From NCBI RefSeq assembly GCF_022213955.1, contig NZ_JAKNTW010000034.1:1-64000 (forward strand): a DNA stretch of 64,000 bases, read 5' to 3'. This document shows, one piece after another, positions 1-64,000 of this stretch. This DNA comes from Dolomitihabitans soli (GTDB taxonomy: Bacteria > Actinomycetota > Actinomycetes > Streptosporangiales > Streptosporangiaceae). A program made the translations under genes and the position numbers. The first letter of the stretch is position 1; every line of letters begins with the position of its first letter. A model generated the notes under the pieces. It did no database searches, was not told the DNA's origin, and saw nothing but the letters and a program-made list of their open reading frames with translations.

Positions 1-8
1 CGCCCCCC

Positions 9-80
9 GCGCCCGCCCCTGCGCCCGCCCCTGCGCCCGCCCCTGCGCCCGCCCCTGCGCCCGCCCCTGCGCCCGCCCCT
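9..80. repeat. 12-bp tandem repeat, six perfect copies
   Basis: Six head-to-tail copies of GCGCCCGCCCCT are visible, followed by a decaying copy that runs into the duplicated block. There is no start codon or ribosome site near it inside the window. The window edge cuts the region, so the array may be longer, or it may be the Pro/Ala-coding end of a gene on the left. Confidence 0.85.
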
Positions 81-107
81 GCGCCTGCACCGCCCGCCGG
101 GCATGCG

Positions 108-229
108 GCGTGGGCGCCGGTCCCGACGCACGGCAGGACTCCAGGGCGGCGCCGACGCCGGCTCGCGCCGACCGGAACCCAACCGCCGACTACGGTACGC
201 GCCACCGCCGCACGACGATCGCCACGGGG
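108..229 (+). repeat. Dispersed GC-rich repeat, copy 1 of 3
   Basis: A segment of about 120-130 bp runs from GCGTGGGCGCCGG to GATCGCCACGGGG. It recurs at 2230-2359 and, more diverged, at 29591-29721. It has no convincing coding frame. All three copies lie downstream of small secreted-protein genes, although their orientation relative to the gene differs. Confidence 0.7.
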
Positions 230-333
230 TGCCTGATCTCTGTCTATGGTCGGGGGCGATCGAAGGTCTGGGACTTCGTTCCTCAGCCCCAGCCCACCGG
301 GCAGCGTCGGTTACGACCGCCTATGGGATGCCC

Positions 334-358
334 GTTGCACACCTCTCAGAAGTGCAAC
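334..358 (-). terminator. Conserved hairpin downstream of secreted-protein gene
   Basis: The 7-bp arms GTTGCAC and GTGCAAC flank an 11-nt loop. The same hairpin, with one loop change, is at 2464-2488 in the other copy. It lies about 120 bp past the stop codon of the leftward gene and probably terminates it, though there is no clear T-tract. Confidence 0.5.
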
Positions 359-478
359 CGAGAGCTACCTCTGCGGCCAACCATGCTGGGAACGTTCACG
401 GTCGTGCTTCAGGGCCAGGCGTACGGCGGTGTAGATGACGAAGCCCTGGACGAGAGCGGCACACCCCGTCACGTAGCG

Positions 479-961
479 TCAGACGCTGCGGGTGTGAGCG
501 TTGCACGTTGGGTCGATGCCTTTCTTGTCGAAGGAGACATAGATGTCGACGTGCCACTTGTCCGAGTACTTCACTCTTGTGTTGGGGTACTTGGCGTGCC
601 TGCCCGGCTTGATGTTGTCTCCGGATTCCCAGGTCCACAGCGTTTTGTCGGCGCTATAGCGCAGGTCCTTGCGGATCCTCAATCTCACGTTGCTCTTGTT
701 TCCGAGCTGGTTATTCCCGGTGGCCCCGAGGACATAGACGATCTCGTCGATCTTGTCCTCGCCGTTTTTCGGCGTGTAGTAGGCCGCGAGGTCCGCCCAT
801 CTATCCTGGTCGTCAACGTTGCAATAGGCGAAGAGCGCCCCGCCCGCGGCGGAGCTCGCGGTGGAGTTCGAAGCCGAGGCGCCCGCCGCGGGGATGATCG
901 ACAATGCCACGCCCACGGTTGCGAAGATCGCCGTCTTCTTCAGGATGCCTGTCACTCGCAT
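479..961 (-). CDS. Small secreted protein of unknown function, paralogue A
   Basis: This is a 160-residue protein with a Sec signal peptide. It opens MRVTGILKKTAIFATVGVAL and has a likely cleavage site after ASA near residue 30. I chose the ATG at 961 over an upstream GTG because the paralogue starts at the same residue and GAGAGGG lies just upstream. The mature part has conserved YYTPKNG, RIRKDL, TLW.W and RVKYSDKWHVD blocks, plus two conserved cysteines, one near the mature N-terminus and one in PTCNAH near the C-terminus, which could form one disulfide. I do not recognise the family. The paralogue is at 2609-3091, and both share a promoter with a SARP-like box. Confidence 0.85.
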   Translation of the reverse strand: MRVTGILKKTAIFATVGVALSIIPAAGASASNSTASSAAGGALFAYCNVDDQDRWADLAAYYTPKNGEDKIDEIVYVLGATGNNQLGNKSNVRLRIRKDLRYSADKTLWTWESGDNIKPGRHAKYPNTRVKYSDKWHVDIYVSFDKKGIDPTCNAHTRSV

Positions 962-1009
962 AGTGCCCTCTCGTGCCGGGGGTGATTCGGTTGCGGACAA
1001 AGGGCCAAT

Positions 1010-1249
1010 TTAGGGAGGTGCGGTATATAGGCGGTATGTCAACTCGGAGGCTTTGAAAGCAGGCTCCAACTCGCCTACGCGTGACCAGAAGCCGAAGGGG
1101 TCCTTGGCTGGGCGGAAGCCGTACGCCTGGGCCATGTCGGCGGCTTCGGTGAAGAGGTGGGCGATGGCGGAGGGGGAGTGGGCGTCGCTGTCGAAGGTGA
1201 CCGTGTCGCCGCCCTCCTTGCGCCACGATCGCAGGATCGTCGCGTCCAT
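1010..1249 (-). pseudogene. PHP-domain protein, C-terminal remnant
   Basis: The frame encodes ILRSWRKEGGDTVTFDSDAH followed by GFRPAKDPFGFW, which matches the C-terminal part of PHP-domain phosphoesterases (histidinol-phosphatase-like), including the metal-binding SDAH. The N-terminal three quarters are missing. The end of the frame runs into the secreted-gene promoter, so the original C-terminus is also lost. This is a broken gene at the edge of the duplicated block. Confidence 0.55.
1022..1038 (-). promoter_or_regulatory. SARP-like direct-repeat box, site 1
   Basis: On the gene strand the site reads CATACC-GCCTA-TATACC, an ATACC repeat with 11-bp phasing. Nine bases downstream is TAAATT (1012-1007), a plausible -10 element. 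This spacing matches the usual layout of SARP operators, where direct repeats take the place of a -35 element. The site is 60 bp upstream of the secreted-protein start. Confidence 0.6.
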
Positions 1250-1460
1250 CGGGGGTCCTCGTAGAGATCGCGGAAATGACCCTGATCCGCTCCCCGGGAG
1301 GGTGGGACGACGGCGACGGGAAGACCCGGTGCCCGTTCAAGAGCGTGCCCGTGCCGTGCCCGTTGGAGGGGGGAATAGGGGGGAGTAGCAGGTATTCAGG
1401 GCAGATGCGATCACGGGCCTGAGCTGGGTTTTCGTAGCTAGACCATGATCGCCTAACATA

Positions 1461-1505
1461 TTTGCAAGCAGGAAGTCAGGGGTTCGAATCCCCTAGGCTC
1501 CACCA
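1461..1505 (+). other. 3' fragment of tRNA-Ala(TGC), probable attachment-site remnant
   Basis: The 45 nt correspond to the anticodon loop with TGC, the 3' anticodon strand GCAGG, the variable loop, an intact T-arm (AGGGG-TTCGAAT-CCCCT), the acceptor 3' strand AGGCTCC, and ACCA. No matching 5' half follows tRNA spacing upstream. A fragment that starts at the anticodon loop is typical of the att core left when an integrative element uses a tRNA gene. It is followed by a terminator-like hairpin. Confidence 0.7.
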
Positions 1506-1512
1506 GCCAAAA

Positions 1513-1541
1513 CACCCCGCTCCAGACCTTGGAACGGGGTG
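1513..1541 (+). terminator. Hairpin after the tRNA fragment
   Basis: The arms CACCCCG and CGGGGTG are extended by TCCA/TGGA pairing around a short loop, directly after the tRNA 3' end. It resembles the terminator of the original tRNA gene carried along with the att core. Confidence 0.5.
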
Positions 1542-1624
1542 CTCGGGCCATTAACGGGCCATTAGCCAGCGGGGACCGGCACCCGCCGCACCGTGTCCGT
1601 TTACGCCAAGTGGACGCTTACCGC

Positions 1625-2041
1625 TCAGGAATCAAGTACGGCGGCGACGGCTTCGATCTCAACGAGTTGGTCGTCGTAACCAAGCACGGTGACTCCCATC
1701 AAGGTGCTCGGTACGTCATGGTCACCGAACGAGTCCCGGACTACCTTCCAGGCAGCACCCAAATCCTCCTGCCGGGTGGACGCGACGAGAACCCTTGTGC
1801 TGATCACGTCCTGCAATGATGCGCCAGAGGCAGTGAGAGCCGCCTGCATGTTCTCGATGGCTTTCGCTGCTTGGCCCGCGTAGTTCCCAATGGCTGCCGT
1901 CGAGCCGTCCTCGTTCAGGGGACACGCTCCGGCGAGGAAGATGAGTCGTGACTCGGCAGGCGCCGTGGCTGCGTATGCGTACTGGGCGACGTCGGACAGA
2001 GAAGCTGAGCGGATCAAAGTGATGGCGCTAGGCATGGTCAC
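1625..2041 (-). CDS. RidA family (YjgF/YER057c/UK114) protein
   Basis: The 138-residue protein has the RidA fold pattern: an N-terminal strand region ending LIFLAGACPLNEDG, a central QAAKAIENMQAAL helix, and VISTRVLVAS before the C-terminal EIEAVAAVL. RidA proteins hydrolyse reactive enamine/imine intermediates formed by PLP enzymes. The usual catalytic Arg is in a region matching STRVLV, but I cannot confirm from sequence alone that this is an active deaminase and not a non-canonical member. It stands alone between the tRNA fragment and the second duplicate block. Confidence 0.8.
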   Translation of the reverse strand: MTMPSAITLIRSASLSDVAQYAYAATAPAESRLIFLAGACPLNEDGSTAAIGNYAGQAAKAIENMQAALTASGASLQDVISTRVLVASTRQEDLGAAWKVVRDSFGDHDVPSTLMGVTVLGYDDQLVEIEAVAAVLDS

Positions 2042-2229
2042 TCAGTTCCTTTCACCTAGGGTCCAAAGCGGCCATCCTGACATGGGCATCCTGACTGCCG
2101 CCTCCTATTTTCGCAGGCCAAGCCGTCCGTCCCTCGCGGCCCGCCCACGGTTGTTCTTATGGGTATCAAGGGGCGGCGGCGCTGAGCGCCGCGTCCGCCC
2201 TTGCGCCTGCACCGCCCGTCGGGCGTGCG

Positions 2230-2359
2230 GCGTGGGCGCCGGTCCCGACGCACGGCAGGACTCCAGGGCGGCGCCGACGCCGGCTCGCGCCGACCGGACC
2301 CGAACCGCCGGCTACGGTACGCGCCGCCGCCCCACCGCCGCACGACGATCGCCACGGGG
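2230..2359 (+). repeat. Dispersed GC-rich repeat, copy 2 of 3
   Basis: This is the same element as 108-229, with a few substitutions and a short insertion before the conserved CACGACGATCGCCACGGGG end. Confidence 0.7.
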
Positions 2360-2463
2360 TGCCTGATCTCTGTCGATGGACGGGGGCGATCGAAGGTCCG
2401 GGACTTCGTTCCTCGGCCCCAGCCCACCGGACAGCGTCGTTGACGACCGCCTACGGGATGCCC

Positions 2464-2488
2464 GTTGCACGCCTCTCAGAAGTGCAAC
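2464..2488 (-). terminator. Conserved hairpin downstream of paralogue B
   Basis: The arms are again GTTGCAC and GTGCAAC, matching the hairpin at 334-358 except for one loop base. Confidence 0.5.
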
Positions 2489-2608
2489 CGAGAGCTACCT
2501 CTGCGGCCAACCATGCTGGGAACGTTCACGGTCGTGCTTCAGGGCCAGGCCCACGGCGGTGTAGATGACGAAGCCCTGGACGATAGCGGCACACCCCGTC
2601 ACGTAGCG

Positions 2609-3091
2609 TCAGACACTGCGGGTGTGAGCGTTGCACGTTGGGTCGATGCCTTTCTGGTAGAGGAAGGTGACCTTGAGGTCGACGTGCCACTTGTCCGAGT
2701 ACTTCACTCTTTCGCCGGGGTCCTTGGAGCGGCTGCTGATGTCGTTGTCTTCGAACTTCCAGGACCACAGCGTTTGGTCGGGCAGATAGGGCAGGTCCTT
2801 GCGGATCCTCACTCTCACCTTGTACGAGCTTCCGGTGTCCGCGCGGTCATATTCGATCTTGTCGATCTCGTCGTAGCCGTTTTTCGGCGTGTAGTAGACC
2901 GAGACTCCGGCCCACCTAAGGTGATAGCTGCCACTGCTGCTGCCAACGTTGCAATCGATGGAGAGCTTCTTCTGCGCGGCGGAGCTCGCGGTGGAGTTCG
3001 AAGCCGAAGCGCCCGCCGCGGGGATGATCGACAACGCCACGCCCACGGTTGCGAAGATCGCCGTCTTCTTCAGGATGCCTGTCACTCGCAT
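2609..3091 (-). CDS. Small secreted protein of unknown function, paralogue B
   Basis: The protein has 160 residues with a signal peptide nearly identical to the paralogue at 479-961. The mature domains have diverged but keep the CNV, YYTPKNG, RIRKDL, RVKYSDKWHVD and PTCNAHTRSV segments and the two cysteines. The ATG at 3091 follows GAGAGGG. The family is not recognised. Faster divergence of the mature region than of the flanking DNA hints that the exported part is under diversifying or relaxed selection. Confidence 0.85.
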   Translation of the reverse strand: MRVTGILKKTAIFATVGVALSIIPAAGASASNSTASSAAQKKLSIDCNVGSSSGSYHLRWAGVSVYYTPKNGYDEIDKIEYDRADTGSSYKVRVRIRKDLPYLPDQTLWSWKFEDNDISSRSKDPGERVKYSDKWHVDLKVTFLYQKGIDPTCNAHTRSV

Positions 3092-3139
3092 AGTGCCCTC
3101 TCGTGCCGGGGGTGATTCGGTTGCGGAGAAAGGGCCAAT

Positions 3140-3343
3140 TTAGGGAGGTGTGGTATATCGACGGTATGGTCCAATCTGGGGCAACCTGGCGAGGGCTTTG
3201 ACGGCAGCGCGTCGGCGGCTTGTGCGGCGCGCAGCTTGGGCCGGCCCCAGCCGAGGGTCTGCTTCCAGAAGCGGGTAGGTGTGCTCCAGGTCGAATCTGC
3301 GCAGGAACGCCTGCCGGCATCGATCCGCGTCCGCGCTGGTCAA
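3140..3343 (-). pseudogene. Transposase remnant, frameshifted
   Basis: The frame begins ADADRCRQAFLRRFDLEHTY, a segment typical of the C-terminal third of DDE transposases of actinobacterial insertion sequences. Just after HTY, removing one C restores RFWKQTLGWGRPKLR, the expected continuation. The gene therefore carries a +1 frameshift and is truncated on both sides. No terminal inverted repeats are recognisable. Confidence 0.65.
3152..3168 (-). promoter_or_regulatory. SARP-like direct-repeat box, site 2
   Basis: The gene-strand sequence is CATACC-GTCGA-TATACC, followed after nine bases by TAAATT (3142-3137). The architecture is the same as site 1. The box is 60 bp upstream of the start codon. 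Confidence 0.6.
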
Positions 3344-3390
3344 CCGCGGTCAGTCACGGTTACTCGCCGGGGGGATGGATGCGGTCATGG

Positions 3391-3540
3391 TCAGTCGGAG
3401 TCCGTTGTTCTCTTCATCTGCTCGTATGGGCACAGAAACCTGAGGGTGCTGGGATCGAACTCGACGCCATCGTCGACCTTGGTGGCGGCGATGGTCGCCA
3501 CTCGACGGATGATCTCGGGCTCGTCGTTGGGAAAGGCGCC
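3391..3540 (-). pseudogene. Possible AbiEii-like nucleotidyltransferase fragment
   Basis: A 49-codon open frame contains EIIRRVATIAATKVDDGVEF followed by DPSTLRFL, then stops. The DDGVEFDP stretch resembles part of AbiEii/AbiGii-type nucleotidyltransferases, but no catalytic motif remains. It has no start codon and no ribosome site, so it is at best a remnant. The rest of 3344-3718 shows no intact gene. Confidence 0.3.
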
Positions 3541-3718
3541 TGTTTGATCGGCTCAGGACCCCGACGCTGACCGACGTCACCGATCTCCTCCTGGTTGCCG
3601 TCGCTCCGAGCGGACTATCTGGCAGACCGGATCGAGCTCGGCCTGGCAAGGGGCTCCGCATGAGCAGACCACCGTTCGGCCCGCGGAGATCCTCGTGGAC
3701 TCTGCGGGACACCAGAGC

Positions 3719-5062
3719 TCAGCGGCCGGGAAGCCAGTTGCCGTGGAAGCCCGTGGGGACGCGGACCGGCAGACGCACCTCCGCCACCGGTGGGGACGCA
3801 AGGTCGGCGGCGTCGAGGACGGCCAGGTAGCCGGTCCCGCTGGAGCGGTCGTGGGCGAAGGTCAGCAGATATCCGTCGTCGTCGCGAGATGTCTCCTTCC
3901 GGGGGACGAAGACCGCCTCGCCGCAGGTGTGCCCGGCGGGCAGCCGATGTGTCTCGCGGGCCGCGCCCCTGGCGAAGTCGTACTTGTAGATCTCCGAGCG
4001 CTCCGGCTCGGCCGCCAGCGAGAAGCTGGTGACGTAACCGAAACGGTTGGGCCGGCCCACCTCGGCGTCCGCGACGCGCGGGTACTCGATCGGCGCGTCA
4101 TCCAGCGGCCGCTCGGCGACCGAGCCCGCGGCCAGGTCCAGCCGCCACTCGTGCAGATTGGGCAGCCCGCCGTCGTAGTCAGAGGAGCCGTCACGCCACA
4201 GGCTCGGCACCCGGCAGCCGGTGACCGTGATCACGCCGCCTGACTCCGAGGCGTTCATGGTGTGCCACACGTAACACGGTTCGACTCCGAACCAGCGCAC
4301 CGATCCGCCGTCCCGCCGCATCACGCCGAACTGTGCGCCGTGCCGCTCGTCCCACCGCCACGGCAGCCCACCGGCGGCGGCCACCGCCGGGTCGAATACG
4401 ACTGGCAGGTCCATGAAGACAACGTGATGCTCGGTGATGGCGAAGTCGTGCATCATCGTCGCCCGCGCAACCTCCACCACCTGCGTCTGGAGCACTTGGC
4501 CGGCCGGCGTGGCGCGGTAGTAGGTGAGGTACGGCGGGCGCAGCCGGGAGCCGAAGAACAGCAGCTCGCCCGTACCCGGGCAGATCTTGGGATGCGCGGT
4601 CATAGGGGTGCGCAGCGCGCCGCCGAAGGTGAACGGCCCGACCGTCTCCAGCTCCGGCGTGATCTCGTACGGGAAGCCGCCCTCCTCCAGCGCGAGCAGC
4701 CGGCCCCCGTGCGACACCAGGTGGGTGTTGGCGGTGGTGACCCGGTAATCCACCCGGCCGGTCGCCTGGTCGAAGGCTAGGGCGAAGCGGGACCGGCCGG
4801 GGTGCTCGTACATCGGGGTCCGTACGTACCGGTTGCGGTACCAGCGGGCCCGCCCGCCGTCCAGGGCCACCGCGTGGACCATGCCGTCGCCCGCGAAGTA
4901 GTGCGGCGACCAGCCCGTCTGCGGGTTGGGCCCGTTGCGGAGGTAGACGCCGGTCAGTTCCTCGGGAACGGCGCCGACCACCTCGGCCGTCACCTCCTCA
5001 GTCACCGGCGCGTTGTTCCCCGCCAGATGGAGGGGCACGTCGGCGTTCCGTTCGGTCGTCAT
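3719..5062 (-). CDS. Carotenoid oxygenase family protein
   Basis: This 447-residue enzyme belongs to the RPE65/carotenoid cleavage dioxygenase family, non-heme iron enzymes that split double bonds of carotenoids, apocarotenoids or stilbenes. The four iron-ligand histidines fall in the expected places: TAHPK near 157, MMHDF near 205, VWHTM near 267 and GFHGNWLP near 440. The N-terminal LTGVYLRNGPNPQ motif and the full length argue for an active protein. The ATG at 5062 has GGAGG nine bases upstream. No carotenoid genes are adjacent, so the substrate is unknown. Confidence 0.92.
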   Translation of the reverse strand: MTTERNADVPLHLAGNNAPVTEEVTAEVVGAVPEELTGVYLRNGPNPQTGWSPHYFAGDGMVHAVALDGGRARWYRNRYVRTPMYEHPGRSRFALAFDQATGRVDYRVTTANTHLVSHGGRLLALEEGGFPYEITPELETVGPFTFGGALRTPMTAHPKICPGTGELLFFGSRLRPPYLTYYRATPAGQVLQTQVVEVARATMMHDFAITEHHVVFMDLPVVFDPAVAAAGGLPWRWDERHGAQFGVMRRDGGSVRWFGVEPCYVWHTMNASESGGVITVTGCRVPSLWRDGSSDYDGGLPNLHEWRLDLAAGSVAERPLDDAPIEYPRVADAEVGRPNRFGYVTSFSLAAEPERSEIYKYDFARGAARETHRLPAGHTCGEAVFVPRKETSRDDDGYLLTFAHDRSSGTGYLAVLDAADLASPPVAEVRLPVRVPTGFHGNWLPGR

Positions 5063-5258
5063 CTGCTGGGTCCTCCCGTAGTCCGATCCGGCTGCGCCAG
5101 GATGCAGGGAAGACTCCCGCTGAAACAGTCTTGTTCTTTCCGGGCCTCTCAGCCGGTAGGAGAACGCGCAGCACACAGCGCCGTGAAAAGTCCCGGCCGG
5201 GCTCAGCGGTGTACCGCCTCCGGGGCCGGCGGGGTGAGCCGCGTGGTCACGGGACGGT

Positions 5259-5486
5259 GATTGGTCTAACTGGGAGGATATGAGCTAATATCGCCCACTT
5301 TCGAATGGTGACCTGCTGGCGGTGGCGGGTGACCCGGCTGCACACAACTCGGCTGATGGACGGATCAAGGTCTTCGTTCGCGGCGCGAATAATCACCTAT
5401 GGCATATATGGCAAGTCGCACGGGAAGGCAACTGGTCCGACTGGGAAGATCTCGGTAGGCACCGCCCGCTTCCAAATGGAGAATGA
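5259..5486 (+). pseudogene. Lectin-like beta-propeller remnant
   Basis: One frame reads DWSNWEDMS, stop, YRPLSNGDLLAVAGD and then DGRIKVFVRGANNHLWHIWQ, followed by NWSDWEDLGRHRPLPNGE and a stop. The repeated [DN]WS.WED and DGR..VFVRG...LWH.WQ pattern is that of PLL-like/tectonin-type sugar-binding propellers in secreted actinobacterial proteins. One repeat and a half remain, interrupted by TAA. It lies just upstream of the phospholipase gene. The start and the rest of the gene are missing. Confidence 0.6.
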
Positions 5487-5622
5487 CATGGGCGAGAAGG
5501 CCTGAAAAGCGGAAGGTCGGCGGTTCGGCCCTGCCCCTGACCAGCGGTCGCCACGCCTGCCCCGCCGCGATCCCGGGCAAGCCGTGCGCTCCGGCTCCGC
5601 TTGCAAGCGGATCACCTAGGGC

Positions 5623-5639
5623 GGTATAGCGGGGGTATG
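5623..5639 (+). promoter_or_regulatory. SARP-like direct-repeat box, site 3 (inverted)
   Basis: GGTATA-GCGGG-GGTATG on the strand shown repeats GGTAT with 11-bp phasing, as in sites 1, 2 and 4. Here the box points away from the phospholipase gene that starts 90 bp downstream, and no good -10 follows it in the leftward direction. It may act as an operator of the phospholipase gene or be a relic. Confidence 0.45.
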
Positions 5640-5727
5640 TTCGCGCGCCGCGTTGGCCGTGATTATTTGCTGTTCCGCACCACGAGCCGTAACCCTTGGG
5701 AATCATCCTCCTCAACAAGGAGTACCC

Positions 5728-6210
5728 GTGAAGACGACGGCATTCATCTCTGGTGCGCTGGTGACCGCCATGGCGGCATTAGTCCTGGCCAGCACACCGG
5801 CGGCGGCGGATCCCAAGCATCAGCTGAACGTGGCCCTCTCGCTCACTAAGAACACCGCGAGCAGTCAGACCTACTGGGCCAACATGCGCCGCAACCAGAA
5901 CGAGCCTTATGTCAAGAGGTGGAGCTTCTACTGGTGGACCGACGGCTGTACGGTGCCCAAGAAGATCGGTAACTCAGACTACTGGAAGGGAGTCTTCGCG
6001 ACGCCCTGCGCTCGCCACGACTTCGGCTACCGCAACGTCAAGCGGCTCGCGAGCTCCAGCAAGTGGAAGAACACCTACAAAAAGACCGTCGATGACGCGT
6101 TCCTCTTCGATATGGGAAACGTGTGCGTGAAATTCTCCAAGACGAAGAAGGCGTCGTGCCGAATTGCGGCGGCGGCGTTCTACGCCGTGACCAGGGTGCG
6201 CGAGAGCTAG
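5728..6210 (+). CDS. Secreted prokaryotic phospholipase A2
   Basis: The 160-residue protein has a signal peptide ending STPAAA near residue 27. The mature domain matches bacterial phospholipase A2: the calcium-loop DGC near 72-74 and the catalytic CARHDFGYRN with the His-Asp pair near 97-98, with further cysteines for two disulfides. These enzymes release fatty acid from the sn-2 position of phospholipids outside the cell. I chose the GTG at 5728 because AAGGAG lies directly upstream and the signal peptide begins VKTTAFIS. A SARP-like box lies upstream. Confidence 0.88.
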   Translation: MKTTAFISGALVTAMAALVLASTPAAADPKHQLNVALSLTKNTASSQTYWANMRRNQNEPYVKRWSFYWWTDGCTVPKKIGNSDYWKGVFATPCARHDFGYRNVKRLASSSKWKNTYKKTVDDAFLFDMGNVCVKFSKTKKASCRIAAAAFYAVTRVRES

Positions 6211-6465
6211 GGCCGAGCGCCGACCCGGGTGACAGTTGAACCCGTAAAGCGAAGCACGCGCCTTTCGTAATGCGCGGTTCAGGTTCGGTTGTTGCGCCCG
6301 GCCGGCGGTAGATCGGCCGGGCCCAGCACCTGACGACCGCCCGGGACCCTACGACCAGTCCGCCGTCACCGTGGCCGCGCTCCTGTGCGCCGCCACGGTC
6401 CGCGAGCTCACCCGCATCCAGACGGCCCTGGCCAACCTCTGAGCCCAGGTACGGCACGCGCCTGC
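6211..6465. other. Intergenic region with a short C-terminal-like frame
   Basis: There is no intact gene here. A rightward frame ending at about 6442 reads TVAALLCAATVRELTRIQTA and then stops, but it has no plausible start and looks like the tail of a lost gene. The segment near 6298-6321 contains the short GCCCGGCCG/CGGCCGGGC inverted repeat and may terminate the phospholipase transcript. Confidence 0.4.
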
Positions 6466-6482
6466 CATACCTGGAATATACC
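6466..6482 (+). promoter_or_regulatory. SARP-like direct-repeat box, site 4, with -10
   Basis: CATACC-TGGAA-TATACC is read in the direction of the SARP gene. After nine bases comes CACAAT (6492-6497) as a possible -10. The start codon follows 33 bp after the box. Since the box also occurs upstream of the secreted genes, autoregulation is likely. Confidence 0.6.
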
Positions 6483-6515
6483 CGCCACGATCACAATGCG
6501 GATCGGAGGTGCACG

Positions 6516-7262
6516 ATGTTCCAACTGTTGGGACGCTTGGCGGTGGTCGACGGCGGCGGCCGCGCGATCAACATCCGGGCCGCGAAGCAGCAGGCGATCC
6601 TCGCCGTTCTCATGCTGTCCCCGGGCGGAGTGGTCAGCGTGGATCGGCTGATGACGGAGCTCTGGCCGAACGAGCCGCCGGCCACGGCCAGAGCGAGTCT
6701 GCAAACGTATGTTTACCGCCTGCGACGCACTCTGGCGCCGCTTGCCGCTCACGGTGTCGACCTGACCACCCTCGGGAACGGCTACACCCTGGTCGTCCCG
6801 GATCGAGCGGTGGACGTCAGGGCGTTCGAGCAGTGCTTCACCCGGGGATCGGAGGCTCTGGCCGCGGGCAATCCGGCGGTGGCGGCCGGTCTGCTGCGGG
6901 AGGCGCTGGACATGTGGCACGGTCCGCTGGCGCCGGAGATCGACGTCGAAACCGTCCGCTGCGAGCGCCGTCGCCTGGACGCGGCGCACTTGACCGCATC
7001 CGAGCTCTGGGTGCAGGCCGAGCTGCGGCTCGGCCTCTACAACTGGGTCATCCCGGAATTGGAGCGCCTCGTCGAGGCCCACCCGTTCCGTGAGTCCCTG
7101 TGGGAGATGCTGCTGCGTGCCCTGACCGGGCTCGGCCGCCGTGCCGAAGCGCTCGCCGCCTACCGGCGCATGCGTGACATCCTCAGTACGGAACTCGGCA
7201 TCGAACCGGCCGACTACCTACGCCGGCAGCATCAGGACATACTCCGAGGCGCGTCGTTCTAG
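6516..7262 (+). CDS. Short SARP family transcriptional regulator
   Basis: The 248 residues comprise an OmpR-type winged-helix domain (about 1-90, with VSVDRLMTELWP and SLQTYVYRLRRTL) and a bacterial transcriptional activation domain (about 95-245, with LGIEPADYLRRQHQDIL). There is no NB-ARC or TPR extension, so it resembles pathway-specific activators such as ActII-ORF4 or RedD. ATG follows GGATCGGAGGTGC with good spacing. It converges on the cysteine-rich peptide operon. Four copies of a direct-repeat box in this region, one in its own promoter, are its likely targets. Confidence 0.9.
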   Translation: MFQLLGRLAVVDGGGRAINIRAAKQQAILAVLMLSPGGVVSVDRLMTELWPNEPPATARASLQTYVYRLRRTLAPLAAHGVDLTTLGNGYTLVVPDRAVDVRAFEQCFTRGSEALAAGNPAVAAGLLREALDMWHGPLAPEIDVETVRCERRRLDAAHLTASELWVQAELRLGLYNWVIPELERLVEAHPFRESLWEMLLRALTGLGRRAEALAAYRRMRDILSTELGIEPADYLRRQHQDILRGASF

Positions 7263-7414
7263 GAACAGTCAGCGCAGATCTGCGCGAATGGCGGGCAGCC
7301 TCCGTCACAGCGGTACGCCCGGTAATAGTTCCCCTTGATGCACTTGAAGGCCAGCGGCACTCGACGGCCGCCGCGTTCTCCTGGGTACGACCAGACTCCG
7401 GTCGCTGAGCTTTC
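7259..7414 (-). pseudogene. Third cysteine-rich open frame, possible degenerate precursor
   Basis: A leftward open frame of 51 codons without a clear start ends FKCIKGNYYRAYRC, then DGGCPPFAQICADCS and stop. Five cysteines fall in the last 27 residues. Its stop codon overlaps the SARP stop through a shared CTAG. A GTG at about 7360 would give 33 residues but lacks a good ribosome site. It sits just past the terminator of the two-peptide operon. It may be a decayed precursor or the C-terminus of an unrelated secreted protein. Confidence 0.35.
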
Positions 7415-7426
7415 CTACCGCGTTCT

Positions 7427-7470
7427 AAGGGACCGCCCCCTGGCCGGCGCCTGCCAGGGGGCGGTCCCTT
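7427..7470. terminator. Strong bidirectional terminator
   Basis: Eighteen-base arms (AAGGGACCGCCCCCTGGC and its complement) enclose an 8-nt loop, followed on the plus strand by T-rich sequence. It lies eight bases past the last peptide gene and separates it from the SARP gene. Confidence 0.85.
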
Positions 7471-7477
7471 TACTTAC

Positions 7478-7663
7478 CTAGGCGCACTGCTTTCTCACGT
7501 AGACCGAGCAGTCGCTCCTCCAGCATGTGTAGTAAGCGCAACAGATGCTGCCGGTGCAGCTCGTGTTGGTGAGAACGCAACGTGCGGTGCATGCGGCCTG
7601 CGCGTCGCCGGCCGGTACGACGAAGGCGACGATCCGGTCCGCCAAGGCGGTGATGGATTTCAC
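7478..7663 (-). CDS. Cysteine-rich precursor peptide 2
   Basis: This is a 61-residue peptide starting at the GTG at 7663, with GAGAAGG eight bases upstream. The leader (about 1-23) is ITALADRIVAFVVPAGDAQA, and the core begins ACTARCV. It contains eight cysteines (C-x3-C, C, CC, C, C, C) within 36 residues. The leader shares DRIV and the A-x-A|AC junction with the neighbouring peptide. The A-x-A motif suits a type I (S26) signal peptidase, and one is encoded in the same operon, but the leader lacks a long hydrophobic core. It is probably exported by the adjacent ABC protein. The function, antimicrobial or signal, is unknown. Confidence 0.7.
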   Translation of the reverse strand: MKSITALADRIVAFVVPAGDAQAACTARCVLTNTSCTGSICCAYYTCWRSDCSVYVRKQCA

Positions 7664-7687
7664 CTGTCCCACCTTCTCTCCGTCGAG

Positions 7688-7849
7688 TTACTCGCACATG
7701 GTGACCGTGCGGTATGTGCAGTTGGAGTAATAGCACCTCATCTTGTAGCACCCGGTGTTCGGGTCGTAGCTGATCTGCACGCACCTCGGGGTGCACGCCG
7801 CGTCAGCCTTGACCGTGGGAATCAACCGGTCGATGAGCTTGTCCAGCAT
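7688..7849 (-). CDS. Cysteine-rich precursor peptide 1
   Basis: The 53-residue peptide opens MLDKLIDRLIPTVKADA, an amphipathic leader, and the core runs from ACTPRCV to the C-terminal CE with six cysteines. An ideal ribosome site, AAAGGAGGTGA, precedes the ATG at 7849. The TGA in that site is the stop codon of the ABC transporter, so the peptide is translationally coupled to it. The core motif AC-T-x-R-C-V and the A-x-A junction are shared with precursor 2. I do not recognise the family. Confidence 0.75.
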   Translation of the reverse strand: MLDKLIDRLIPTVKADAACTPRCVQISYDPNTGCYKMRCYYSNCTYRTVTMCE

Positions 7850-7856
7850 TCTGTCT

Positions 7857-9716
7857 TCACCTCCTTTCTGTCTCGGGTTCACTGAACGCGGTTTCACGGG
7901 AGGCCGTCTCGTGATATCCGCGGGCTTGTAGGCGGAAGAGGCGGGCGTAGATGCCGTCCACCGCCATGAGGTCGTCGTGGCTTCCCCGCTCGGCGACGCC
8001 CCCGTCCTTCAGGACGATGATCAGGTCGGCGTCCCGCACCGTGTTCAGCCGGTGGGAGATGAGCAGGCTGGTCTGGCCCGCGCGGTGGTGGCGCATCCGG
8101 GCGTGCACGTCGGCCTCGGCTTCGGGATCGAGACCGGAACTCGGTTCGTCGAGGATCATCAAGTCCCGTCCGTCGCGGAGGAAGGCTCTGGCCAGGGCGG
8201 TTCGCTGCCACTGGCCGCCGGAGAGCACGACACCGGTCGAGGAGTCCTCGCGGTCCTCCTCGCTGGAGAACATCCGGGTGAGCAGCGTGTCGTAGCCGCG
8301 GGGAAGGGCCGCCAGCAGCTCGTCCACCCCGGCCCTTCGCGCGGCGGCGCGGATCCGGTTCAGGTCGTCACGGGCACCGACGTCTCCCACGCCGATGTTG
8401 TCGCGGGCGGAGAAGTCGTAGGCCATGTGGTCTTGGAAGACGCCGCTGATCCGCTCCCGCAGCGCCTCCGGCCGGACGTCGCGCAGGTCGACTCCGTCCC
8501 AGAGGATCGCTCCCCGGCTCGGGTCGTAGAACCGGCAGAGCAGTTTGACGAGCGTGCTCTTGCCCGCGCCGTTGAGCCCGACCAGCGCCACGCCCGCGCC
8601 GTACGGGATGAACAGGTCGACGCCGCGCAGGATCCAGGGATGGTCGTCGCTGTAGCGGAACCACACGTCGCGCAGTTCGATCCCCCGGCGCAGCGGCGGC
8701 AGCGGCGCGGGGCCGGCCGGCGCGACGAGGTCGGGCTCGGCCCTGACCACCGCCACGTAGTGGCCGAAGAGCCGCAGGTTGTGATCGGTGGTCGCGATGC
8801 CATTGATCAGGGTGTCGAGCCCGCCCTGGATGGCGACGACGGCGACGGTGAACATCGACACGTCCCCGACGGTGAGTGTGCCGGTCCGGGCCGCGGCTAT
8901 GGCCCAGACGAGCCCGCCCCCGGCCACCACAGCGGACAGCAGGGCGAGCGCCCCCTCCGCCGACAGCTCCTTGCGGTCCATCCGCTGCTTGCCCGCGTGA
9001 GCCGTTGCCAGCTCGGCCATGAGACGGCCGCGCAGGAATCCGCCCAGGTTGAAGAGCCTGATCTCCTTGGCCGCCTCGACCGTGCTGAGCAGGGTGCTGT
9101 AGAAGAACTGCCGTCGCTCCGCCGGGCCGATCTCCCACATCAAGGTCGTGCGCTGGCGGGACAGCTTCAGCTGCGCGATGAGTGCCGGTACGGCGGCGCT
9201 CAGCACGATCAGCGTCATGGTAGGACTGATCACCAGCACGGACCCGACGAAGCCGATCAAGGTGACGGCGGAGCGGACCAGGCCGAATGCCTCGGTGACG
9301 ATGCCATCGGCCCTGGACGTCCCCTCCTGGGCCAGGCGCAACCGGTCGAGGAAGCGCGGATCCTCGAAAGGCCGGAGCCCGGGAAACCGTGCCGTGGCCG
9401 CGAAGAGCCGGTCCGTCGTGGTGGCCGCCATGGCGCGGCCGATCTGGCTGCCGAGGTACCGCGAACAGTGCGGCAGGATCGCGGCGGCGACGCCGGTACC
9501 GGCCAGCCCCGCGGCGAGGCCCAGCAGATCGGCCAGGGAGGCCGCCCCGGTGAGGCCGTCGATGACCAGCTTGGTCAGCCAGGCCACCGCGACCGGTGCC
9601 GTGGCCGTGCCCAGCAGGATGACCGCGTACCCGATCATGGGACCGGCTGCGCTGCTCCAGCCGGTCGCCGCAGCCTCACGCGCGGAGGCGGTCAGGCGCA
9701 CCCCGTCAACGGCCAT
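7857..9716 (-). CDS. ABC transporter, fused membrane and ATPase domains
   Basis: The 619-residue protein has an N-terminal six-helix exporter domain (about 1-330) and an ATPase domain with Walker A GLNGAGKST, signature LSGGQWQR and Walker B LMILDEPSSGLD. It resembles half-transporters that export peptides or modified peptides. It lacks an N-terminal C39 peptidase, so leader removal must be done by another protein, plausibly the S26 enzyme upstream. ATG 9716 lies inside the end of the peptidase gene (11-base overlap), which implies coupling. The likely substrate is the two cysteine-rich peptides. Confidence 0.9.
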   Translation of the reverse strand: MAVDGVRLTASAREAAATGWSSAAGPMIGYAVILLGTATAPVAVAWLTKLVIDGLTGAASLADLLGLAAGLAGTGVAAAILPHCSRYLGSQIGRAMAATTTDRLFAATARFPGLRPFEDPRFLDRLRLAQEGTSRADGIVTEAFGLVRSAVTLIGFVGSVLVISPTMTLIVLSAAVPALIAQLKLSRQRTTLMWEIGPAERRQFFYSTLLSTVEAAKEIRLFNLGGFLRGRLMAELATAHAGKQRMDRKELSAEGALALLSAVVAGGGLVWAIAAARTGTLTVGDVSMFTVAVVAIQGGLDTLINGIATTDHNLRLFGHYVAVVRAEPDLVAPAGPAPLPPLRRGIELRDVWFRYSDDHPWILRGVDLFIPYGAGVALVGLNGAGKSTLVKLLCRFYDPSRGAILWDGVDLRDVRPEALRERISGVFQDHMAYDFSARDNIGVGDVGARDDLNRIRAAARRAGVDELLAALPRGYDTLLTRMFSSEEDREDSSTGVVLSGGQWQRTALARAFLRDGRDLMILDEPSSGLDPEAEADVHARMRHHRAGQTSLLISHRLNTVRDADLIIVLKDGGVAERGSHDDLMAVDGIYARLFRLQARGYHETASRETAFSEPETERR

Positions 9717-10137
9717 GCTGCGCCTCCATCTTCCTGACGGTGACGGCCTGGAGGTCGTCGGCGTGGAAGAAGCCGTGCTCGCGGGAGTCGAAGCTGACCT
9801 CGGTGTTGTCACCGATCAGGACGAACCTGCCGGCCGGGACGACGTCGTCGGCGACGACCTTCCGTACCTGCTCCGGGACCGGATCGCCGGGCAGGGCGGC
9901 GACACGTTTGATCAGGAATTTGCCGCCGGTCGGGAAAGGGCTCGAGACGACGGCGATCTGCCCGTTACGCAGCGCCGCCAGGTCCGTGCGCCGGGACAGG
10001 AGCCGCTCCCCATGGGTCAGCGCCGGGGCCATGCTGTCGCCGCAGACGCGGATCACCAGGTACGTCGCGCGCAGCCGTACGGCCAGCAGGGCCAGACCCG
10101 CGAGCCCGCACGCCGCCGCGAGGAGCGCCCAGCTCAC
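9706..10137 (-). CDS. S26 family signal peptidase
   Basis: The 143-residue protein has one N-terminal membrane helix (about 3-22). The catalytic Ser is in CGDSMAPAL (about 35), and the general-base Lys is in FLIKRVAALPGD (about 77). A C-terminal GDN motif with SFDSREHGFF follows. It is shorter than housekeeping SipS-type enzymes. GTG at 10137 overlaps the thioredoxin stop by four bases. Its place between thioredoxin and exporter genes suggests it cleaves the A-x-A leaders of the two peptides. Confidence 0.88.
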   Translation of the reverse strand: MSWALLAAACGLAGLALLAVRLRATYLVIRVCGDSMAPALTHGERLLSRRTDLAALRNGQIAVVSSPFPTGGKFLIKRVAALPGDPVPEQVRKVVADDVVPAGRFVLIGDNTEVSFDSREHGFFHADDLQAVTVRKMEAQHGR

Positions 10138-10646
10138 AGCGCCTTGACTTCGGTGGGCAGGGTGTGACCGCTGCTGACGACCGTGTCCCCGGAGTCGATC
10201 GTGATGACCGTCGGGTATCCGTTGACCTTGAACGCCGTCTGGAGGGGTCCCTGGGGCGCCTCCGTGACGACACGTGCCACCTCCGCGAGCTGTTCGATGT
10301 CGGCTGCCGTGTCCTCACCGGGGACGGCGACGACCACGGCGAGCACGGCGTCCGACGTGTCGCGTGCCCGCTCCACGAAGAGCGGGAGCAGGTCCTTGCA
10401 GGGCTGGCAGCCCTGGGAGAAGAAGCCGACCAGCGCGGGTGTGCCCAGGAGTTCGCCGGAGATCGGCTCGCCGCTCGTGGTCGTGGCGGCGAACTGCGGG
10501 ACCCTCGCGCCGGGCGAGAGGCCTTCCGCGGGCATCGACGGCGGCAAGCTCTGCTTGCGCAGCCGGCGGATCACGCCGACGGTCAGCAGCATGTTCACCA
10601 TGCACAGCAGACCGACCAGCACGACCGCGGCGACCAGGTACTGCAT
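10134..10646 (-). CDS. Membrane-anchored thioredoxin-like (TlpA/MauD-type) protein
   Basis: The protein has 170 residues with an N-terminal membrane helix (YLVAAVVLVGLLCMVNMLL) and an extracytoplasmic thioredoxin fold. The redox motif is CQPC (about 79-82), preceded by ALVGFFSQG and followed later by the cis-Pro segment NGYPTV. It would reduce or isomerise disulfides outside the membrane. The start at 10646 is chosen for GGGGAGA at proper spacing. It is coupled to the S26 gene. In this operon the obvious clients are the cysteine-rich peptides. Confidence 0.88.
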   Translation of the reverse strand: MQYLVAAVVLVGLLCMVNMLLTVGVIRRLRKQSLPPSMPAEGLSPGARVPQFAATTTSGEPISGELLGTPALVGFFSQGCQPCKDLLPLFVERARDTSDAVLAVVVAVPGEDTAADIEQLAEVARVVTEAPQGPLQTAFKVNGYPTVITIDSGDTVVSSGHTLPTEVKAL

Positions 10647-10805
10647 CACACTCTCCCCGTTCTGTCCATGAACATCTCGGCGATGTCGTCGAAGGCGATG
10701 AACACGCCCGCCCCCGGCCAGCCCTGCCGGTATCGCGGCAACGGCGAACACGGCCCCGATCAGGACCTGGCACGTGACGAGCAGGAGATCTACGATCCGG
10801 ATATT
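10647..10805 (-). pseudogene. MauE-like redox membrane protein remnant
   Basis: A frame without a start codon reads LLLVTCQVLIGAVFAVAAI, which fits the first membrane helix of MauE/DoxX-type partners of MauD. In a second frame, FIAFDDIAEMFMDRTGRV ends with a TGA overlapping the thioredoxin ATG. Only about 53 codons remain of a gene normally around 150-190 codons. An internal deletion with a frameshift explains both pieces. The operon's quinone-linked redox partner has therefore probably been lost. Confidence 0.55.
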
Positions 10806-11010
10806 TCATGACCCCGCTAGCACGGCCCTCGCGCGCCGCTAGCCCGGCCGGATCAGGCCGCGGTGGGGCCGGAGCTGCTCATCCCGGGACCTGAGCGCCG
10901 GTTCGAGGACGAGCGATGGCAATACCGGCTGTTAGCCGCGAACCAGCTGAAGTCATCTTTCTGTTCGCAACCTTGCAAAAATCGGTAATCCCAATCAGGA
11001 TGAAAAGCCA

Positions 11011-11712
11011 ATGAGATCGGCTAACGGGCGCCCTCGCGCCTTCCCCTTTTACATCGTGTGCGACGTATCGCATTCGATGCACGCCGCGCGTGAGGACGGA
11101 CGGCCCACCCCCTTCGAGGTTCTCTCCGACTGTGTGAGTGAGCTGCTTTTCGAGCTGGAGGCGGGCGATCCCGGCGTCAGTGAGGCCGCGCATGTCGCCG
11201 TGGTGTCCTTCTCCGACAAGGTCGAGCTGGTGCTTCCGCTGACCAGGCCGTGCGACGCGATCCGGGTTCCGGCCCTGAAACCCGGCAGGCAGACGAATTA
11301 TCTGGCGGTCTTCAGCGAGCTCGTGAAGATCATTGAGAAGGATTACCGGAAGCTGTCCAAGCAATTCGACGTGCGGGCGCCGGTCGTCTTCTTCATCACG
11401 GACGGCGAGCCGTACATTGGCGAAAACCATCAGGACGTCGAGATCTGGGCGCCCGCGCGCGACCGGCTGGCGAGCCTTCACCCGGCGCCGTACATCGTGG
11501 CGCTCGGATTCGGGACGGTGCAGGAGGACACCCTGCGGCGGGTCGCCACCTCCCTCCGGGGCGAAGTGCTGGCCTTCGCGGGCGAGATCGCGACAGGGGC
11601 GGCCACCGTGCTGCACGGCATCGCGCAGGCCGTCTCGGACAGCATCAGCGCCTCGGTCAACAGGAACACGACCGTTCTGCGTGGACCCGGCGGAATGCGG
11701 CAGCTGAGATGA
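11011..11712 (+). CDS. VWA domain protein (TerY-like)
   Basis: The 233-residue protein is a single von Willebrand A domain with a MIDAS metal site (DVSHSM near 18-23, a Thr in GRQTNY and ITDGEP near 131). It has no signal peptide and is cytoplasmic. Its size and partners (PP2C phosphatase and kinases directly downstream) match the TerY-P signalling triad described for tellurium-resistance-associated systems. The stop overlaps the next start by four bases. Confidence 0.88.
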   Translation: MRSANGRPRAFPFYIVCDVSHSMHAAREDGRPTPFEVLSDCVSELLFELEAGDPGVSEAAHVAVVSFSDKVELVLPLTRPCDAIRVPALKPGRQTNYLAVFSELVKIIEKDYRKLSKQFDVRAPVVFFITDGEPYIGENHQDVEIWAPARDRLASLHPAPYIVALGFGTVQEDTLRRVATSLRGEVLAFAGEIATGAATVLHGIAQAVSDSISASVNRNTTVLRGPGGMRQLR

Positions 11713-12797
11713 TCAGGGCGACGCTGGCGGGATTACTCCTGGTTATCGGATTCGGCCCGGTGGCAGCGAACCCTGGTCCGTCGCCGGAGCCGACGGTAAT
11801 GGTGACCATGACACCCGGTCCGCGGCAGGGCGGCGGGACGGCGTCGGGCTGGCCGCTGTGGATCCTGTTCGGCATCGCCGGCGGCGGCGCCGTACTCCTC
11901 GGGCAGTTGCTGCTCGGCCGCAGGACCCGCACCGCGGCCGACGGCAGAACGTCACTCGGTCCGCTCCCTCAGCCGCTGCCCGTCCTGCTGGCGGGCGGGG
12001 CGGACTCGCGCGCCCCGGGCGTCGCACTCGACGGGGGGATGCTCGCGCAGACCACGGTCCGCGCCGTGAGCATCCGCGGCCGGCGCCATCGATATCGCGG
12101 CGAACCCCTGCAGGATGCCTACGCCGTACGGCTGAGTGCGGACGGACGATGGGTCATCGCGGCCGTCGCTGACGGGCTGGGTAGCACGCTGCACGCCGAA
12201 CACGCCGCCGCGGTGGCCGTGCGCGCCGCCACGAACCTCTCCCTGACCCCCGACCCCGGCTGGCACGCGGTCTTCGCCACCGTCGCCGGGGAGGTCATGC
12301 GCGCCACCGCCCGGCTCGGCGGCCAGATCCCGCCGGCGACCACTGGCAGGCACAGCGCCGCAGCATCGAATCCGCCCGCCACGACGCTGACGATCGGGGT
12401 GGTCCCCGCGGACGGCAGGCGCGGGATCGCCGCCTGCGCGGTCATCGGGGACTCGCCGGCGCTGTGGCTCCATGACGGGATGTGGACCGAGATCTTCCCA
12501 CCTGACGGACAGCGACCGGGCAACGTCACGTCCGCCCTGCCGGAGGACCTCGGTGAGCTGCGCGAACGGCAGATCGATTGGGGGCCGGGTGATGTGCTCG
12601 TGCTGTGCAGCGACGGGTTCGGGACGGCCATGGGCGGCGGCGGCAGCGCGCTCGCCCAGCGGCTCGTCACATCGTGGAGTTCTCCGCCCGCGCTGCGCAG
12701 CTTCCTGCACGATGTGGATTTCCATCTGTCGACTTACGACGACGACCGGACCGTTCTGGCGTTGTGGGCGGGCCGTCACGACACGGCTGTCCTGTGA
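11709..12797 (+). CDS. Membrane-associated PP2C family phosphatase
   Basis: The 362-residue protein has an N-terminal hydrophobic segment, a Pro-rich linker, a second membrane helix (about 47-66) and a PP2C-like domain. Metal-binding motifs appear as DGLGS in the middle and LCSDGFG towards the end, followed by DDRTVL. It would dephosphorylate targets of the kinases downstream. It is translationally coupled to the vWA gene. Confidence 0.82.
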   Translation: MIRATLAGLLLVIGFGPVAANPGPSPEPTVMVTMTPGPRQGGGTASGWPLWILFGIAGGGAVLLGQLLLGRRTRTAADGRTSLGPLPQPLPVLLAGGADSRAPGVALDGGMLAQTTVRAVSIRGRRHRYRGEPLQDAYAVRLSADGRWVIAAVADGLGSTLHAEHAAAVAVRAATNLSLTPDPGWHAVFATVAGEVMRATARLGGQIPPATTGRHSAAASNPPATTLTIGVVPADGRRGIAACAVIGDSPALWLHDGMWTEIFPPDGQRPGNVTSALPEDLGELRERQIDWGPGDVLVLCSDGFGTAMGGGGSALAQRLVTSWSSPPALRSFLHDVDFHLSTYDDDRTVLALWAGRHDTAVL

Positions 12798-12818
12798 CAG
12801 GAGTGCGGCGGCAGAAAT

Positions 12819-13856
12819 ATGAATCCCCCAGATGTGGTCGAGGAAGCGGATCTGACGCCCCCCACGGACGCCGATGTCTACTACCTGCGCCCGGGCGGTC
12901 AGGCTCGCAGCCTGGCGCCGTGCGAGGTCAGCGGCGTCCCTGGCCGGTTTCTGTTCAAACGGTACGACGAGGAGACGCTGGCGGGGCTGGACGAGGACGC
13001 TCTGCTCGCCATGGTGCGCTGGAGGCGTGAACTTCCCCGGCAGGACCGGGCGACACTCGATCGGCTCTGTGCGTGGCCGGTCGCGGCGGTCCGGCACGAC
13101 CGGGTCACCGGTATCTTGATCAGACCCGCTCCCGAGCAGATGTTCACCGAGCTCAGCACCCGCCTGGCGCCGCGGCACCTGGATGAGCTCACCCGGTCGC
13201 CCGAGCGGGTGAAAGCCCTTCGCGACCACTACGGCACGCGCTACTACGAGCCGCCCTACAAGCTGGCCGTCCTCGGCCAGTTGCTCGTGACGGTGCAGTG
13301 GCTGCACGAGCAGGGCTATGTGGTGGGCGATCTGCAACTGCGCAACGCCGTCTTCACCATCGACCCGGCACCCGCGGTATACCTGCTGGACTGCGACTCC
13401 TGCCTGCCGGTCGGAGGCTGCGGTGCCTTGCCGGAGGTCGATCCCGAGCAGTGGAAACTCCCCCGTGAAGGCGGATTCACCCCGGAGTCCGACTATTACA
13501 AGTTCGCCTGGGCCGTCGTGCGGTGCCTCCAGGAGAGCGCCGAGGCGTGGTCGCTCGACGAGGCCGCGCTCGCCAGGGTCCTGCCATTGCGGCATCGCCG
13601 CCTGATAGGGCAGTGCCTGGACGGTGCACCGGAATCGGTGGACACCGCGCGATGGCGGTCGGCGGGCGAGTCGTGGCGATGGCTTGTCACTCCCGAACGC
13701 ATCTACGTCGAGACCGACTCCAACCTGCGTGAGGCGTGGCGGCGGGGGAAGTCCGCGGTCGGGGACGACTCGCGGGGTCGGCACCGGGGAATCGTGGTGC
13801 TGATCGTCGTCCTGGCGGCGATCGCCGTTGTCGTCGCGGTCACGTTGGGAGTCTGA
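12819..13856 (+). CDS. Atypical protein kinase with C-terminal membrane anchor
   Basis: The 345 residues resemble the kinase partner of vWA/PP2C triads. The catalytic loop is degenerate (VVGDLQLRNAVF in place of HRDLKPEN) and the metal motif is LLDCDSC. GRFLFKRYDEE could supply the ATP lysine. A single membrane helix ends the protein (IVVLIVVLAAIAVVVAVTL). Activity cannot be judged from the sequence. The next kinase starts at the base after its stop codon. Confidence 0.75.
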   Translation: MNPPDVVEEADLTPPTDADVYYLRPGGQARSLAPCEVSGVPGRFLFKRYDEETLAGLDEDALLAMVRWRRELPRQDRATLDRLCAWPVAAVRHDRVTGILIRPAPEQMFTELSTRLAPRHLDELTRSPERVKALRDHYGTRYYEPPYKLAVLGQLLVTVQWLHEQGYVVGDLQLRNAVFTIDPAPAVYLLDCDSCLPVGGCGALPEVDPEQWKLPREGGFTPESDYYKFAWAVVRCLQESAEAWSLDEAALARVLPLRHRRLIGQCLDGAPESVDTARWRSAGESWRWLVTPERIYVETDSNLREAWRRGKSAVGDDSRGRHRGIVVLIVVLAAIAVVVAVTLGV

Positions 13857-15062
13857 ATGAACACCGGCGAGCCACGGCGCATCGGGCCCTACGAGGTGCT
13901 CGGCTGCCTGGGTGTCGGCGGTCAGGGCACGGTCTACCTCGCGCAGGGCGAGGCGGGCAGGGTCGCGATCAAGGTGATCCACGCGCAGGGGGCAGCCGAC
14001 CCGAGGGCGCGCAGGCGGTTCGCGGACGAGGTGGCCTTCGCGTCGCGGGTGCCCAGGGCGTACACGGCGATGATCCTCGACGCCGACATCGACCGTGACC
14101 GGCCGTACATCGTGAGCGAATACGTGGAAGGCCCGTCGCTGCAGAAGCTCGTCGAAACGCACGGGCCGCTGTCGGGGTCCGCGCTTGAGCGCCTGGCGAC
14201 CTATACGGCCACCGCCTTGGCGGCGATCCATGGCGTGGGAGTCATCCACCTGGATTTCAAGCCCGCCAACGTCATCATCGGGCCGGACGGACCACGTGTC
14301 GTGGACTTCGGGGTCGCACGGGCCCTGGAGGCGACCGCCGCGATCACCACGACCGTGGGAACTCCCGGCTATCTCGCACCGGAGCAGGTCGGAGGGGTCG
14401 ACGCCGAAGCGGTTCCCCCCGCTGTAGGTCCCCCCGCCGATGTGCACGCGTGGGCGGGCACAGTGTATTTCGCCGCCACTGGCAAGGTGCCGTTCACGGG
14501 GAACAACGTGGCCGTCATCATCAACCGTGTCCTGACCGAGACCCCCGACGTGGGAGTGATATCCGAGCCGCTGCGTTCACTGATCGCCGACTGCCTCGCC
14601 AAGGAACCGGTGCGGCGGCCCGCCACCATGGAACTGCTCGGCCGTCTCGTGGGGCAGCAGTCGGAGACCGCGCAGGCGGCGGTGCCGCATACCGGGATCT
14701 TGCCGGAAATCCTCGGAACGCTGAAGGGGACCACCACGCTGGGCAGCGGGCCCGCGGCCGACATCGTGATCCACGGGGAGGGGATCGCCCCGGCGCACGC
14801 CACCGTCCGCAAGGTGAGCGCCGGCTACCGGCTGCATGACCACAGCAGCGGCCTGGGGACGTTCATCGACGGCCGCCCTGTTCTCTATGCGACCCTGCGA
14901 CCAGGTGATCGGTTCACGATCGGTACGGCGGTGCTCCGCCTCACCGAGGCGGGGGAGTTGGAGCGCGTACGGCTCGGCCGAATGTCCGCCGCGCGCTGGT
15001 GGCTGCTGATCTTCCTCATCGCGGCAGTGGCGCTGACGGTGATCGCCGTGGTCACGGGATAG
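13857..15062 (+). CDS. Ser/Thr protein kinase with FHA domain and C-terminal membrane helix
   Basis: The kinase domain spans about 10-260, with GVGGQGTVY, VAIKVI (Lys 39), catalytic loop HLDFKPANV (Asp 133) and DFG (150). The Arg of the usual HRD is Leu, so it belongs to the non-RD class. An FHA phosphothreonine-binding domain follows (about 293-360, with HATVRKV and GTFIDG). One membrane helix near the end (about 376-398) leaves only a few residues outside. The fusion of kinase and FHA suggests recruitment of phosphorylated partners such as the upstream pseudokinase. Confidence 0.9.
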   Translation: MNTGEPRRIGPYEVLGCLGVGGQGTVYLAQGEAGRVAIKVIHAQGAADPRARRRFADEVAFASRVPRAYTAMILDADIDRDRPYIVSEYVEGPSLQKLVETHGPLSGSALERLATYTATALAAIHGVGVIHLDFKPANVIIGPDGPRVVDFGVARALEATAAITTTVGTPGYLAPEQVGGVDAEAVPPAVGPPADVHAWAGTVYFAATGKVPFTGNNVAVIINRVLTETPDVGVISEPLRSLIADCLAKEPVRRPATMELLGRLVGQQSETAQAAVPHTGILPEILGTLKGTTTLGSGPAADIVIHGEGIAPAHATVRKVSAGYRLHDHSSGLGTFIDGRPVLYATLRPGDRFTIGTAVLRLTEAGELERVRLGRMSAARWWLLIFLIAAVALTVIAVVTG

Positions 15063-16596
15063 TCACGGGCGTGGGCATGGTGACGTTCACTCGCTCCCCG
15101 GTCCTGGAGTCGAGGGTGAAGGCACCGCTGGCGCCGCGGATGACGTTGGTGCCGGTGAACAGGTAGAGCTGCCCGCGCACCGCCGCGGCGGAGGGCAGGG
15201 TGAGCTGGGACGAGTCCACGCCGATGGCGGCCTTCTGAACCGCGGTGGCCGCGGCGGTCACCGCGTCATACGCCAAGATCGCCAACCCGGTGCCGAGATG
15301 CGCCGCGGGGAAGGTCACCCGATGGTGGGGCGCCACGAACTCGTTACGGAAGTCGCGGTAGAGCTGGCGGTGCGGATTGTCCTGGTGGTCGAGCCGCTTG
15401 GGATCGGCGAGCGGCACGAACAGCACCTTGATGGGCGCTTCCGGGTCGTGCAGTGACGGGTCGTTCGGATCTTGGTCCTGGGCGTCGTCCCCGGTGACCA
15501 CGGTGATGGGCGTGGATCGGCAGGGCCGGCTCCGCAGCAGCTTGAGGAAGGAGGGCATGAACGCTTGACGGCCGGCGTAGAAGATCATATCGACCTTCGC
15601 CCCGCAGATCGTGTCGCTGATGGTCCGCAGGAGCGAGGGACCGCCACGCGGGTCGAAAGGAAAACTGAGTCCGGACCTGTCGACATACGGCTTGAGCCCG
15701 AGCTTCGGATCGAGGAAGGCATCCTTCAGCGAGCGGGCGTAAAGGTCCTTGGTTCCCTGCGGTGTCACGTCAGCCCACATCAGGGCCGCGTTCCCCTTGA
15801 CCTTCTTCTTCTTGAACTCTTCGGCGATGGTGGCCAGCTGGGCCGAGGTGTTGACCGCGGTGCGGGTGAGACCAGGAATAGGTCCGCCGTCGTCGATCTC
15901 ACCGGTGGTGTTGAATCCGGCCGCGGTGATGAAATCGGCGACCATCGGGATTCCGGGATCCTTGGCCAAGGCACGTGCGGCGTCGATGCTTTCCTGCTGG
16001 CTCGGGCCCATTCCGGTGACCGCGACGATCTGTCCGGGGCTCCCCGCCGTACCCGTCGCGGCGTTCTTCCGCACCGCCTGCACCGTCGTCCGCCACATCG
16101 AGCCGTCGTGACCGGTGTTGGCCAGCAGGAGCCGGATCTTGGGGAACGTCTCCGAACGGTTGGCGCGGTACTGGCCGATGAACGCCCCCTCGAGCTGGTG
16201 GAGGGCGCGCTCGCCGACCAGTCCGCGCGGGCCTGCCCCCATCGGGGCCATGAGCGCGATCGTGCTGTAGTCCCTGCCCTCGGTGACCATGCGGTTTTCC
16301 GCCGCGATGACCTCCAGGATCTGGCGGTACTGCTTGCCCAGGACCATCGTCCCGTCGGCTGGGTCCATCAGCCCGACGCATTCGCCTTCGAGGGCGACGA
16401 CGTCCGCGCTCTGTGTTTCACAGCCGCCCCACGGCCACCACCCCTGGGTGTAACTCACGAATATCACCGTGGATATCAGGACGGTGACAACGACGACGAT
16501 CACCACCAAGCGTCGGCGAAAGAGCGTCCCCACCTGTCGTAATAGGCTCCAGGCGCGCGCGGCGAGGGAGGGTGCCGGTGCCGGTTCGTCATACAT
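15052..16596 (-). CDS. Membrane-anchored periplasmic-binding-fold protein
   Basis: The 514-residue protein has a short cytoplasmic N-terminus, a membrane helix (RLVVIVVVVTVLISTVIFVSY) and a large extracellular domain. That domain resembles type I periplasmic ligand-binding proteins of branched-chain amino-acid transport and receptors (IALMAPMGAGPRG, VAVTGMGPSQQES, DMIFYAGRQAFMPSFLK, LAILAYDAVTAAA). There is no permease gene nearby. It converges on the kinase gene with an 11-base overlap, so it may be the sensor of the kinase module. ATG 16596 has GGAG at good spacing. Confidence 0.78.
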   Translation of the reverse strand: MYDEPAPAPSLAARAWSLLRQVGTLFRRRLVVIVVVVTVLISTVIFVSYTQGWWPWGGCETQSADVVALEGECVGLMDPADGTMVLGKQYRQILEVIAAENRMVTEGRDYSTIALMAPMGAGPRGLVGERALHQLEGAFIGQYRANRSETFPKIRLLLANTGHDGSMWRTTVQAVRKNAATGTAGSPGQIVAVTGMGPSQQESIDAARALAKDPGIPMVADFITAAGFNTTGEIDDGGPIPGLTRTAVNTSAQLATIAEEFKKKKVKGNAALMWADVTPQGTKDLYARSLKDAFLDPKLGLKPYVDRSGLSFPFDPRGGPSLLRTISDTICGAKVDMIFYAGRQAFMPSFLKLLRSRPCRSTPITVVTGDDAQDQDPNDPSLHDPEAPIKVLFVPLADPKRLDHQDNPHRQLYRDFRNEFVAPHHRVTFPAAHLGTGLAILAYDAVTAAATAVQKAAIGVDSSQLTLPSAAAVRGQLYLFTGTNVIRGASGAFTLDSRTGERVNVTMPTPVTIP

Positions 16597-16943
16597 CTGG
16601 GCTCCAAGCCATTACTTATCCCACGACCGTGCAGGCGCGCTTTCGCCGATATCGATCGCACGCTTTCCCATGCCTGGGCCGACGGCCGCCTAAACTCATC
16701 GTCATTAAAACGTGATGAATGGCAGTCGGGCGACGGTCAGTTGGCGAGTTCGTCTGGAAACGGTTGGGTCGAAGCAGCAGTTCGTTCAGCTTCTCCCACA
16801 CCTCGGCGGAATACCAGTCCCGCAACCGACGCCGGCTCGGTCGTGGGTAGCGGTGGATCGCCTATGGCGTCTTCCGGGGCGTTGACCCCTGTCTTGTACT
16901 CTGTCCACCCAAGAACGATCACGCAACGAAAACGAGGCCATCA
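16597..16943. other. Intergenic region without recognisable gene
   Basis: This is the shared upstream region of the leftward binding-protein gene and the rightward Imm21 gene. No open frame here has a ribosome site or family resemblance. The AT-richer stretch around 16693-16712 may hold a promoter. Confidence 0.5.
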
Positions 16944-17453
16944 GTGCTGCATACCTGGGTCAGCACCGCAGGAGGGCCACTAATCGCCGTCCCCAAGTCT
17001 GAGCTGGACAACTGGGCGGGTGTGGATGACAACGACGGTCCCGTAGAAACCTGGGGCGACTACGGCCGTGCCTGTGCCGTCGAAGGCTATATCGGCCTCG
17101 TTACCGTTGGTGCGCAGCAGGCCCTTGTCCTCGGCGACGAACCTGCCATGACGACCTATCTGCCGACTGAACGCCTCTTCTTGCGCTGGGCCGCCGCAGA
17201 CTCCGAAGCCGAGCTGGTCACGGCAGCCAAGCGAGCGCTCGCAACGGAGGTGGATTGGGACGACGACGAAGACCTGAACTGGGAGGTGCGGGAGGCATGC
17301 GTACTCTTTGACTCCGCCATTTCCGGCGCTGAGCTGGAGCCTGACGAGCGACTTATCATCGATCTCGAGCCTGGCCGGTACAGGGTCCGAGCCACCTACA
17401 CGAAGGACGAGGACAACTGGATGATCCTCGTCCAGCTCCAGACGGCGACCTGA
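16944..17453 (+). CDS. Imm21 family immunity protein
   Basis: The 169-residue acidic protein opens LHTWVSTAGGPLIAVP. It contains WGDYGRACAVEGYIGLVTVG and LVLGDEPAMTTYLP, the pattern of immunity protein 21, which protects against polymorphic-toxin effectors. The start is the GTG at 16944. No toxin gene is adjacent on either side, so it is an orphan immunity gene that may protect against toxins of neighbours. Low GC in parts and the lack of operon partners suggest transfer. Confidence 0.75.
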   Translation: MLHTWVSTAGGPLIAVPKSELDNWAGVDDNDGPVETWGDYGRACAVEGYIGLVTVGAQQALVLGDEPAMTTYLPTERLFLRWAAADSEAELVTAAKRALATEVDWDDDEDLNWEVREACVLFDSAISGAELEPDERLIIDLEPGRYRVRATYTKDEDNWMILVQLQTAT

Positions 17454-17622
17454 GCCCTTGGGCGTACTCCGCGCCTGTGCTCTTCCATGGTTCTTCGTCA
17501 GTAGTCGTAGGTGGGCCGCACACATCCACCCCTTAGAGGCAGTATGAGTGCCATATTCGCCCCGATACCCGAGCTCAACCTCTGAGCTTTCTTGCGCGGC
17601 CGCTCTCCCTATGGCTATTGGT

Positions 17623-17670
17623 GTTCGGCCTCGGCCGTAGGGGTCCGGACCCCTACGGCCGAGGCCGAAC
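17623..17670. repeat. 48-bp perfect palindrome
   Basis: Two 24-base arms, beginning GTTCGGCCTCGGCCG, meet at the centre (17646/17647) with no loop and no mismatch. It could act as a terminator for the Imm21 gene 170 bp upstream or as a binding or recombination site. The flanking 17454-17861 has no intact gene. A leftward stretch around 17700-17850 looks like decayed coding sequence. Confidence 0.85.
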
Positions 17671-17861
17671 GGCGCCGGAAATCGGGCCGCACGCCGCACC
17701 TGTCCAATCCGCCGCCCGTGCGCCGCACCGCTGCCCGTAAGGTCGCTTCGATCACCGGCTCCACCTGCTTCGCGATCCCTTCGGGATGCTTCGCACCGGC
17801 GCAGACCGATGATCCGCATGTAGATCTCCGTGAGCGGTTCCACCTGACGCTCGGGCACGAA

Positions 17862-18182
17862 TCACGCGCCGGGCGCTCGGTATTGCACCGTCTGCTTCAC
17901 CGCCTCGTCGATCTCCTCCGCTGTCAGGAGAACGACCGTCTTCGTGTGTGCTCCGCCGGCTGCCGAGATCGAGAGGCCCAGCGCCGCCGAGGAGGTATTG
18001 CTGGGAATGTCGACCAGGAGATACACGTCGTCCTCGCCGAAAGCGAAGTACATCTGCTCGACCCGGCCGCCCAGGCCCTCGATCGCGCGGTCCACCGCCT
18101 TGCGCCGTCCGGTGCCTCCCTCCTTGAGCAACCCCTTCAGGCCATCTGTGGTGTAGCTGGCCTGGATCAGGTATTTGGGCAT
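17862..18182 (-). CDS. GYD domain-containing protein
   Basis: The 106-residue protein begins MPKYLIQASYTTDGLKGLL and contains QMYFAFGEDDVYLLVDIP and a C-terminal LLTAEEIDEAV, matching the GYD family, small ferredoxin-like proteins of unknown role. The start at 18182 is chosen over 18251 because family members begin at this segment and the upstream part is not conserved in character. It has no operon partner. Confidence 0.8.
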   Translation of the reverse strand: MPKYLIQASYTTDGLKGLLKEGGTGRRKAVDRAIEGLGGRVEQMYFAFGEDDVYLLVDIPSNTSSAALGLSISAAGGAHTKTVVLLTAEEIDEAVKQTVQYRAPGA

Positions 18183-18365
18183 GAATTTCCCCTTTGTGCT
18201 CGCCGTCTGCCGGAGCAGCCGCATGTGCCAAAGCGTCATGATTCTCGGCAACGGGTGACCGTAATCTCGCTGTCAGTACCAGCTTCTGTCTGGAACGCGG
18301 CCGGTACTCCCGCAGGTCAGGCAAACCCTCAGTGCGTGGCGATCAGCGGCCCTGGAGGTAATCCG

Positions 18366-18545
18366 ATGGATCACGACAACACGCACTCGGTCAGCGTGAT
18401 CATCGACGACCACGGGCGAGCTCTCCTGACGCAACGCCGGGACAACGGCCACTGGGAAGCACCTGGGGGAGTCCTGGAACGCGACGAGGACATCACCAGG
18501 CTCCACGAATACCGCCGCTGCGGGGCGCCGGGCGGCAGGCCATGA
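18366..18545 (+). pseudogene. NUDIX hydrolase, N-terminal remnant
   Basis: The frame reads HSVSVIIDDHGRALLTQRRD, then GHWEAPGGVLERDED, the first half of a NUDIX domain. The NUDIX box would normally follow (GGVLE..E....REV.EE.G), but the sequence turns into an unrelated tail (RLHEYRRC) and stops. The gene is truncated within the catalytic box and should be inactive. Confidence 0.65.
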
Positions 18546-18669
18546 GGCCGCCTCGGCTTTCACGTGCGTGCTGAGCGCCCCGCAGTCGGGCCGGAGAAGC
18601 AGGGGCTTTCGACTCAACTGCCGTATGGCTACCATCAGGCATCAATCGCCTACTTTGGCGGTTTTCGTC

Positions 18670-21195
18670 ATGGACGCACCGATCGGTGAGGAGAGTGTCC
18701 TGCACGTGGCTGGATTGGGCAGGGCCGAGCGACGACGGACGAGGACCGTGGGCGACGGGAATGGGTTATCAGGGTCAGCCGGCGGCCGGCCGCGCCGACC
18801 GGCCGGTGCCCGCAGGCTGCCGTTGCGTACCGTGCTGATCATTATCGTGTTCGTACCGAGCGTGACTTTCGCCCCGCTGTTGGCTTCGGGCATGTATCAA
18901 CTGGCCACCCAGTGGCAGGCGGAGAAGGGCCAGATGGATCTGGCCAGCAGTACCGTCGGCAGACCCGCGGCCAACCTGTTCTTCAGCCTTGATCAGGAGC
19001 GACGGCTCACCGCGGAGGCGCAGGCCACCCCCCACAGCACCACCCGCGACAAGCTTGCCAAGCAGCGCGCGGTGACCGATCAGGCCGTGAGCGCTTTCCG
19101 TCCGCTGGCAGTCCTGGACACCTCCGACGGCCAGGAGGGGCTCACCGCCGCCATCGCCCGGACCGAACGCGGCCTCGGCCTCCTCGACCAGCAGCGCCGG
19201 GCGGTGGACGCCGGTTGGTCCAGCGAGCAGAAGGCGTTCGACTACTACAGCGGCGTCCTTGAGTCAGACCTCGGCGTACTGACCGTCCTCAGCAAAACCG
19301 ATCATGGCGAGGTGAGCAGTAAGGCGCAGACGCTGGTCGACATCTTCTGGGTCGTCGACATGATCGGCCGCGTAGACGCCATTCTGGCCCGTGGCTGGGA
19401 GAGGGGGCACCTGACGAGGGATGAGTACGGCCTCGTCGCCGACGCCATCGGCACCAAGAAGTACCTCCTGCAGTCTCGGGTGATCCCTAGTCTCACAGGC
19501 GACGAGAGCCAGTACGGAACGCTGACGACGGGTAAGGCGTGGAAGACCATGATCGCTCTGGAGGGGCGGCTGGTCACCTCCGGGGCCGGCACCGAGAGCA
19601 ACCAGGTGCCACTCCGCGACATCGGCCCCGTGTGGGGCTCTTCGGTGGACACGGTCACCGCGGAACTGCTGGAACTCCTCAGCCTCCGGTTCGAGAACGT
19701 CGGCAAGATCGGCTACAGCGACGCCAACCGGCTCTTCGTGATCTTCATCAGTATCACCGCCGTGGGCCTGCTCGCCCTGGGCCTGGTGATCGTCACCAGC
19801 TGGCGCCTCACCGCCATTCTTCGCCGGCGCATCCTCCGCCTCCGCGAGGACGCCCAGGAACTCCAGGAGCGGCTGCCCAACGTGGTCGCCCGGCTGGAGC
19901 GCGGCGAGGACGTCGACGTGGACGCCGAAGTACGCGTGGTCGAGCTGACCCCCGACGAACTCGGCGAGCTCGGGCAGGCCCTCAATCTGGCCAGCCGCAG
20001 CGCCGTCCTCACCGCCGTACGGCAGGCCGAACAACACCGTGGCTTCCAACGCATGCTCCAGCGCATCGCCCGCCGTACCCAGATCCTCATCGGCCTTCAG
20101 TTGAAGAAGCTGGACGAACTGGAAGCGAAGCACGAGGACCCCGAGGTGCTGGAGGGCCTGTTCGACCTGGACCACCTCACCGCTCGGCTGCGCCGCTACG
20201 AGGAGAACCTGGTGATCCTCGGCGGCGGCCAGCCGCAGCGCCGCTGGCGCAAGCCGGTACGTCTGCTCGATGTCCTGCGTGCCGCGCAAGGCGAGGTCCA
20301 GGACTACCGACGGATCTCGATCGAGGTCGAGGGCGAACCCTGGGTGGCCGAGCGCGCGGTGGGACCGCTGGTCCACGTCCTGGCGGAACTCATGGAGAAC
20401 GCCACCACCTTCTCCAAGCCGCTGACCCCCGTCGAGGTGCGGGCCGCACCGGTCAGCCGGGGCCTCGCCGTGGAGATCGAGGACCGCGGCCTGGGCATGG
20501 AACCCGAGCAGTACGCCGCCGCCAACGCCCTGATGCAGTCGCCGCCGCAGCTCGATGTGATGACTCACGCCGACGATGTGCGTCTCGGCCTGTACGTGGT
20601 CGCCCGGCTCTCCGCGAGCCTGGGCCTCCAGGTGGAACTGCGGCCGTCGGCCTTCGGCGGCACCCGTGTCATCGTGCTGCTCCCGGAACCGCTGGTGGTG
20701 GACCGCCCCCGTGCGGTACCCGGGCCGGCCGCGCTCCCCGAGGAGGTTCCCCGGGAACCCACCGGTCCGCAGCCCCACCCGCAGGAAGATACGGTCGGCC
20801 CCCGCCCGCCCCTCGGGGACGCGCGGTTGCCGACTCGCTCCAAGGGACGCGCGATGGCATACGTGACGGCACCCGCCGACGGATCACCGGATCAGGACGC
20901 CGCACCCCCGTCGTCCGACCGCGGGCCGCTACCCCAGCGGGTGCGCCAGGCCAGCCTGGTCACCGAGCTCAGAGTCCCGGCGGACAGGGATGAACAGCCC
21001 GACCAGGAGACCTGGGCCGTACGCGACCAGCCCACCCGATCCGGTGCCGCGATCGGCGCGTTCCAGAGGCAGTCCCGCAGGCGCCGGACCGGTGACGACG
21101 CCTTCCAGCCCCGGTCGGACGGATCCCCCGAGCCCGGTTCCCCCGAGCCCGGTTCCCCTGAGCCCGGTTCCCCTACGACGGAAGATCGAGCATGA
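18670..21195 (+). CDS. cvnA: Conservon CvnA: membrane sensor histidine-kinase-like protein
   Basis: This is the large first protein of a conservon. After an Arg-rich cytoplasmic start it has a membrane helix (TVLIIIVFVPSVTFAPLLAS), an extracellular nitrate/nitrite-sensor-like region, and a second helix near residue 360 (LFVIFISITAVGLLALGLVIV). A HAMP-like linker and a C-terminal ATPase domain follow (ELMENATTFSKPLTPVEV, EIEDRGLGM). The tail is Pro/Gly-rich and disordered and ends in SPEPG repeats. The start is uncertain: ATG 18670 is used, and in-frame alternatives exist at 18568 and 18748. It overlaps cvnB by four bases. Confidence 0.85.
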   Translation: MDAPIGEESVLHVAGLGRAERRRTRTVGDGNGLSGSAGGRPRRPAGARRLPLRTVLIIIVFVPSVTFAPLLASGMYQLATQWQAEKGQMDLASSTVGRPAANLFFSLDQERRLTAEAQATPHSTTRDKLAKQRAVTDQAVSAFRPLAVLDTSDGQEGLTAAIARTERGLGLLDQQRRAVDAGWSSEQKAFDYYSGVLESDLGVLTVLSKTDHGEVSSKAQTLVDIFWVVDMIGRVDAILARGWERGHLTRDEYGLVADAIGTKKYLLQSRVIPSLTGDESQYGTLTTGKAWKTMIALEGRLVTSGAGTESNQVPLRDIGPVWGSSVDTVTAELLELLSLRFENVGKIGYSDANRLFVIFISITAVGLLALGLVIVTSWRLTAILRRRILRLREDAQELQERLPNVVARLERGEDVDVDAEVRVVELTPDELGELGQALNLASRSAVLTAVRQAEQHRGFQRMLQRIARRTQILIGLQLKKLDELEAKHEDPEVLEGLFDLDHLTARLRRYEENLVILGGGQPQRRWRKPVRLLDVLRAAQGEVQDYRRISIEVEGEPWVAERAVGPLVHVLAELMENATTFSKPLTPVEVRAAPVSRGLAVEIEDRGLGMEPEQYAAANALMQSPPQLDVMTHADDVRLGLYVVARLSASLGLQVELRPSAFGGTRVIVLLPEPLVVDRPRAVPGPAALPEEVPREPTGPQPHPQEDTVGPRPPLGDARLPTRSKGRAMAYVTAPADGSPDQDAAPPSSDRGPLPQRVRQASLVTELRVPADRDEQPDQETWAVRDQPTRSGAAIGAFQRQSRRRRTGDDAFQPRSDGSPEPGSPEPGSPEPGSPTTEDRA

Positions 21196-21623
21196 CGCAG
21201 CGCACCACCGCCACCGACGCAGACCTGGACTGGCTCCTGGACGGTTTGGTCAATCAGGTCGCGGGCACCCGGCACGCCATCGTGCTGTCCGACGACGGCC
21301 TGGTGATCAGCCGGTCCCAGACCATCGAACGCTCGGACGCGGAACGCCTCGCCGCGATCACCACCGGCCAGCAGAGCCTGGCTCGCGGTGTCGGGCAGCT
21401 CTTCAACGGCGGACCAGTCCAGCAGGTCATCATCGAGATGGCCGACTTGTGGCTGTTCATCACAGCCGCGGGCCGTGGTTCCCATCTGGCCGTGGTCGCG
21501 TCCCAGGAGGTCGATGCCGAACTGATGGCCGTCGCGATGCACACCCTGATCCAGCAGGTCGGCCAGAAGCTGGGAACCGACGCGCGTACTCCGCAGGCCG
21601 ATGGCGCGGGGAGACACGGATGA
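21192..21623 (+). CDS. cvnB: Conservon CvnB: roadblock/LC7 domain protein
   Basis: The 143 residues include LDWLLDGLVNQVAGTRHAIV, SDDGLVISRS and IIEMADLWLFITAAG, the pattern of roadblock/LC7 proteins that act as GTPase-activating or scaffold subunits for small G proteins. Its start overlaps cvnA and its stop overlaps cvnC (ATGA), as expected for this operon type. Confidence 0.92.
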   Translation: MTQRTTATDADLDWLLDGLVNQVAGTRHAIVLSDDGLVISRSQTIERSDAERLAAITTGQQSLARGVGQLFNGGPVQQVIIEMADLWLFITAAGRGSHLAVVASQEVDAELMAVAMHTLIQQVGQKLGTDARTPQADGAGRHG

Positions 21624-22018
21624 AGCACTGGACGGAGGGCTTCGACGACGATGACGCCGACGAGTCCCTTGTCCGTCCCTATACGATCACCGGCGGGCGA
21701 ACCGCCCCCGAGCGGGACGACCTCACGCTGATCACCCTGGTGACGGCGATTTCCGAGGTCTCTTCGGAGACCGAACGCGGCCTGAGGAAAATGCAGCCGG
21801 AGCACCGCACCATCCTCGCTCTGTGCAAGCGGCCCCTGGCGGTGGTCGAAGTCGCCGCCGGGCTGAACCTCCCGGTGTCCGTGACCAAGATCCTCATCGG
21901 CGATCTGATCGAGACCGGTCAGATGCGGGCCCGGCCACCGCTGGCCTTCGCGCAGGCAGGCGGCTTTCCCGGCATGACAATCCTTGAGGCGGTGCGGGAT
22001 GGATTACGCAATCTCTGA
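21620..22018 (+). CDS. cvnC: Conservon CvnC: DUF742 protein
   Basis: The 132-residue protein contains LVRPYTITGGRTAP near the N-terminus, then a winged-helix-like part (CKRPLAVVEVAAGLNLPVSV, KILIGDLIETG) and the C-terminal LEAVRDGLRNL. DUF742 proteins are the third subunit of conservons and are thought to link the sensor and the G protein. The start is fixed by coupling to cvnB. Confidence 0.92.
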   Translation: MKHWTEGFDDDDADESLVRPYTITGGRTAPERDDLTLITLVTAISEVSSETERGLRKMQPEHRTILALCKRPLAVVEVAAGLNLPVSVTKILIGDLIETGQMRARPPLAFAQAGGFPGMTILEAVRDGLRNL

Positions 22019-22598
22019 CCACGGGGGCGCTGCTCCCCTGGCAGTGAAGATCCTTATCGCCGGTGGTTTCGGCGTCGGGAAGACGACCCTGGTCGGCGCG
22101 GTGAGCGAAGTCGCTCCGCTGCACACGGAGGAGTACCTGACCCATGCCAGCGTCGGCGTCGACGACCTGGAAGGGCTGAGCGGCAAGTCCACCACTACCG
22201 TCGCGCTGGACTTCGGGCGCATCACCATCAGCAGCGAACTCGTGCTCTACCTGTTCGGCACCCCTGGGCAGGAACGCTTCTGGTTCATGTGGAACGACCT
22301 CGTCAACGGAGCGATGGGCGCGGTCGTCCTGGTCGACACCCGCCGGCTGGATGTGAGCTTCGCGTCGATCGACTTCTTCGAGAGCCGCGGTATCCCCTTC
22401 GTCGTCGGCGTCAACTGCTTCCATGGTGTCAGGGACCGGACACAGGAGGAGATCCGCACGGCACTCGATCTCGATCCGCACGTGCCGCTGGTGCTCTGTG
22501 ACGCCCGCGACCGTACGGCGGGCCGCGATGTGCTGCTGGCGCTCATCGACCACCTGATGGCTGCCCAGCCCCGCACCGCACCGCACCCCGTGTCCTGA
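21999..22598 (+). CDS. cvnD: Conservon CvnD: small GTP-binding protein
   Basis: The 199-residue protein has a P-loop (GGFGVGKTTLVGAVSEVAPL), the switch-region TVALDFGRI and the DxxG-like LFGTPGQERFWFMW. These mark the bacterial Ras-like G proteins of conservons. The start is placed at ATG 21999 inside the cvnC end. Conservon G proteins in Streptomyces influence development and antibiotic production, and the ligand here is unknown. Confidence 0.92.
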   Translation: MDYAISDHGGAAPLAVKILIAGGFGVGKTTLVGAVSEVAPLHTEEYLTHASVGVDDLEGLSGKSTTTVALDFGRITISSELVLYLFGTPGQERFWFMWNDLVNGAMGAVVLVDTRRLDVSFASIDFFESRGIPFVVGVNCFHGVRDRTQEEIRTALDLDPHVPLVLCDARDRTAGRDVLLALIDHLMAAQPRTAPHPVS

Positions 22599-22818
22599 CC
22601 AGGCCGTCCCAGCACCGGGCCCGGGTTGTCAACGAGGCCGTCGGCCACGCCGTCAGCGCTGGTGGCGGTGCGGCGTACGCGTGGACGGATGAGTCACGGC
22701 TGATACACAGCTGAGCCGTCGTGGAGGTCTGGTATCGACACCATGGACATCTGCATCGCGCGGGGTGACCGAGGCTGCGCTATCGCGGTGCGTAACTAGC
22801 AACCATATTTGGGGAGCA

Positions 22819-23538
22819 ATGTCGGTTTCGGATGTCGGTAGCACCCCAGTCACCGTGCTGCTCGTCGAGGACGACGAGGTGATCCGCAAGACGGTCGGGA
22901 TGGCGCTGGAGCGCTACGGCTATCGCGTGAACACGGCGGGCGACGGTCTGACCGGCCTGGAACTGTTCAGGGAGCGGCGGCACGATGTGCTGTTGCTGGA
23001 CGTGATGCTGCCGGGGCTGGACGGCATCGGGCTGTGCCGGAAGATCAGGGAGTCCAGCATGGACCCGATCCTGATGATGTCCGCGCGTGGTGACGCCCTG
23101 GACGTGGTGTCGGGTCTGGAGGCGGGGGCCGATGACTACGTCGTCAAGCCGGTCGACACCTCCGTGCTGGTGGCCAGGATCCGTTCCCTGCTGCGCCGAG
23201 CCTCCTTCGCCCCAGGCCCTGAGCGAACTCCGGAGCCCGTCCCCGGCGGTGCCTCCGACTTGGTCTTCGGGGACCTGGCCATCGATCCCCAGGGTCTGGA
23301 CGTGCACCGGGCCGGTGAGCCGGTCGCGCTGGCTCCCACCGAGTTGCGCCTGCTGCTGGAGTTCGCCGCGAATCCGGGGATCGTGCTGGACCGGCAGATC
23401 CTGTTGCGCAACGTCTGGGACTACGGCTGGGACGGGGACAGCCGCGTCGTCGACCTGTGTGTGCAGCGGCTGCGCAAGAAGATCGGGCCCGACCGGATCG
23501 AGACGGTCCGCGGCTTCGGCTACAAGCTGCGGCGCTGA
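22819..23538 (+). CDS. OmpR-family response regulator
   Basis: The protein has 239 residues: a receiver domain (LLVEDDEVIRKT, phospho-acceptor Asp in LLLDVMLPGLDG, Lys in DDYVVKPVD) and a winged-helix DNA-binding domain (VVDLCVQRLRKKIGPDRIET, GFGYKLRR). The start at ATG 22819 follows GGGGAGCA. It lies one base before the kinase gene. Its likely targets are the lipoprotein and MacAB-like operon downstream. Confidence 0.93.
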   Translation: MSVSDVGSTPVTVLLVEDDEVIRKTVGMALERYGYRVNTAGDGLTGLELFRERRHDVLLLDVMLPGLDGIGLCRKIRESSMDPILMMSARGDALDVVSGLEAGADDYVVKPVDTSVLVARIRSLLRRASFAPGPERTPEPVPGGASDLVFGDLAIDPQGLDVHRAGEPVALAPTELRLLLEFAANPGIVLDRQILLRNVWDYGWDGDSRVVDLCVQRLRKKIGPDRIETVRGFGYKLRR

Positions 23539-23539
23539 G

Positions 23540-24802
23540 GTGGGACACGCCATCGCGCGGGCGGCACGTGGGCTGCTGAACTGGAGGTCGCTGCGCTGGA
23601 AGATCGCCGCGCTGGTGGCCATGGCGTCCTGCGCGGTCGCGTTGGCCGTTGGCGTGCTGGTCCACCAGAGCACCTTTGAGCGTTCCATGAGCCTGGGCAG
23701 GGACCGGGCTTTCAGCGAACTGCTGGTCGTGGTGGACACCTACCGGCGTACGGGCAGCACGTCGGATGAGGCGGATCCCGCACAGCTTCCGCCCGCACTG
23801 CTCCAGCAGGCCAGGAGCACCGGGCAGTACCGCACGTGGTACGACGACCGCCGGCCGGACACTCCCTGGATGTGGGCGGTGCAGCAAGTCGGCGGCCAGG
23901 CGCTGGCCGTACGGATCGACATGGGCACCGAGATGCGCAGTCTGCAGGCCCTGGACCGGCACATCGTGATGGCCTCGCTGGCCGTGCTCGCCGTTGTCGT
24001 GCCCCTGGCGGCGTCAGCCGCCGAGCTGCCCAACCGGCGGCTGAGGTGGGTGGCCCGGACCGCGCGGCGTATCGCGGCCGGCGACCTGGAAGCCCGGACC
24101 ATGGTGGGCGGCCGGGGCGGCGACGAGATCACCGAGATCTCGGCCACCGTCGACTTGATGGCCGACAGTCTGCGGGACCGGCTGCTCAGTGAACAGCGCT
24201 TCACCGCCGATGTCGCCCATGAGCTGCGCACCCCGCTGATGGGCCTGGTCATCGCGGCCGAACTGCTCCCGGAGAGCGAGGCGACCGAGCTGGTCAGAGG
24301 TCGGGTGCGGGTGCTGCGGACGCTGGTGGAGGACCTGCTGGAGATCTCCGGCCTCGACGCGGGCGCGGAGCGGGCCGAACGCGCATCGGTGCCGCTGGGC
24401 CGGGTCGTCGAGGAGTCCGTAGGCCGGACGGGACTGCGGGTCCAGCTGATGGTGACCGGTGATCCGGTCGCCGACACCGATCCGCGCCGCCTCGACCGGA
24501 TCATCGCCAACCTCGTCGCCAACGCCCACCGCCACGGACGCTCTCCGGTCGAGATCACCGTGAACGGTACGGCGATCGCCGTACGCGACCATGGCCCCGG
24601 ATTCCCCGACGAGCTGCTGGCACACGGACCGCAGCGCTTCCGCACCGGCGCGGCCGAACGCGGCCGGGGCCACGGCCTGGGCCTGACCATCGCCCTTGGC
24701 CAAGCCCGGGTGATCGGCGCCGGGCTCGCCTTCGCCAACGCCCCGGACGGCGGCGCGATCGCCACGCTTCACCTGCGCGGCGATACCGGATCCAAGGGCT
24801 GA
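23540..24802 (+). CDS. Sensor histidine kinase
   Basis: The protein has 420 residues with two membrane helices (about 22-42 and 140-160) enclosing a small extracellular sensor region, then HAMP, an H-box (FTADVAHELRTPLMG) and a compact ATPase domain (NLVANAHRHG, DHGPGFPDEL, GHGLGLTIALG). The GTG at 23540 is chosen because it directly follows the regulator stop. It resembles CseC-type envelope-stress kinases in layout. It pairs with the preceding regulator. Confidence 0.9.
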   Translation: MGHAIARAARGLLNWRSLRWKIAALVAMASCAVALAVGVLVHQSTFERSMSLGRDRAFSELLVVVDTYRRTGSTSDEADPAQLPPALLQQARSTGQYRTWYDDRRPDTPWMWAVQQVGGQALAVRIDMGTEMRSLQALDRHIVMASLAVLAVVVPLAASAAELPNRRLRWVARTARRIAAGDLEARTMVGGRGGDEITEISATVDLMADSLRDRLLSEQRFTADVAHELRTPLMGLVIAAELLPESEATELVRGRVRVLRTLVEDLLEISGLDAGAERAERASVPLGRVVEESVGRTGLRVQLMVTGDPVADTDPRRLDRIIANLVANAHRHGRSPVEITVNGTAIAVRDHGPGFPDELLAHGPQRFRTGAAERGRGHGLGLTIALGQARVIGAGLAFANAPDGGAIATLHLRGDTGSKG

Positions 24803-24970
24803 CACACACCCGATACGGATCCAAGCGGCCGCGGATACGCGACCGCGACAGCGCGGACACCCGCACCGCGCAGGGTGGCTGACGTGCGCCACCGCGGCGT
24901 ACCGACCTCTCGGAGCGACCCTGCCCACCCCCGTCCGATCGCAGGGCGGCCACAGCCACGAAAGAACACC

Positions 24971-25471
24971 ATGCCCAGCACACTTCACCTCCCTCGTACT
25001 CGCGTCGTACTCGCGGCCTTCGCCTGCCTCGCGGGCCTGCTGGCCGGTTGCGGCGACGCGAACGAGTCGAGCGGCACGCCGAACAACGCGTCGACTTCCG
25101 TGGCCGATTCCGATTCCGCCGGTACGGCCGACCAGAAGTACACCGAATGGGAGGTCAAGTTCCGGTCGTGCCTGAGCGACAAGGGCTTCGAGCTTCCGGA
25201 GGAGGCCGGAGAAATCGACTTCGGCGACCGGCAGGACGCGTACGAAGTAGCGAGGGACGGCTGTATCAAGAAGATCGGCCAGCCGCCGACAGCCGCCGAC
25301 GACCAGCCCGCCCTGTCCGACGAAGAAGCAAAAGAGAAGGAGCTCAAAACCCTCCAGTGCCTCCGCGACCACGGGTACAACGTCAAGGACCCCGCTCCCG
25401 GGCAGGCCGCCCAGGTCGAGGTGCCTGATGGCGTCTCGCAGGACGGCTTGAAGGAGTGCTACGGAGAATGA
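24971..25471 (+). CDS. Putative lipoprotein
   Basis: The 166-residue protein has a lipobox (LAGLLAGC) with the lipid-modified Cys near 25, then a Ser/Thr-rich linker and an acidic domain with three further cysteines (FRSCL, DGCIK, LQCLRD). The pattern of the last part is common in lipoproteins beside actinobacterial MacAB-like exporters. It may be a sensor or substrate partner. Its stop overlaps the next start by four bases. Confidence 0.8.
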   Translation: MPSTLHLPRTRVVLAAFACLAGLLAGCGDANESSGTPNNASTSVADSDSAGTADQKYTEWEVKFRSCLSDKGFELPEEAGEIDFGDRQDAYEVARDGCIKKIGQPPTAADDQPALSDEEAKEKELKTLQCLRDHGYNVKDPAPGQAAQVEVPDGVSQDGLKECYGE

Positions 25472-26583
25472 CGTCCGAGCATTCCTCCATAAAGCCGGGA
25501 AATGACCCCGCGCCGCGGGGACCCGGCCGCACGTGGGTGCTGGCGACCGCAGCCGTCGCTGCCATCGCTCTCGGGGCGGCCGCGACCTTGATGGTGGTGC
25601 GGTCCGGGGGCGGCGCTGCCGAGGAGACCGAGCGGAAGCACGTGGCGAACACCGCTCCGGTGGAACGGAAGACGCTCCGGGAGACCATCACCGCGCTCGG
25701 AACACTGAGCTACGGCGCGTCGAACCGGCTCAACGCCGGCCGCGCCGGCACCATCACCCGTCTGCCGCGCGAAGGCCGCAGGGTGAAGCCCGGCGGGGTG
25801 CTGCACTCGATCGACAACCAGCCCGTGGTGCTGATGCGCGGCAGGCTCCCCGCGTGGCGGGCGTTCGAGAGCGGCATGAGCGACGGGCCGGACGTGCGGC
25901 AACTGGAGCGGAACCTCGACCTCCTCGGCCACTTCACCGGAACTCCCGACGCCTGCTTCGACTGGTACACGAAGGTCGCGATCTTGCACTGGCAAGATGC
26001 CATCGGTGTGCGGGAGACCGGGTCGATAAAGCGTGGGCAGATCGTCTTCACCCCGGGCGAGGTGCGCGTCGCGGAGACCATGGCACACCTCGGCGACCAG
26101 GTCGCAGCGGGTACCGCCGTGGCGAAACTGTCGGGGCTCAACAAGATCGTTACTGCCGAGCTCAAGGCGGCGAACCAGGCCGTCGCCAAGGTGCGCGGCA
26201 AGGTGACCGTGAATCTGCCCGGCGGCAAGACGACGACCGGCACCGTCTCCAAGGTCGGCGCGCCCCGGCAACGGGAAGACGGCGACAAGAAGACGATCAC
26301 CGTCCCGGTGGCCATCACCCTCGACCGCCCGGCCGCCGCCGGCTCCCTTCAAGAGGTTTCGGTGTCGATCGACTTTCCCACCGCCAGTCGCGAAGACGTC
26401 CTGACCGTGCCCGTCGCCGCTCTCATCGCCCTGCCTGACGGCGGGTACGGAGTCGAGGTGGTTCGCGACGCCGTAACGACCCAGACGCTCACGGTGAAGA
26501 CGGGACTGTTCGCCGGCGGCTCCGTGGAAGTGACCGGCAACGGACTCGACGCGGGGCAGAAAGTCGTGGTCCCGACCCTATGA
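25468..26583 (+). CDS. Efflux adaptor protein with peptidoglycan-binding-like domain
   Basis: The 371 residues start with a membrane helix (VLATAAVAAIALGAAATLMVV). A biotinyl-lipoyl-like part follows, then a peptidoglycan-binding-type segment (DVRQLERNLDLLGHF), then adaptor beta domains ending VLTVPVAALIAL and VEVTGNGLDAGQKVVV. Such proteins link MacB-type ABC exporters to the cell wall in Gram-positive bacteria. Coupling to the ATPase gene by a four-base overlap supports one complex. Confidence 0.87.
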   Translation: MTSEHSSIKPGNDPAPRGPGRTWVLATAAVAAIALGAAATLMVVRSGGGAAEETERKHVANTAPVERKTLRETITALGTLSYGASNRLNAGRAGTITRLPREGRRVKPGGVLHSIDNQPVVLMRGRLPAWRAFESGMSDGPDVRQLERNLDLLGHFTGTPDACFDWYTKVAILHWQDAIGVRETGSIKRGQIVFTPGEVRVAETMAHLGDQVAAGTAVAKLSGLNKIVTAELKAANQAVAKVRGKVTVNLPGGKTTTGTVSKVGAPRQREDGDKKTITVPVAITLDRPAAAGSLQEVSVSIDFPTASREDVLTVPVAALIALPDGGYGVEVVRDAVTTQTLTVKTGLFAGGSVEVTGNGLDAGQKVVVPTL

Positions 26584-27269
26584 GCGATTCCGTCATCGAA
26601 CTCGACCAGGTGGTCCGCGACTACGGCAGTCCACCGGTGCGCGCGGTCGACCACGTGTCGCTGTCGGTGGCCCGCGGTGAGTTCGTCGCCGTCGTCGGCC
26701 CCAGCGGCTCGGGCAAGTCGAGCCTGCTCAACATCATCGGCACTCTCGACCGGCCCACGAGTGGACGTACGATCATCGACGGCCACGACGTCGACACGAT
26801 GAACGACGCGGCACTCTCGGCGCTGCGCGCGTACCGGATCGGGTTCGTCTTCCAGCAGTTCCATCTCACGGACGGGGTCAGCGCGCTCGACACCGTCGCG
26901 GACGGCCTCATCTATACCGGGACACCCCGCGCGGAGCGGCGACGCCGGGCGGTGGCGAGCCTCACCCGCGTCGGCCTGGCACATCGCCTCGACCACCAGC
27001 CCCACCAGCTGTCCGGCGGTGAACGGCAACGCGTCGCCATCGCCCGGGCGACGGTGTCCGATCCGACGCTACTGCTGGCGGACGAGCCCACCGGCAACCT
27101 CGACCAGCGCTCCGGCGCGAGCGTGCTGGAGCTGCTCCACGAGCTCAACACCACGGGCACCACCATCGTCGTGATCACGCACGATGTGCGGCTCGCCGAA
27201 CAGATGCCGAGGCGGATCACCATCCGTGACGGCCGCGTCGTCGAGGACGATCAGGAAGCGCCGGCATGA
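26580..27269 (+). CDS. MacB-type ABC transporter ATPase
   Basis: The 229-residue ATPase has Walker A (GPSGSGKSS), Q-loop FVFQQFHLT, signature LSGGERQRVAIARA and Walker B LLLADEPTGNLD. It fits the LolD/MacB class, which powers FtsX-like permeases by mechanotransmission and does not translocate through the membrane in the usual way. It overlaps both neighbours by four bases. Confidence 0.93.
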   Translation: MSDSVIELDQVVRDYGSPPVRAVDHVSLSVARGEFVAVVGPSGSGKSSLLNIIGTLDRPTSGRTIIDGHDVDTMNDAALSALRAYRIGFVFQQFHLTDGVSALDTVADGLIYTGTPRAERRRRAVASLTRVGLAHRLDHQPHQLSGGERQRVAIARATVSDPTLLLADEPTGNLDQRSGASVLELLHELNTTGTTIVVITHDVRLAEQMPRRITIRDGRVVEDDQEAPA

Positions 27270-28471
27270 GCCGCGGCAACCAGACCGAGATACGCCAGTC
27301 GCGCCTGCTCCGCTCTGATGTCTACCGGTTGGGCGCGTCGGGGCTGAAATCACGGCCCACCCGGGTCGTCCTCTCCGCGCTCGGCATCGCGATCGGCATC
27401 GCGGCGATGATCGCCGTCGTGGGCATCTCCACCTCGAGCCGGGCGAAGCTGGACGCCGAGTTGGCGTCGCTGGGCACGAACCTGCTCACCGTCCAGCCGG
27501 GTACGTCGATCACCGGCCAGGACACCACTCTGCCGGTCGAGTCCACCGGTAAGGTCGGCCTGATTCGCGGGGTCTCGACCGCCGGAGCGGTCGCCACGTT
27601 GCCGGACGTCAAGGTGTACCGGAGCCGGCTCATCGACGCGGACAAGTCCGGCGGCATCGTTGTGCAGGCCGCCGACCCCCATCTCCTCGGCCTCCTCGAC
27701 GGCACCCTGCGCCAGGGAGCATGGCTCACCAAGGCGACCGCGAACTACCCCACCGTCGTGCTCGGCGGAATCGCCGCCGATCGGCTCGGCATCGTGAGTC
27801 CGGGAAGCCAGATCTGGCTCGGCGACACCCAGTTCACGGTCATCGGGATCCTCGACGCCCTGCCGCTCGCCCCGGACCTGGACACCTCCGCGTTCATCGG
27901 TGAGGCATTCGCCACCGCGCGGTTCGACTGGGACGGCAAACCGACCATCATCTTCGAGCGCTCGGCCGATGCGGAGGTGGAAACAGTGCGCACGCTCCTG
28001 CCGCGCACGGTGAACCCGGAGAATCCCGAGAATGTGCGTGTTTCGCGGCCCTCCGACGCTCTGGCGGCGAAGAATGCCGCGGACCTCGCATTCACCGGCC
28101 TTCTGGTCGGGCTGGGCTCGGTCGCGCTGCTCGTCGGAGGCATCGGCGTCGCCAACACAATGGTGATCTCCGTACTCGAACGTCGCAGGGAGATCGGGCT
28201 ACGGCGTGCGCTCGGCGCCACCCAAGGACATATCCGGACCCAATTCCTGGCAGAAGCCCTCCTGCTGTCCGCGCTCGGCGGCCTTGCCGGGACCGTCATC
28301 GGGTTCGGAGTCATCGCGATGTTCGCCGGGACGAACGGCTGGCCCATCTCGGTTCCTCCCGTCGTGTTCGCCGGTGGCATCGGCGCGACCATGCTGATCG
28401 GAGCGGTCGCCGGCCTCTATCCGGCGATCCGTGCGTCGAAGACGCCTCCAACCGCCGCCCTGAACGGTTGA
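27266..28471 (+). CDS. FtsX/MacB-type ABC permease
   Basis: The 401-residue protein has one N-terminal membrane helix, a large extracellular MacB_PCD-like domain, and three C-terminal helices with the FtsX signature (VSVLERRREIGLRRALGAT as the conserved turn). With the adaptor and ATPase it forms a tripartite-like exporter, probably for antimicrobial peptides or envelope-active compounds, controlled by the upstream two-component system. Confidence 0.92.
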   Translation: MSRGNQTEIRQSRLLRSDVYRLGASGLKSRPTRVVLSALGIAIGIAAMIAVVGISTSSRAKLDAELASLGTNLLTVQPGTSITGQDTTLPVESTGKVGLIRGVSTAGAVATLPDVKVYRSRLIDADKSGGIVVQAADPHLLGLLDGTLRQGAWLTKATANYPTVVLGGIAADRLGIVSPGSQIWLGDTQFTVIGILDALPLAPDLDTSAFIGEAFATARFDWDGKPTIIFERSADAEVETVRTLLPRTVNPENPENVRVSRPSDALAAKNAADLAFTGLLVGLGSVALLVGGIGVANTMVISVLERRREIGLRRALGATQGHIRTQFLAEALLLSALGGLAGTVIGFGVIAMFAGTNGWPISVPPVVFAGGIGATMLIGAVAGLYPAIRASKTPPTAALNG

Positions 28472-28512
28472 TCGCACCGGCGGCAGGAACCCGTTGACGA
28501 CCGAAAGGCAGA

Positions 28513-28546
28513 GGAAGGGAGGGGACACGTCACGCCCCTCCCTTCC
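28513..28546 (+). terminator. Terminator of the export operon
   Basis: Twelve-base arms (GGAAGGGAGGGG and its complement, one base offset) enclose a 9-nt loop 41 bases past the permease stop. There is no strong T-tract. Between here and 28780 no gene is seen; a T-rich stretch near 28700-28760 may hold the promoter of the first small peptide gene. Confidence 0.7.
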
Positions 28547-28808
28547 AAGGTCAAACGAATTAAGGCCCACCGGCAACCGTCATTGGCGCGGGCTTTCAGG
28601 CGGGCCCGTGTCCCGTCGGCCAGTGCTGCCGCTGCCGCGCCGACAACCCGGCTGACCATGGCGCTCATGTCGCGATGTCGACACTAACGCACGTATCGAC
28701 GTGTCCTAAAATTATGGCTCTTGTCGGGGTTTTATCGCGTATGTAGAATTTCTTTGGTCGAGTCTTGGCGAGGCCAGGATCGTCTGGTATTCACATTCGG
28801 AGGTATCC

Positions 28809-28952
28809 GTGGCTGCAAAGACCAGTGCAAGAAATGTGCTCATCATTGCGGCGATCATTGCCGCCGGTGTCGCACTTGCGGGGCCGGCTTATGCCGAGGT
28901 TGAACCGCCTGGTGGAGGCGCGACCACCAACGGTTACACCTGGTCCAACTAA
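28809..28952 (+). CDS. 47-residue secreted peptide, copy 1
   Basis: The gene is too short for most callers but convincing. It has GGAGG five bases before GTG, then a signal peptide (NVLIIAAIIAAGVALAGPAYA). The predicted mature peptide is EVEPPGGGATTNGYTWSN. A second copy at 29410-29553 differs in only a few residues, and the changes keep the frame. The mature part has no cysteine. A role as a signal, surface peptide or bacteriocin-like product is possible, but I do not recognise a family. Confidence 0.8.
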   Translation: MAAKTSARNVLIIAAIIAAGVALAGPAYAEVEPPGGGATTNGYTWSN

Positions 28953-29242
28953 TACTGTCGCGGGTCGACAACCCATCGGGTCGCCATGACGGCAACGGGC
29001 TTCCAGGGGTACCGAGCGGCAGCCGTACACCACTCCCTGACCTTGGTCTTCGGCAGGAGAGCAGAGTGATCGCTCCGCCTGGTAGGCGGACGCGCAGGCA
29101 GCCGCGGGGCTTCCGTTTCTCGTGCTTGGCGACCCTGCGGTACGGGTCCCCTGGCCTCTCCGCCGGCCGGGGTGTTGTGTACGGCAGCGGGTACAGCAAC
29201 ACCGGCATAAATGATCACTCGCCGTCAGCCTCAGGTGAGACC

Positions 29243-29374
29243 CGGACCGTTTGCGAGAATCGGGGCTCTGGAATCCGCGCCATGGTTTCCGCCCTCCGAG
29301 CGGCTGGTATGAGCCCATCGCAGTTCGATGACCGAGTGTCCTCCTTCACCGTCACCATCCCCAACCACGCCTTG
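29243..29374 (+). pseudogene. AlbA_2-domain ATP-binding protein, C-terminal fragment
   Basis: The frame contains NRGSGIRAMVSALRAAGMSP followed by QFDDRVSSFTVTIPNHAL. This matches the end of the ATP-binding domain of RecG-like/AlbA_2 (Schlafen-type) regulators. No N-terminus remains. The second peptide cassette begins immediately after NHAL, so the cassette seems to have been inserted into or copied next to the broken gene. Confidence 0.55.
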
Positions 29375-29409
29375 CCAGGATCGTCTGGTATTCACATTCG
29401 GAGGTATCC

Positions 29410-29553
29410 GTGGCTGCAAAGTCCAGAGCAAGGAATGTGCTCATCATTGCGGCGATCATTGCCGCCGGTGTCGCACTTGCGGGGCCGGCTTATGCCGAGG
29501 TTGTACCGCCTGGTGGAGGCGCGACCACCAACGGTTTCACCTGGTCCAACTAA
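29410..29553 (+). CDS. 47-residue secreted peptide, copy 2
   Basis: GTG is preceded by GGAGG as in copy 1. The signal peptide is identical except at the first basic residues, and the mature peptide is EVVPPGGGATTNGFTWSN. Homology with copy 1 begins about 40 bases before the start (CCAGGATCGTCTGGTATTC) and ends after the stop codon. A hairpin (CCCACGC/GCGTGGG, 29573-29597) follows. Confidence 0.8.
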   Translation: MAAKSRARNVLIIAAIIAAGVALAGPAYAEVVPPGGGATTNGFTWSN

Positions 29554-29590
29554 TACCGCCACGGGTCGACAGCCCACGCGCCTTGCTGTG

Positions 29591-29721
29591 GCGTGGGCGC
29601 CGGTTCCGACGTGCGGCAGGACTCCGGGGCGGCACCGACGCCGGCTTGCGCCGACCGGACCCGAAGCGCCGGCTACGGTACGCACCGCCGCCCCCACCAT
29701 CGCAAGACGATCGCCACGGGG
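29591..29721 (+). repeat. Dispersed GC-rich repeat, copy 3 of 3
   Basis: This is a diverged copy of the element at 108-229 and 2230-2359, about 27 kb away, again directly downstream of a small secreted-protein gene. The shared ends are GCGTGGGCGCCGG and GATCGCCACGGGG. Confidence 0.7.
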
Positions 29722-29794
29722 CCCCCTCACCGCATCTCAGCAGTTCGGGGGCCTTCCAACTGGTGTGGCAGGTGCAGAAGGCTGAGCCGGCGGT

Positions 29795-30613
29795 TTACCC
29801 GTGTCGCGTGATGGCTTCCTGCAGTTCGGTCACCCAGGTCGCCGGGTCGCCGTCGCCGTACTTGAGGTACACCTCGCGGGCGAGGCCGGAACTGCGGTGG
29901 CCGTTGTCCTCGATCCACTTGGCGAGCTGCTGGAATGCGGCGTCCACGTCGTCCATGTGCCCGTGGTGGATGATCGTGGCCGCCTGTTCGATCGTGGGCA
30001 GGTCGACGACGTCGAAGTCGTAGGTCCTGCCCTGCTCCACATTCACCGGAGCGCCGGCATGCACCTGCACACCTTCGGGGACCTGCTCGTAGTAAGCGAC
30101 CGCGGGGCCGATGACGGCGAGACCGGCCTCGTCGAGCCGCTTGAACAGCTCCTCGTACAACGGCTGGATCACTGGGCCGATTTTGTCCGGCTCGTAGCTC
30201 TCCGCGATACCGCTCATCTCGGCGAGGCGGATCGCGGGAACACTCTTGATCACGACGTCCATGGGCAGGATGCCCTCCGTTTCGATCATTCGGAGTCTCG
30301 CTTCCACCCTGGCCAGCCGCGCCGTGTCGGCGGCCACCTGCGCCTCCAGCTCTGCGCGGCGGAGCCGTAGCATGCCCTGCAGTTCCTCCGGGTCGACCTT
30401 CTCCTCGAGGATCTGCCTCACCTGTTGGAGGCTGAGGCCGAGATCTTTGAGCGCGATCAGCCGGTTGAGCCGGGACAGCTGCCGCGCCTCGTAGTAGCGG
30501 TAGCCGGTGACCTGGTCGACCCGGGCGGGCCGAAGCAGCCCGAACGCGTCGTAGTGCCGCAGCATGCGTACGGATACCCGGCCAAGACGGGCGAAATCTC
30601 CAATGCTGAACAT
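29795..30613 (-). CDS. MerR family regulator with GyrI-like effector domain
   Basis: The 272-residue protein has a MerR winged helix (FSIGDFARLGRVSVRMLRHY, VTGYRYYEARQL), a dimer coiled coil (about 70-115) and a C-terminal GyrI/SRPBCC-like ligand-binding domain. It resembles multidrug-sensing activators of the BmrR/TipA class. The MFS pump gene upstream on the same strand is a likely target. Confidence 0.9.
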   Translation of the reverse strand: MFSIGDFARLGRVSVRMLRHYDAFGLLRPARVDQVTGYRYYEARQLSRLNRLIALKDLGLSLQQVRQILEEKVDPEELQGMLRLRRAELEAQVAADTARLARVEARLRMIETEGILPMDVVIKSVPAIRLAEMSGIAESYEPDKIGPVIQPLYEELFKRLDEAGLAVIGPAVAYYEQVPEGVQVHAGAPVNVEQGRTYDFDVVDLPTIEQAATIIHHGHMDDVDAAFQQLAKWIEDNGHRSSGLAREVYLKYGDGDPATWVTELQEAITRHG

Positions 30614-30749
30614 GATGCCTCCGGTCTATGGCCTCACACGGTGTCAGGGTCAACCATGCGCCTGCCTCGGCGATGTCACCCACGGCCCTCTCGCCGTGGG
30701 GTTCGCCGAGCGGACAAGCTCGGAGGTCACGCAGGCTCCCGGGACAGCC

Positions 30750-31955
30750 TCAGCCGGACGTGCGTGGGCGGATCGCGTCGCGCAGGAGGAGTGTGGTGAT
30801 CACGCTGCTCACCCCGGTCAGGGCGATCACGAGGCCGACCGGGAGGAATTCCGCGAACACGCCGAAGACTAGAGGTCCGATCCCCTGGATGGTCATGGTG
30901 GTGGTGTTGAGCAGCGCGAAACCCTGTCCCTGGAGGTCGGACGGGACCGCCTCCAGGAAGCGTCGCTGCAGGCCGAGCAGGTAGGCGGATCCCACGCCGG
31001 TGATCACGTACATTGCGGCGATCGCCGGATACGGCAGGTCCAGGATGAGCGCGATCGGGGGCGTGCCCATGACCAGCAGCAGTGGCAGGACGAGTCGTTC
31101 TCGGGTGGCGGGCGCGAACGCTCGCCCAACCACGACGTCGCCGATGAGCATCCCGACTGACGTGGCTGCCAATAGGAGGCCGGTCTCCGTTGGGCTGAAC
31201 GCACGCTGCGCGGAGTACGGGATGAGCAGGCTTCCTGCTGCGGCCAAGTACGCGGCGGGCAGGCAATGGACCATGATCAGCTTGGTGACCCCGGGGGCGG
31301 CGACGAGCGCGGCGTTACCTTGCAAGGTCTTACGCACGATCGACCCGCCCGCGCGGACCACCTCGGTGCGCGACAGGAACAGGCGGCTGATCATCAACGC
31401 GAGCAGGTGCGCCCCTGCGGTGACCAGCATCGTCCGCTCCACGCCCAGCCACGCGATCAGCGCCCCACCAGCGGCCATGCCCACCAGCTGCGCCGCAACC
31501 GCGACGAGGTAGTTCAGCGAACGCCCAAGCACGTAGGTATCGCCGGTGAGGACCTCCGCCAGGACTCGGCCCGCGGCCCCGGTGGTGACCGGTGTCAGGC
31601 AGGCCACGGCCGCGACGAGGAGCAGGCTGACCGCGACCGGGAGGCGTCCGAACGTGAGCAGCAGCCCCACCGCGCACTGGAGAGCGTAGCCCGTGGTGAT
31701 GAGGGTCCGCGGCGAGAACCGGTCCGCCATCGCGGCAAGAAACAGGCCGCCTGCGGCTTGGGGGAGGAAGCTGATCGTGAACGCCACCGCCGTCAACAAC
31801 GGAGAGTTGGTCTGGCTGAACACCAGCACCGCCAGCGCGACGGACCGCAGCGTGTCCGACATGACGCCAAGCAGCCGAGCTGCGAATAGGGCACGGAACT
31901 GTGTGACCGCGAAGACCTGGCCATAGGTGGCCTTCGTCGTGAACTCATCGGTCAT
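30750..31955 (-). CDS. MFS transporter
   Basis: The 401-residue protein has about twelve membrane helices and no soluble domain. The loop between helices 2 and 3 reads AAMADRFSPRTLITTGYALQ, a form of the MFS motif A. The family includes drug and metabolite exporters (enterobactin-exporter-like). The start at ATG 31955 fits the first membrane segment. The MerR regulator follows in the same direction. Confidence 0.88.
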   Translation of the reverse strand: MTDEFTTKATYGQVFAVTQFRALFAARLLGVMSDTLRSVALAVLVFSQTNSPLLTAVAFTISFLPQAAGGLFLAAMADRFSPRTLITTGYALQCAVGLLLTFGRLPVAVSLLLVAAVACLTPVTTGAAGRVLAEVLTGDTYVLGRSLNYLVAVAAQLVGMAAGGALIAWLGVERTMLVTAGAHLLALMISRLFLSRTEVVRAGGSIVRKTLQGNAALVAAPGVTKLIMVHCLPAAYLAAAGSLLIPYSAQRAFSPTETGLLLAATSVGMLIGDVVVGRAFAPATRERLVLPLLLVMGTPPIALILDLPYPAIAAMYVITGVGSAYLLGLQRRFLEAVPSDLQGQGFALLNTTTMTIQGIGPLVFGVFAEFLPVGLVIALTGVSSVITTLLLRDAIRPRTSG

Positions 31956-32490
31956 GGAGTGGGATGCCCCCGAAATTTCTTGGGCCGAGCCGCGTCTACC
32001 GGTTGATCGCGGTGATATGGGTTGTGGTTTTGCTCGTGATTAGCAGCAGAGTTTGCTCGCCAGTTTCGACAGCGTTCGGGGACTGAGTCTGGAGGGCGTC
32101 GTGTCCGGCATGATGGGATCATGGGTCACCCCGGCTGTCGCCTCAACTGCTTTTCAGCCCGGGGATTGGAGGGGATTTGCCGGCGGTAATACCGCCACTT
32201 CGCGGCTGACTGCAGAGATCCGAGCGAAGCAGCCGGATGCCTGGCGCTCTTCCTCGACGCCACGACGATCGACGCTGCTCGTCCCGCATCAGGATCGTTC
32301 GTCCTCGGCTTCGCCTGCGGGCGCTGCATCTTGACCCGCTCGTCCCAGCGGCTGGTCAGGCGTTGTCGAGGAAGGGCAGGAGAAGGGGGAGTCAGCCGGC
32401 GGCCTTATTCGCCTTCCAGCGGAAACGATCGCTGCCGCAGGAGACCGGCGAACGCTGTCACCCGACACAACCAGGCATTGCGCACTGGTT
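31956..32490. other. Intergenic region, no recognisable gene
   Basis: Several short open frames occur here, but none has a ribosome site or family resemblance. The sequence between 32180 and 32460 looks like decayed coding DNA next to the SDR remnant. Confidence 0.5.
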
Positions 32491-32838
32491 ATGACCATCG
32501 TCCCTGTGACCTGGGATGCGCAGATCGCTATCGACGTCGTCATCATCCAGCCCGGCATCATCAAGACCGAATTCGAAGCCGAAACCGCGCGGCAACCGCG
32601 GGAGACCTCCGGAAGCGGGGCCTACCGGCAGATCGCCGAAGCCATGGCAAGCGCCGCCGAGACGCAGGCGGACCACAATGACCCGGGCGTCGTCGCCACC
32701 ACGATCCGGCAGGCCATCGAGTCGGCCAAGCCGGAAACCCGGTACGCGGTGGGCTGGCTGGCCGAAACTCTCCTGGGCCTCAACAGGACCCTCTCAGCCC
32801 GCGTATTCGACGCGCGGCTGACCGGCTCGCTCAAGTGA
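32491..32838 (+). pseudogene. Short-chain dehydrogenase, C-terminal remnant
   Basis: The frame contains IDVVIIQPGIIKTEFEAETA and a long C-terminal helix region ending RVFDARLTGSLK, which matches the last 40 percent of an SDR (after the catalytic Tyr-Lys). The Rossmann fold and catalytic residues are missing. The first dozen residues do not fit the family. The gene is truncated at the N-terminus. Confidence 0.65.
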
Positions 32839-32968
32839 TCGAACTGCCGCCCCCATGCACAGCCTTCATCGACGAGGAGAACCGGGGCACACCGACTCGT
32901 CCACCACGCGCTCGCCTACGAACGGAGTGCCGTTGGCCTCTGTTCGCAGGCGAGCGTGGTGATGGCGC

Positions 32969-33871
32969 TTAATCGCAGTGTTCGAAGGGACTGGTGTAGG
33001 AGCTGCTGCCGACCGAGCCGCCCCACTTGACGCACTGTCCGGGCGCGGAGCGTTTGACGGGCCCCGCGTAGTAGCCGTAGCTGCCCGAGTCGGTCGTCCT
33101 GCTTGCCCCTTGTGGTTCCAGGAAGGCCGACACCGGAGAGGCGGTGCCGAGGTTCGTCGTCTTCAGCGTGGTGACGCAGTTTTGGCCGTTACCCGAGTTG
33201 TAGAGCAGGTAGGTGCGACCGCCGGTCAGAGCGGCTGAGTCGATGACCGCGTAACCGCTGCCGCAGACCTCCTCAGGGGTGTAGGGGTTGCTGCTGCCGC
33301 CGCAGGAGTTGGTGCTCGTGATGGCTTTCTTCTGGCCCAGGGACACGGTCACGCCGTCCACGGTGGGGCTGGTGTCCACCGCACCGCCGGAGGTCCGCTG
33401 CTCGTAATGGAGGTGCGGAGCGGAACTGCCGCCCGTGGAGCCGACAGTCCCGATCGCGGTGCCCTGGCTGACGCCCATCGAGCCGCCGGCCCCTCTCACC
33501 ATGGTGGCGAGGTGGGCATAGCGGGTCCTGGTGCCGTCACTGTGACGAACCTCCACCCACTTGCCGTAGCTCGTGCTTCCCGCGTCGTTGAAGTAGGCGG
33601 TGCCCGCAGCGGTGGCGCGTACGGTCTCGCCGTTGATGGCATCACTACCGTAGTTCTGCCAGTCGATGGAACCCGATGGGCTGTGGCTGGGGGTCCAGTT
33701 GTTGGCGTAGAAGGTCTTTCCGCAGTTGAACGGGCTCTTGTGAGATGCAAAGGAACTGCTGTCCTGCGCCGAGGCGGCCTGGGGAAGTAGTGCTGCCGCG
33801 AAAGCGACCATCAGGGCGAGGATGGCGAATTTGGGGGTCATCGGCCAGCTCGGCGTACCGGTTGCGGGCAT
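32969..33871 (-). CDS. Secreted M23 family metallopeptidase
   Basis: The 300-residue protein has a signal peptide ending AASAQ (about residue 37). The LytM-like domain follows, with H..SGSID as the first zinc motif, a YAHL segment and HLHYEQ as the HxH motif. A C-terminal domain of about 110 residues has four cysteines and no known family. M23 enzymes cut peptide crossbridges of peptidoglycan. The start at ATG 33871 has AGAGG upstream. A degenerate copy of the SARP-like box overlaps its leader (33892-33909). Confidence 0.88.
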   Translation of the reverse strand: MPATGTPSWPMTPKFAILALMVAFAAALLPQAASAQDSSSFASHKSPFNCGKTFYANNWTPSHSPSGSIDWQNYGSDAINGETVRATAAGTAYFNDAGSTSYGKWVEVRHSDGTRTRYAHLATMVRGAGGSMGVSQGTAIGTVGSTGGSSAPHLHYEQRTSGGAVDTSPTVDGVTVSLGQKKAITSTNSCGGSSNPYTPEEVCGSGYAVIDSAALTGGRTYLLYNSGNGQNCVTTLKTTNLGTASPVSAFLEPQGASRTTDSGSYGYYAGPVKRSAPGQCVKWGGSVGSSSYTSPFEHCD

Positions 33872-34346
33872 ACTCACCTCTCTGAACAGGCGGTATAGCA
33901 GGGGGGTGTGGGCGGCGTCCGTTTCGATGTCGGTCGGCCCCGTGGCGACAGAAGCTAGGTCGACTCCTGGTGTTCGAAATTGGCGGGAGCGAGGGCCGCC
34001 TTCGGAAGATTTCGCCGCCCATCAAATCGGATTGATCAGGACCATAACCCCGAAAGTTCTCTTCATCAATCCCTATTGGCGTGAAAGTTTGCGGCTTTCG
34101 GTCAGACGAGGCCGAATCCGCCGGTCAGCTCCGCACGCTGATGTCCTCGCCGAAGGGCTCCGGCGATCTTCTGGATCAGGCGCCACGAGTGACCGTCGAG
34201 CACGGCGGCGGAACCGGGCGCCGGTGGGGTGGATGCCCCGGTGCGTCCGGCCGCTGCCGGGCCTGATCGTACGGGAACGGGTCGCTACGTGGGCCGGCTT
34301 CTGCACCACTTCGCGTGCCGCTCGTCCGTCCCGTGCTGATGCCGGT
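33872..34346. other. Intergenic region upstream of the M23 gene
   Basis: No gene was recognised. The imperfect GGTATA...GGTGTG site sits at 33892-33909. I looked for a ydaO/c-di-AMP riboswitch, frequent before cell-wall hydrolase genes, and saw none. Confidence 0.5.
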
Positions 34347-34847
34347 TCAGGAGGCTTCGTATTCGACCTGGTCGATCAGGTTGCCGTCGCCGAAGTCGTA
34401 TCCGCGGACCGAACCTGACTCGGTGAAGCCGTTCTTGGTGTAGAAGCGCCGCGATCGGGGTGTACGGCGCAGCGTCCACAGGTGGACCCGGCTGTAGCCG
34501 TCTTCGTGCAGCCTGCCCAGGGTCGCGGTCATCAGGGCGCCGGCGATACCGGTGCCCCAGCCGGCCGGGTGGCCGAAGAAGCTGAAGATCTGTGCCATAT
34601 CCGGCCGTGTCGGCGAGGAGCCGAAGAAGGAGAAGGCGAGCGGCCGGCCTTCGAGTGCGGCGAGGATGACGGTGTCCTCGCCCTTGGCGAGCCGGGCGTG
34701 CCACTGGGTGCGTCGGCGTCGCACCGCCTCGGCGACGAACTCCGGGGCGAAGAAGCCGGTGTAGGCCGCCTTCCAGGACTCCTCGTGGATCTCGCCCAGC
34801 GCATCGCCATCGTCGACGGAAGCCTGGTAGGTCATGAAGCGGGACAC
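34347..34847 (-). CDS. GNAT family N-acetyltransferase
   Basis: The 166-residue protein has the GNAT order: HEESWKAAYTGFF near the N-terminus, the acetyl-CoA loop GHPAGWGTGIAGALM and the C-terminal LRRTPRSRRFYTKNGFTESG. The acceptor substrate is unknown. GTG 34847 is chosen because GGAGG lies six bases upstream; longer starts lack a ribosome site. Confidence 0.85.
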   Translation of the reverse strand: MSRFMTYQASVDDGDALGEIHEESWKAAYTGFFAPEFVAEAVRRRRTQWHARLAKGEDTVILAALEGRPLAFSFFGSSPTRPDMAQIFSFFGHPAGWGTGIAGALMTATLGRLHEDGYSRVHLWTLRRTPRSRRFYTKNGFTESGSVRGYDFGDGNLIDQVEYEAS

Positions 34848-34946
34848 GGCCACCCTCCAGATCGTGACGTGCGGGTTCACCCGCGAAAGTCCCTGGGCTC
34901 CGTTGATGAAACGCACCCTACCGTGGACCGTTGGCGATCCGAGTGG

Positions 34947-35105
34947 CTAGGGCATCTCGTCCGCAGGCTGATTCCGGTGACGTCGTGAAAGTGGCCGGTA
35001 ACGCTCGGAATGGGTACGGTCGTGTTTCAGGGCGAGGCGGACCGCGAAGTAAATGATCAGGAATTGAACGAGGGCGTTGATCAGTAGCAAAAGTATCGAA
35101 CCCAT
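34947..35105 (-). CDS. Small membrane protein
   Basis: The 52-residue protein has a single membrane helix (ILLLLINALVQFLIIYFAV) and a basic C-terminal tail. AGGGAG lies just upstream of ATG 35105. It lies divergent from the metzincin-like gene. No family was recognised. Confidence 0.5.
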   Translation of the reverse strand: MGSILLLLINALVQFLIIYFAVRLALKHDRTHSERYRPLSRRHRNQPADEMP

Positions 35106-35265
35106 GGTCTCCCTGACTTGGGACAGGATTAAGTGGTCGTCGAGGCGATCATTATCCGCCTGCCGGTGGAGATTTGCCAATCGCAAATAAGTACAGGTCT
35201 ACTCAAGACGCCCGTCTTCGTAGGAACCACCATGAACGGAGGGATTTCCGATGTAAAGGATCGTC

Positions 35266-38202
35266 ATGATCAGACGAGTCTTAGGGGTCGTTCCCCTGGT
35301 CCTGGGGCTGATGGCGACGAGTCTCGTCGTGGGCCCGCCGGCTCGGGCTGCCGCCGGCACCCATCCGTTCTCCGTCACGATCACCCACGTGGAGTGCGTC
35401 GACGACTGCGGCGCGACCGGTCTGGAGGCCGCCCTCGAAGGCCATGCGGACTTCTACGCCAAGGTGTTCATCAATGGCGTGAAGCAGCCCCCGGGCAGTG
35501 ACGTGGACGACCCGTCGACGCCGTTCATCAACAACAACAGACTCATCAAACCGAACTGGGTGGTCGCCACCGAGATACCGGACAACGTGCTCAACGTGCC
35601 GGTCACGATCCAGATCTGGGACGACGACGGATCCTCGGGCGATGACCTGGGCGATGCCAGCCCGCGGAACGGCGACAACAACCTGGACTTCAGGGTCAGC
35701 TATTCCGACGGCAGATGGATCGACCACACCGGTGCCGAGGACAAGGTCAACTGGCCCCAGTCCTGCTCGACGGGCGACGGCGGTGACGACGACGAGCCGC
35801 GTATCAAGGTCTGCTTCGAAGTCGGCACGGCGGAGACCACCCGCGACACCGACGGCGACTCGCTACTCGACGGCTGGGAACTGAACGGCATCAACGTGGA
35901 CGGCGACACGACCATCGACATCGACCTGCCCGGAATGGGGGCGATGACCGGCCGTAAGGACCTGTTCCTGGAGATCGACTGCCTGTTCGGCACCAACCAC
36001 TCCCACTGCCCGTTGCAGGGGGCCGTGCAGGACGTCGTCCAATCCTTCGCCAACGCGCCCGTATCGAATGTGGACCAATCCACAGGCATCCAACTCCATA
36101 TCGACGTGGGTGACATATACGGCCAAGCCGTCAATACCGGTACGGATGTCCGCCGTACGGCCCCGGGCGTCGGTGGGATGAAGGGGAACTTCGGCAACTT
36201 CGGCGGGGGCGGCGACCAGATCGACGAGAGCTCGAACATGGTCGTCGACTGGGACGGAGCCACCGGCAACGCGGGCACCGACTTCTTCACGCTGAAGGAC
36301 TTCGACGAAAGTCGCGACCGCTTCTTCCGCTACGCCCTCTTCGTGCACCAGACGAACCTCCGGGCCGCCACCAACGACTGCACGTCCGGCTGGGAAAAGG
36401 GCACCCCGGGCGTGAACTTCATCGTCTCGCTGGGCGGCACCGACGGGAGCGGCAACGCCTGCTGGGGCGCCAACACGAACGGCCTGTCCATCGGCACCCA
36501 GGCCCAGCAGGCGGGCACGCTGATGCACGAGTTCGGCCACACGCTCGGCCTCCAGCACGGCGGTGGCGACGGCACCAACAACAAACCCAACTACCTGGGG
36601 GTCATGAACTACGCGTTCCAGGCGTGCGGTGTCACCGCCGCACCGCCCCTTCTCCCCGGCGGCTGCGACTATTCGCGAATCAAGCTGCCGTCACTCAACG
36701 AGGTCCTTCCGCCGGGGCTCGACGAGTGCGCCGGGCTCGGCGGCGGTCTCGGCCTGGGCGGCGTCGACTGGGACGGCGTCGGCGGCCTCACCGGCACGAC
36801 CTGCACGCCGGCGTCGGCCAACGTCTCCGCCAACCTCAACGGCGACTTCACCGACACCAACGGCAACGGCACCCAGGACACCGGCGAGCCGTCGATCCTC
36901 ACGGAGCTGACCGGCTACGACGACTGGAACAACATCTTCTACGACTTCCGCAGCCTCCCGAACTACCAGACGGCCGGCACCCCCGGCGCGGACGAGCCCG
37001 ACCCTGAGACGATCCGGCGGGCCCGCACGAGGTTCGCCCAGCAGGTACGGCCGGAGCTGACCGTGGCCGCCACCGGCCCGGCCGACGTCACTCCCGGCGA
37101 CACCATCGACTTCGGCGCGAAGGTCACCAATTCGGGACGCGGTCCCGCGCTGAACTCGAAGATCACCGACACCAGGCCGGACGACACGGTGACCACGTTC
37201 GACCTGGGCACGCTCGCCGCCGCCCGCGACGCCTCCCGCACCGTCAGCGTGGACGTGGCGTGCGACACGGCGGACGGCACGGTCCTGACGAACAAGGTGG
37301 CCGCCGCCGGCACCGACCTGCTCGGCACGGCCGTGACCGGTTCGGACTCGGTCAGCACGACGGTACGCGCCCCGGTCGTCACCATGACCAAGACCGCCAC
37401 CCCGGCCGTCAACGCCGGAGAGGCGATCACCTACCGGATCATGTACGAGAACACGGGCGGCGGTGGCGCGGACGACGTCGTCATCACGGACGTCCTCCCC
37501 GCCGGGGTCTACTACAGCACCGCCCTCGACACCGGCGCCGGCCCGAAGCCCAGCACCGTCACGGTCAACGCGGACGGCACCCGGACCTTCACCTGGACCA
37601 TCGGCGCCCTGGCCGGAGCCTCCGGCCGGCAGACGATCGAGTACAGGGCCCGGCCCACCATGCTCGCCCTCCCGGGGAACACGTTCGAGAACTCCGCCAG
37701 GCTGACGTTCACCAACGCCAACGGCTGTGTCTACGCCCCCGTCACCGGCTCGGCGAGGACCACGATCACTGCGGTCACGCCCAGCAGGCTGCCGTTGCTC
37801 TCCTCGATCTGGCTGCTCCGCCAGGACCTGCGCATCCCTGAGATCCTGGCTCGCGTCCAGGCCACCGACACCCGTTTCGACGGCGCGGACGGCGGAGCCG
37901 CCGACGGCGCGCTGTCGCTGCCGGAGTCCACGGCCGTTCTGTTCCCGCCGGTCATCCAGCCCCGCGGCCTGCGCGCGGAACTCCTGGCCACCACACTCAA
38001 CATGGCCACCCGGCGGATCAACGCGGGCACCGAGGTCCGCTCCATCACCACCGGCCTGCTGCACCTGGACACCGTCGGCGACGCCGTCCGTTATGCCCAG
38101 GCCACGCTGTCCCAGCCCCCGACCCTGTCCAACCTCCTCCGCTACGCCAACGCCACCCTCGTCCTCACCGAGATCAACGCGGGAACAGCGGAACGCTACT
38201 GA
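35266..38202 (+). CDS. Secreted metzincin-like protein with DUF11 repeats
   Basis: The 978-residue protein has a signal peptide ending PARAAA. Its N-terminal beta-rich domain is followed by a calcium-type DTDGDSLLDGWE loop near 195-205. The protease-like core holds the zinc motif HEFGHTLGLQHGG near 425 and a downstream Met-turn candidate (LGVMNYAF). Two DUF11-type beta domains (about 590-835; DVTPGDTIDFGAKVTNSGRG and NAGEAITYRIMYENTGGGGA) precede a C-terminal helical region. It has no LPXTG or membrane anchor. It is probably an extracellular zinc protease or adhesin. ATG has AAAGGA eight bases upstream. Confidence 0.82.
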   Translation: MIRRVLGVVPLVLGLMATSLVVGPPARAAAGTHPFSVTITHVECVDDCGATGLEAALEGHADFYAKVFINGVKQPPGSDVDDPSTPFINNNRLIKPNWVVATEIPDNVLNVPVTIQIWDDDGSSGDDLGDASPRNGDNNLDFRVSYSDGRWIDHTGAEDKVNWPQSCSTGDGGDDDEPRIKVCFEVGTAETTRDTDGDSLLDGWELNGINVDGDTTIDIDLPGMGAMTGRKDLFLEIDCLFGTNHSHCPLQGAVQDVVQSFANAPVSNVDQSTGIQLHIDVGDIYGQAVNTGTDVRRTAPGVGGMKGNFGNFGGGGDQIDESSNMVVDWDGATGNAGTDFFTLKDFDESRDRFFRYALFVHQTNLRAATNDCTSGWEKGTPGVNFIVSLGGTDGSGNACWGANTNGLSIGTQAQQAGTLMHEFGHTLGLQHGGGDGTNNKPNYLGVMNYAFQACGVTAAPPLLPGGCDYSRIKLPSLNEVLPPGLDECAGLGGGLGLGGVDWDGVGGLTGTTCTPASANVSANLNGDFTDTNGNGTQDTGEPSILTELTGYDDWNNIFYDFRSLPNYQTAGTPGADEPDPETIRRARTRFAQQVRPELTVAATGPADVTPGDTIDFGAKVTNSGRGPALNSKITDTRPDDTVTTFDLGTLAAARDASRTVSVDVACDTADGTVLTNKVAAAGTDLLGTAVTGSDSVSTTVRAPVVTMTKTATPAVNAGEAITYRIMYENTGGGGADDVVITDVLPAGVYYSTALDTGAGPKPSTVTVNADGTRTFTWTIGALAGASGRQTIEYRARPTMLALPGNTFENSARLTFTNANGCVYAPVTGSARTTITAVTPSRLPLLSSIWLLRQDLRIPEILARVQATDTRFDGADGGAADGALSLPESTAVLFPPVIQPRGLRAELLATTLNMATRRINAGTEVRSITTGLLHLDTVGDAVRYAQATLSQPPTLSNLLRYANATLVLTEINAGTAERY

Positions 38203-38209
38203 TCATCAA

Positions 38210-38244
38210 GGCCGCCTCCTGGTCCGGCGGGCCAGGAGGCGGCC
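38210..38244 (+). terminator. Terminator hairpin 1 after the metzincin-like gene
   Basis: Thirteen-base perfect arms (GGCCGCCTCCTGG and its complement) with a 9-nt loop begin seven bases after the stop codon. Confidence 0.8.
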
Positions 38245-38284
38245 GTCGCGCGTGGTGGCCGGCGCAGGCACCAGACGCCGAAAT

Positions 38285-38312
38285 GGAGCCGGTGCATTTC
38301 TGCACCGGCTCC
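38285..38312. terminator. Terminator hairpin 2 between convergent genes
   Basis: Twelve-base perfect arms (GGAGCCGGTGCA and its complement) with a four-base loop TTTC lie between the convergent metzincin-like gene and the repeat-protein gene. Confidence 0.75.
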
Positions 38313-38422
38313 ACGTGTTCCCATCGGGCTGGGCCGGACGACCCGTTTCGGGCCGGGCGGCTCCATCAGGACGAATCATCGACGTCCTTGTTCGAGGACA
38401 TCTCATCGACCTCGTCCGAAGG

Positions 38423-39439
38423 TCACTCCTGCCAGAACTCCTCGTCGTCCTCGGTCTCGACCAAGTCCATCGCGGTGTAGTCCGTGGAGTGCTTCTTCGT
38501 GGGGGGCGCCTTCTTCTTGTGGTCCTTCTTGTCGTGGTCCTTGTTCACGTTCACCTTGTTGTCCTCGTTGAAGGACCACTCGGTGTCGGTGTTGTAGGAG
38601 TCCTCGTTCAGGGACTCCTTGTTCTCCTTGTTGAAGGAGTTGTCGGCCTCCTTGTTGAAGGAGTCCTTGTTGTCCTCGTTGAAGGACTTCTCGTTGTCGC
38701 TGTTCAGGACCTTCTCGTTGAAGGAGTTCTTGTTGAAGGACTTCTCGATCTCCTTGTCACCCTTGTGGCCGGACTTGTGCTTGGGGTCCGCGGAGCCGTA
38801 CTCCCCGGGCTCGGGGGTCGCGTTCCGGGCCGCGTTCTCGCTCTCCGAGGCGTCCTGGGTCGCCTCAGTGGCCTGGGTGGCCTCGCTCGGGGCGGTCACG
38901 GCCTCGGCGTCCTGGCTCGCCGGGGACGCCTCCGCGTCCAGCGACGTGGCCTGCGCGGCGTGCTTCTTCGTGGGGGGCGCCTTCTTCGAGTCGTCCTTCT
39001 TGTCCACCGAGATCTTGTTGCCCTTGTTGTAGGACTTGTCGGTGTCGGTGTTGTAGGAGTCCTCGTTCAGGGACCCCTCGTTCTCCTTGTTGAAGGAGTT
39101 GTCGGCCTCCTTGTTGAAGGAGTCCTTGTTGTCCTCGTTGAAGGACGTCTTGTTGTCCTTGTTGAGGGACTTCTCGTTGAAGGAGTTCTTGTTGAAGGAC
39201 TCCTTGATGCAGTTGACCGGGTCGCCGTTCTCGCCCTTGACGCCGGTGAGGCGCGCGCCTGCTTCGGGACGGGCTGCTTCGCTCTTTCCTTGGTCGCAGA
39301 CATAGATGTTGTAGACGACGTACGAGATGAGCGGGGCGGGGTCCCTGGGGGTGAACGACGCCTGAGCGTAGGCCGCAGTGGCGCCGGACATGCTCAGAGC
39401 GGCCGCAACCGCACCAGCGGTTGCCAGTTTCTTTATCAT
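38423..39439 (-). CDS. Secreted Asn/Phe/Ser-repeat protein
   Basis: The 338-residue protein has a signal peptide ending AAYAQ, a short domain with two cysteines (YVC, VNC), and then two similar modules (about 78-165 and 230-320). Each is built of short units of the type [DK]SFN[KE][DE]N and ends KKAPPTKKH. An Ala/Thr/Glu-rich linker separates them and the tail is acidic. Regular Asn spacing resembles beta-solenoid or curli-like amyloid repeats, but the family is not recognised. The underlying DNA is a dense array of GTTGAAGGAGT-like repeats, prone to expansion and contraction. Confidence 0.85.
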   Translation of the reverse strand: MIKKLATAGAVAAALSMSGATAAYAQASFTPRDPAPLISYVVYNIYVCDQGKSEAARPEAGARLTGVKGENGDPVNCIKESFNKNSFNEKSLNKDNKTSFNEDNKDSFNKEADNSFNKENEGSLNEDSYNTDTDKSYNKGNKISVDKKDDSKKAPPTKKHAAQATSLDAEASPASQDAEAVTAPSEATQATEATQDASESENAARNATPEPGEYGSADPKHKSGHKGDKEIEKSFNKNSFNEKVLNSDNEKSFNEDNKDSFNKEADNSFNKENKESLNEDSYNTDTEWSFNEDNKVNVNKDHDKKDHKKKAPPTKKHSTDYTAMDLVETEDDEEFWQE

Positions 39440-40586
39440 TTGGATATTTCTCCGTGGATCGCGCGCTGGCCAGGCAAGGGTTGATCGTTTCTGGATGGAT
39501 CATCAACCCGCCTCGGTAACTTTCGCTGTCATGAATACCTCTCGGGTGTGCCGTACAAACAGGCGCGAATATTCGCCGGGTCCGCTCTCTTACGCTCTGT
39601 TTGCGCGTCGCCGGTATTGGCATGGCCGGCAGGCGATCACATCTGTGCAAGATCGCGTACTAATGTCCAGAAAACAGCTTTTGTCCTACATGGTGGCCGC
39701 TCCGCAGGGCGGTGTGACCCTTGTTTCGATCATGTGAGGAACGTGAACCTTGACCGATTTCTGGAGCTTCTGACACGACGGAAGTAAGGTCACGCGCCTG
39801 TCGGCGGCGAGGGCTCCGGCACCCCCTCCACCGGAGATCGCACGCTCTCCCGATCCGCTGCTGATCCCCGTCCCCAGCGTGCCGGATGCCCGCCGGGGAC
39901 GGGGATGCGGGCCGCACGGGTCTGCCCGCCGGCCTGCCCGAGCCTCCCCGCGGGTCGCGAACGGCGGGGAGGCTCGGGCCGTCCGAAAGGACCACGCGCA
40001 CCAGTCTTCGGATCGTCACGCGACCGGTCGGCGTCGTGTGCGGGTGGGGCGGCGGGCATCGGGCGTGACGCCGCACCGAGGGCGGCCGGACCGGGGTGTG
40101 GCGGGTGACCTCTCTCGACCGGACGCCACGTATGGCCGACTCACCTGATCGGGGCGGTCGCCTTATATTTTGCTGCGTAAATGACACTCATAATAATGGT
40201 GCCGCGTCAGTCGTCCGGCAGTTATTCGTCATTCTGACGGGCCTGAGTGAATGAAGCCCGCCTGGCAATAGATTTCTGCTCTTGGGCGGCGAATCAGGTC
40301 CACGCGCCCTTCAGAGAGGTTCTGAACATGCGCAGAACGGGCGATAACCCCGACGCATACCGACCCACTGCGGTCCCGTTGCGGGGGAGAGTTCGCAGTA
40401 GACGGCTCTGCGCGCCGTACCGGTCGATGCAGGTCACTTCCGAGCGGTCCAGGTGTGTCCACGTGGGCCGGATCCGCGCCGAGCACGCCGTGGGCGGCGG
40501 CGTCGGAGGACGGGTGCGCCGTTAGACAGCCTGATGGGCAGGGTGCAGGGTGGAGGGGTACAGGTGATCTCCGAGGAGGGACTCCC
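39440..40586. other. Long intergenic region with strong inverted repeats
   Basis: No supported gene lies in this 1.1-kb gap. Two strong hairpins occur close together: 39864-39906 (12-base arms ATCCCCGTCCCC and complement) and 39936-39979 (16-base arms GCCCGAGCCTCCCCGC and complement). An AT-rich stretch near 40150-40260 could carry a promoter. Confidence 0.6.
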
Positions 40587-41453
40587 ATGCAGACTCGCCG
40601 CATCGGCGATGTTCAGGTCAGCGCGATCGGTCTCGGCGGGATGCCGATGTCGATCGAGGGGCGTCCGGAGGAGCGGCGTTCGGTCGCCGCGATCCACGCC
40701 GCGCTGGAGGCGGGCGTGACGCTGATCGACACCGCGGACGCGTACCATCTGAGCGCGAACGACGTCGGCCACAACGAGTCCCTGATCGCCAGTGCGGTGG
40801 CCGGATACGGTGGCGACACCTCCGAGGTGCTGATCGCGACGAAGGGCGGCCATCTGCGCCCCGGCGACGGTACGTGGACCCTGGACGGCTCGCCGGAGCA
40901 CCTGAAGGCGGCCTGCGAGCTGTCGCTCAAGCGGCTGGGCGTGGAGGCCATCGGGCTCTACCAGTTCCACCGGCCGGACCCGAAGGTGCCCTACGCGGAG
41001 TCGGTGGGCGCGATCGGTGATCTGCTCGACGCGGGAAAGATCCGTTTCGCGGGTGTCTCGAACGCCGACCCGGACCAGATCCGGCAGGCCAACGAGATCC
41101 TCGGCGGCCGGCTGGTCAGTGTGCAGAACCAGTTCTCGCCGGCGTTCCGCTCCAGCGAGCCGGAGTTGGAGCTGTGCGCGGAGTTGGGCATCACGTTCCT
41201 GCCGTGGGCTCCGCTGGGCGGGATCCGGCGAGCCGGCGAGCTGGGTTCGCGTTTCGCCGCGTTCGCGGACGTGGCGGGGGAGCGCGGGGTCAGTCCTCAG
41301 CAGGTGTGCCTGGCGTGGATGCTCGCCAAGTCGCCGGTGCTGATCCCGATTCCGGGCTCGTCACGCCCCGAGACCGTCCGGGATTCGGTCGCCGCGGTCG
41401 AGCTGGAGTTGTCCGCCGGGGAACTGTCCCGCCTCGACGCGGCCCGGGAGTAG
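40587..41453 (+). CDS. Aldo/keto reductase
   Basis: The 288-residue NADPH-dependent oxidoreductase has the catalytic tetrad: Asp and Tyr in DTADAY, Lys in IATKGGH and His in YQFHRPDP. The cofactor motif near the C-terminus is IPIPGSSRPE. It fits the YajO/Tas-like class that reduces small aldehydes. ATG 40587 follows GAGGAGGGACTCCC. It has no operon partner. Confidence 0.92.
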   Translation: MQTRRIGDVQVSAIGLGGMPMSIEGRPEERRSVAAIHAALEAGVTLIDTADAYHLSANDVGHNESLIASAVAGYGGDTSEVLIATKGGHLRPGDGTWTLDGSPEHLKAACELSLKRLGVEAIGLYQFHRPDPKVPYAESVGAIGDLLDAGKIRFAGVSNADPDQIRQANEILGGRLVSVQNQFSPAFRSSEPELELCAELGITFLPWAPLGGIRRAGELGSRFAAFADVAGERGVSPQQVCLAWMLAKSPVLIPIPGSSRPETVRDSVAAVELELSAGELSRLDAARE

Positions 41454-41559
41454 CCGAGGGGTCACGCTCGACCGGCGTCGAACTGGTCGTGCGCGTCAGG
41501 GGAGAACGCGGCGGTGACACGCAGGGGACGCGACCGCGGCCATATTCCGGTGAGTGGTT

Positions 41560-41781
41560 CTAGAGCCGCTCGGCTTCGTTCTCCAGCCACCACGGCTGTG
41601 CTTCGTCAGGGACGAGACCCCCTCGCCGGCGGTCGACGAGCCCGCGACCCAGGCGATGGGAAACGGAGACGATCACCGTGGACACCACCAGGGCGAGAAC
41701 CAGGGCGATGAAAATCGGGATCAGCGTCCGAGAAGCCATAAGAGCGATGAAGGCGTAGATTTCACTCGGTTCGCCGGACAA
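41560..41781 (-). CDS. Small membrane protein
   Basis: The 73-residue protein has one membrane helix (TLIPIFIALVLALVVSTVIV) and a polar C-terminus with GLVPDEAQPWWLENE. A TTG start at 41781 is chosen because AAGGAG lies six bases upstream; an internal ATG at 41739 has no ribosome site. No family was recognised. Upstream, 41782-42235 has no supported gene. Confidence 0.5.
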   Translation of the reverse strand: MSGEPSEIYAFIALMASRTLIPIFIALVLALVVSTVIVSVSHRLGRGLVDRRRGGLVPDEAQPWWLENEAERL

Positions 41782-42235
41782 ATGCCACTCCTTGCCACTT
41801 TTAGGCACACATGCAGTAACTGCACACCGCAATCCTACGGGTGTTTGAAGCATCGCCACCGTCATATGGTGAGTCACAAAGTGCGGCCCGATGGCTTCCG
41901 GCAGCGCGGTGGAAAGGCCGCGGCGGCTCATTCTGGATGTGCGGTGGATGGGTGAGGGTGTGGAGTGTGCCTGAGCTGGGTCGTGCCGTGGGCAGGCCCG
42001 TGGCGGTGACCTTCTGTGTCCTGCCCGCCTCCGGCGCTCTGCCCGCGCCCTTTCGCGCCAGGCGACGGCGGGAGCGCGCCCGGCACGGGGAGTTCGCCGC
42101 GCGATCCCTGGCCGACTCGTCGGCCATTGTGGAACGCCCTCGCACGCCGGAGCGTCGCCGTACCAAGCTCGTCGATCTACGAGCTCTGAGCCCCATTTCA
42201 GATCACCACTTATCCCGATAAAGGAGAGATTCCTC

Positions 42236-43585
42236 ATGCAGGGACAGCCGAACGAGATCGCCGACGGCCTGCGCGATCATGTCCGGGGGCAGGTGCTGGC
42301 GCCCGGCGAGCCCGGTTTCGACGACGCCACGCGGCCGTGGAACGCGGCCATCGAGCAGCCCGTCGCGGCAGTGGTGGAGGCCGCGGACGCCGATGACGTG
42401 GCGGCCCTGGTCCGCTTCGCCCGCTCGGCCGAGCTGACGGTGTCCGCCCAGCCCAGCGGGCACGGCGCGTCCGGCGACGTGAACGGCGTGATCCTGGTCC
42501 GCACCGCGCGGCTCGACGAGGTGGAGATCCGGCCGGAGGAGCGGCTCGCCCGGGTGGGCGCGGGCGTGCGCTGGGGCGAACTGCTGGCCGCGGCCGGGCC
42601 GTACGGGCTGACCGGGCTGGCGGGAAGCTCACCCGTGGTCAGCGTCGTGGGCTACACGCTCGGCGGCGGACTGAGCTGGTACAGCCGCAGGTACGGCTTC
42701 GCCTCCGACAGCGTCCGCGCGTTCGAGATCGTCGACGCGGACGGGACCAGGGCCAGGGTGACCGCCGACTCCGACGCGGACCTGTTCTGGGCGATGCAGG
42801 GCGGCGGGGGCGACTTCGCGCTGGTGACCGCGATGGAGTTCGACCTGCACCCGTCGCCCGAACTCTACGGCGGGCGGATGCTGTGGCCCGTCGAACGGGC
42901 GCCGGAGGTGCTGGAGGCGTTCCGGGAGATCACGGCCGAGGCCCCGGACGACCTCACCACCTGGTTCGACCTGCTGAACTTCCCCGGAGCCGAGCCGTGG
43001 GTCGCCGTGCACGCCGCCTACCTGGGGACGGCCGACGAGGGACGGTCCCTGCTGAGCCGCCTGGACGGAATCGGGGACCTGATCTCGGACAGCCGCGCGT
43101 CGTTGCCCGCCGCCGATCTCGGCACCATCGCCGCCGAACCGACCGCTCCCAGCCCCGGACTGGGCCGGGGGGAACTGCTGACCGGCCTGGACGACGACAC
43201 CGTGAAGTCGCTGCTGTCGGCTCCGATCGACCCTCTGCTGCGTGTGCAGCTCCGGCACCTGGGCGGCGCCCTGGCCCGCCCGTCGGACACCCCCGCCGGA
43301 AGCATCACCGAGGCCTACAACCTCTACATGCTCGGCTCCCTCGCCAATCCGGACCGCGCGGCCGCCATCCGGGCCAGGCAACTGGAGCTCCGGAACGCGC
43401 TCGCCCCCCAGATCAGCGGGCGCAAGCTGTTCACCTACCTGGCGCCCGGCGAGCGCGCCGCCGCGGCGTTCTCCACCGAGACGCTGGCCCGGCTCCAGGA
43501 CGTCAAGCGCAAGAAGGATCCGAGCGGCGTGTTCAAGAGCAACTACCCCGTCCTCGCGGAGCCGGCGACCGCCGCGAACGGCTGA
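42236..43585 (+). CDS. FAD-binding oxidoreductase (PCMH/BBE type)
   Basis: The 449-residue flavoenzyme has a PCMH FAD-binding domain with SAQPSGHGASGDV (the His that may bind FAD covalently), VVSVVGYTLGGGLSWYSRRY and MQGGGGDFALVTAMEF. A substrate domain follows and the berberine-bridge-like C-terminus has KKDPSGVFKSNYPV. Such enzymes oxidise sugars, alkaloid-like or polyketide substrates. AAAGGAGAG precedes the ATG. It stands alone, so the substrate is unknown. Confidence 0.9.
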   Translation: MQGQPNEIADGLRDHVRGQVLAPGEPGFDDATRPWNAAIEQPVAAVVEAADADDVAALVRFARSAELTVSAQPSGHGASGDVNGVILVRTARLDEVEIRPEERLARVGAGVRWGELLAAAGPYGLTGLAGSSPVVSVVGYTLGGGLSWYSRRYGFASDSVRAFEIVDADGTRARVTADSDADLFWAMQGGGGDFALVTAMEFDLHPSPELYGGRMLWPVERAPEVLEAFREITAEAPDDLTTWFDLLNFPGAEPWVAVHAAYLGTADEGRSLLSRLDGIGDLISDSRASLPAADLGTIAAEPTAPSPGLGRGELLTGLDDDTVKSLLSAPIDPLLRVQLRHLGGALARPSDTPAGSITEAYNLYMLGSLANPDRAAAIRARQLELRNALAPQISGRKLFTYLAPGERAAAAFSTETLARLQDVKRKKDPSGVFKSNYPVLAEPATAANG

Positions 43586-43787
43586 GCCGACGGCGACCCC
43601 GGCCGGCCTGGTGATGTGTGCGAAAGCCGCGTCGTGTCGCTGACGAACTGACCGGGAGACCGCCGGATCCACCTGTCGTGGATCGGCTCCGGCCGTGAGC
43701 GTGATCCGTACGGCGGGTCGCCATCCACGGCCCGAAAGCCGTACCGTGGCGAACGACTCTGTCGGTGTCGGGCGAGGGGGGTTGCCC

Positions 43788-44381
43788 ATGGGCCATCCAC
43801 CGCCGAACCCGTTATGGCCACCGCCCCCGGGCCACGGCCAGCCGCCGCCGCCCGGGAGCGGTCAGCCGTACCCGCCGCCGCCCGGGGGTGGCCAGCCGTA
43901 CCCGCCCGCGTACGGCCAGGTGCCGCTGCCCGGGTACGGCTGGCTCGCTCCGCCCGTGCCCGGCTGGCCACCGCCTCCGCCTCCGGAGCCCCCACCGCCG
44001 CTGCGACCGCCGAGCAGACGACTGTCGACACTCGCGCTCGTGCTTCTCGTCATCGGCATGCTCGTGGGCGGCTGCTCGGTCATCACGGCTCTCGGCATCA
44101 CCCTCGGCGACGCTCCCCGGGAATGGAAACCCCCCGTCACCATCCCCTCCAACGCGCCTGCCGTGATCCCGCCCACCCCGGCGGCCACCCCACCGTCGAG
44201 TCCTTCGACCAGCCCGACGTCGAGTCCCTCGACCAGCCCGACGCCTGTCCCAGAGGACCCGCTCGCACCGTCGAACCCCGTGCCCGGCCAGGGGAGCACG
44301 CTCGGCCCCTCGGACCCCGCGCCCGTCCCAGAGGACCCGCTCGCGTCGAATCCCGGCCAGGGAAACACGCTCCTGCGGTGA
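43788..44381 (+). CDS. Pro-rich membrane-anchored protein
   Basis: The 197-residue protein has a Pro/Gly/Tyr-rich cytoplasmic N-terminus of about 80 residues, one membrane helix (TLALVLLVIGMLVGGCSVITAL) and a Ser/Thr/Pro-rich extracellular tail with repeated PSTSPTS and PVPEDPLA units. ATG 43788 has GAGGGGGG at good spacing; an in-frame start at 43695 is less likely. The layout is common among actinobacterial envelope proteins. The function is unknown. Confidence 0.7.
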   Translation: MGHPPPNPLWPPPPGHGQPPPPGSGQPYPPPPGGGQPYPPAYGQVPLPGYGWLAPPVPGWPPPPPPEPPPPLRPPSRRLSTLALVLLVIGMLVGGCSVITALGITLGDAPREWKPPVTIPSNAPAVIPPTPAATPPSSPSTSPTSSPSTSPTPVPEDPLAPSNPVPGQGSTLGPSDPAPVPEDPLASNPGQGNTLLR

Positions 44382-44456
44382 ATCCGGGTCCGGTTGTGAG
44401 ACCGACGATAGAAGGCGCGTTATAGATCGAATCTGGACATAACGTCTGCTGAGCCG

Positions 44457-45182
44457 TCATTCCCGGCGGACATAAACGGGGTCTCCGACGGTCACCAGAT
44501 GGAAGAGCCGTTTGGAGGCATGCATCGGGAGCCGGACGCACCCATGTGAGGCGGGGCGGAACGGCACCCTCTTCGACCCGTGCATCGCCACTCCGCCGGC
44601 GAAGTACAGCGAGTTGTACATGCTGCCGAGGGGGCCCGTCGTCCATCCGGCCGCGCGGACGCTGACCCGGAAGTCGCCGGTCGGCGTGATCGCCTTCCGG
44701 CAGCGTCCCGCGTGGCAGTAGCGAACCCCGGCCCCTGCCGATATGTGGGTGATCAGGACGGGACGATTTTCCCGGTAGACGGTCAGGAGCTGGTGGCGGA
44801 GGCCGATCTCGACCCGGCGTGGCTCCCTGCCGGAGACGAGCGGACGTCCGGGCTTGGGATGCGCGAGGGCCTGCCATGTCTCCTGCGCGACCTCGTTGCG
44901 CGCCACCAGGCGCTGGGTCTTCTGGAAGGCCCAGACGGCGATCCGCGTCTTACGCCCGTAACGCCCGTTGACCGCTCCGGGCAGGAACCTCAGCTCGTGC
45001 AGGCGGCGCTGCAGCTTCTTGACACTCTCGCCCTGGTCACCGGGACGCAACGCGGGGTCGGCCAGCGCGGGGTCGGCCAGCGCGGGGGAGGTCAAGGTAG
45101 GGGAGGCCAGTGCGGGCGTCGCGGTGAAGAGGGGCAGGGCACCGGCGAGGGAGAGTACGGCGAGTCGGCCACGTGGAATCAC
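44457..45182 (-). CDS. Secreted L,D-transpeptidase with peptidoglycan-binding domain
   Basis: The 241-residue protein has a signal peptide ending PALAS, a short repeat of SPALADPALAD-like units and a peptidoglycan-binding domain (VKKLQRRLHELRFLPGAVNG). The YkuD-type catalytic domain has the active-site motif SHGCVRL preceded by GGVAMHGS. It would form 3-3 crosslinks in peptidoglycan. No lipobox is seen. Confidence 0.92.
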   Translation of the reverse strand: MIPRGRLAVLSLAGALPLFTATPALASPTLTSPALADPALADPALRPGDQGESVKKLQRRLHELRFLPGAVNGRYGRKTRIAVWAFQKTQRLVARNEVAQETWQALAHPKPGRPLVSGREPRRVEIGLRHQLLTVYRENRPVLITHISAGAGVRYCHAGRCRKAITPTGDFRVSVRAAGWTTGPLGSMYNSLYFAGGVAMHGSKRVPFRPASHGCVRLPMHASKRLFHLVTVGDPVYVRRE

Positions 45183-45476
45183 CAGCCGATGGTCGCATCG
45201 GACCGCCCGGGTGACCGGCGATTCGCGTTTTGCCGAACCGCAAAGAGTTGCCCCTGATCCACCTCGTCCAGATTGCCATATTAAAGATGGATATTTCGCT
45301 TATTTCGGCGGTTTGAGTGGCGGCAAGGATAGTAATAAAATTTGTCGCTCGATTGGCCTTATGTTGATCATAGCAGAGCGTAGTCAATCGGCCTTCGGGT
45401 ATCTCCTGGCTGCCGCGATCGCGAATTCGCAGCAATTTCTGATTCCTTAGGGAATCTTCGATTACATGGAGATCGT
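45183..45476. other. Divergent promoter region
   Basis: The 294 bp hold the upstream regions of the L,D-transpeptidase and the collagen-like gene. The AT-rich part from 45275 to 45470 is unusual for this genome and may be horizontally acquired or promoter DNA. No small gene was found. Confidence 0.5.
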
Positions 45477-46100
45477 ATGCTTTCTGGAAAACGCGCCTTG
45501 GTATGGGCAGCCGCGACCACGATGGCCGGTGCCGTACTGGTGGCCTCTTACCAAGCGCCCGCCGGCGCGGTCAACGAAAGGACCCGGACAGAGGTGGCCC
45601 ACTTCTCTCCGGGCTCCGACAAACCGATTCTCCGTGTGCTCGGGGGGTGCCGCCGGGGCCCGGGCTGCCATCGGAGGTGCCACCGGCACAAGTGCCACGG
45701 CAAGCGAGGTCCGCAGGGGCCGCGCGGTCCCCAGGGCACGCGGGGGCCGCAGGGCACGCCGGGCACGCCGGGTACCCCCGGATCGCGCGTCGGCATCGAC
45801 ACCGCGTTCCAGGGCAACAACAAGTTCATCGGGCAGACCCCGGGCAACGGAACGACGCTGATCCGCGACCCCCGGACCACCCCGCGGTGGAACGACGTGT
45901 CCACCGTGGCCGGCTACCCGGGTAACGCGGTCGACGTCTCGCTCGCCGTCCAAGGCAGCGACCTGCACATCACGGTACGCAGCGCGACCGGTGAGATCGC
46001 GCAGGCCATCTGCAGGGTGAACCCCACGCCCGGAACGGGCTCGAACCCGGCCTGGCCGAACAACTGCGGTCCCTTCCTCGACCACACACCGCCGCTCTGA
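45477..46100 (+). CDS. Secreted collagen-like protein
   Basis: The 207-residue protein has a signal peptide ending APAGA and a Cys/His-rich basic stretch (GCRRGPGCHRRCHRHKCHGK). About nine Gly-X-Y triplets follow (GPQGPRGPQGTRGPQ, then GTPGTPGTPG), and the C-terminal domain of about 110 residues has two cysteines. Bacterial collagen-like proteins trimerise at the cell surface. GGAGAT lies before ATG. The His/Cys cluster might bind metal. Confidence 0.82.
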   Translation: MLSGKRALVWAAATTMAGAVLVASYQAPAGAVNERTRTEVAHFSPGSDKPILRVLGGCRRGPGCHRRCHRHKCHGKRGPQGPRGPQGTRGPQGTPGTPGTPGSRVGIDTAFQGNNKFIGQTPGNGTTLIRDPRTTPRWNDVSTVAGYPGNAVDVSLAVQGSDLHITVRSATGEIAQAICRVNPTPGTGSNPAWPNNCGPFLDHTPPL

Positions 46101-46109
46101 ACCGCGGTG

Positions 46110-46196
46110 AATGCCGTGCCCGAGCACGGCATTCACCCTCCCCCCCTTGTCCGAGCACGGCATTCACCCTCCCTCCGGGCACGGTCGAACGGCATT
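46110..46196. repeat. Imperfect short repeats (GCACGGCATTCACC)
   Basis: CCGAGCACGGCATTCACCCTCC occurs twice with small variation, a third CGAACGGCATTCACCTCC follows, and a partial inverted copy (GAATGCCGTGC) precedes them. The first part forms a hairpin that may terminate the collagen-like gene. Confidence 0.6.
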
Positions 46197-46399
46197 CACC
46201 TCCCCCCGCATGGTCGCTTCGCGGAAGCGCCTTCCTTGGCCCCGACAAATCCGGCAACGACCACGCGGGCCCGAACGGGTCCGTGTGGCGGTTCGACGCG
46301 CGTCGGCCGGGGTGACGGCGGCGGCTGATTCGCCGGCGAGGCATAGTGGCGGCCGGGCTGAAGCGTCTTCATGGCGTACAACGCGATGTGGAGGTGAGC

Positions 46400-46930
46400 G
46401 TGGACGCCGCAGATGAGCGACGGTTCCGCGAGTTCGTGTCAGCGCGGTCCCCGGCGTTGATGCGCCTGGCGTACCTGTTGACGGGAGGTGACCAGCACGC
46501 CTCGGAGGATCTGTTGCAGGCGGCGCTGGCGCAGACCGTGGCGAAATGGCGCTCCGTGGAGTCGCCGGAGGCGTACGTCCGGCAGGCCATGTACCGCCAG
46601 CAGATCTCCTGGTGGCGGCTGGCCCGGCGGCGCAACGAGACCGCGATGGCGGAGCCGCCCGAACGGGGCGGCCCGGACGGCACGAACGGGGCCGAACTGC
46701 GGATCGTCGTACGACGGGCGCTGGCCAGGCTGACCCGCAGGCAGCGAGCCGTACTGGTGCTCAGATACTTCGAGGATCTACCGGAAGCCGAGGTGGCCGC
46801 GATGCTCGGTTGCTCGGTCGGCACGGTGCGGAGCACGGCGCACCGGTCCCTTGCCAGACTGCGCGCGCTGGCTCCGGAGCTGGAGACCCTGCGCGAGCCG
46901 TACACGATCTTCGGGGAGGCGACGGCATGA
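46400..46930 (+). CDS. SigE-type (ECF) RNA polymerase sigma factor
   Basis: The 176-residue protein has region 2 (EFVSARSPALMRLAYLLTGG, ASEDLLQAALAQ) and region 4 (LTRRQRAVLVLRYFEDLPEA, GTVRSTAHRSLARLR), typical of the actinobacterial SigE/SigM-like ECF group. GTG 46400 is chosen for GGAGG five bases upstream. Its stop overlaps the next gene, which encodes a probable membrane-bound regulator. Confidence 0.9.
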   Translation: MDAADERRFREFVSARSPALMRLAYLLTGGDQHASEDLLQAALAQTVAKWRSVESPEAYVRQAMYRQQISWWRLARRRNETAMAEPPERGGPDGTNGAELRIVVRRALARLTRRQRAVLVLRYFEDLPEAEVAAMLGCSVGTVRSTAHRSLARLRALAPELETLREPYTIFGEATA

Positions 46931-48198
46931 CCATCGACGAGCACGTGAGGGAAGCGTTCCGGGACTGGTCGGACGACGTGCGGGTGCCCGGCGACCTGGC
47001 GTCTAAGGCGATCAGGCGGCGCGGGCGCAGGCGGGTTAAGGCGGGTGTGGCGTTCGCGGGGGCCGTCGCGGCCGTGACGGCGCTGGCGTTCACCGTGCCG
47101 AGCCTGATCCAGGACGACGGCGGGCGGGCGGTCGTGGCGGGCCCCACCTCGGGCGAACTGCTCACCGACCCGGACTCCTCGCCGCCGTCCCGGCTGGTCG
47201 CGGCGGGCGGCGTGGCCGTCTACGCCTACTACACCTGGCAGGCCGACACTACGCGCGAGCGCACCTGGTACCTCTACGACCAGGAGAAGAAGACCTACGA
47301 GAAGACCCCGTGGGACATGCTCGACGTCGCGCCCGGCGGGCAGCGGACCGCGGTCCTGGAGCAGTTCCCCGCCAACCGGGTCGGCGTGATCAGCGGCCCC
47401 GGCGCGGAACCCCGGTGGATCGAGCTGGCACAGCCGGCGGCCGGGGTGCGGTGGTCCCCGGACGGCCGGCGACTGCTCGTCACCACCTACAAGTCGGACC
47501 CCGACGTGAACACCAGGCTGATCACGGAGGCGACGCCCCTGCCCGAGACCTCGAAGACGCCCGGCGGCGTCCCGGTGACCGGCGACACGGGCCCGAACGA
47601 CACGGGCCCGAACGACACGGGCCCGAACGACGAGGAGCAGCCCAGGACCGGGTTCGCCGTCGTCGACGTGGAGCAGGGCACCGTCGCGTTCGTCCCCCTG
47701 GGGCATGCCGCTGAGCCGGCCAACCGCCGCATGGACCTGCGGTGGAGCGACGACGGAACGTTGATCTGGGAACCCACGGTCCGCCCGCCGTACCGGAACT
47801 ACTACGACCTGGAGGGGAAGCCGCAGGCGATGCCCGAGCAGGACACCAGGTTCCCCGACGGATTCGGCATCGACCCCTACGCCGACTTCCCGGACGGGAA
47901 GCCGGACACCGGTGACGGCATGATCGTGCATGCGGGCCCGATGGACCTCTCGACGTTCACGCCCCAACCCCTGAAGCCCATCCAGGGGCACCACGTCGAG
48001 TCGGGCCTGGCCTGGGCGGATGACACCAACTTCGTCGCGTGGGCCTGCGAGGTCGAGGCGGCCGAGTGCGTGGGCGGCGAGTTCCGCAACCGCCTGGTCC
48101 TGGTGAACACGGACGGCAGCGGCCTGGTCCCGCTCACCGGTTTCCGCGAGAACAGCCAGCGACCGGGTTCCTGGGAGCCGCACCTCAGCCGCCGCTGA
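46927..48198 (+). CDS. Membrane-anchored beta-propeller-like partner of the sigma factor
   Basis: The 423-residue protein has a cytoplasmic N-terminus (EHVREAFRDWSDDVRVPGDL), one membrane helix (FAGAVAAVTALAFTVPSLI) and an extracellular domain with WSPDGRR and WSDDGT blocks typical of TolB/WD-like propellers. A 15-bp DNA repeat at 47584-47628 encodes three DTGPN units in a linker. Its position suggests an anti-sigma or sensor role, but no zinc-finger anti-sigma motif is present. Confidence 0.78.
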   Translation: MTIDEHVREAFRDWSDDVRVPGDLASKAIRRRGRRRVKAGVAFAGAVAAVTALAFTVPSLIQDDGGRAVVAGPTSGELLTDPDSSPPSRLVAAGGVAVYAYYTWQADTTRERTWYLYDQEKKTYEKTPWDMLDVAPGGQRTAVLEQFPANRVGVISGPGAEPRWIELAQPAAGVRWSPDGRRLLVTTYKSDPDVNTRLITEATPLPETSKTPGGVPVTGDTGPNDTGPNDTGPNDEEQPRTGFAVVDVEQGTVAFVPLGHAAEPANRRMDLRWSDDGTLIWEPTVRPPYRNYYDLEGKPQAMPEQDTRFPDGFGIDPYADFPDGKPDTGDGMIVHAGPMDLSTFTPQPLKPIQGHHVESGLAWADDTNFVAWACEVEAAECVGGEFRNRLVLVNTDGSGLVPLTGFRENSQRPGSWEPHLSRR

Positions 48199-48238
48199 TC
48201 CCTCACCGGAGGCCGGACCGCCTCCGGGTCTGCCACCC

Positions 48239-48270
48239 GCGAGCCGTACGGGGACTCCTGTACGGCTCGC
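48239..48270. terminator. Terminator between convergent genes
   Basis: Eleven-base perfect arms (GCGAGCCGTAC and complement) have a 10-nt loop. A second, looser inverted repeat (CAGACACACAA/TTGTGTGTCTG, 48300-48350) follows. Confidence 0.75.
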
Positions 48271-48381
48271 GGCGTCGTGACGTCAGGGCAGTCGCCATTC
48301 AGACACACAACGCCCCATGAAACCGGGCAAATCACTCGCTTGTGTGTCTGTTGCGGCGCGCTGAGGGGCGAGGAGGCAGGG

Positions 48382-49842
48382 TCAGGGGGAGTCGGCGGCG
48401 AGGGGGAAGCGGGCGCGGAGGCAGGCGCCGGGGGAGTGGCCGGTGACGGTGAGGGTGCCGTCGTGGCACGCGGTGATGTCCCTGGCGATCGCGAGGCCGA
48501 GGCCGCTGCCGCCGGCGTCGCGGGCCCTGGCCTCGTCCAGCCGGGTGAAACGGTCGAAGACGGCCTCCCGGTGCTCCGCCGGGATCCCCGGGCCGTCGTC
48601 GCTCACCTCCAGCGTCGCCTGGTCGCCGGCCGTGACCCGCACCAGCACGATGGACGCCGCGTGCCGTACGGCGTTGTCGACGAGGTTGACCACCAGCCGG
48701 GCGAGGTGCCCGCGGGACCCCCGGATCACCACGTCAGGGGCGATGTCCAGCCGTACCCGGACATCCGGCCTCGGCCGTACCCGCAGCGCCTCCTCGGCGG
48801 CCACCTGGCCGAGATCGACGTCGTCGGCGCCGATCGGTTCCGCGGCGTCCAGCCGGGCGAGCAGCAGCAGGTCGGAGCTGAGCGACTGCAGGCGCAGCAC
48901 GTCCACCAGCGCCTCGCCGGTCACCGAACCCTCCGGCGGTCCGGCGAGCTCCAGCCGGGTGCGCAGGGTGGCGATCGGGCTGCGCAGCTCGTGCGCGGCG
49001 TCGGCGACGAAGCGCTTGTGCCGGCCGACGGCGCTCTCCAGGCGGTCGAGGGTGGCGTTGACGGTACGCGCGAGCGCGGCGATCTCGTCCTTGGAGCCGG
49101 GCACGGGCACCCGCTGGTGCAGGTCGCGCGCGGTGATGTCGGCGACCTTGGCGCGGATCGCCGAGACCGGCGCGAGCGCCCGCCCGACGGTGAACCAGGT
49201 CGTCCCGGCCACGATCAGCAGCAACACGGGGATGCCGGGGAGCAGCACCTGGTTCAGCGTGGCGAGGGCGTCGTGGGCCGGGCCGAGCGAGGCGCGGGCC
49301 TGGACCAGGACCTCGCCATCGTCGGTGGCGATCGGCACGCTGGCGAGCGCGTAGGACTCGTCGGCGGCCCACACGGCGGGAGAGGCCGGAACGGCGGTCG
49401 TGGCTAACACCCGGACATCGGGGTCCACGATGGTGACGGTCTGCTCGGGCGAGACGCAGACCTCCACGAGGGCTGGGGTTGCGACCGTGGTGTCCAGCTT
49501 TGTGGTGGGCGTGGTGTCCTGCTTTGTGGTGGTCGGGGTTGTGGGTGAGGTGCCCAGCTTTGTGGGGGCCGGGGCCGGGGTTGTGGGCGTGGTGCCCAGT
49601 TCTGTGCGGGCTGGGGTCGCGGGTGAGGAGCGGACCTCGTCAGGGTCGGTCACGGGACTCGCGCGGACCGCGGCCGGCACGGCCGCTTCGGCACGCCGTA
49701 CGGCGTCGGCGCTCAGGCTGCTCTGCAGGCTGCCCTGGAGCGCGGTGAAGAGGACGAGGGCCGTCACCCCGAGGGCCACGGCGACCACCATGGTGGCGGC
49801 GATCGTCGCGCGCAGCCGTACCGACGACCTCAGGTTGACCAT
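48382..49842 (-). CDS. Sensor histidine kinase with Thr/Pro-rich sensor region
   Basis: The 486-residue protein has two membrane helices (about 11-33 and 200-220), HAMP, an H-box (FVADAAHELRSPIATL) and ATPase motifs (NLVDNAVRHAA, DDGPGIPAEH, GSGLGLAIARD). The extracellular loop carries imperfect TTPTTPAPAPTKLG-type repeats, which may vary in number. It pairs with the response regulator encoded just upstream in the operon (three bases apart). Confidence 0.92.
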   Translation of the reverse strand: MVNLRSSVRLRATIAATMVVAVALGVTALVLFTALQGSLQSSLSADAVRRAEAAVPAAVRASPVTDPDEVRSSPATPARTELGTTPTTPAPAPTKLGTSPTTPTTTKQDTTPTTKLDTTVATPALVEVCVSPEQTVTIVDPDVRVLATTAVPASPAVWAADESYALASVPIATDDGEVLVQARASLGPAHDALATLNQVLLPGIPVLLLIVAGTTWFTVGRALAPVSAIRAKVADITARDLHQRVPVPGSKDEIAALARTVNATLDRLESAVGRHKRFVADAAHELRSPIATLRTRLELAGPPEGSVTGEALVDVLRLQSLSSDLLLLARLDAAEPIGADDVDLGQVAAEEALRVRPRPDVRVRLDIAPDVVIRGSRGHLARLVVNLVDNAVRHAASIVLVRVTAGDQATLEVSDDGPGIPAEHREAVFDRFTRLDEARARDAGGSGLGLAIARDITACHDGTLTVTGHSPGACLRARFPLAADSP

Positions 49843-49845
49843 GGC

Positions 49846-50520
49846 TCAGCCCTTCTCGTCGAGCCGGTAGCCGGCGCCGCGCACGGTGACCAGGGAACGC
49901 CTGCCGAACGGGAGGTCGATCTTCCTGCGCAGGGCGCTGATGTAGACCTCGACGATGTTCGGGTCGCCGTCGTAGGCGAAGTCCCACGCCTGGGCCAGGA
50001 GGTCGCCCTTGGACACCACCTCGCCGACCCGTCTGGCCAGGCCGTACAGGACGGCGAACTCCTTCGGGGTCAGCGGGATCAGCGCCTCGCCGCGCCGGCA
50101 GCGGAGCCCGGCCGGGTCCACCGTGAGGTCGCCGACGGCGATCGAGACCGGTCGTTCCCGGCCGCCCCTGCGGACCAGGGCGCGGAGCCGGGCCAGCAGG
50201 ACCACGTAGGAGAACGGCTTGGACAGGTAGTCGTCGGCGCCGGTGTCGAGGGCCTCCGCCTCGTCGTGGACGCCGTCCTTGGCCGTGAGCATCATGATCG
50301 GCGTCCAGTCGCCCGCCTCCCTGAGCCGGGAGCAGACCGTGTACCCGTTCATCCTGGGCAGCATCACGTCCAGGACGATCACGTCGTAGGTGTTCTCGCT
50401 CGCCATCCACAGCCCGTCGCGGCCGTCGTGGGCGATGTCGACGGCGAAGCCCTCCCCGGCCAGTCCGCCCTTGATGAGTTCGGCCAGACGGCGTTCGTCC
50501 TCCACCAGCAGCACGCGCAT
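49846..50520 (-). CDS. OmpR-family response regulator
   Basis: The 224 residues comprise a receiver domain (LLVEDERRLAELIKGGL, Asp in VIVLDVMLPRMNG, Lys in DDYLSKPFSY) and a winged helix (NIVEVYISALRRKIDLPFG, VRGAGYRL). It belongs to the CutR/TcrA-like group. The gene is divergent from the secreted repeat protein with 118 bp between the starts, so that gene is a likely target. Confidence 0.93.
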   Translation of the reverse strand: MRVLLVEDERRLAELIKGGLAGEGFAVDIAHDGRDGLWMASENTYDVIVLDVMLPRMNGYTVCSRLREAGDWTPIMMLTAKDGVHDEAEALDTGADDYLSKPFSYVVLLARLRALVRRGGRERPVSIAVGDLTVDPAGLRCRRGEALIPLTPKEFAVLYGLARRVGEVVSKGDLLAQAWDFAYDGDPNIVEVYISALRRKIDLPFGRRSLVTVRGAGYRLDEKG

Positions 50521-50638
50521 GCTGACCAGCCTGCCGCAACGTGCCTAAAGCCAACCTGAAGACCGGTTCGGCCGCGTTCAGGGTGGGTTCAGGTCCTTCC
50601 TTCCATGATCGGAGCGTCCAGATCCACGAAGGAGAGAC

Positions 50639-51313
50639 ATGATCACTCGTCGTCGTATCACCGCCGTGGCCGCCGCGGCAGGCTTCCTCCTGATGGCGGT
50701 CGCCGGTCCGGCCGGCGCGGACCCCGTCCCCTCGGCCGAGCCCACCGTGAAGACGGTCACCTGCCATGACGCCGTCGCGGCGGAGCGGCTCGAAGTACTG
50801 ACCCCCGAGGAGGCCAAGGCCAAGGGAATCGAGTTCCGGCCCGCCGTCCCCGCGGACGGGGTGAGCGTGACCACCCTCCCCGACGGGGCCGTCGCGGCGG
50901 AGCGGCTCGAAGTACTGACCCCCGAGGAGGTCAAGGCCAAGGGAATCAAGGTCCGGCCGGCCGTCCCCGCGGACGGGGTGAGCGTGACCACCCTCCCCGA
51001 CGGGGCCGTCGCGGCGGAGCGGCTCGAAGTACTGACCCCCGAGGAGGCCAAGGCCAAGGGCATCGAGATCCGGCCGGCCGTCCCCGCGGACGACGCCCAG
51101 GTGACCGCCCTGCCCGACGGGGCCGTCCGCACCGAGCCGCAGCGCACCCTGGTGCTCTCCGACGAACGGGAGTCGGTGCGGGCCGTCCCCGCGCTTCCGG
51201 CCGAGGACGCCGAAGCCGGACAGGAGCTGCCCGAGGCCGTCAAGATCGACCCGAAGTCCGGGGACGTCCGCTGCGTCGGCGGCACCGAGTCGAAGGCGGA
51301 TTCCGCCGAGTAG
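50639..51313 (+). CDS. Secreted protein with three 39-residue repeats
   Basis: The 224-residue protein has a signal peptide ending GPAGA. Three near-identical units (DNA period exactly 117 bp, 50771-51121) contain AAERLEVLTPEEAKAKGI and FRPAVPADGVSVTTLPDG. An acidic tail with one Cys follows, and another Cys precedes the repeats. No family was recognised. Near-identity of the repeats at DNA level indicates recent expansion or gene conversion. GGAGAG lies before ATG. Confidence 0.85.
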   Translation: MITRRRITAVAAAAGFLLMAVAGPAGADPVPSAEPTVKTVTCHDAVAAERLEVLTPEEAKAKGIEFRPAVPADGVSVTTLPDGAVAAERLEVLTPEEVKAKGIKVRPAVPADGVSVTTLPDGAVAAERLEVLTPEEAKAKGIEIRPAVPADDAQVTALPDGAVRTEPQRTLVLSDERESVRAVPALPAEDAEAGQELPEAVKIDPKSGDVRCVGGTESKADSAE

Positions 51314-51323
51314 CGACCCCGCA

Positions 51324-51372
51324 CACACGTACGGCTTGCGCCTCCCGCAGCGGGGCGCAAGCCGTACGTGTG
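51324..51372. terminator. Strong bidirectional terminator
   Basis: Nineteen-base perfect arms (CACACGTACGGCTTGCGCC and complement) around an 11-nt loop lie between the convergent repeat-protein and membrane-protein genes. Confidence 0.85.
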
Positions 51373-51379
51373 GCCTGGA

Positions 51380-51838
51380 TCAGGACATTTTCTTGGACAT
51401 GTCATCGGTCCTGTGACCGACGCCGTCGGCCTTCTCGCTCACCCACTGGGAAGCGTCGGCCGCGGTCTCCTTCATCGAGTCGGTCCACCGCTCGGCGTTT
51501 CTGCGGTACATCATGTAGCCGGCAGTGCCGACGGCCAGCCCGCAGATGAGCACCATCATCGGCCAGCGTCGGGACTTGGCGGGTTTCGGGTCCATCCTCC
51601 TCGCGGCGTCGGCGAGGAACGCGCTGACCTTCGGCGCGAGCTCGTCCTCAACCGAGTGGGCGGCGCGGTCCAGCCTGGGCGCCGCCCAGATGCGGGCGTC
51701 GGACATGCGGTGTGCCGCCGCATCGCGGGCGTTGTCGGCCATCGGGCCGACCTGGTCCGCGGCGTCCATGAACCGGGCCTTCAGACTGTCCAGCCTGGTC
51801 CTCGGAGCTATGTGCCTTTTTCGCAGTTTCTGGGACAC
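51380..51838 (-). CDS. Hypothetical membrane protein
   Basis: The 152-residue protein has a helical, charged N-terminal half (DAADQVGPMADNARDAAAHR), a single membrane helix (WPMMVLICGLAVGTAGYMMY) and a short C-terminal tail. The GTG at 51838 follows GGGGAGG. Proteins of this shape often lie beside ppiA in Streptosporangiales-like genomes; the function is unknown. Confidence 0.75.
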   Translation of the reverse strand: MSQKLRKRHIAPRTRLDSLKARFMDAADQVGPMADNARDAAAHRMSDARIWAAPRLDRAAHSVEDELAPKVSAFLADAARRMDPKPAKSRRWPMMVLICGLAVGTAGYMMYRRNAERWTDSMKETAADASQWVSEKADGVGHRTDDMSKKMS

Positions 51839-52003
51839 AGCAACCTCCCCTGTCGTTGGGGCCCCGCAGCACCCCTTCCCGTACGAAGGCGGCTCAATCA
51901 TGACCAGTCGTGGGAGGATGCTGGTTGGGCCGAAGGGCCACAGAGATCAAAACATCATCGAATCGGCCTGCTGCACAGGCATATCCAAGGGGGAAACGTC
52001 CTC

Positions 52004-52540
52004 ATGGCTGACAACCTTTTCGCCACCTTGCGCACAAATCAGGGCACCATCAAGGTCAAGCTTTTTCCCGACCATGCCCCGAAGACCGTGCGTAACTTCG
52101 TCGAGCTCGCCGAAGGCACCCGCGAGTGGACCGACCCGGCCACCGAGCAGAAGACCAACGCCAAGCTCTACGACGGCACGGTCTTCCACCGGATCATCTC
52201 CGGCTTCATGATCCAGGGCGGCGACCCGCTCGGCCAGGGCATCGGCGGCCCGGGCTACGACTTCGACGACGAGATCCACCCCGACCACCAGTTCAGCCGC
52301 CCCTACCTGCTGGCGATGGCCAACGCGGGCAAGCGCGGCGGGCGCGGCACCAACGGCTCGCAGTTCTTCATCACGCTCGGGCCGCAGCCGCACCTCAACG
52401 GCAAGCACACCATCTTCGGCGAGGTCGTCGAGGGTAGTGACGTGGTCGACCAGATCTCCCGGGTGGAGACCGGCCGGATGGACCGTCCGGTCAAGGACGT
52501 CGTGCTGGAGCAGGTCACCATCGAGCGTGTGCCCGCCTAG
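52004..52540 (+). CDS. ppiA: Cyclophilin-type peptidyl-prolyl isomerase
   Basis: The 178-residue cytoplasmic protein has the cyclophilin core: VFHRIISGFMIQGGD (catalytic Arg), GTNGSQFFITLGPQPHLNGK and HTIFGEV. It catalyses proline isomerisation in folding. AAGGGGGAAA precedes the ATG. Its position left of rhomboid, crgA and the pkn cluster matches the conserved actinobacterial order. Confidence 0.93.
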   Translation: MADNLFATLRTNQGTIKVKLFPDHAPKTVRNFVELAEGTREWTDPATEQKTNAKLYDGTVFHRIISGFMIQGGDPLGQGIGGPGYDFDDEIHPDHQFSRPYLLAMANAGKRGGRGTNGSQFFITLGPQPHLNGKHTIFGEVVEGSDVVDQISRVETGRMDRPVKDVVLEQVTIERVPA

Positions 52541-52681
52541 TCCGGCGACCAGGGGATGAGCGGCGGCCAGGGCTGACCCGGGCCGCCGCTCCCCGCTTCT
52601 CGTGCCACAGTTGGGCGCGAAGATGAATAGGCTGGCGGGGTCTGTGGATTAGCGCACGGTCGAAGGGGCCATGAGCACACG

Positions 52682-53563
52682 ATGACCAGCCAGCCACCCA
52701 TCCCGCCCACCCAGCCCGATCAGCCGGGCCCGGAGGCGGTGCCGACGTGTTACCGGCACCCCGAACGCGAAACCTACGTCCGCTGCCAGCGCTGCGAGCG
52801 CCCCATCTGCCCCGACTGCATGCGCGAGGCGTCGGTGGGCCACCAGTGCGTGGAGTGCGTGCGCGCCGGCGGCAAGACGGTACGGCAGGCCAAGGCCGTC
52901 TTCGGCGGCAGGGCGGTCGTCACGCCCGTGGTCACCTATGCCCTGCTGGCGCTCAACATCGTCGCCTATGGCATAGAGACCCTGTTCACCGAGACGATCG
53001 TCAACGAGTTCGCGATGAACTCCGTCGCCGTGGGGATCTACGGCGAGTGGTGGCGCCTGGTCACCGGCGCGTTCCTGCACTATCCGCTGTCCTACGGCGG
53101 GTTCGGCATCGCGCACATCCTCTTCAACATGTGGGCGCTCTACGCGATCGGCCCGGAGTTGGAGCGGCGGCTCGGCTCGGTGCGCTTCGGAGTGCTCTAC
53201 CTGCTGTCCGCCATCGGCGGCTCGGTCGCCGTCTACCTGTTCGGCGTGGTGGCGGTCGGCGCGTCCGGCGCGATCTACGGCATGTTCGGCGCCCTCTTCG
53301 TGATCAGCAGACGGCTCGGCTACGACCCGCGGGGCGTGCTCTGGCTGATCGGCATCAACGTGGTGATCACCTTCCTGGTGCCGGGCATCAGCTGGCAGGG
53401 ACACCTCGGTGGCCTGGTGACCGGCGTGATCGTGGCGGCGGCGCTGGCATACGCCCCGGAGAAGAACCGGGATGCCATCCAGCTGGTCGCCGCCGCCGTG
53501 ATCTTCGCCGCGCTCGTGCTGACCGTGTTCCTGCTGCCGCCTCTGGCGGCCTTGAGTATGTGA
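52682..53563 (+). CDS. Rhomboid family intramembrane serine protease
   Basis: The 293-residue protein starts with a B-box-like zinc-binding segment (CYRHPERETYVRCQRCERPI and paired Cys). A six-helix rhomboid domain follows, with the catalytic Ser in GASGAIYGMFGAL and His in WQGHLGGLVTG. The HILFNMWAL motif is present. It cleaves membrane proteins within the bilayer; the substrate is unknown. Confidence 0.93.
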   Translation: MTSQPPIPPTQPDQPGPEAVPTCYRHPERETYVRCQRCERPICPDCMREASVGHQCVECVRAGGKTVRQAKAVFGGRAVVTPVVTYALLALNIVAYGIETLFTETIVNEFAMNSVAVGIYGEWWRLVTGAFLHYPLSYGGFGIAHILFNMWALYAIGPELERRLGSVRFGVLYLLSAIGGSVAVYLFGVVAVGASGAIYGMFGALFVISRRLGYDPRGVLWLIGINVVITFLVPGISWQGHLGGLVTGVIVAAALAYAPEKNRDAIQLVAAAVIFAALVLTVFLLPPLAALSM

Positions 53564-53614
53564 CCGTGTGGAGTCAGGGGTTTCCCCAGGTGTGGATAAA
53601 GTCTGTGGAAAGTC

Positions 53615-53863
53615 CTAACGCCAGCGGGTGGAAAGCACCACACCGAAGATGATGAAAACAAACCCGATCAAGAGGTTCCAGTTGGCGAGCGGGCCGATGA
53701 AGGGCGCCGTCGGGGCCACGTAGTAGACCGCGATCCAGAGGATGCCGAAGATCCAGGCGACGACCATCGTCGGTGCCAGCCAACGTGGGCTGACCTTGAT
53801 CTGCTGCGGCTTGGCAGGCGGGGTGTAGACCGCCTTCTTGCGAATCTTGGAGGACTTGGGCAC
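53615..53863 (-). CDS. crgA: Cell division protein CrgA
   Basis: The 82-residue protein has a basic N-terminus (PKSSKIRKKAVYTPP) and two membrane helices (TMVVAWIFGILWIAVYYV and LLIGFVFIIFGVVLS). CrgA regulates septation and connects FtsZ to cell-wall synthesis in actinobacteria. The start is the GTG at 53863, with AGGAGT upstream. Confidence 0.93.
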   Translation of the reverse strand: MPKSSKIRKKAVYTPPAKPQQIKVSPRWLAPTMVVAWIFGILWIAVYYVAPTAPFIGPLANWNLLIGFVFIIFGVVLSTRWR

Positions 53864-54040
53864 GGGGTAACTCCTGGTGAACGCCACACGGGCTCCGGAT
53901 GCCCGCACGACTCTGTCAGCTAGCGTAATCGCTGGTAGCGACGACCCGAATAAGGATAGTCGGCACGGGTGGGGCATGGCGATCCCGCAACTCCGCCCGG
54001 CGGCCGATCTGATCCCCTGACCGGCGATGACCGAGGACAA

Positions 54041-54613
54041 ATGCCCCGAGTGCTGGTGGTCGACAACCACGACAGCTTCGTCCACACCATCGTCCAGTAT
54101 CTTCGCGTGCTGGGCGCGGAATGCGACGTCCGGATGCGCGACGACGTCACCCTTGACACCCCGGCCGGCTTCGATGGCGTGCTCATCAGCCCCGGCCCCG
54201 GCTCGCCCGAGGCCGCCGGGCTGAGCGTCCCCCTGGTACGGCAGTGCGAACGGGCCTCGGTGCCGCTCCTCGGCGTCTGCCTCGGCCACCAGGCCATCGC
54301 CGTCGCCTACGGAGCCTCGGTCGGCCGGGCCGCCACGCTCATGCACGGCCGGACCAGCGCCGTCGCCCATGACGGGCGGGGACTCTTCACCGGGATTCCC
54401 TCACCGGTGACCATGACCCGCTACCACTCGCTCGCCGTACGGGCCGGGATGCTTCCGGCCGTGCTGGAGGTCAGCGCCACCGCGCCGGACGGCGAGATCA
54501 TGGGGCTGCGCCACCGGAGCGCGCCCATCGAGGGTGTGCAGTTCCACCCCGAATCCGTGCTGTCCGAGCACGGGCACCGGCTGCTCGGCAACTGGCTCGC
54601 CGCGATCGTGTAA
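54041..54613 (+). CDS. Glutamine amidotransferase of anthranilate/aminodeoxychorismate synthase
   Basis: The 190-residue class I amidotransferase has the nucleophile Cys in LLGVCLGHQAIA, the oxyanion GPGSP loop and the His-Glu pair in GVQFHPESVLSEHG. It supplies ammonia to TrpE or PabB. No partner chorismate enzyme is adjacent. This is the stand-alone trpG/pabA gene that lies beside pknB in actinobacteria. Confidence 0.92.
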   Translation: MPRVLVVDNHDSFVHTIVQYLRVLGAECDVRMRDDVTLDTPAGFDGVLISPGPGSPEAAGLSVPLVRQCERASVPLLGVCLGHQAIAVAYGASVGRAATLMHGRTSAVAHDGRGLFTGIPSPVTMTRYHSLAVRAGMLPAVLEVSATAPDGEIMGLRHRSAPIEGVQFHPESVLSEHGHRLLGNWLAAIV

Positions 54614-54693
54614 CGCCCCGCACTCCTCGAACGACTAACCGGTGAGGGCCTGCGCCGTTGCCCCCGAGCGGCGGAGGTCCTCTCTACATGCCA

Positions 54694-54722
54694 CAGGCCC
54701 CCTTCCGGTGGAAGAGGGCCTG
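54694..54722. terminator. Terminator between amidotransferase and pknB
   Basis: CAGGCCCCCTTCC and GGAAGAGGGCCTG pair with one mismatch around GGT and are followed by TTT on the plus strand. It ends the rightward amidotransferase gene and the leftward pkn operon. Confidence 0.8.
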
Positions 54723-54745
54723 TTTCGGCGTCTACCGGCCGGGGC

Positions 54746-56596
<1,851 letters not shown>

Positions 56597-56678
56597 TTCC
56601 TGCACTGTCCCTTACCGTTCATCTTGGGTGCCGACTGGCTCGTGAGCCGCCGGTGTCCATCATCGACCCCATAACGCA

Positions 56679-58103
56679 TCACGTCTCCCCCTTTGGTGGG
56701 TTGGTGTCACCCGGGTCGGGAGGATCCACTGGTGTCATGCTGGGCGTCAGGGTCTGTGTGGGCGTCGGGGTCGGGGTCGGAGTCGGGGTGGTGGGGGTGG
56801 GCTTCGGAGTCGGCGTACGGGTGGGCGTAGCGGATGAGCTTACGCTAGCCGACGGGGACGGTGACGGTCGCGGTGACTTCACCGCGGGCACGCTGGTTCG
56901 CACCCGTGTCGGCGGCCGGGCGGTCTTGGTCGGCTTCGCCGGAGGTGTCTTGCTGACCCGCTGGGTCGGCTCCTCGGTGCCGCCGGTGGCGGTCTGCTCG
57001 GGCAGCTGGGCCAGGGCGAGCGCGCCCAGCCCGACGGCCGCGGCACATCCCGCGGTGGCCACCAGCACGGTCGTGGTGCGGCGCCGTCCCTTGCGCGGCG
57101 CCTGGGCGGTGGTCCGCGCGGGCATGCCGGGTATCGAGGCGGGATCGTAGAGGCCGGGCTCGCCGGGACGGAAGGGTAGCGGCGGCGGCGCGGGCTGTGG
57201 TTGCGCCTGGGCCGTATCCTGCCCCCTCCGGACGCGTCGCCCCACGGGGTCGGTCAGATTGCTCAGATCCACCGCGTCGCTGCCCGCCAGCGACTCGCGC
57301 AGCGCGTAGGCGCGGTCGGCCAGTTCGCGGGCGCTGCCCGGCCGGCTGCGGGGGTCCTTGGCCAGCAGGGCCATGACCAGCCCGCGCACCGGGCCGGGGA
57401 TGTCTCCGGGCAGCGGCGGAGGCGGGTCGTTGAGGTGCTGGAGGGCCAGCGCCACCTGGGTGTCGGCGCCGAACGGGAGCCTGCCGGCGAGACACTCGTA
57501 GGCGACCACGCCCAGGGAGTACAGGTCGGTGGAGGGGGTCAGCGGCGAGCCCGAGGCCTGTTCGGGGCTGACGTACTGCGCGGTGCCGAGCACGGTGCCG
57601 GTCTGGGTGACCGGCGCGGCCTCCATCGCGCGGGCGATGCCGAAGTCCGTGATCTTGATCACGCCGGCCTGGGTCACCAGCATGTTGCCGGGCTTGACGT
57701 CCCGGTGGATGATTCCCGACTCGTGGGCGGTCTCCAGCGCCCTGGCCGACTGGTGGACCACGTCGAGGGTGACCTCGGGGCTCAGCCGGGGATTACGGGC
57801 CAGGATGGCCGACAGGGGCTCACCCGAGACGAGCTCCATGACCAGGTAGGCGACGTCGGCGTGCTCGCCGTAGTCGTAGACCTGCGCGATGCCGGGGTCG
57901 GCGAGCCCCGCGGTGATCTGCGCCTCGGTGCGGAACCGCCGCCGGAAGGCGGGATCGGCCGCCACGTGCTGGCGCAGCAGCTTGACGGCCACCTCACGGC
58001 CGAGCAACTCGTCTCGCGCGCGCCAGACCTCGCCCATGCCCCCGGCGGCGATCCGGCTCACCAGGAGATACCGGTCGCCCAGCTTGGGGCCGTGGGAGGT
58101 CAT
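56679..58103 (-). CDS. pknA: Ser/Thr protein kinase PknA-like
   Basis: The 474-residue protein has a kinase domain (about 11-275) with AAGGMGEVWRA, VAVKLLR, HRDVKPGNML and DFGIARA. A membrane helix (VLVATAGCAAAVGLGALAL) follows, then an extracellular Thr/Pro/Ser-rich tail of about 100 residues without PASTA domains. It regulates cell shape and division with PknB. Its start overlaps the end of pbpA (58100-58103), consistent with coupled translation. Confidence 0.94.
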   Translation of the reverse strand: MTSHGPKLGDRYLLVSRIAAGGMGEVWRARDELLGREVAVKLLRQHVAADPAFRRRFRTEAQITAGLADPGIAQVYDYGEHADVAYLVMELVSGEPLSAILARNPRLSPEVTLDVVHQSARALETAHESGIIHRDVKPGNMLVTQAGVIKITDFGIARAMEAAPVTQTGTVLGTAQYVSPEQASGSPLTPSTDLYSLGVVAYECLAGRLPFGADTQVALALQHLNDPPPPLPGDIPGPVRGLVMALLAKDPRSRPGSARELADRAYALRESLAGSDAVDLSNLTDPVGRRVRRGQDTAQAQPQPAPPPLPFRPGEPGLYDPASIPGMPARTTAQAPRKGRRRTTTVLVATAGCAAAVGLGALALAQLPEQTATGGTEEPTQRVSKTPPAKPTKTARPPTRVRTSVPAVKSPRPSPSPSASVSSSATPTRTPTPKPTPTTPTPTPTPTPTQTLTPSMTPVDPPDPGDTNPPKGET

Positions 58104-59560
58104 CGCAACACCGCCTCCATGACGGCCTTGGCGATGGGCGCGGCGGTCTGGCCGCCCGAGGCGTCGCTGCCCGCGCTGCCCGACTCGACGATGACCGCGA
58201 CGGCGACCTTCGGGTCCTCGGCCGGGGCGAAGGAGATGAACCAGGCGTGCGGGTCCTGGCCCTCGGCGGTCTCGGCGGTGCCGGTCTTGCCGCCGACGTT
58301 GATCCCGCTGATCTGCGCCGCGCTCGCCGTGCCGTTCTGGACCACGCTGACCATCATCTGGCGCAGCTTGCCCGCCGTCTCGGGGCTGACCGCCTCGCCG
58401 ACCTCCTCGGGGTCGGCGGCCTCGACCTCGCCCCCCTCGGCGTCGGCGACCTTGTTGACCAGGTAGGGCTTCATGACGGTGCCGTTGTTGGCGATGCCGG
58501 CGGAGACCATGGCCATCTGGAGCGGGGTCATCTGGTTGTCGCGCTGACCGATCGACGCCTGCGCGAGGGCCGCCGCGTCCACTTCGTCACCGAAGCTGCT
58601 GTCGGCCGCCCGCATGGGGATCTCCAGCGGGTCGCCGCCGATGCCGAACCTGCTCGCCTGCTCGTTCATGGCGTCGTAGCCGAGGTCCATGCCGATCTTG
58701 CCGAACGGCGTGTTGCACGATTTCTCAAGTGCGAACACCAGCGACACCTGGCCGGTGCCGCACGCCGCGCCACCGGAGTTCGGCAGGTCCTGCGCGGTGG
58801 GGACGTTGGGCAGGTCGAGCAGTTGCGGGGCCTCGACCACGGTCTGCGGGCCGCGGCTGCTGTCGTCTTCGAGGAAGGCGGCGGCCGTCAGGACCTTGTA
58901 GGTCGAGCCGGGCGGGTAGGAGCGGCTGATGGCACGGTTGATCAGGGGAGAGGTCTTGTCGGCGTCGAGCTTGTTGTAGGCCGCGAAGACCTCGCCCTTG
59001 TTGGGCGTGGAGAGCTTGTTGGGGTCGTAGGTCGGCAGTGAGACCATGGCCAGGATCGCGCCGGTCTTCGGTTCGAGCGCGACCACCGCCCCGCGCTTGC
59101 CGCTCTGCCGCAGCGCGTTGTAGGCCGCCTCCTGCGCCTTGGGCCGGATCGTCAGGTCGACGCTGGCGCCCTTGCTCGCCTTGTTGGTGAACAGGTCGAT
59201 GCTCCGCCGGATCAGCAGGTCGGCGCTGGAACCGTCGAGCAGCTGGTTGCGCGCCTGCTCGATGCCCGACTCGCTCTCCGGCGAGAAGTAGCCGGTGATG
59301 TGGGCGTAGATCGGCCCCTTGGGATATCTCCGCTGGAAGCGATAGTCGCTCTCCGGATTCTCCACCGACTCGGCGAGCACCTGGTCACCCGCGAGGATCC
59401 GGCCGCGCTCGACCTGGTAGCGGTCATAGAAGTTCCGCTTGTTCCGCGAGTCCGCGCGGTAATCCTCCGCCCGTACGGCCTGCACGTAGTTGACGTTCAC
59501 CATCAGCAGGCCGAACATCAGCAGGCATGCGAGTGCCGCGCGCTTGAGTGGTCCGTTCAT
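58100..59560 (-). CDS. pbpA: Penicillin-binding protein PbpA (class B transpeptidase)
   Basis: The 486-residue protein has an N-terminal membrane helix, a PBP dimer-like region and a transpeptidase domain. The active-site motifs are SxxK in YPPGSTYKVLTAA and KTGT in NVGGKTGTAET, with SCNT as the SxN motif. It crosslinks septal or polar peptidoglycan together with the RodA/FtsW protein encoded next. A four-base overlap on each side indicates tight coupling. Confidence 0.94.
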   Translation of the reverse strand: MNGPLKRAALACLLMFGLLMVNVNYVQAVRAEDYRADSRNKRNFYDRYQVERGRILAGDQVLAESVENPESDYRFQRRYPKGPIYAHITGYFSPESESGIEQARNQLLDGSSADLLIRRSIDLFTNKASKGASVDLTIRPKAQEAAYNALRQSGKRGAVVALEPKTGAILAMVSLPTYDPNKLSTPNKGEVFAAYNKLDADKTSPLINRAISRSYPPGSTYKVLTAAAFLEDDSSRGPQTVVEAPQLLDLPNVPTAQDLPNSGGAACGTGQVSLVFALEKSCNTPFGKIGMDLGYDAMNEQASRFGIGGDPLEIPMRAADSSFGDEVDAAALAQASIGQRDNQMTPLQMAMVSAGIANNGTVMKPYLVNKVADAEGGEVEAADPEEVGEAVSPETAGKLRQMMVSVVQNGTASAAQISGINVGGKTGTAETAEGQDPHAWFISFAPAEDPKVAVAVIVESGSAGSDASGGQTAAPIAKAVMEAVLR

Positions 59561-60933
59561 CGCTGAAACACCTGCGTCATTCCTTCGTCCTGGATGGCCT
59601 GGGGCGGTGGCTTGCGAGCCGCGTCCGACATGCGTACCAGCAGTGCGATAAGAATCCAGTTAGCCAGCAGCGCGGAGCCGCCCTGCGACATGAAGGGGGT
59701 GACCAGGCCGGTCAGCGGGATCAGGTTGGTGACGCCGCCGACGATGATGAAGACCTGCCAGGCGAGGATGAACGACAGGCCGCCCGCGAGCAGTTTGGAG
59801 AACGGGTCGCGGGCCGCGATCGCGGTGCGGAGCCCGCGCTCCACCAGCAGCGCGTAGATCATCAGCAGCGCCATCAGGCCGGTCAGGCCCAGCTCCTCGC
59901 CGGCCGCGGTGAAGATGAAGTCGGAGAAGGCCAGCGGGATCTCGTCGGGGTGCCCCTGCCCGAGCCCGGTGCCGAGGATGCCGCCGGAGCCCAGCGCGAA
60001 CAGGCCCTGCATGAGCTGCTCGCTGCCGCCGACCTTCTCGAAGAGCTCCTGGTTGCCGGGATCGAGAAAGACCTCGAACCGGTCGCGGACGTGGCCGAAG
60101 AGCAGGCCGGCGAGGACCGCGCCGCCGATGAAGAGCAGGATCCCGATCAGCACCCAGGAGGTGCGCTGAGTGGCGATGTAGAGCATCGCGATGAACGCGC
60201 CGAAGATCAGCAGCGAGGTGCCGAGGTCCTTCTGGAGGATGAGGACGCCGAGGCTGACCCCCCAGGTGATGAGCACCGGGCCGAGGTCACGGGCGCGCGG
60301 CAGGTCGATGAAGAGCAGCCGGCGCCCCGCGAGGGCGAGCACGTCTCTCTTGGCCACCAGATAGCCGGCGAAGAAGATGACCAGCGCGATCTTGACGAAT
60401 TCGGCGGGCTGGAGGGTGGTGAAGCCGAGGTCGATCCAGATGGCGGCGCCGTTGATCTCCTCGCCGATGAAGGGGAGCAGCGGGGCGATGAGGAAGGCCA
60501 GGCCCAGGAAACCCGCGGTGTACGTCATCCGCTGCAGCGCGCGGTGGTCGCGCAGCACGATCAGCGTGACGGTGAACATGACGATGCCGGCGCCGGTCCA
60601 GAAGAGCTGCGTGCTGGCGGAGGCGCGTGGCATGCCGCCCGCCTCAAGCCGGTAGATCATCACCAGGCCGATGCCGTTCACCAGCGTGACCAGCGGGAGG
60701 ATCAGAGGATCGGCCCAAGGGGCGAACTTGGCGAGCACGAGGTAGGCGGCGAGCATCAGCCCGCCCAGGCCCAAGCCGTACGTGAGCATCCCGGCGGGGA
60801 TCTGGTCGTCGATTGCCAGGCCCACGTTGGCGTAGGCGAGCATGACGATGGCGACGGCGAAGGCGAGCATGGCGAGTTGGGCCCCACGCCGCTTGGCGGG
60901 CAGGGTGACCTGTGCCCCATCGACCGCGGTCAT
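59557..60933 (-). CDS. rodA: FtsW/RodA/SpoVE family peptidoglycan polymerase
   Basis: The 458-residue SEDS protein has about ten to twelve membrane helices, the extracellular loop with WIDLGFTTLQPAEFVKIALV, and the C-terminal signature NLIPLTGLVTPFMSQGGSAL. SEDS proteins polymerise glycan strands in partnership with class B PBPs, here PbpA. It follows pstP by 38 bases in the operon. Confidence 0.94.
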   Translation of the reverse strand: MTAVDGAQVTLPAKRRGAQLAMLAFAVAIVMLAYANVGLAIDDQIPAGMLTYGLGLGGLMLAAYLVLAKFAPWADPLILPLVTLVNGIGLVMIYRLEAGGMPRASASTQLFWTGAGIVMFTVTLIVLRDHRALQRMTYTAGFLGLAFLIAPLLPFIGEEINGAAIWIDLGFTTLQPAEFVKIALVIFFAGYLVAKRDVLALAGRRLLFIDLPRARDLGPVLITWGVSLGVLILQKDLGTSLLIFGAFIAMLYIATQRTSWVLIGILLFIGGAVLAGLLFGHVRDRFEVFLDPGNQELFEKVGGSEQLMQGLFALGSGGILGTGLGQGHPDEIPLAFSDFIFTAAGEELGLTGLMALLMIYALLVERGLRTAIAARDPFSKLLAGGLSFILAWQVFIIVGGVTNLIPLTGLVTPFMSQGGSALLANWILIALLVRMSDAARKPPPQAIQDEGMTQVFQR

Positions 60934-60971
60934 GGGCGCACTCTCTCGGCTGCTCGATGAACCTGAATCAA

Positions 60972-62243
60972 CTAGGGGGACCTCGTGGCTTGGGGGTTCG
61001 GGCTGGTGGTCTTGCTGGGCTCCTCCTTGGCGGGGGCGGTGAGCTCGTTGACCTTCTTCAGACCCTCGTCGACGCTGGTGACCGGTATGCCGTTGCGGAC
61101 CGAGCCCTCCTGCAGGGCGCCGAGACCGGAGACCGGGCGACCGGTCCCCTTCTCGACCGAGAACAGCTGCACCGGACCCAGCTCGGCGTCGATGCCTCTG
61201 AAGACGACTATCTCATCCCCGTTGGCACCGACGAAGAACTGTTGCTGAGTCCATCTCCAGCCGAGGAACCCGCCACCGACGACGATCACCATCGCGAGCC
61301 CGAAAACCGTGACCAGCAACGGCCACACACGCTTTCGCCTGCGGATCGGCTGGGCGAGCGTCTCGCCGGCCGGTGATGGACGATCGTCGTCGGTGATGAT
61401 CGGTTGCGGTGCGGTGATCGTGGTGGCCCGCCCGCCCGAGGTGTCCGGTGGCTGTGTCCGGATCCGGGTGGCTCCGGCGGCGCCCACGACGGCGGCGTCC
61501 CCGGGTGGGGTCACGCCGTCCTCGATCTCGACGACGTCGGCCAGCACGCAGGTGATGTTGTCGGGCCCGCCGCCTCGGTTGGCCAGGTCGATGAGCGCCC
61601 GGACCACCTCGTCCGGATCGTCGATCGTGGTCAGCGTGCTGTGCAGGGTCTCCGCGCTCACCACGCCTGACAGGCCGTCGGAACAGAGGAGGTAGCGGTC
61701 GTCGACCTGGGCCTCGCGAAGCGTGAGGTCGGGATCGACCTCGCCGCTGCCGTCGAGGGCCCGCAGCAGGATCGACCGCTGCGGATGCGTGGCGGCCTCC
61801 TCCGGCGTGATCCGGCCGTCGTCGACGAGCGACTGGACGAGTGTGTGGTCATGGGTGATCTGGTACAGCTCGCCTCTGCGGAGCAGGTAGGCGCGCGAGT
61901 CGCCGACGTGCACCAGGGCGACCTGCGTGCCGTTCCAGAGCATTGCGGTGAGGGTGGTGCCCATGCCTTTCAGGCTGGGATCTCGGCCGACCATCTCGTG
62001 CAGTTTGCGATTGGCGTCGCGAACCGCGGCCTCGATGGCGCTGAGCAGGTCACCCTCGCGGGAGTCCTCTTCGAGAGAGGCCATTGCGGCGATGGCGACC
62101 GAGCTGGCCACCTCACCGTGAGCATGCCCGCCCATGCCGTCGGCGACGGCAAGCAGGCGGCCGCTGGCGTACGCCGAGTCCTCGTTTCCTTCGCGGAGGA
62201 GGCCGACGTCCGAGCGGGCGGCGTAGCGGAGTGCGATGGTCAT
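60972..62243 (-). CDS. pstP: PP2C-type Ser/Thr phosphatase PstP
   Basis: The 423-residue protein has a PP2C domain (about 5-235) with DVGLLREGNEDSAY, VADGMGGHAHGE, LCSDGLSGVV and GGPDNITCVL. A linker follows, then one membrane helix (LLVTVFGLAMVIVVGGGFLG) and an extracellular domain ending in a Pro/Thr-rich tail. It reverses phosphorylation by PknA and PknB. The start overlaps the fhaB end by four bases. Confidence 0.95.
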   Translation of the reverse strand: MTIALRYAARSDVGLLREGNEDSAYASGRLLAVADGMGGHAHGEVASSVAIAAMASLEEDSREGDLLSAIEAAVRDANRKLHEMVGRDPSLKGMGTTLTAMLWNGTQVALVHVGDSRAYLLRRGELYQITHDHTLVQSLVDDGRITPEEAATHPQRSILLRALDGSGEVDPDLTLREAQVDDRYLLCSDGLSGVVSAETLHSTLTTIDDPDEVVRALIDLANRGGGPDNITCVLADVVEIEDGVTPPGDAAVVGAAGATRIRTQPPDTSGGRATTITAPQPIITDDDRPSPAGETLAQPIRRRKRVWPLLVTVFGLAMVIVVGGGFLGWRWTQQQFFVGANGDEIVVFRGIDAELGPVQLFSVEKGTGRPVSGLGALQEGSVRNGIPVTSVDEGLKKVNELTAPAKEEPSKTTSPNPQATRSP

Positions 62244-62704
62244 TTGCGCAATTCAATGACGGTCTTGCCGATGCGGATCGGAACACCGAGCGGCACCGGC
62301 ATCGGACGGGTGACTTTTGAGCGGTCGAGGTACGTGCCGTTGGTCGAACCGAGATCTTCCACGATCCACTGACCGTCCTGGGGGAAGAGCCGGGCATGCC
62401 GGCTGGAAGCGTAGTCGTCGCTGAGGACCAGCGTGGCGTCATTCGCCCGGCCGATGGTGATGGGCGTCTCCGTGAGATCGATTGTGGTGCCCTGTAAGGG
62501 GCCACCGGTGACGACCATCTGCCGTGGCTCCCCCTTCTTTGGTTTCGCAGCGATTTTTGCAGGTTTGGCCGCCTTGCGTGCGGGTGCAGCGGCCGTTCGC
62601 GTTCCGAACAAGTCTGTCCGGATCACACCGACCGCGGCAATCACAAAGAACCACAGCACCGCGAGGAACGCGAGCCGGATCAGCAGCAGGGTGAGCTCGG
62701 ACAT
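62240..62704 (-). CDS. fhaB: FHA domain protein FhaB (FipA-like)
   Basis: The 154 residues comprise an N-terminal membrane helix (LLIRLAFLAVLWFFVIAAVGV), a basic Ala/Lys-rich linker and a C-terminal FHA domain with ITIGRAND, SSRHARLF and GSTNGTYLD. It binds phosphothreonine on kinase substrates and links PknA/B signalling to division proteins. Confidence 0.95.
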   Translation of the reverse strand: MSELTLLLIRLAFLAVLWFFVIAAVGVIRTDLFGTRTAAAPARKAAKPAKIAAKPKKGEPRQMVVTGGPLQGTTIDLTETPITIGRANDATLVLSDDYASSRHARLFPQDGQWIVEDLGSTNGTYLDRSKVTRPMPVPLGVPIRIGKTVIELRK

Positions 62705-62721
62705 GGACCGTTTGTCTACCT

Positions 62722-63483
62722 CTAATCGCGCCGGAACACCAGAGTCGTGCGCCCCAACGTCACGCGAATGCCGTTCGAGAGCTCGACCCGGCGAACCGGC
62801 TGGCCGTTGACGAAAGTGCCGTTCGTGGAGCCGAGATCGACGAGCACGACTTGAGGTCCCTCGACGCGTAGCTCGGCGTGGTGCCTGGAGACGCCCGGAT
62901 CGACCAGGCGAAGATCGCAGTCGGTGCCCCGTCCCAGCAAGGTCACCGGTGTGGTGAGCTCGAAGGAACGCTGGCCCTGTGGATCGTCCTGGGTGGACAC
63001 CAGTAGCCGCGGCCGCCCGCCGAAGGCGTGTGAAGGCGCGGCGGGCGTGTCGCTGACCGGCCGGCGGATCTCGTCCTGCTCGACGGTCGCGCCCCTGATC
63101 ACCCCCGAGCGGATCCGGAACAGGCCGACGGCCAGATCCTCGGCCGTCTCGAACCTGACCCTGACCGGTCCCACGAAGGAGTAGCCCTGTTCCTTGGCGT
63201 ACTCCCTGGCGAGGTTGGCCAGCTCGTGGCTGATGCTGTCCGCGTACACCTCCAGGCGCTCGCTGTCGGTCTTGGACAGCTCCACCACGAAGTCGTTGGG
63301 GACGAGCGTCCGCCCCTGCGCGACGATCGCGGCCCGCTCGTCCATCTCCCGCTGAACCGCACTGGCGACCTCGACCGGCTGAAGGTCGGATTTGAACGCC
63401 CGCGCAAAGGCTCCCTCAACCAAGCCTTCGAGCCGACGCTCGAAGCGCTGAAGGACTCCCACCGGGTACCTCCCTTCCTCCAT
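62722..63483 (-). CDS. fhaA: FHA domain protein FhaA
   Basis: The 253-residue protein has the N-terminal DUF3662 domain (VGVLQRFERRLEGLVEGAF) and a C-terminal FHA domain (TLLGRGTDCDLRL, VSRHHAEL, GSTNGTFVNG). The linker is shorter than in mycobacterial FhaA (around 500 residues). FhaA associates with MviN/MurJ regulation in mycobacteria. GGGAGGTACCC lies before the start. It is the first gene of the operon. Confidence 0.95.
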   Translation of the reverse strand: MEEGRYPVGVLQRFERRLEGLVEGAFARAFKSDLQPVEVASAVQREMDERAAIVAQGRTLVPNDFVVELSKTDSERLEVYADSISHELANLAREYAKEQGYSFVGPVRVRFETAEDLAVGLFRIRSGVIRGATVEQDEIRRPVSDTPAAPSHAFGGRPRLLVSTQDDPQGQRSFELTTPVTLLGRGTDCDLRLVDPGVSRHHAELRVEGPQVVLVDLGSTNGTFVNGQPVRRVELSNGIRVTLGRTTLVFRRD

Positions 63484-63610
63484 GTTTGTCGTCGCGGCCG
63501 CTCAGATGCTCGTAGCCCTCGCACCTAGCTCCTCCGCTCGCGTCTAGAGGGATCGTATCCGGGTTCAGTACCACCGGCGGTTCCGTGCTACTGTTTCTCA
63601 GCACCCACAA

Positions 63611-63693
63611 GGGCGGGTGGCGGAACGGCAGACGCGCACGGTTCAGGTCCGTGTGTCCGAAAGGACGTGAGGGTTCAAATCCCTCCTCGCCCA
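63611..63693 (+). tRNA. tRNA-Leu(CAG)
   Basis: The 83-nt class II tRNA has acceptor strands GGGCGGG and CTCGCCC, and an anticodon stem-loop CACGG-TTCAGGT-CCGTG with anticodon CAG (63644-63646). It has a long variable arm (GTCCGAAAGGAC) and a T-arm GAGGG-TTCAAAT-CCCTC. The CCA end is not encoded. The same tRNA-Leu lies next to fhaA in other actinobacteria. Confidence 0.95.
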
Positions 63694-64000
63694 CTCGAAT
63701 GTGGCCCCGGATGGTCGGAAGCTTAGCTTCCTTCCTCGGGGCATTCTCGTTGTATAGGCCCAGGAAGACCATCCCCTGGAGCCTTCGGCGTGCGGGGCTG
63801 TGCCCCCCACGCCCCCCTTCTGGCCTGCGACGCCCCCCTTCTGGCCTGCGGCCCTGCCGCTTCGGTCGCTTCGTTCCCTCGTTTCGTGAGGAACCTTCCC
63901 CCACACCCCCGATCGCTTCCATGCCGTGGTTCGGGTTTGTTCTGCTCCACGCCTGGTTTGTGGTGATCCTGGGCGTCTGCTGTGAGTTTCGGGGTTCGTA
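63694..64000. other. Non-coding end of the window
   Basis: No supported gene is present. A short direct repeat (CGCCCCCCTTCTGGCCTGCG and a near copy, 63811-63851) lies 100-150 bases past the tRNA. The sequence downstream of tRNA genes is a common insertion site, but no integrase or att repeat is seen here. Confidence 0.6.

What the first reader, a model, noticed from the sequence alone, without database searches (positions are those of the whole stretch)
7478..10810. Candidate undescribed secreted disulfide-rich peptide system
One leftward, translationally coupled operon encodes a MauE remnant, a membrane thioredoxin (CQPC), an S26 signal peptidase, an ABC exporter without a C39 domain, and two small peptides with six and eight cysteines. 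No lanthipeptide, lasso, sactipeptide or thiopeptide enzyme is present, so the maturation implied is disulfide formation plus leader cleavage outside the membrane. I know of no characterised peptide pathway with exactly this gene set.
Basis: partly seen in the sequence, partly recalled or inferred. Interest (0 to 1): 0.85.

Follow-up and report, generated by a model that had tools for sequence, protein, structure and literature searches.

The report
Exported disulfide-rich peptide cassette of actinomycetes
Soil actinomycetes carry a recurring gene set that seems to make, export, trim and knit together highly variable cysteine-rich mini-proteins, much as cone snails make venom peptides; neither the chemistry nor the use of the peptides has been tested yet.

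Summary
Beside a TlpA thioredoxin (CQPC), an S26 signal peptidase and an ABC exporter without a C39 hit, the window encodes two small proteins with 6 and 8 cysteines; its MauE is a decayed remnant.

I scanned 99 TlpA-anchored actinomycete loci. In 91 a small gene has one conserved leader, [RK]xIxxL[GA]DRLLxxLVPxxxAxA, then a hypervariable core. Cysteine number was even in 106 of 106 unique cores after the AxA; a cruder cut gave 102 of 107, and one sub-threshold candidate has 7. AxA is the mark of type I signal peptidases. Over 200 genomes of the family, TlpA and leader peptide were both found in 67, TlpA alone in 15, peptide alone in 1, neither in 117.

Best reading: ABC export, S26 cleavage after AxA, oxidation by TlpA/MauE, often beside a SARP regulator (54 of 94 loci). 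Antagonism is the likeliest use but is untested. Candidate Streptomyces families with mauE were listed in 2020 (decRiPPter); my paper searches found no characterised product.

The parts
7478..7663 (-). precursor peptide 2 (w2), 61 aa; leader MKSITALADRIVAFVVPAGDAQA, predicted core 38 aa with 8 Cys
   Evidence: leader profile 36 bits (it is one of the seeds); orthologues in L042, L044 and N. gerenzanensis 75%
7688..7849 (-). precursor peptide 1 (w1), 53 aa; short leader MLDKLIDRLIPTVKADA, predicted core 36 aa with 6 Cys
   Evidence: leader profile 21.6 bits (it is one of the seeds); orthologues in L042, L044 with all Cys unchanged
7857..9716 (-). ABC exporter, transmembrane and ATPase parts, no C39 peptidase domain found
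   Evidence: Pfam and NCBIfam; module profile 1090 bits (window protein is in the profile)
9706..10137 (-). S26 (type I) signal peptidase, 143 aa, Ser/Lys dyad (GDSMAP, LIKR)
   Evidence: AlphaFold2 model pLDDT 92.8, Foldseek best match S. aureus SpsB, E 3.9e-6
10134..10646 (-). membrane-anchored TlpA/MauD-like thioredoxin, CQPC
10646..10805 (-). MauE pseudogene: about 366 nt deleted and frame broken relative to L042; start unclear
6516..7262 (+). SARP-family (BTAD) regulator, convergent with the operon
   Evidence: PF03704 E 4e-40; same BLAST cluster in 54 of 94 loci; 49 BTAD matches in the 10.8 Mb genome
7427..7470 (.). strong hairpin just after peptide 2, likely end of the operon transcript (only a short U run)

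Best explanation
The operon is a cassette for leader-guided, exported, disulfide-rich peptides. The precursor has a short leader that looks like an amphipathic helix and ends in a fixed P-x-x-x-A-x-A. It is made reduced in the cytoplasm and exported by the ABC transporter. The membrane-anchored S26 peptidase cuts after AxA outside. The TlpA thioredoxin, kept in the right redox state by MauE, oxidises or isomerises the even-numbered cysteines into a knotted core. A SARP regulator, present at 54 of 94 loci, switches the set on. A genome can hold several cassettes with unrelated cores, plus orphan precursors that would use machinery in trans; in the window MauE is dead, so MauE of a paralogous cassette probably serves. 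Shown by sequence: the gene set, its recurrence, the leader, AxA, even Cys number, purifying selection, co-occurrence. Inferred: export by this transporter, cleavage by this S26, disulfide formation, redox direction, regulation. Most likely use (weaker inference, about 0.55): antagonism against neighbouring microbes, since the cores are hypervariable, come in several per genome and also sit on plasmids.
For: Leader precursor in 91 of 99 loci; 110 of 114 precursors within 1.5 kb of a module gene, 105 of 114 on the strand of the nearest one; all 109 leader-profile hits of 15 bits or more have 4+ Cys. Even Cys 106 of 106 unique cores against 392 of 582 control frames with 4+ Cys. AxA at P+4/P+6 in 60 of 64 precursors from loci L077-L136; [AV]xA in 100 of 102 overall. 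Leader identity 0.44 (shuffled 0.125) against core 0.30 (shuffled 0.27). S26 Ser/Lys 84 of 85, MauE CxCFG 75 of 75. S26 model like SpsB. Genome co-occurrence 67/15/1/117, Fisher p 4e-37. SARP cluster in 54 of 94 loci. pN/pS below 1 in leader and core. Longest leader run without charged, N, Q, H or Pro residues: median 6 of 102, short for a Sec signal. Annotated plasmid operons with precursor, MauE, TlpA, ABC, S26.
Against: No experiment shows a disulfide, a cleavage or export. 8 of 99 loci have no recognised precursor; 13 of 96 locus entries have ABC, S26 and TlpA but no MauE over 60 bits. A sub-threshold candidate in L128 has 7 Cys; the cruder cut gave 102 of 107 even. No recurrent immunity gene was found, which weakens the bacteriocin reading. 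Two of three annotated plasmid operons have AraC or other regulators nearby, not a SARP. In one group of seven (L061-like) and in w2 the core is not faster than the leader by pN/pS. TlpA/ResA proteins are often reductants. Counts are not independent by descent. In C58 the S26 of a paralogous cassette is frameshifted, so it would need another peptidase.
Confidence: 0.82

Rival explanations
1. The peptides are signals or morphogens of the colony (a secreted surfactant, coat or pheromone role) rather than weapons; the machinery works as described.
For: No recurrent immunity gene in the neighbourhoods; regulators nearby, SARP in 54 of 94 loci; cores rich in Gly (10%) and Tyr (8.9%).
Against: 79 different Cys spacings among 106 cores and core identity close to shuffled are more than a shared structural role would need; some cassettes lie on plasmids.
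Confidence: 0.25
2. The cysteines bind metal or carry another modification (thioether, heterocycle) made by enzymes encoded elsewhere, and TlpA/MauE only keep them reduced.
For: TlpA/ResA-type proteins are often reductants (family knowledge; sequence relatives ResA and StoA). Weak hits of one precursor each to cinnamycin-type and thiazolylpeptide models (E 0.021, 0.0096 and 0.0055).
Against: Even Cys in 106 of 106 fits pairing; beyond the four module genes only the SARP cluster recurs widely (54 of 94 loci; next cluster 15); Pfam scans of window proteins show no RiPP enzyme among those scanned.
Confidence: 0.12
3. The precursors are ordinary Sec substrates; the ABC transporter exports something else and the S26 is a spare housekeeping signal peptidase.
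For: AxA is the general signal peptidase motif (family knowledge).
Against: The leader has a conserved DR; its longest run without charged, N, Q, H or Pro residues is 6 in the median of 102 (maximum 11), mean hydrophobic moment 0.54 against 0.31 shuffled, though 8.75% of single shuffles reach that mean. S26, ABC and precursor cluster together in most loci.
Confidence: 0.06
4. The small frames are chance frames beside a transport operon.
For: GC-rich DNA holds many small frames.
Against: Orthologue conservation and pN/pS, shared leader in further loci, co-occurrence.
Confidence: 0.01

Closest known systems
decRiPPter mauE/mauD candidate families of Streptomyces (Kloosterman et al. 2020, PMC7794033; section 7 read)
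   Same: small Cys-rich precursor beside mauE, in one family also mauD; the authors propose a role in modifying the precursor
   Different: The parts read name no common leader, AxA or S26/ABC set and no wider distribution; the S2 Table was not readable here, so identity with this system is likely but not proved. No product is reported for these families in the parts read.
TMcin bacteriocin of staphylococci (PMC13252029, preprint, passages read)
   Same: same logic: leader removed by a dedicated membrane protease, disulfide made by a dedicated thiol oxidoreductase, export by a dedicated ABC transporter; disulfide needed for killing
   Different: S2P-type protease, DsbA-like oxidoreductase, separate ABC subunits and an escort protein; a single disulfide; transmembrane peptide; no MauE, TlpA or S26
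Actifensins / actinodefensins (PMC6989792, passages read)
   Same: actinobacterial leader peptide plus Cys-rich mature peptide, ABC genes, several paralogues
   Different: the locus described there has a subtilisin-like protease, LuxR and several ABC genes, and no MauE, TlpA or S26 is named; the bacterial defensin Cys pattern of PMC11561630 (passages read) fits 1 of 106 cores
Class II bacteriocins and glycocins with C39-ABC exporter (recalled)
   Same: leader peptide, ABC export, in some cases thioredoxin-type helpers
   Different: no C39 hit in the window exporter; GG/GA/GS near the cleavage site in 9 of 102 only; separate S26 and AxA
Methylamine dehydrogenase maturation, MauD/MauE (recalled; described in PMC7794033)
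   Same: MauE and a thioredoxin serving a Cys-rich client
   Different: the client here is a short, variable exported peptide
Conotoxins (recalled)
   Same: conserved leader, hypervariable Cys-rich core
   Different: eukaryotic secretory route, no homology claimed

Membership tests
Type I (S26) signal peptidase | catalytic Ser (SMxP) and Lys (KR) boxes | tested here: met
   84 of 85 S26 stretches; the miss is a fragment of the frameshifted L008 gene; S35 and K77 invariant in an alignment of 18
Type I (S26) signal peptidase | signal peptidase fold | tested here: met
   model pLDDT 92.8, best match SpsB, TM 0.62-0.65 by query length in the top three
Type I (S26) signal peptidase | cleaves the precursor after AxA | not testable with these tools
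   AxA present in 60 of 64 precursors of L077-L136; activity needs the bench
MauE | MauE Pfam domain and conserved cysteines | tested here: met
   PF07291 over its cut-off in 4 of 4 tested, none of them from the window; CxCFG 75 of 75. In the window MauE is a pseudogene
Actifensin / bacterial cis-defensin | Cys pattern CX(2,18)CX(3)CX(2,12)CX(4,17)CXC | tested here: not met
   1 of 106 cores; pattern from passages of PMC11561630
C39-processed (double-glycine) bacteriocin | C39 domain on the exporter and GG-type leader | tested here: not met
   no C39 hit for the window exporter (other exporters not scanned with Pfam); 9 of 102 with GG/GA/GS in the region
Lanthipeptide / other enzyme-modified RiPP | modifying enzyme in the cluster | tested here: inconclusive
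   none among the window proteins scanned and no other widely recurrent gene but the SARP cluster; flanking genes of the other loci were not all scanned
decRiPPter mauE families | same loci or precursors as in the paper's S2 Table | not testable with these tools
Disulfide-rich peptide | cysteines paired in the mature product | not testable with these tools
   even Cys 106 of 106 is indirect

The most novel reading that the evidence does not exclude
A previously uncharacterised class of bacterial ribosomal peptides, found in several actinomycete families and on plasmids: one conserved leader and a four-gene export, cleavage and oxidation module that accept almost any Cys-rich core. It would be a natural, evolvable display system for disulfide-knotted mini-proteins, comparable to conotoxin diversification, with orphan precursors using shared machinery in trans.
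Probability: 0.7. Interest if true: 0.88.

Novelty: new variant of a known kind. Interest (0 to 1): 0.78.

Why it matters
Disulfide-rich peptides of this size are stable drug and antimicrobial scaffolds, and most well-known ones are eukaryotic (general knowledge). Here a compact bacterial module appears to make many unrelated cores behind one leader. If the mechanism is right, the 79 different Cys spacings among 106 cores are a ready library, and the leader plus module could be used to produce knotted peptides in Streptomyces. It also gives a plausible role to MauE/TlpA/ABC/S26 operons whose small genes are listed only as hypothetical proteins in three annotated plasmids.

Tried and rejected
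Actifensin/defensin identity: rejected on gene set (passages) and Cys pattern. Lanthipeptide or thiopeptide: only weak hits of one precursor each. Phage-defence role: no PADLOC model for the peptides, S26, TlpA or MauE tested; the ABC hits look like generic ATPase matches. Solved relatives of the precursors by sequence: none. Structure of peptide 2: pLDDT 60, three strands at about 66-78, Foldseek best E 0.4, not usable. Phylum-wide TlpA search: 2 of 396 genomes at E 1e-25, one being the window's own; only 8 candidates per genome were scored, so it says little on distribution. Tblastn of the L010 precursor in plasmids: no match. Paper searches: ten, of open-licence papers only; searches matched 79 and 40 papers and listed 15 each. 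Only PMC7794033 bore on MauE with peptides; PMC13252029 is a logic relative; PMC13192320 matched 'MauE' only through an author's name. Regular expressions for S26 and CxxC were too strict and were replaced; the even-Cys count was redone with an AxA-based cut after a cruder one. Of four TlpA stretches without CxxC by that expression two are pieces of a split L060 gene (one holds CLPC), L076 holds CAPC, and one L109 copy truly lacks it.

Full report
What is in the window. On the minus strand, 10805 to 7478, lie a MauE remnant, a membrane-anchored thioredoxin with CQPC, an S26 peptidase, an ABC exporter and two small Cys-rich frames of 53 and 61 codons. From the MauE remnant to the ABC gene stops and starts overlap; peptide 1 has a strong ribosome site overlapping the ABC stop. 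A hairpin of -43.8 kcal/mol follows. A SARP/BTAD regulator converges on the operon at 6516-7262. The nearest relatives of the operon are from Nonomuraea (L042, 90.5% DNA identity over 3.3 kb), so the host is probably that genus or close to it (inference).

Same genome. The 10.8 Mb genome has further cassettes: contigs C50/C58 (MauE, TlpA, ABC, a frameshifted S26, one precursor), C47 (precursor, TlpA, ABC; MauE and S26 divergent), C17 (two precursors, MauE, TlpA, ABC, S26), and a TlpA fragment at the edge of C45. A profile of precursors (A4) finds, beyond these, three intact orphan precursors with no module gene in the 13-14 kb stretch fetched around each, and a decayed one. One orphan lies about 16 kb from the C47 cassette. 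That makes at least nine intact precursors.

Related loci. A TlpA profile gave 35 named loci, L042-L076, in Nonomuraea, Streptomyces, Catellatospora, Lentzea, Longispora, Microtetraspora, Virgisporangium, Planomonospora, Sphaerisporangium, Actinomadura and one weak Pseudonocardia hit without module, and matches in 82 of 200 genomes of the window's family, the own included. From those I fetched the best hit of 60 genomes. The set scanned for precursors was 99 loci: window, L008, L010, L011, L042-L136. Of 96 locus entries (L007 counted apart from L008, the four repeats left out, hits over 60 bits) 66 hold all four module genes, 13 lack MauE only, 17 have other subsets; some end at a contig edge or have split genes. 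The commonest orders are P-MauE-TlpA-ABC-S26 (24 of 94) and MauE-TlpA-ABC-S26-P (12 of 94).

Precursors. A leader profile from 24 seeds found a precursor with 4 or more Cys in 91 of 99 loci. Without: L066, L068, L070, L076, L087 (same as L068), L099, L128, L131; L128 has a weaker candidate with 7 Cys. Excluding the four repeats this is 88 of 95. Of 114 precursors 110 lie within 1.5 kb of a module gene and 105 share its strand; all 109 hits of 15 bits or more have 4+ Cys. The leader, aligned on its Pro, has D at P-8 (91 of 102), R at P-7 (88 of 102), A at P+4 (96 of 102) and A at P+6 (101 of 102). In loci L077-L136, none of which supplied a seed sequence as fetched, AxA stands in 60 of 64; a few of these loci repeat seed loci. 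Seeds were first picked with a pattern asking for two small residues after a Pro, so some bias to AxA is built in; the fixed place and the Ala are not.

Leader and core evolve differently: median pairwise identity 0.44 (shuffled 0.125) against 0.30 (shuffled 0.27), and 79 Cys spacing patterns among 106 cores. pN/pS pooled by group is 0.11-0.57 for leaders, 0.24-0.68 for cores (seven groups; an eighth has no synonymous core change) and 0.33-0.67 for TlpA; the core ratio exceeds the leader ratio in six of seven groups, not in the L061-like one. In the window group peptide 1 gives 0.11 and 0.24, peptide 2 0.47 and 0.25. So the cores are constrained genes that diverge fast; positive selection was not shown. 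Cys number after AxA is even in 106 of 106 unique cores; two L085 entries were cut inside the core, which changes the count but not the parity. A cruder cut gave 102 of 107. Control frames with 4+ Cys were even in 392 of 582. Counts are not independent by descent.

Module. S26: Ser/Lys boxes 84 of 85; PDB relatives by sequence are mostly type I signal peptidases; model pLDDT 92.8 matching S. aureus SpsB. TlpA: CxxC in 95 of 99 by regular expression, relatives ResA and StoA. MauE: CxCFG 75 of 75. The window exporter has no C39 hit. The leader's longest run without charged, N, Q, H or Pro residues is 6 in the median, and its mean hydrophobic moment 0.54 against 0.31 shuffled, though 8.75% of single shuffles reach that mean: more like an amphipathic helix than a Sec signal.

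Genome test. With two different queries, the same 200 family genomes split into 67 with both TlpA and precursor, 15 TlpA only, 1 precursor only (G027), 117 neither; Fisher p 4e-37. The precursor profile was made from TlpA-anchored loci, and candidates scored per genome are limited, so misses are likely. A smaller run agrees: 5 of 31 genomes with a precursor, and these 5 are all TlpA-positive.

Neighbours. The only other widely shared gene is a SARP-like regulator, in 54 of 94 loci by BLAST clustering (61 frames). The own genome has 49 BTAD matches in 10.8 Mb, which would give about 6 in the 1.29 Mb of these loci. No shared immunity gene appeared. Annotated plasmids of Streptomyces atratus, S. 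sp. NBC_00376 and S. clavuligerus show precursor, MauE, TlpA, ABC and S26 in a row (in NBC_00376 MauE is unannotated but readable), the precursors listed as hypothetical proteins of 73, 69, 68 and 66 aa with 6, 8, 6 and 6 Cys. The regulator nearby is BTAD in S. atratus but AraC or helix-turn-helix in the other two. TlpA relatives occur in 28 records of the plasmid collection at E 1e-15; three were read.

MauE decay. Window: about 366 nt lost with a broken frame; L044: a larger, different loss; L042 intact. The peptides are kept in all three, so MauE of another cassette may serve in the window genome (inference).

Literature. Ten searches (two of the listings were capped). PMC7794033 section 7 was read in full; PMC6989792, PMC11561630, PMC13252029 and PMC13192320 in passages. 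decRiPPter reports three mauE candidate families, one with mauD, with precursors of at least 8 Cys. TMcin shows that the same logic (leader protease, thiol oxidoreductase, ABC exporter) makes a bacteriocin, with other parts. I therefore call this a new variant of a known kind.

Noticed in passing
L147:6172-6393 (-), L148:6948-7169 (-), L149:6356-6544 (+): Orphan precursors with the same leader and no module gene in the 13-14 kb stretch fetched around each; they would need machinery in trans.
   Followed up: partly
L150:6224-6433 (-) and L008:449-541 (-): Decayed precursor remnants, hinting at birth and death of these genes.
   Followed up: no
L008:979-1417 (-): S26 gene of a paralogous cassette is split by a frameshift while its precursor frame is open.
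   Followed up: partly
window 11011-15062 (+): VWA protein, PP2C phosphatase, a third gene without Pfam hit and an FHA-bearing Ser/Thr kinase in a row, upstream of and divergent from the peptide operon.
   Followed up: no
window 479-1000 and 2609-3091 (-): Two similar proteins with signal-like N-termini in near-duplicate surroundings (the first has no Pfam hit).
   Followed up: no
window 5653-6210 (+): Prokaryotic phospholipase A2 (PF09056) near the operon.
   Followed up: no
L133:3781-4976 (+): A run of at least four tandem precursor genes with different cores before one module; its genome (G062) has 9 matches.
   Followed up: partly
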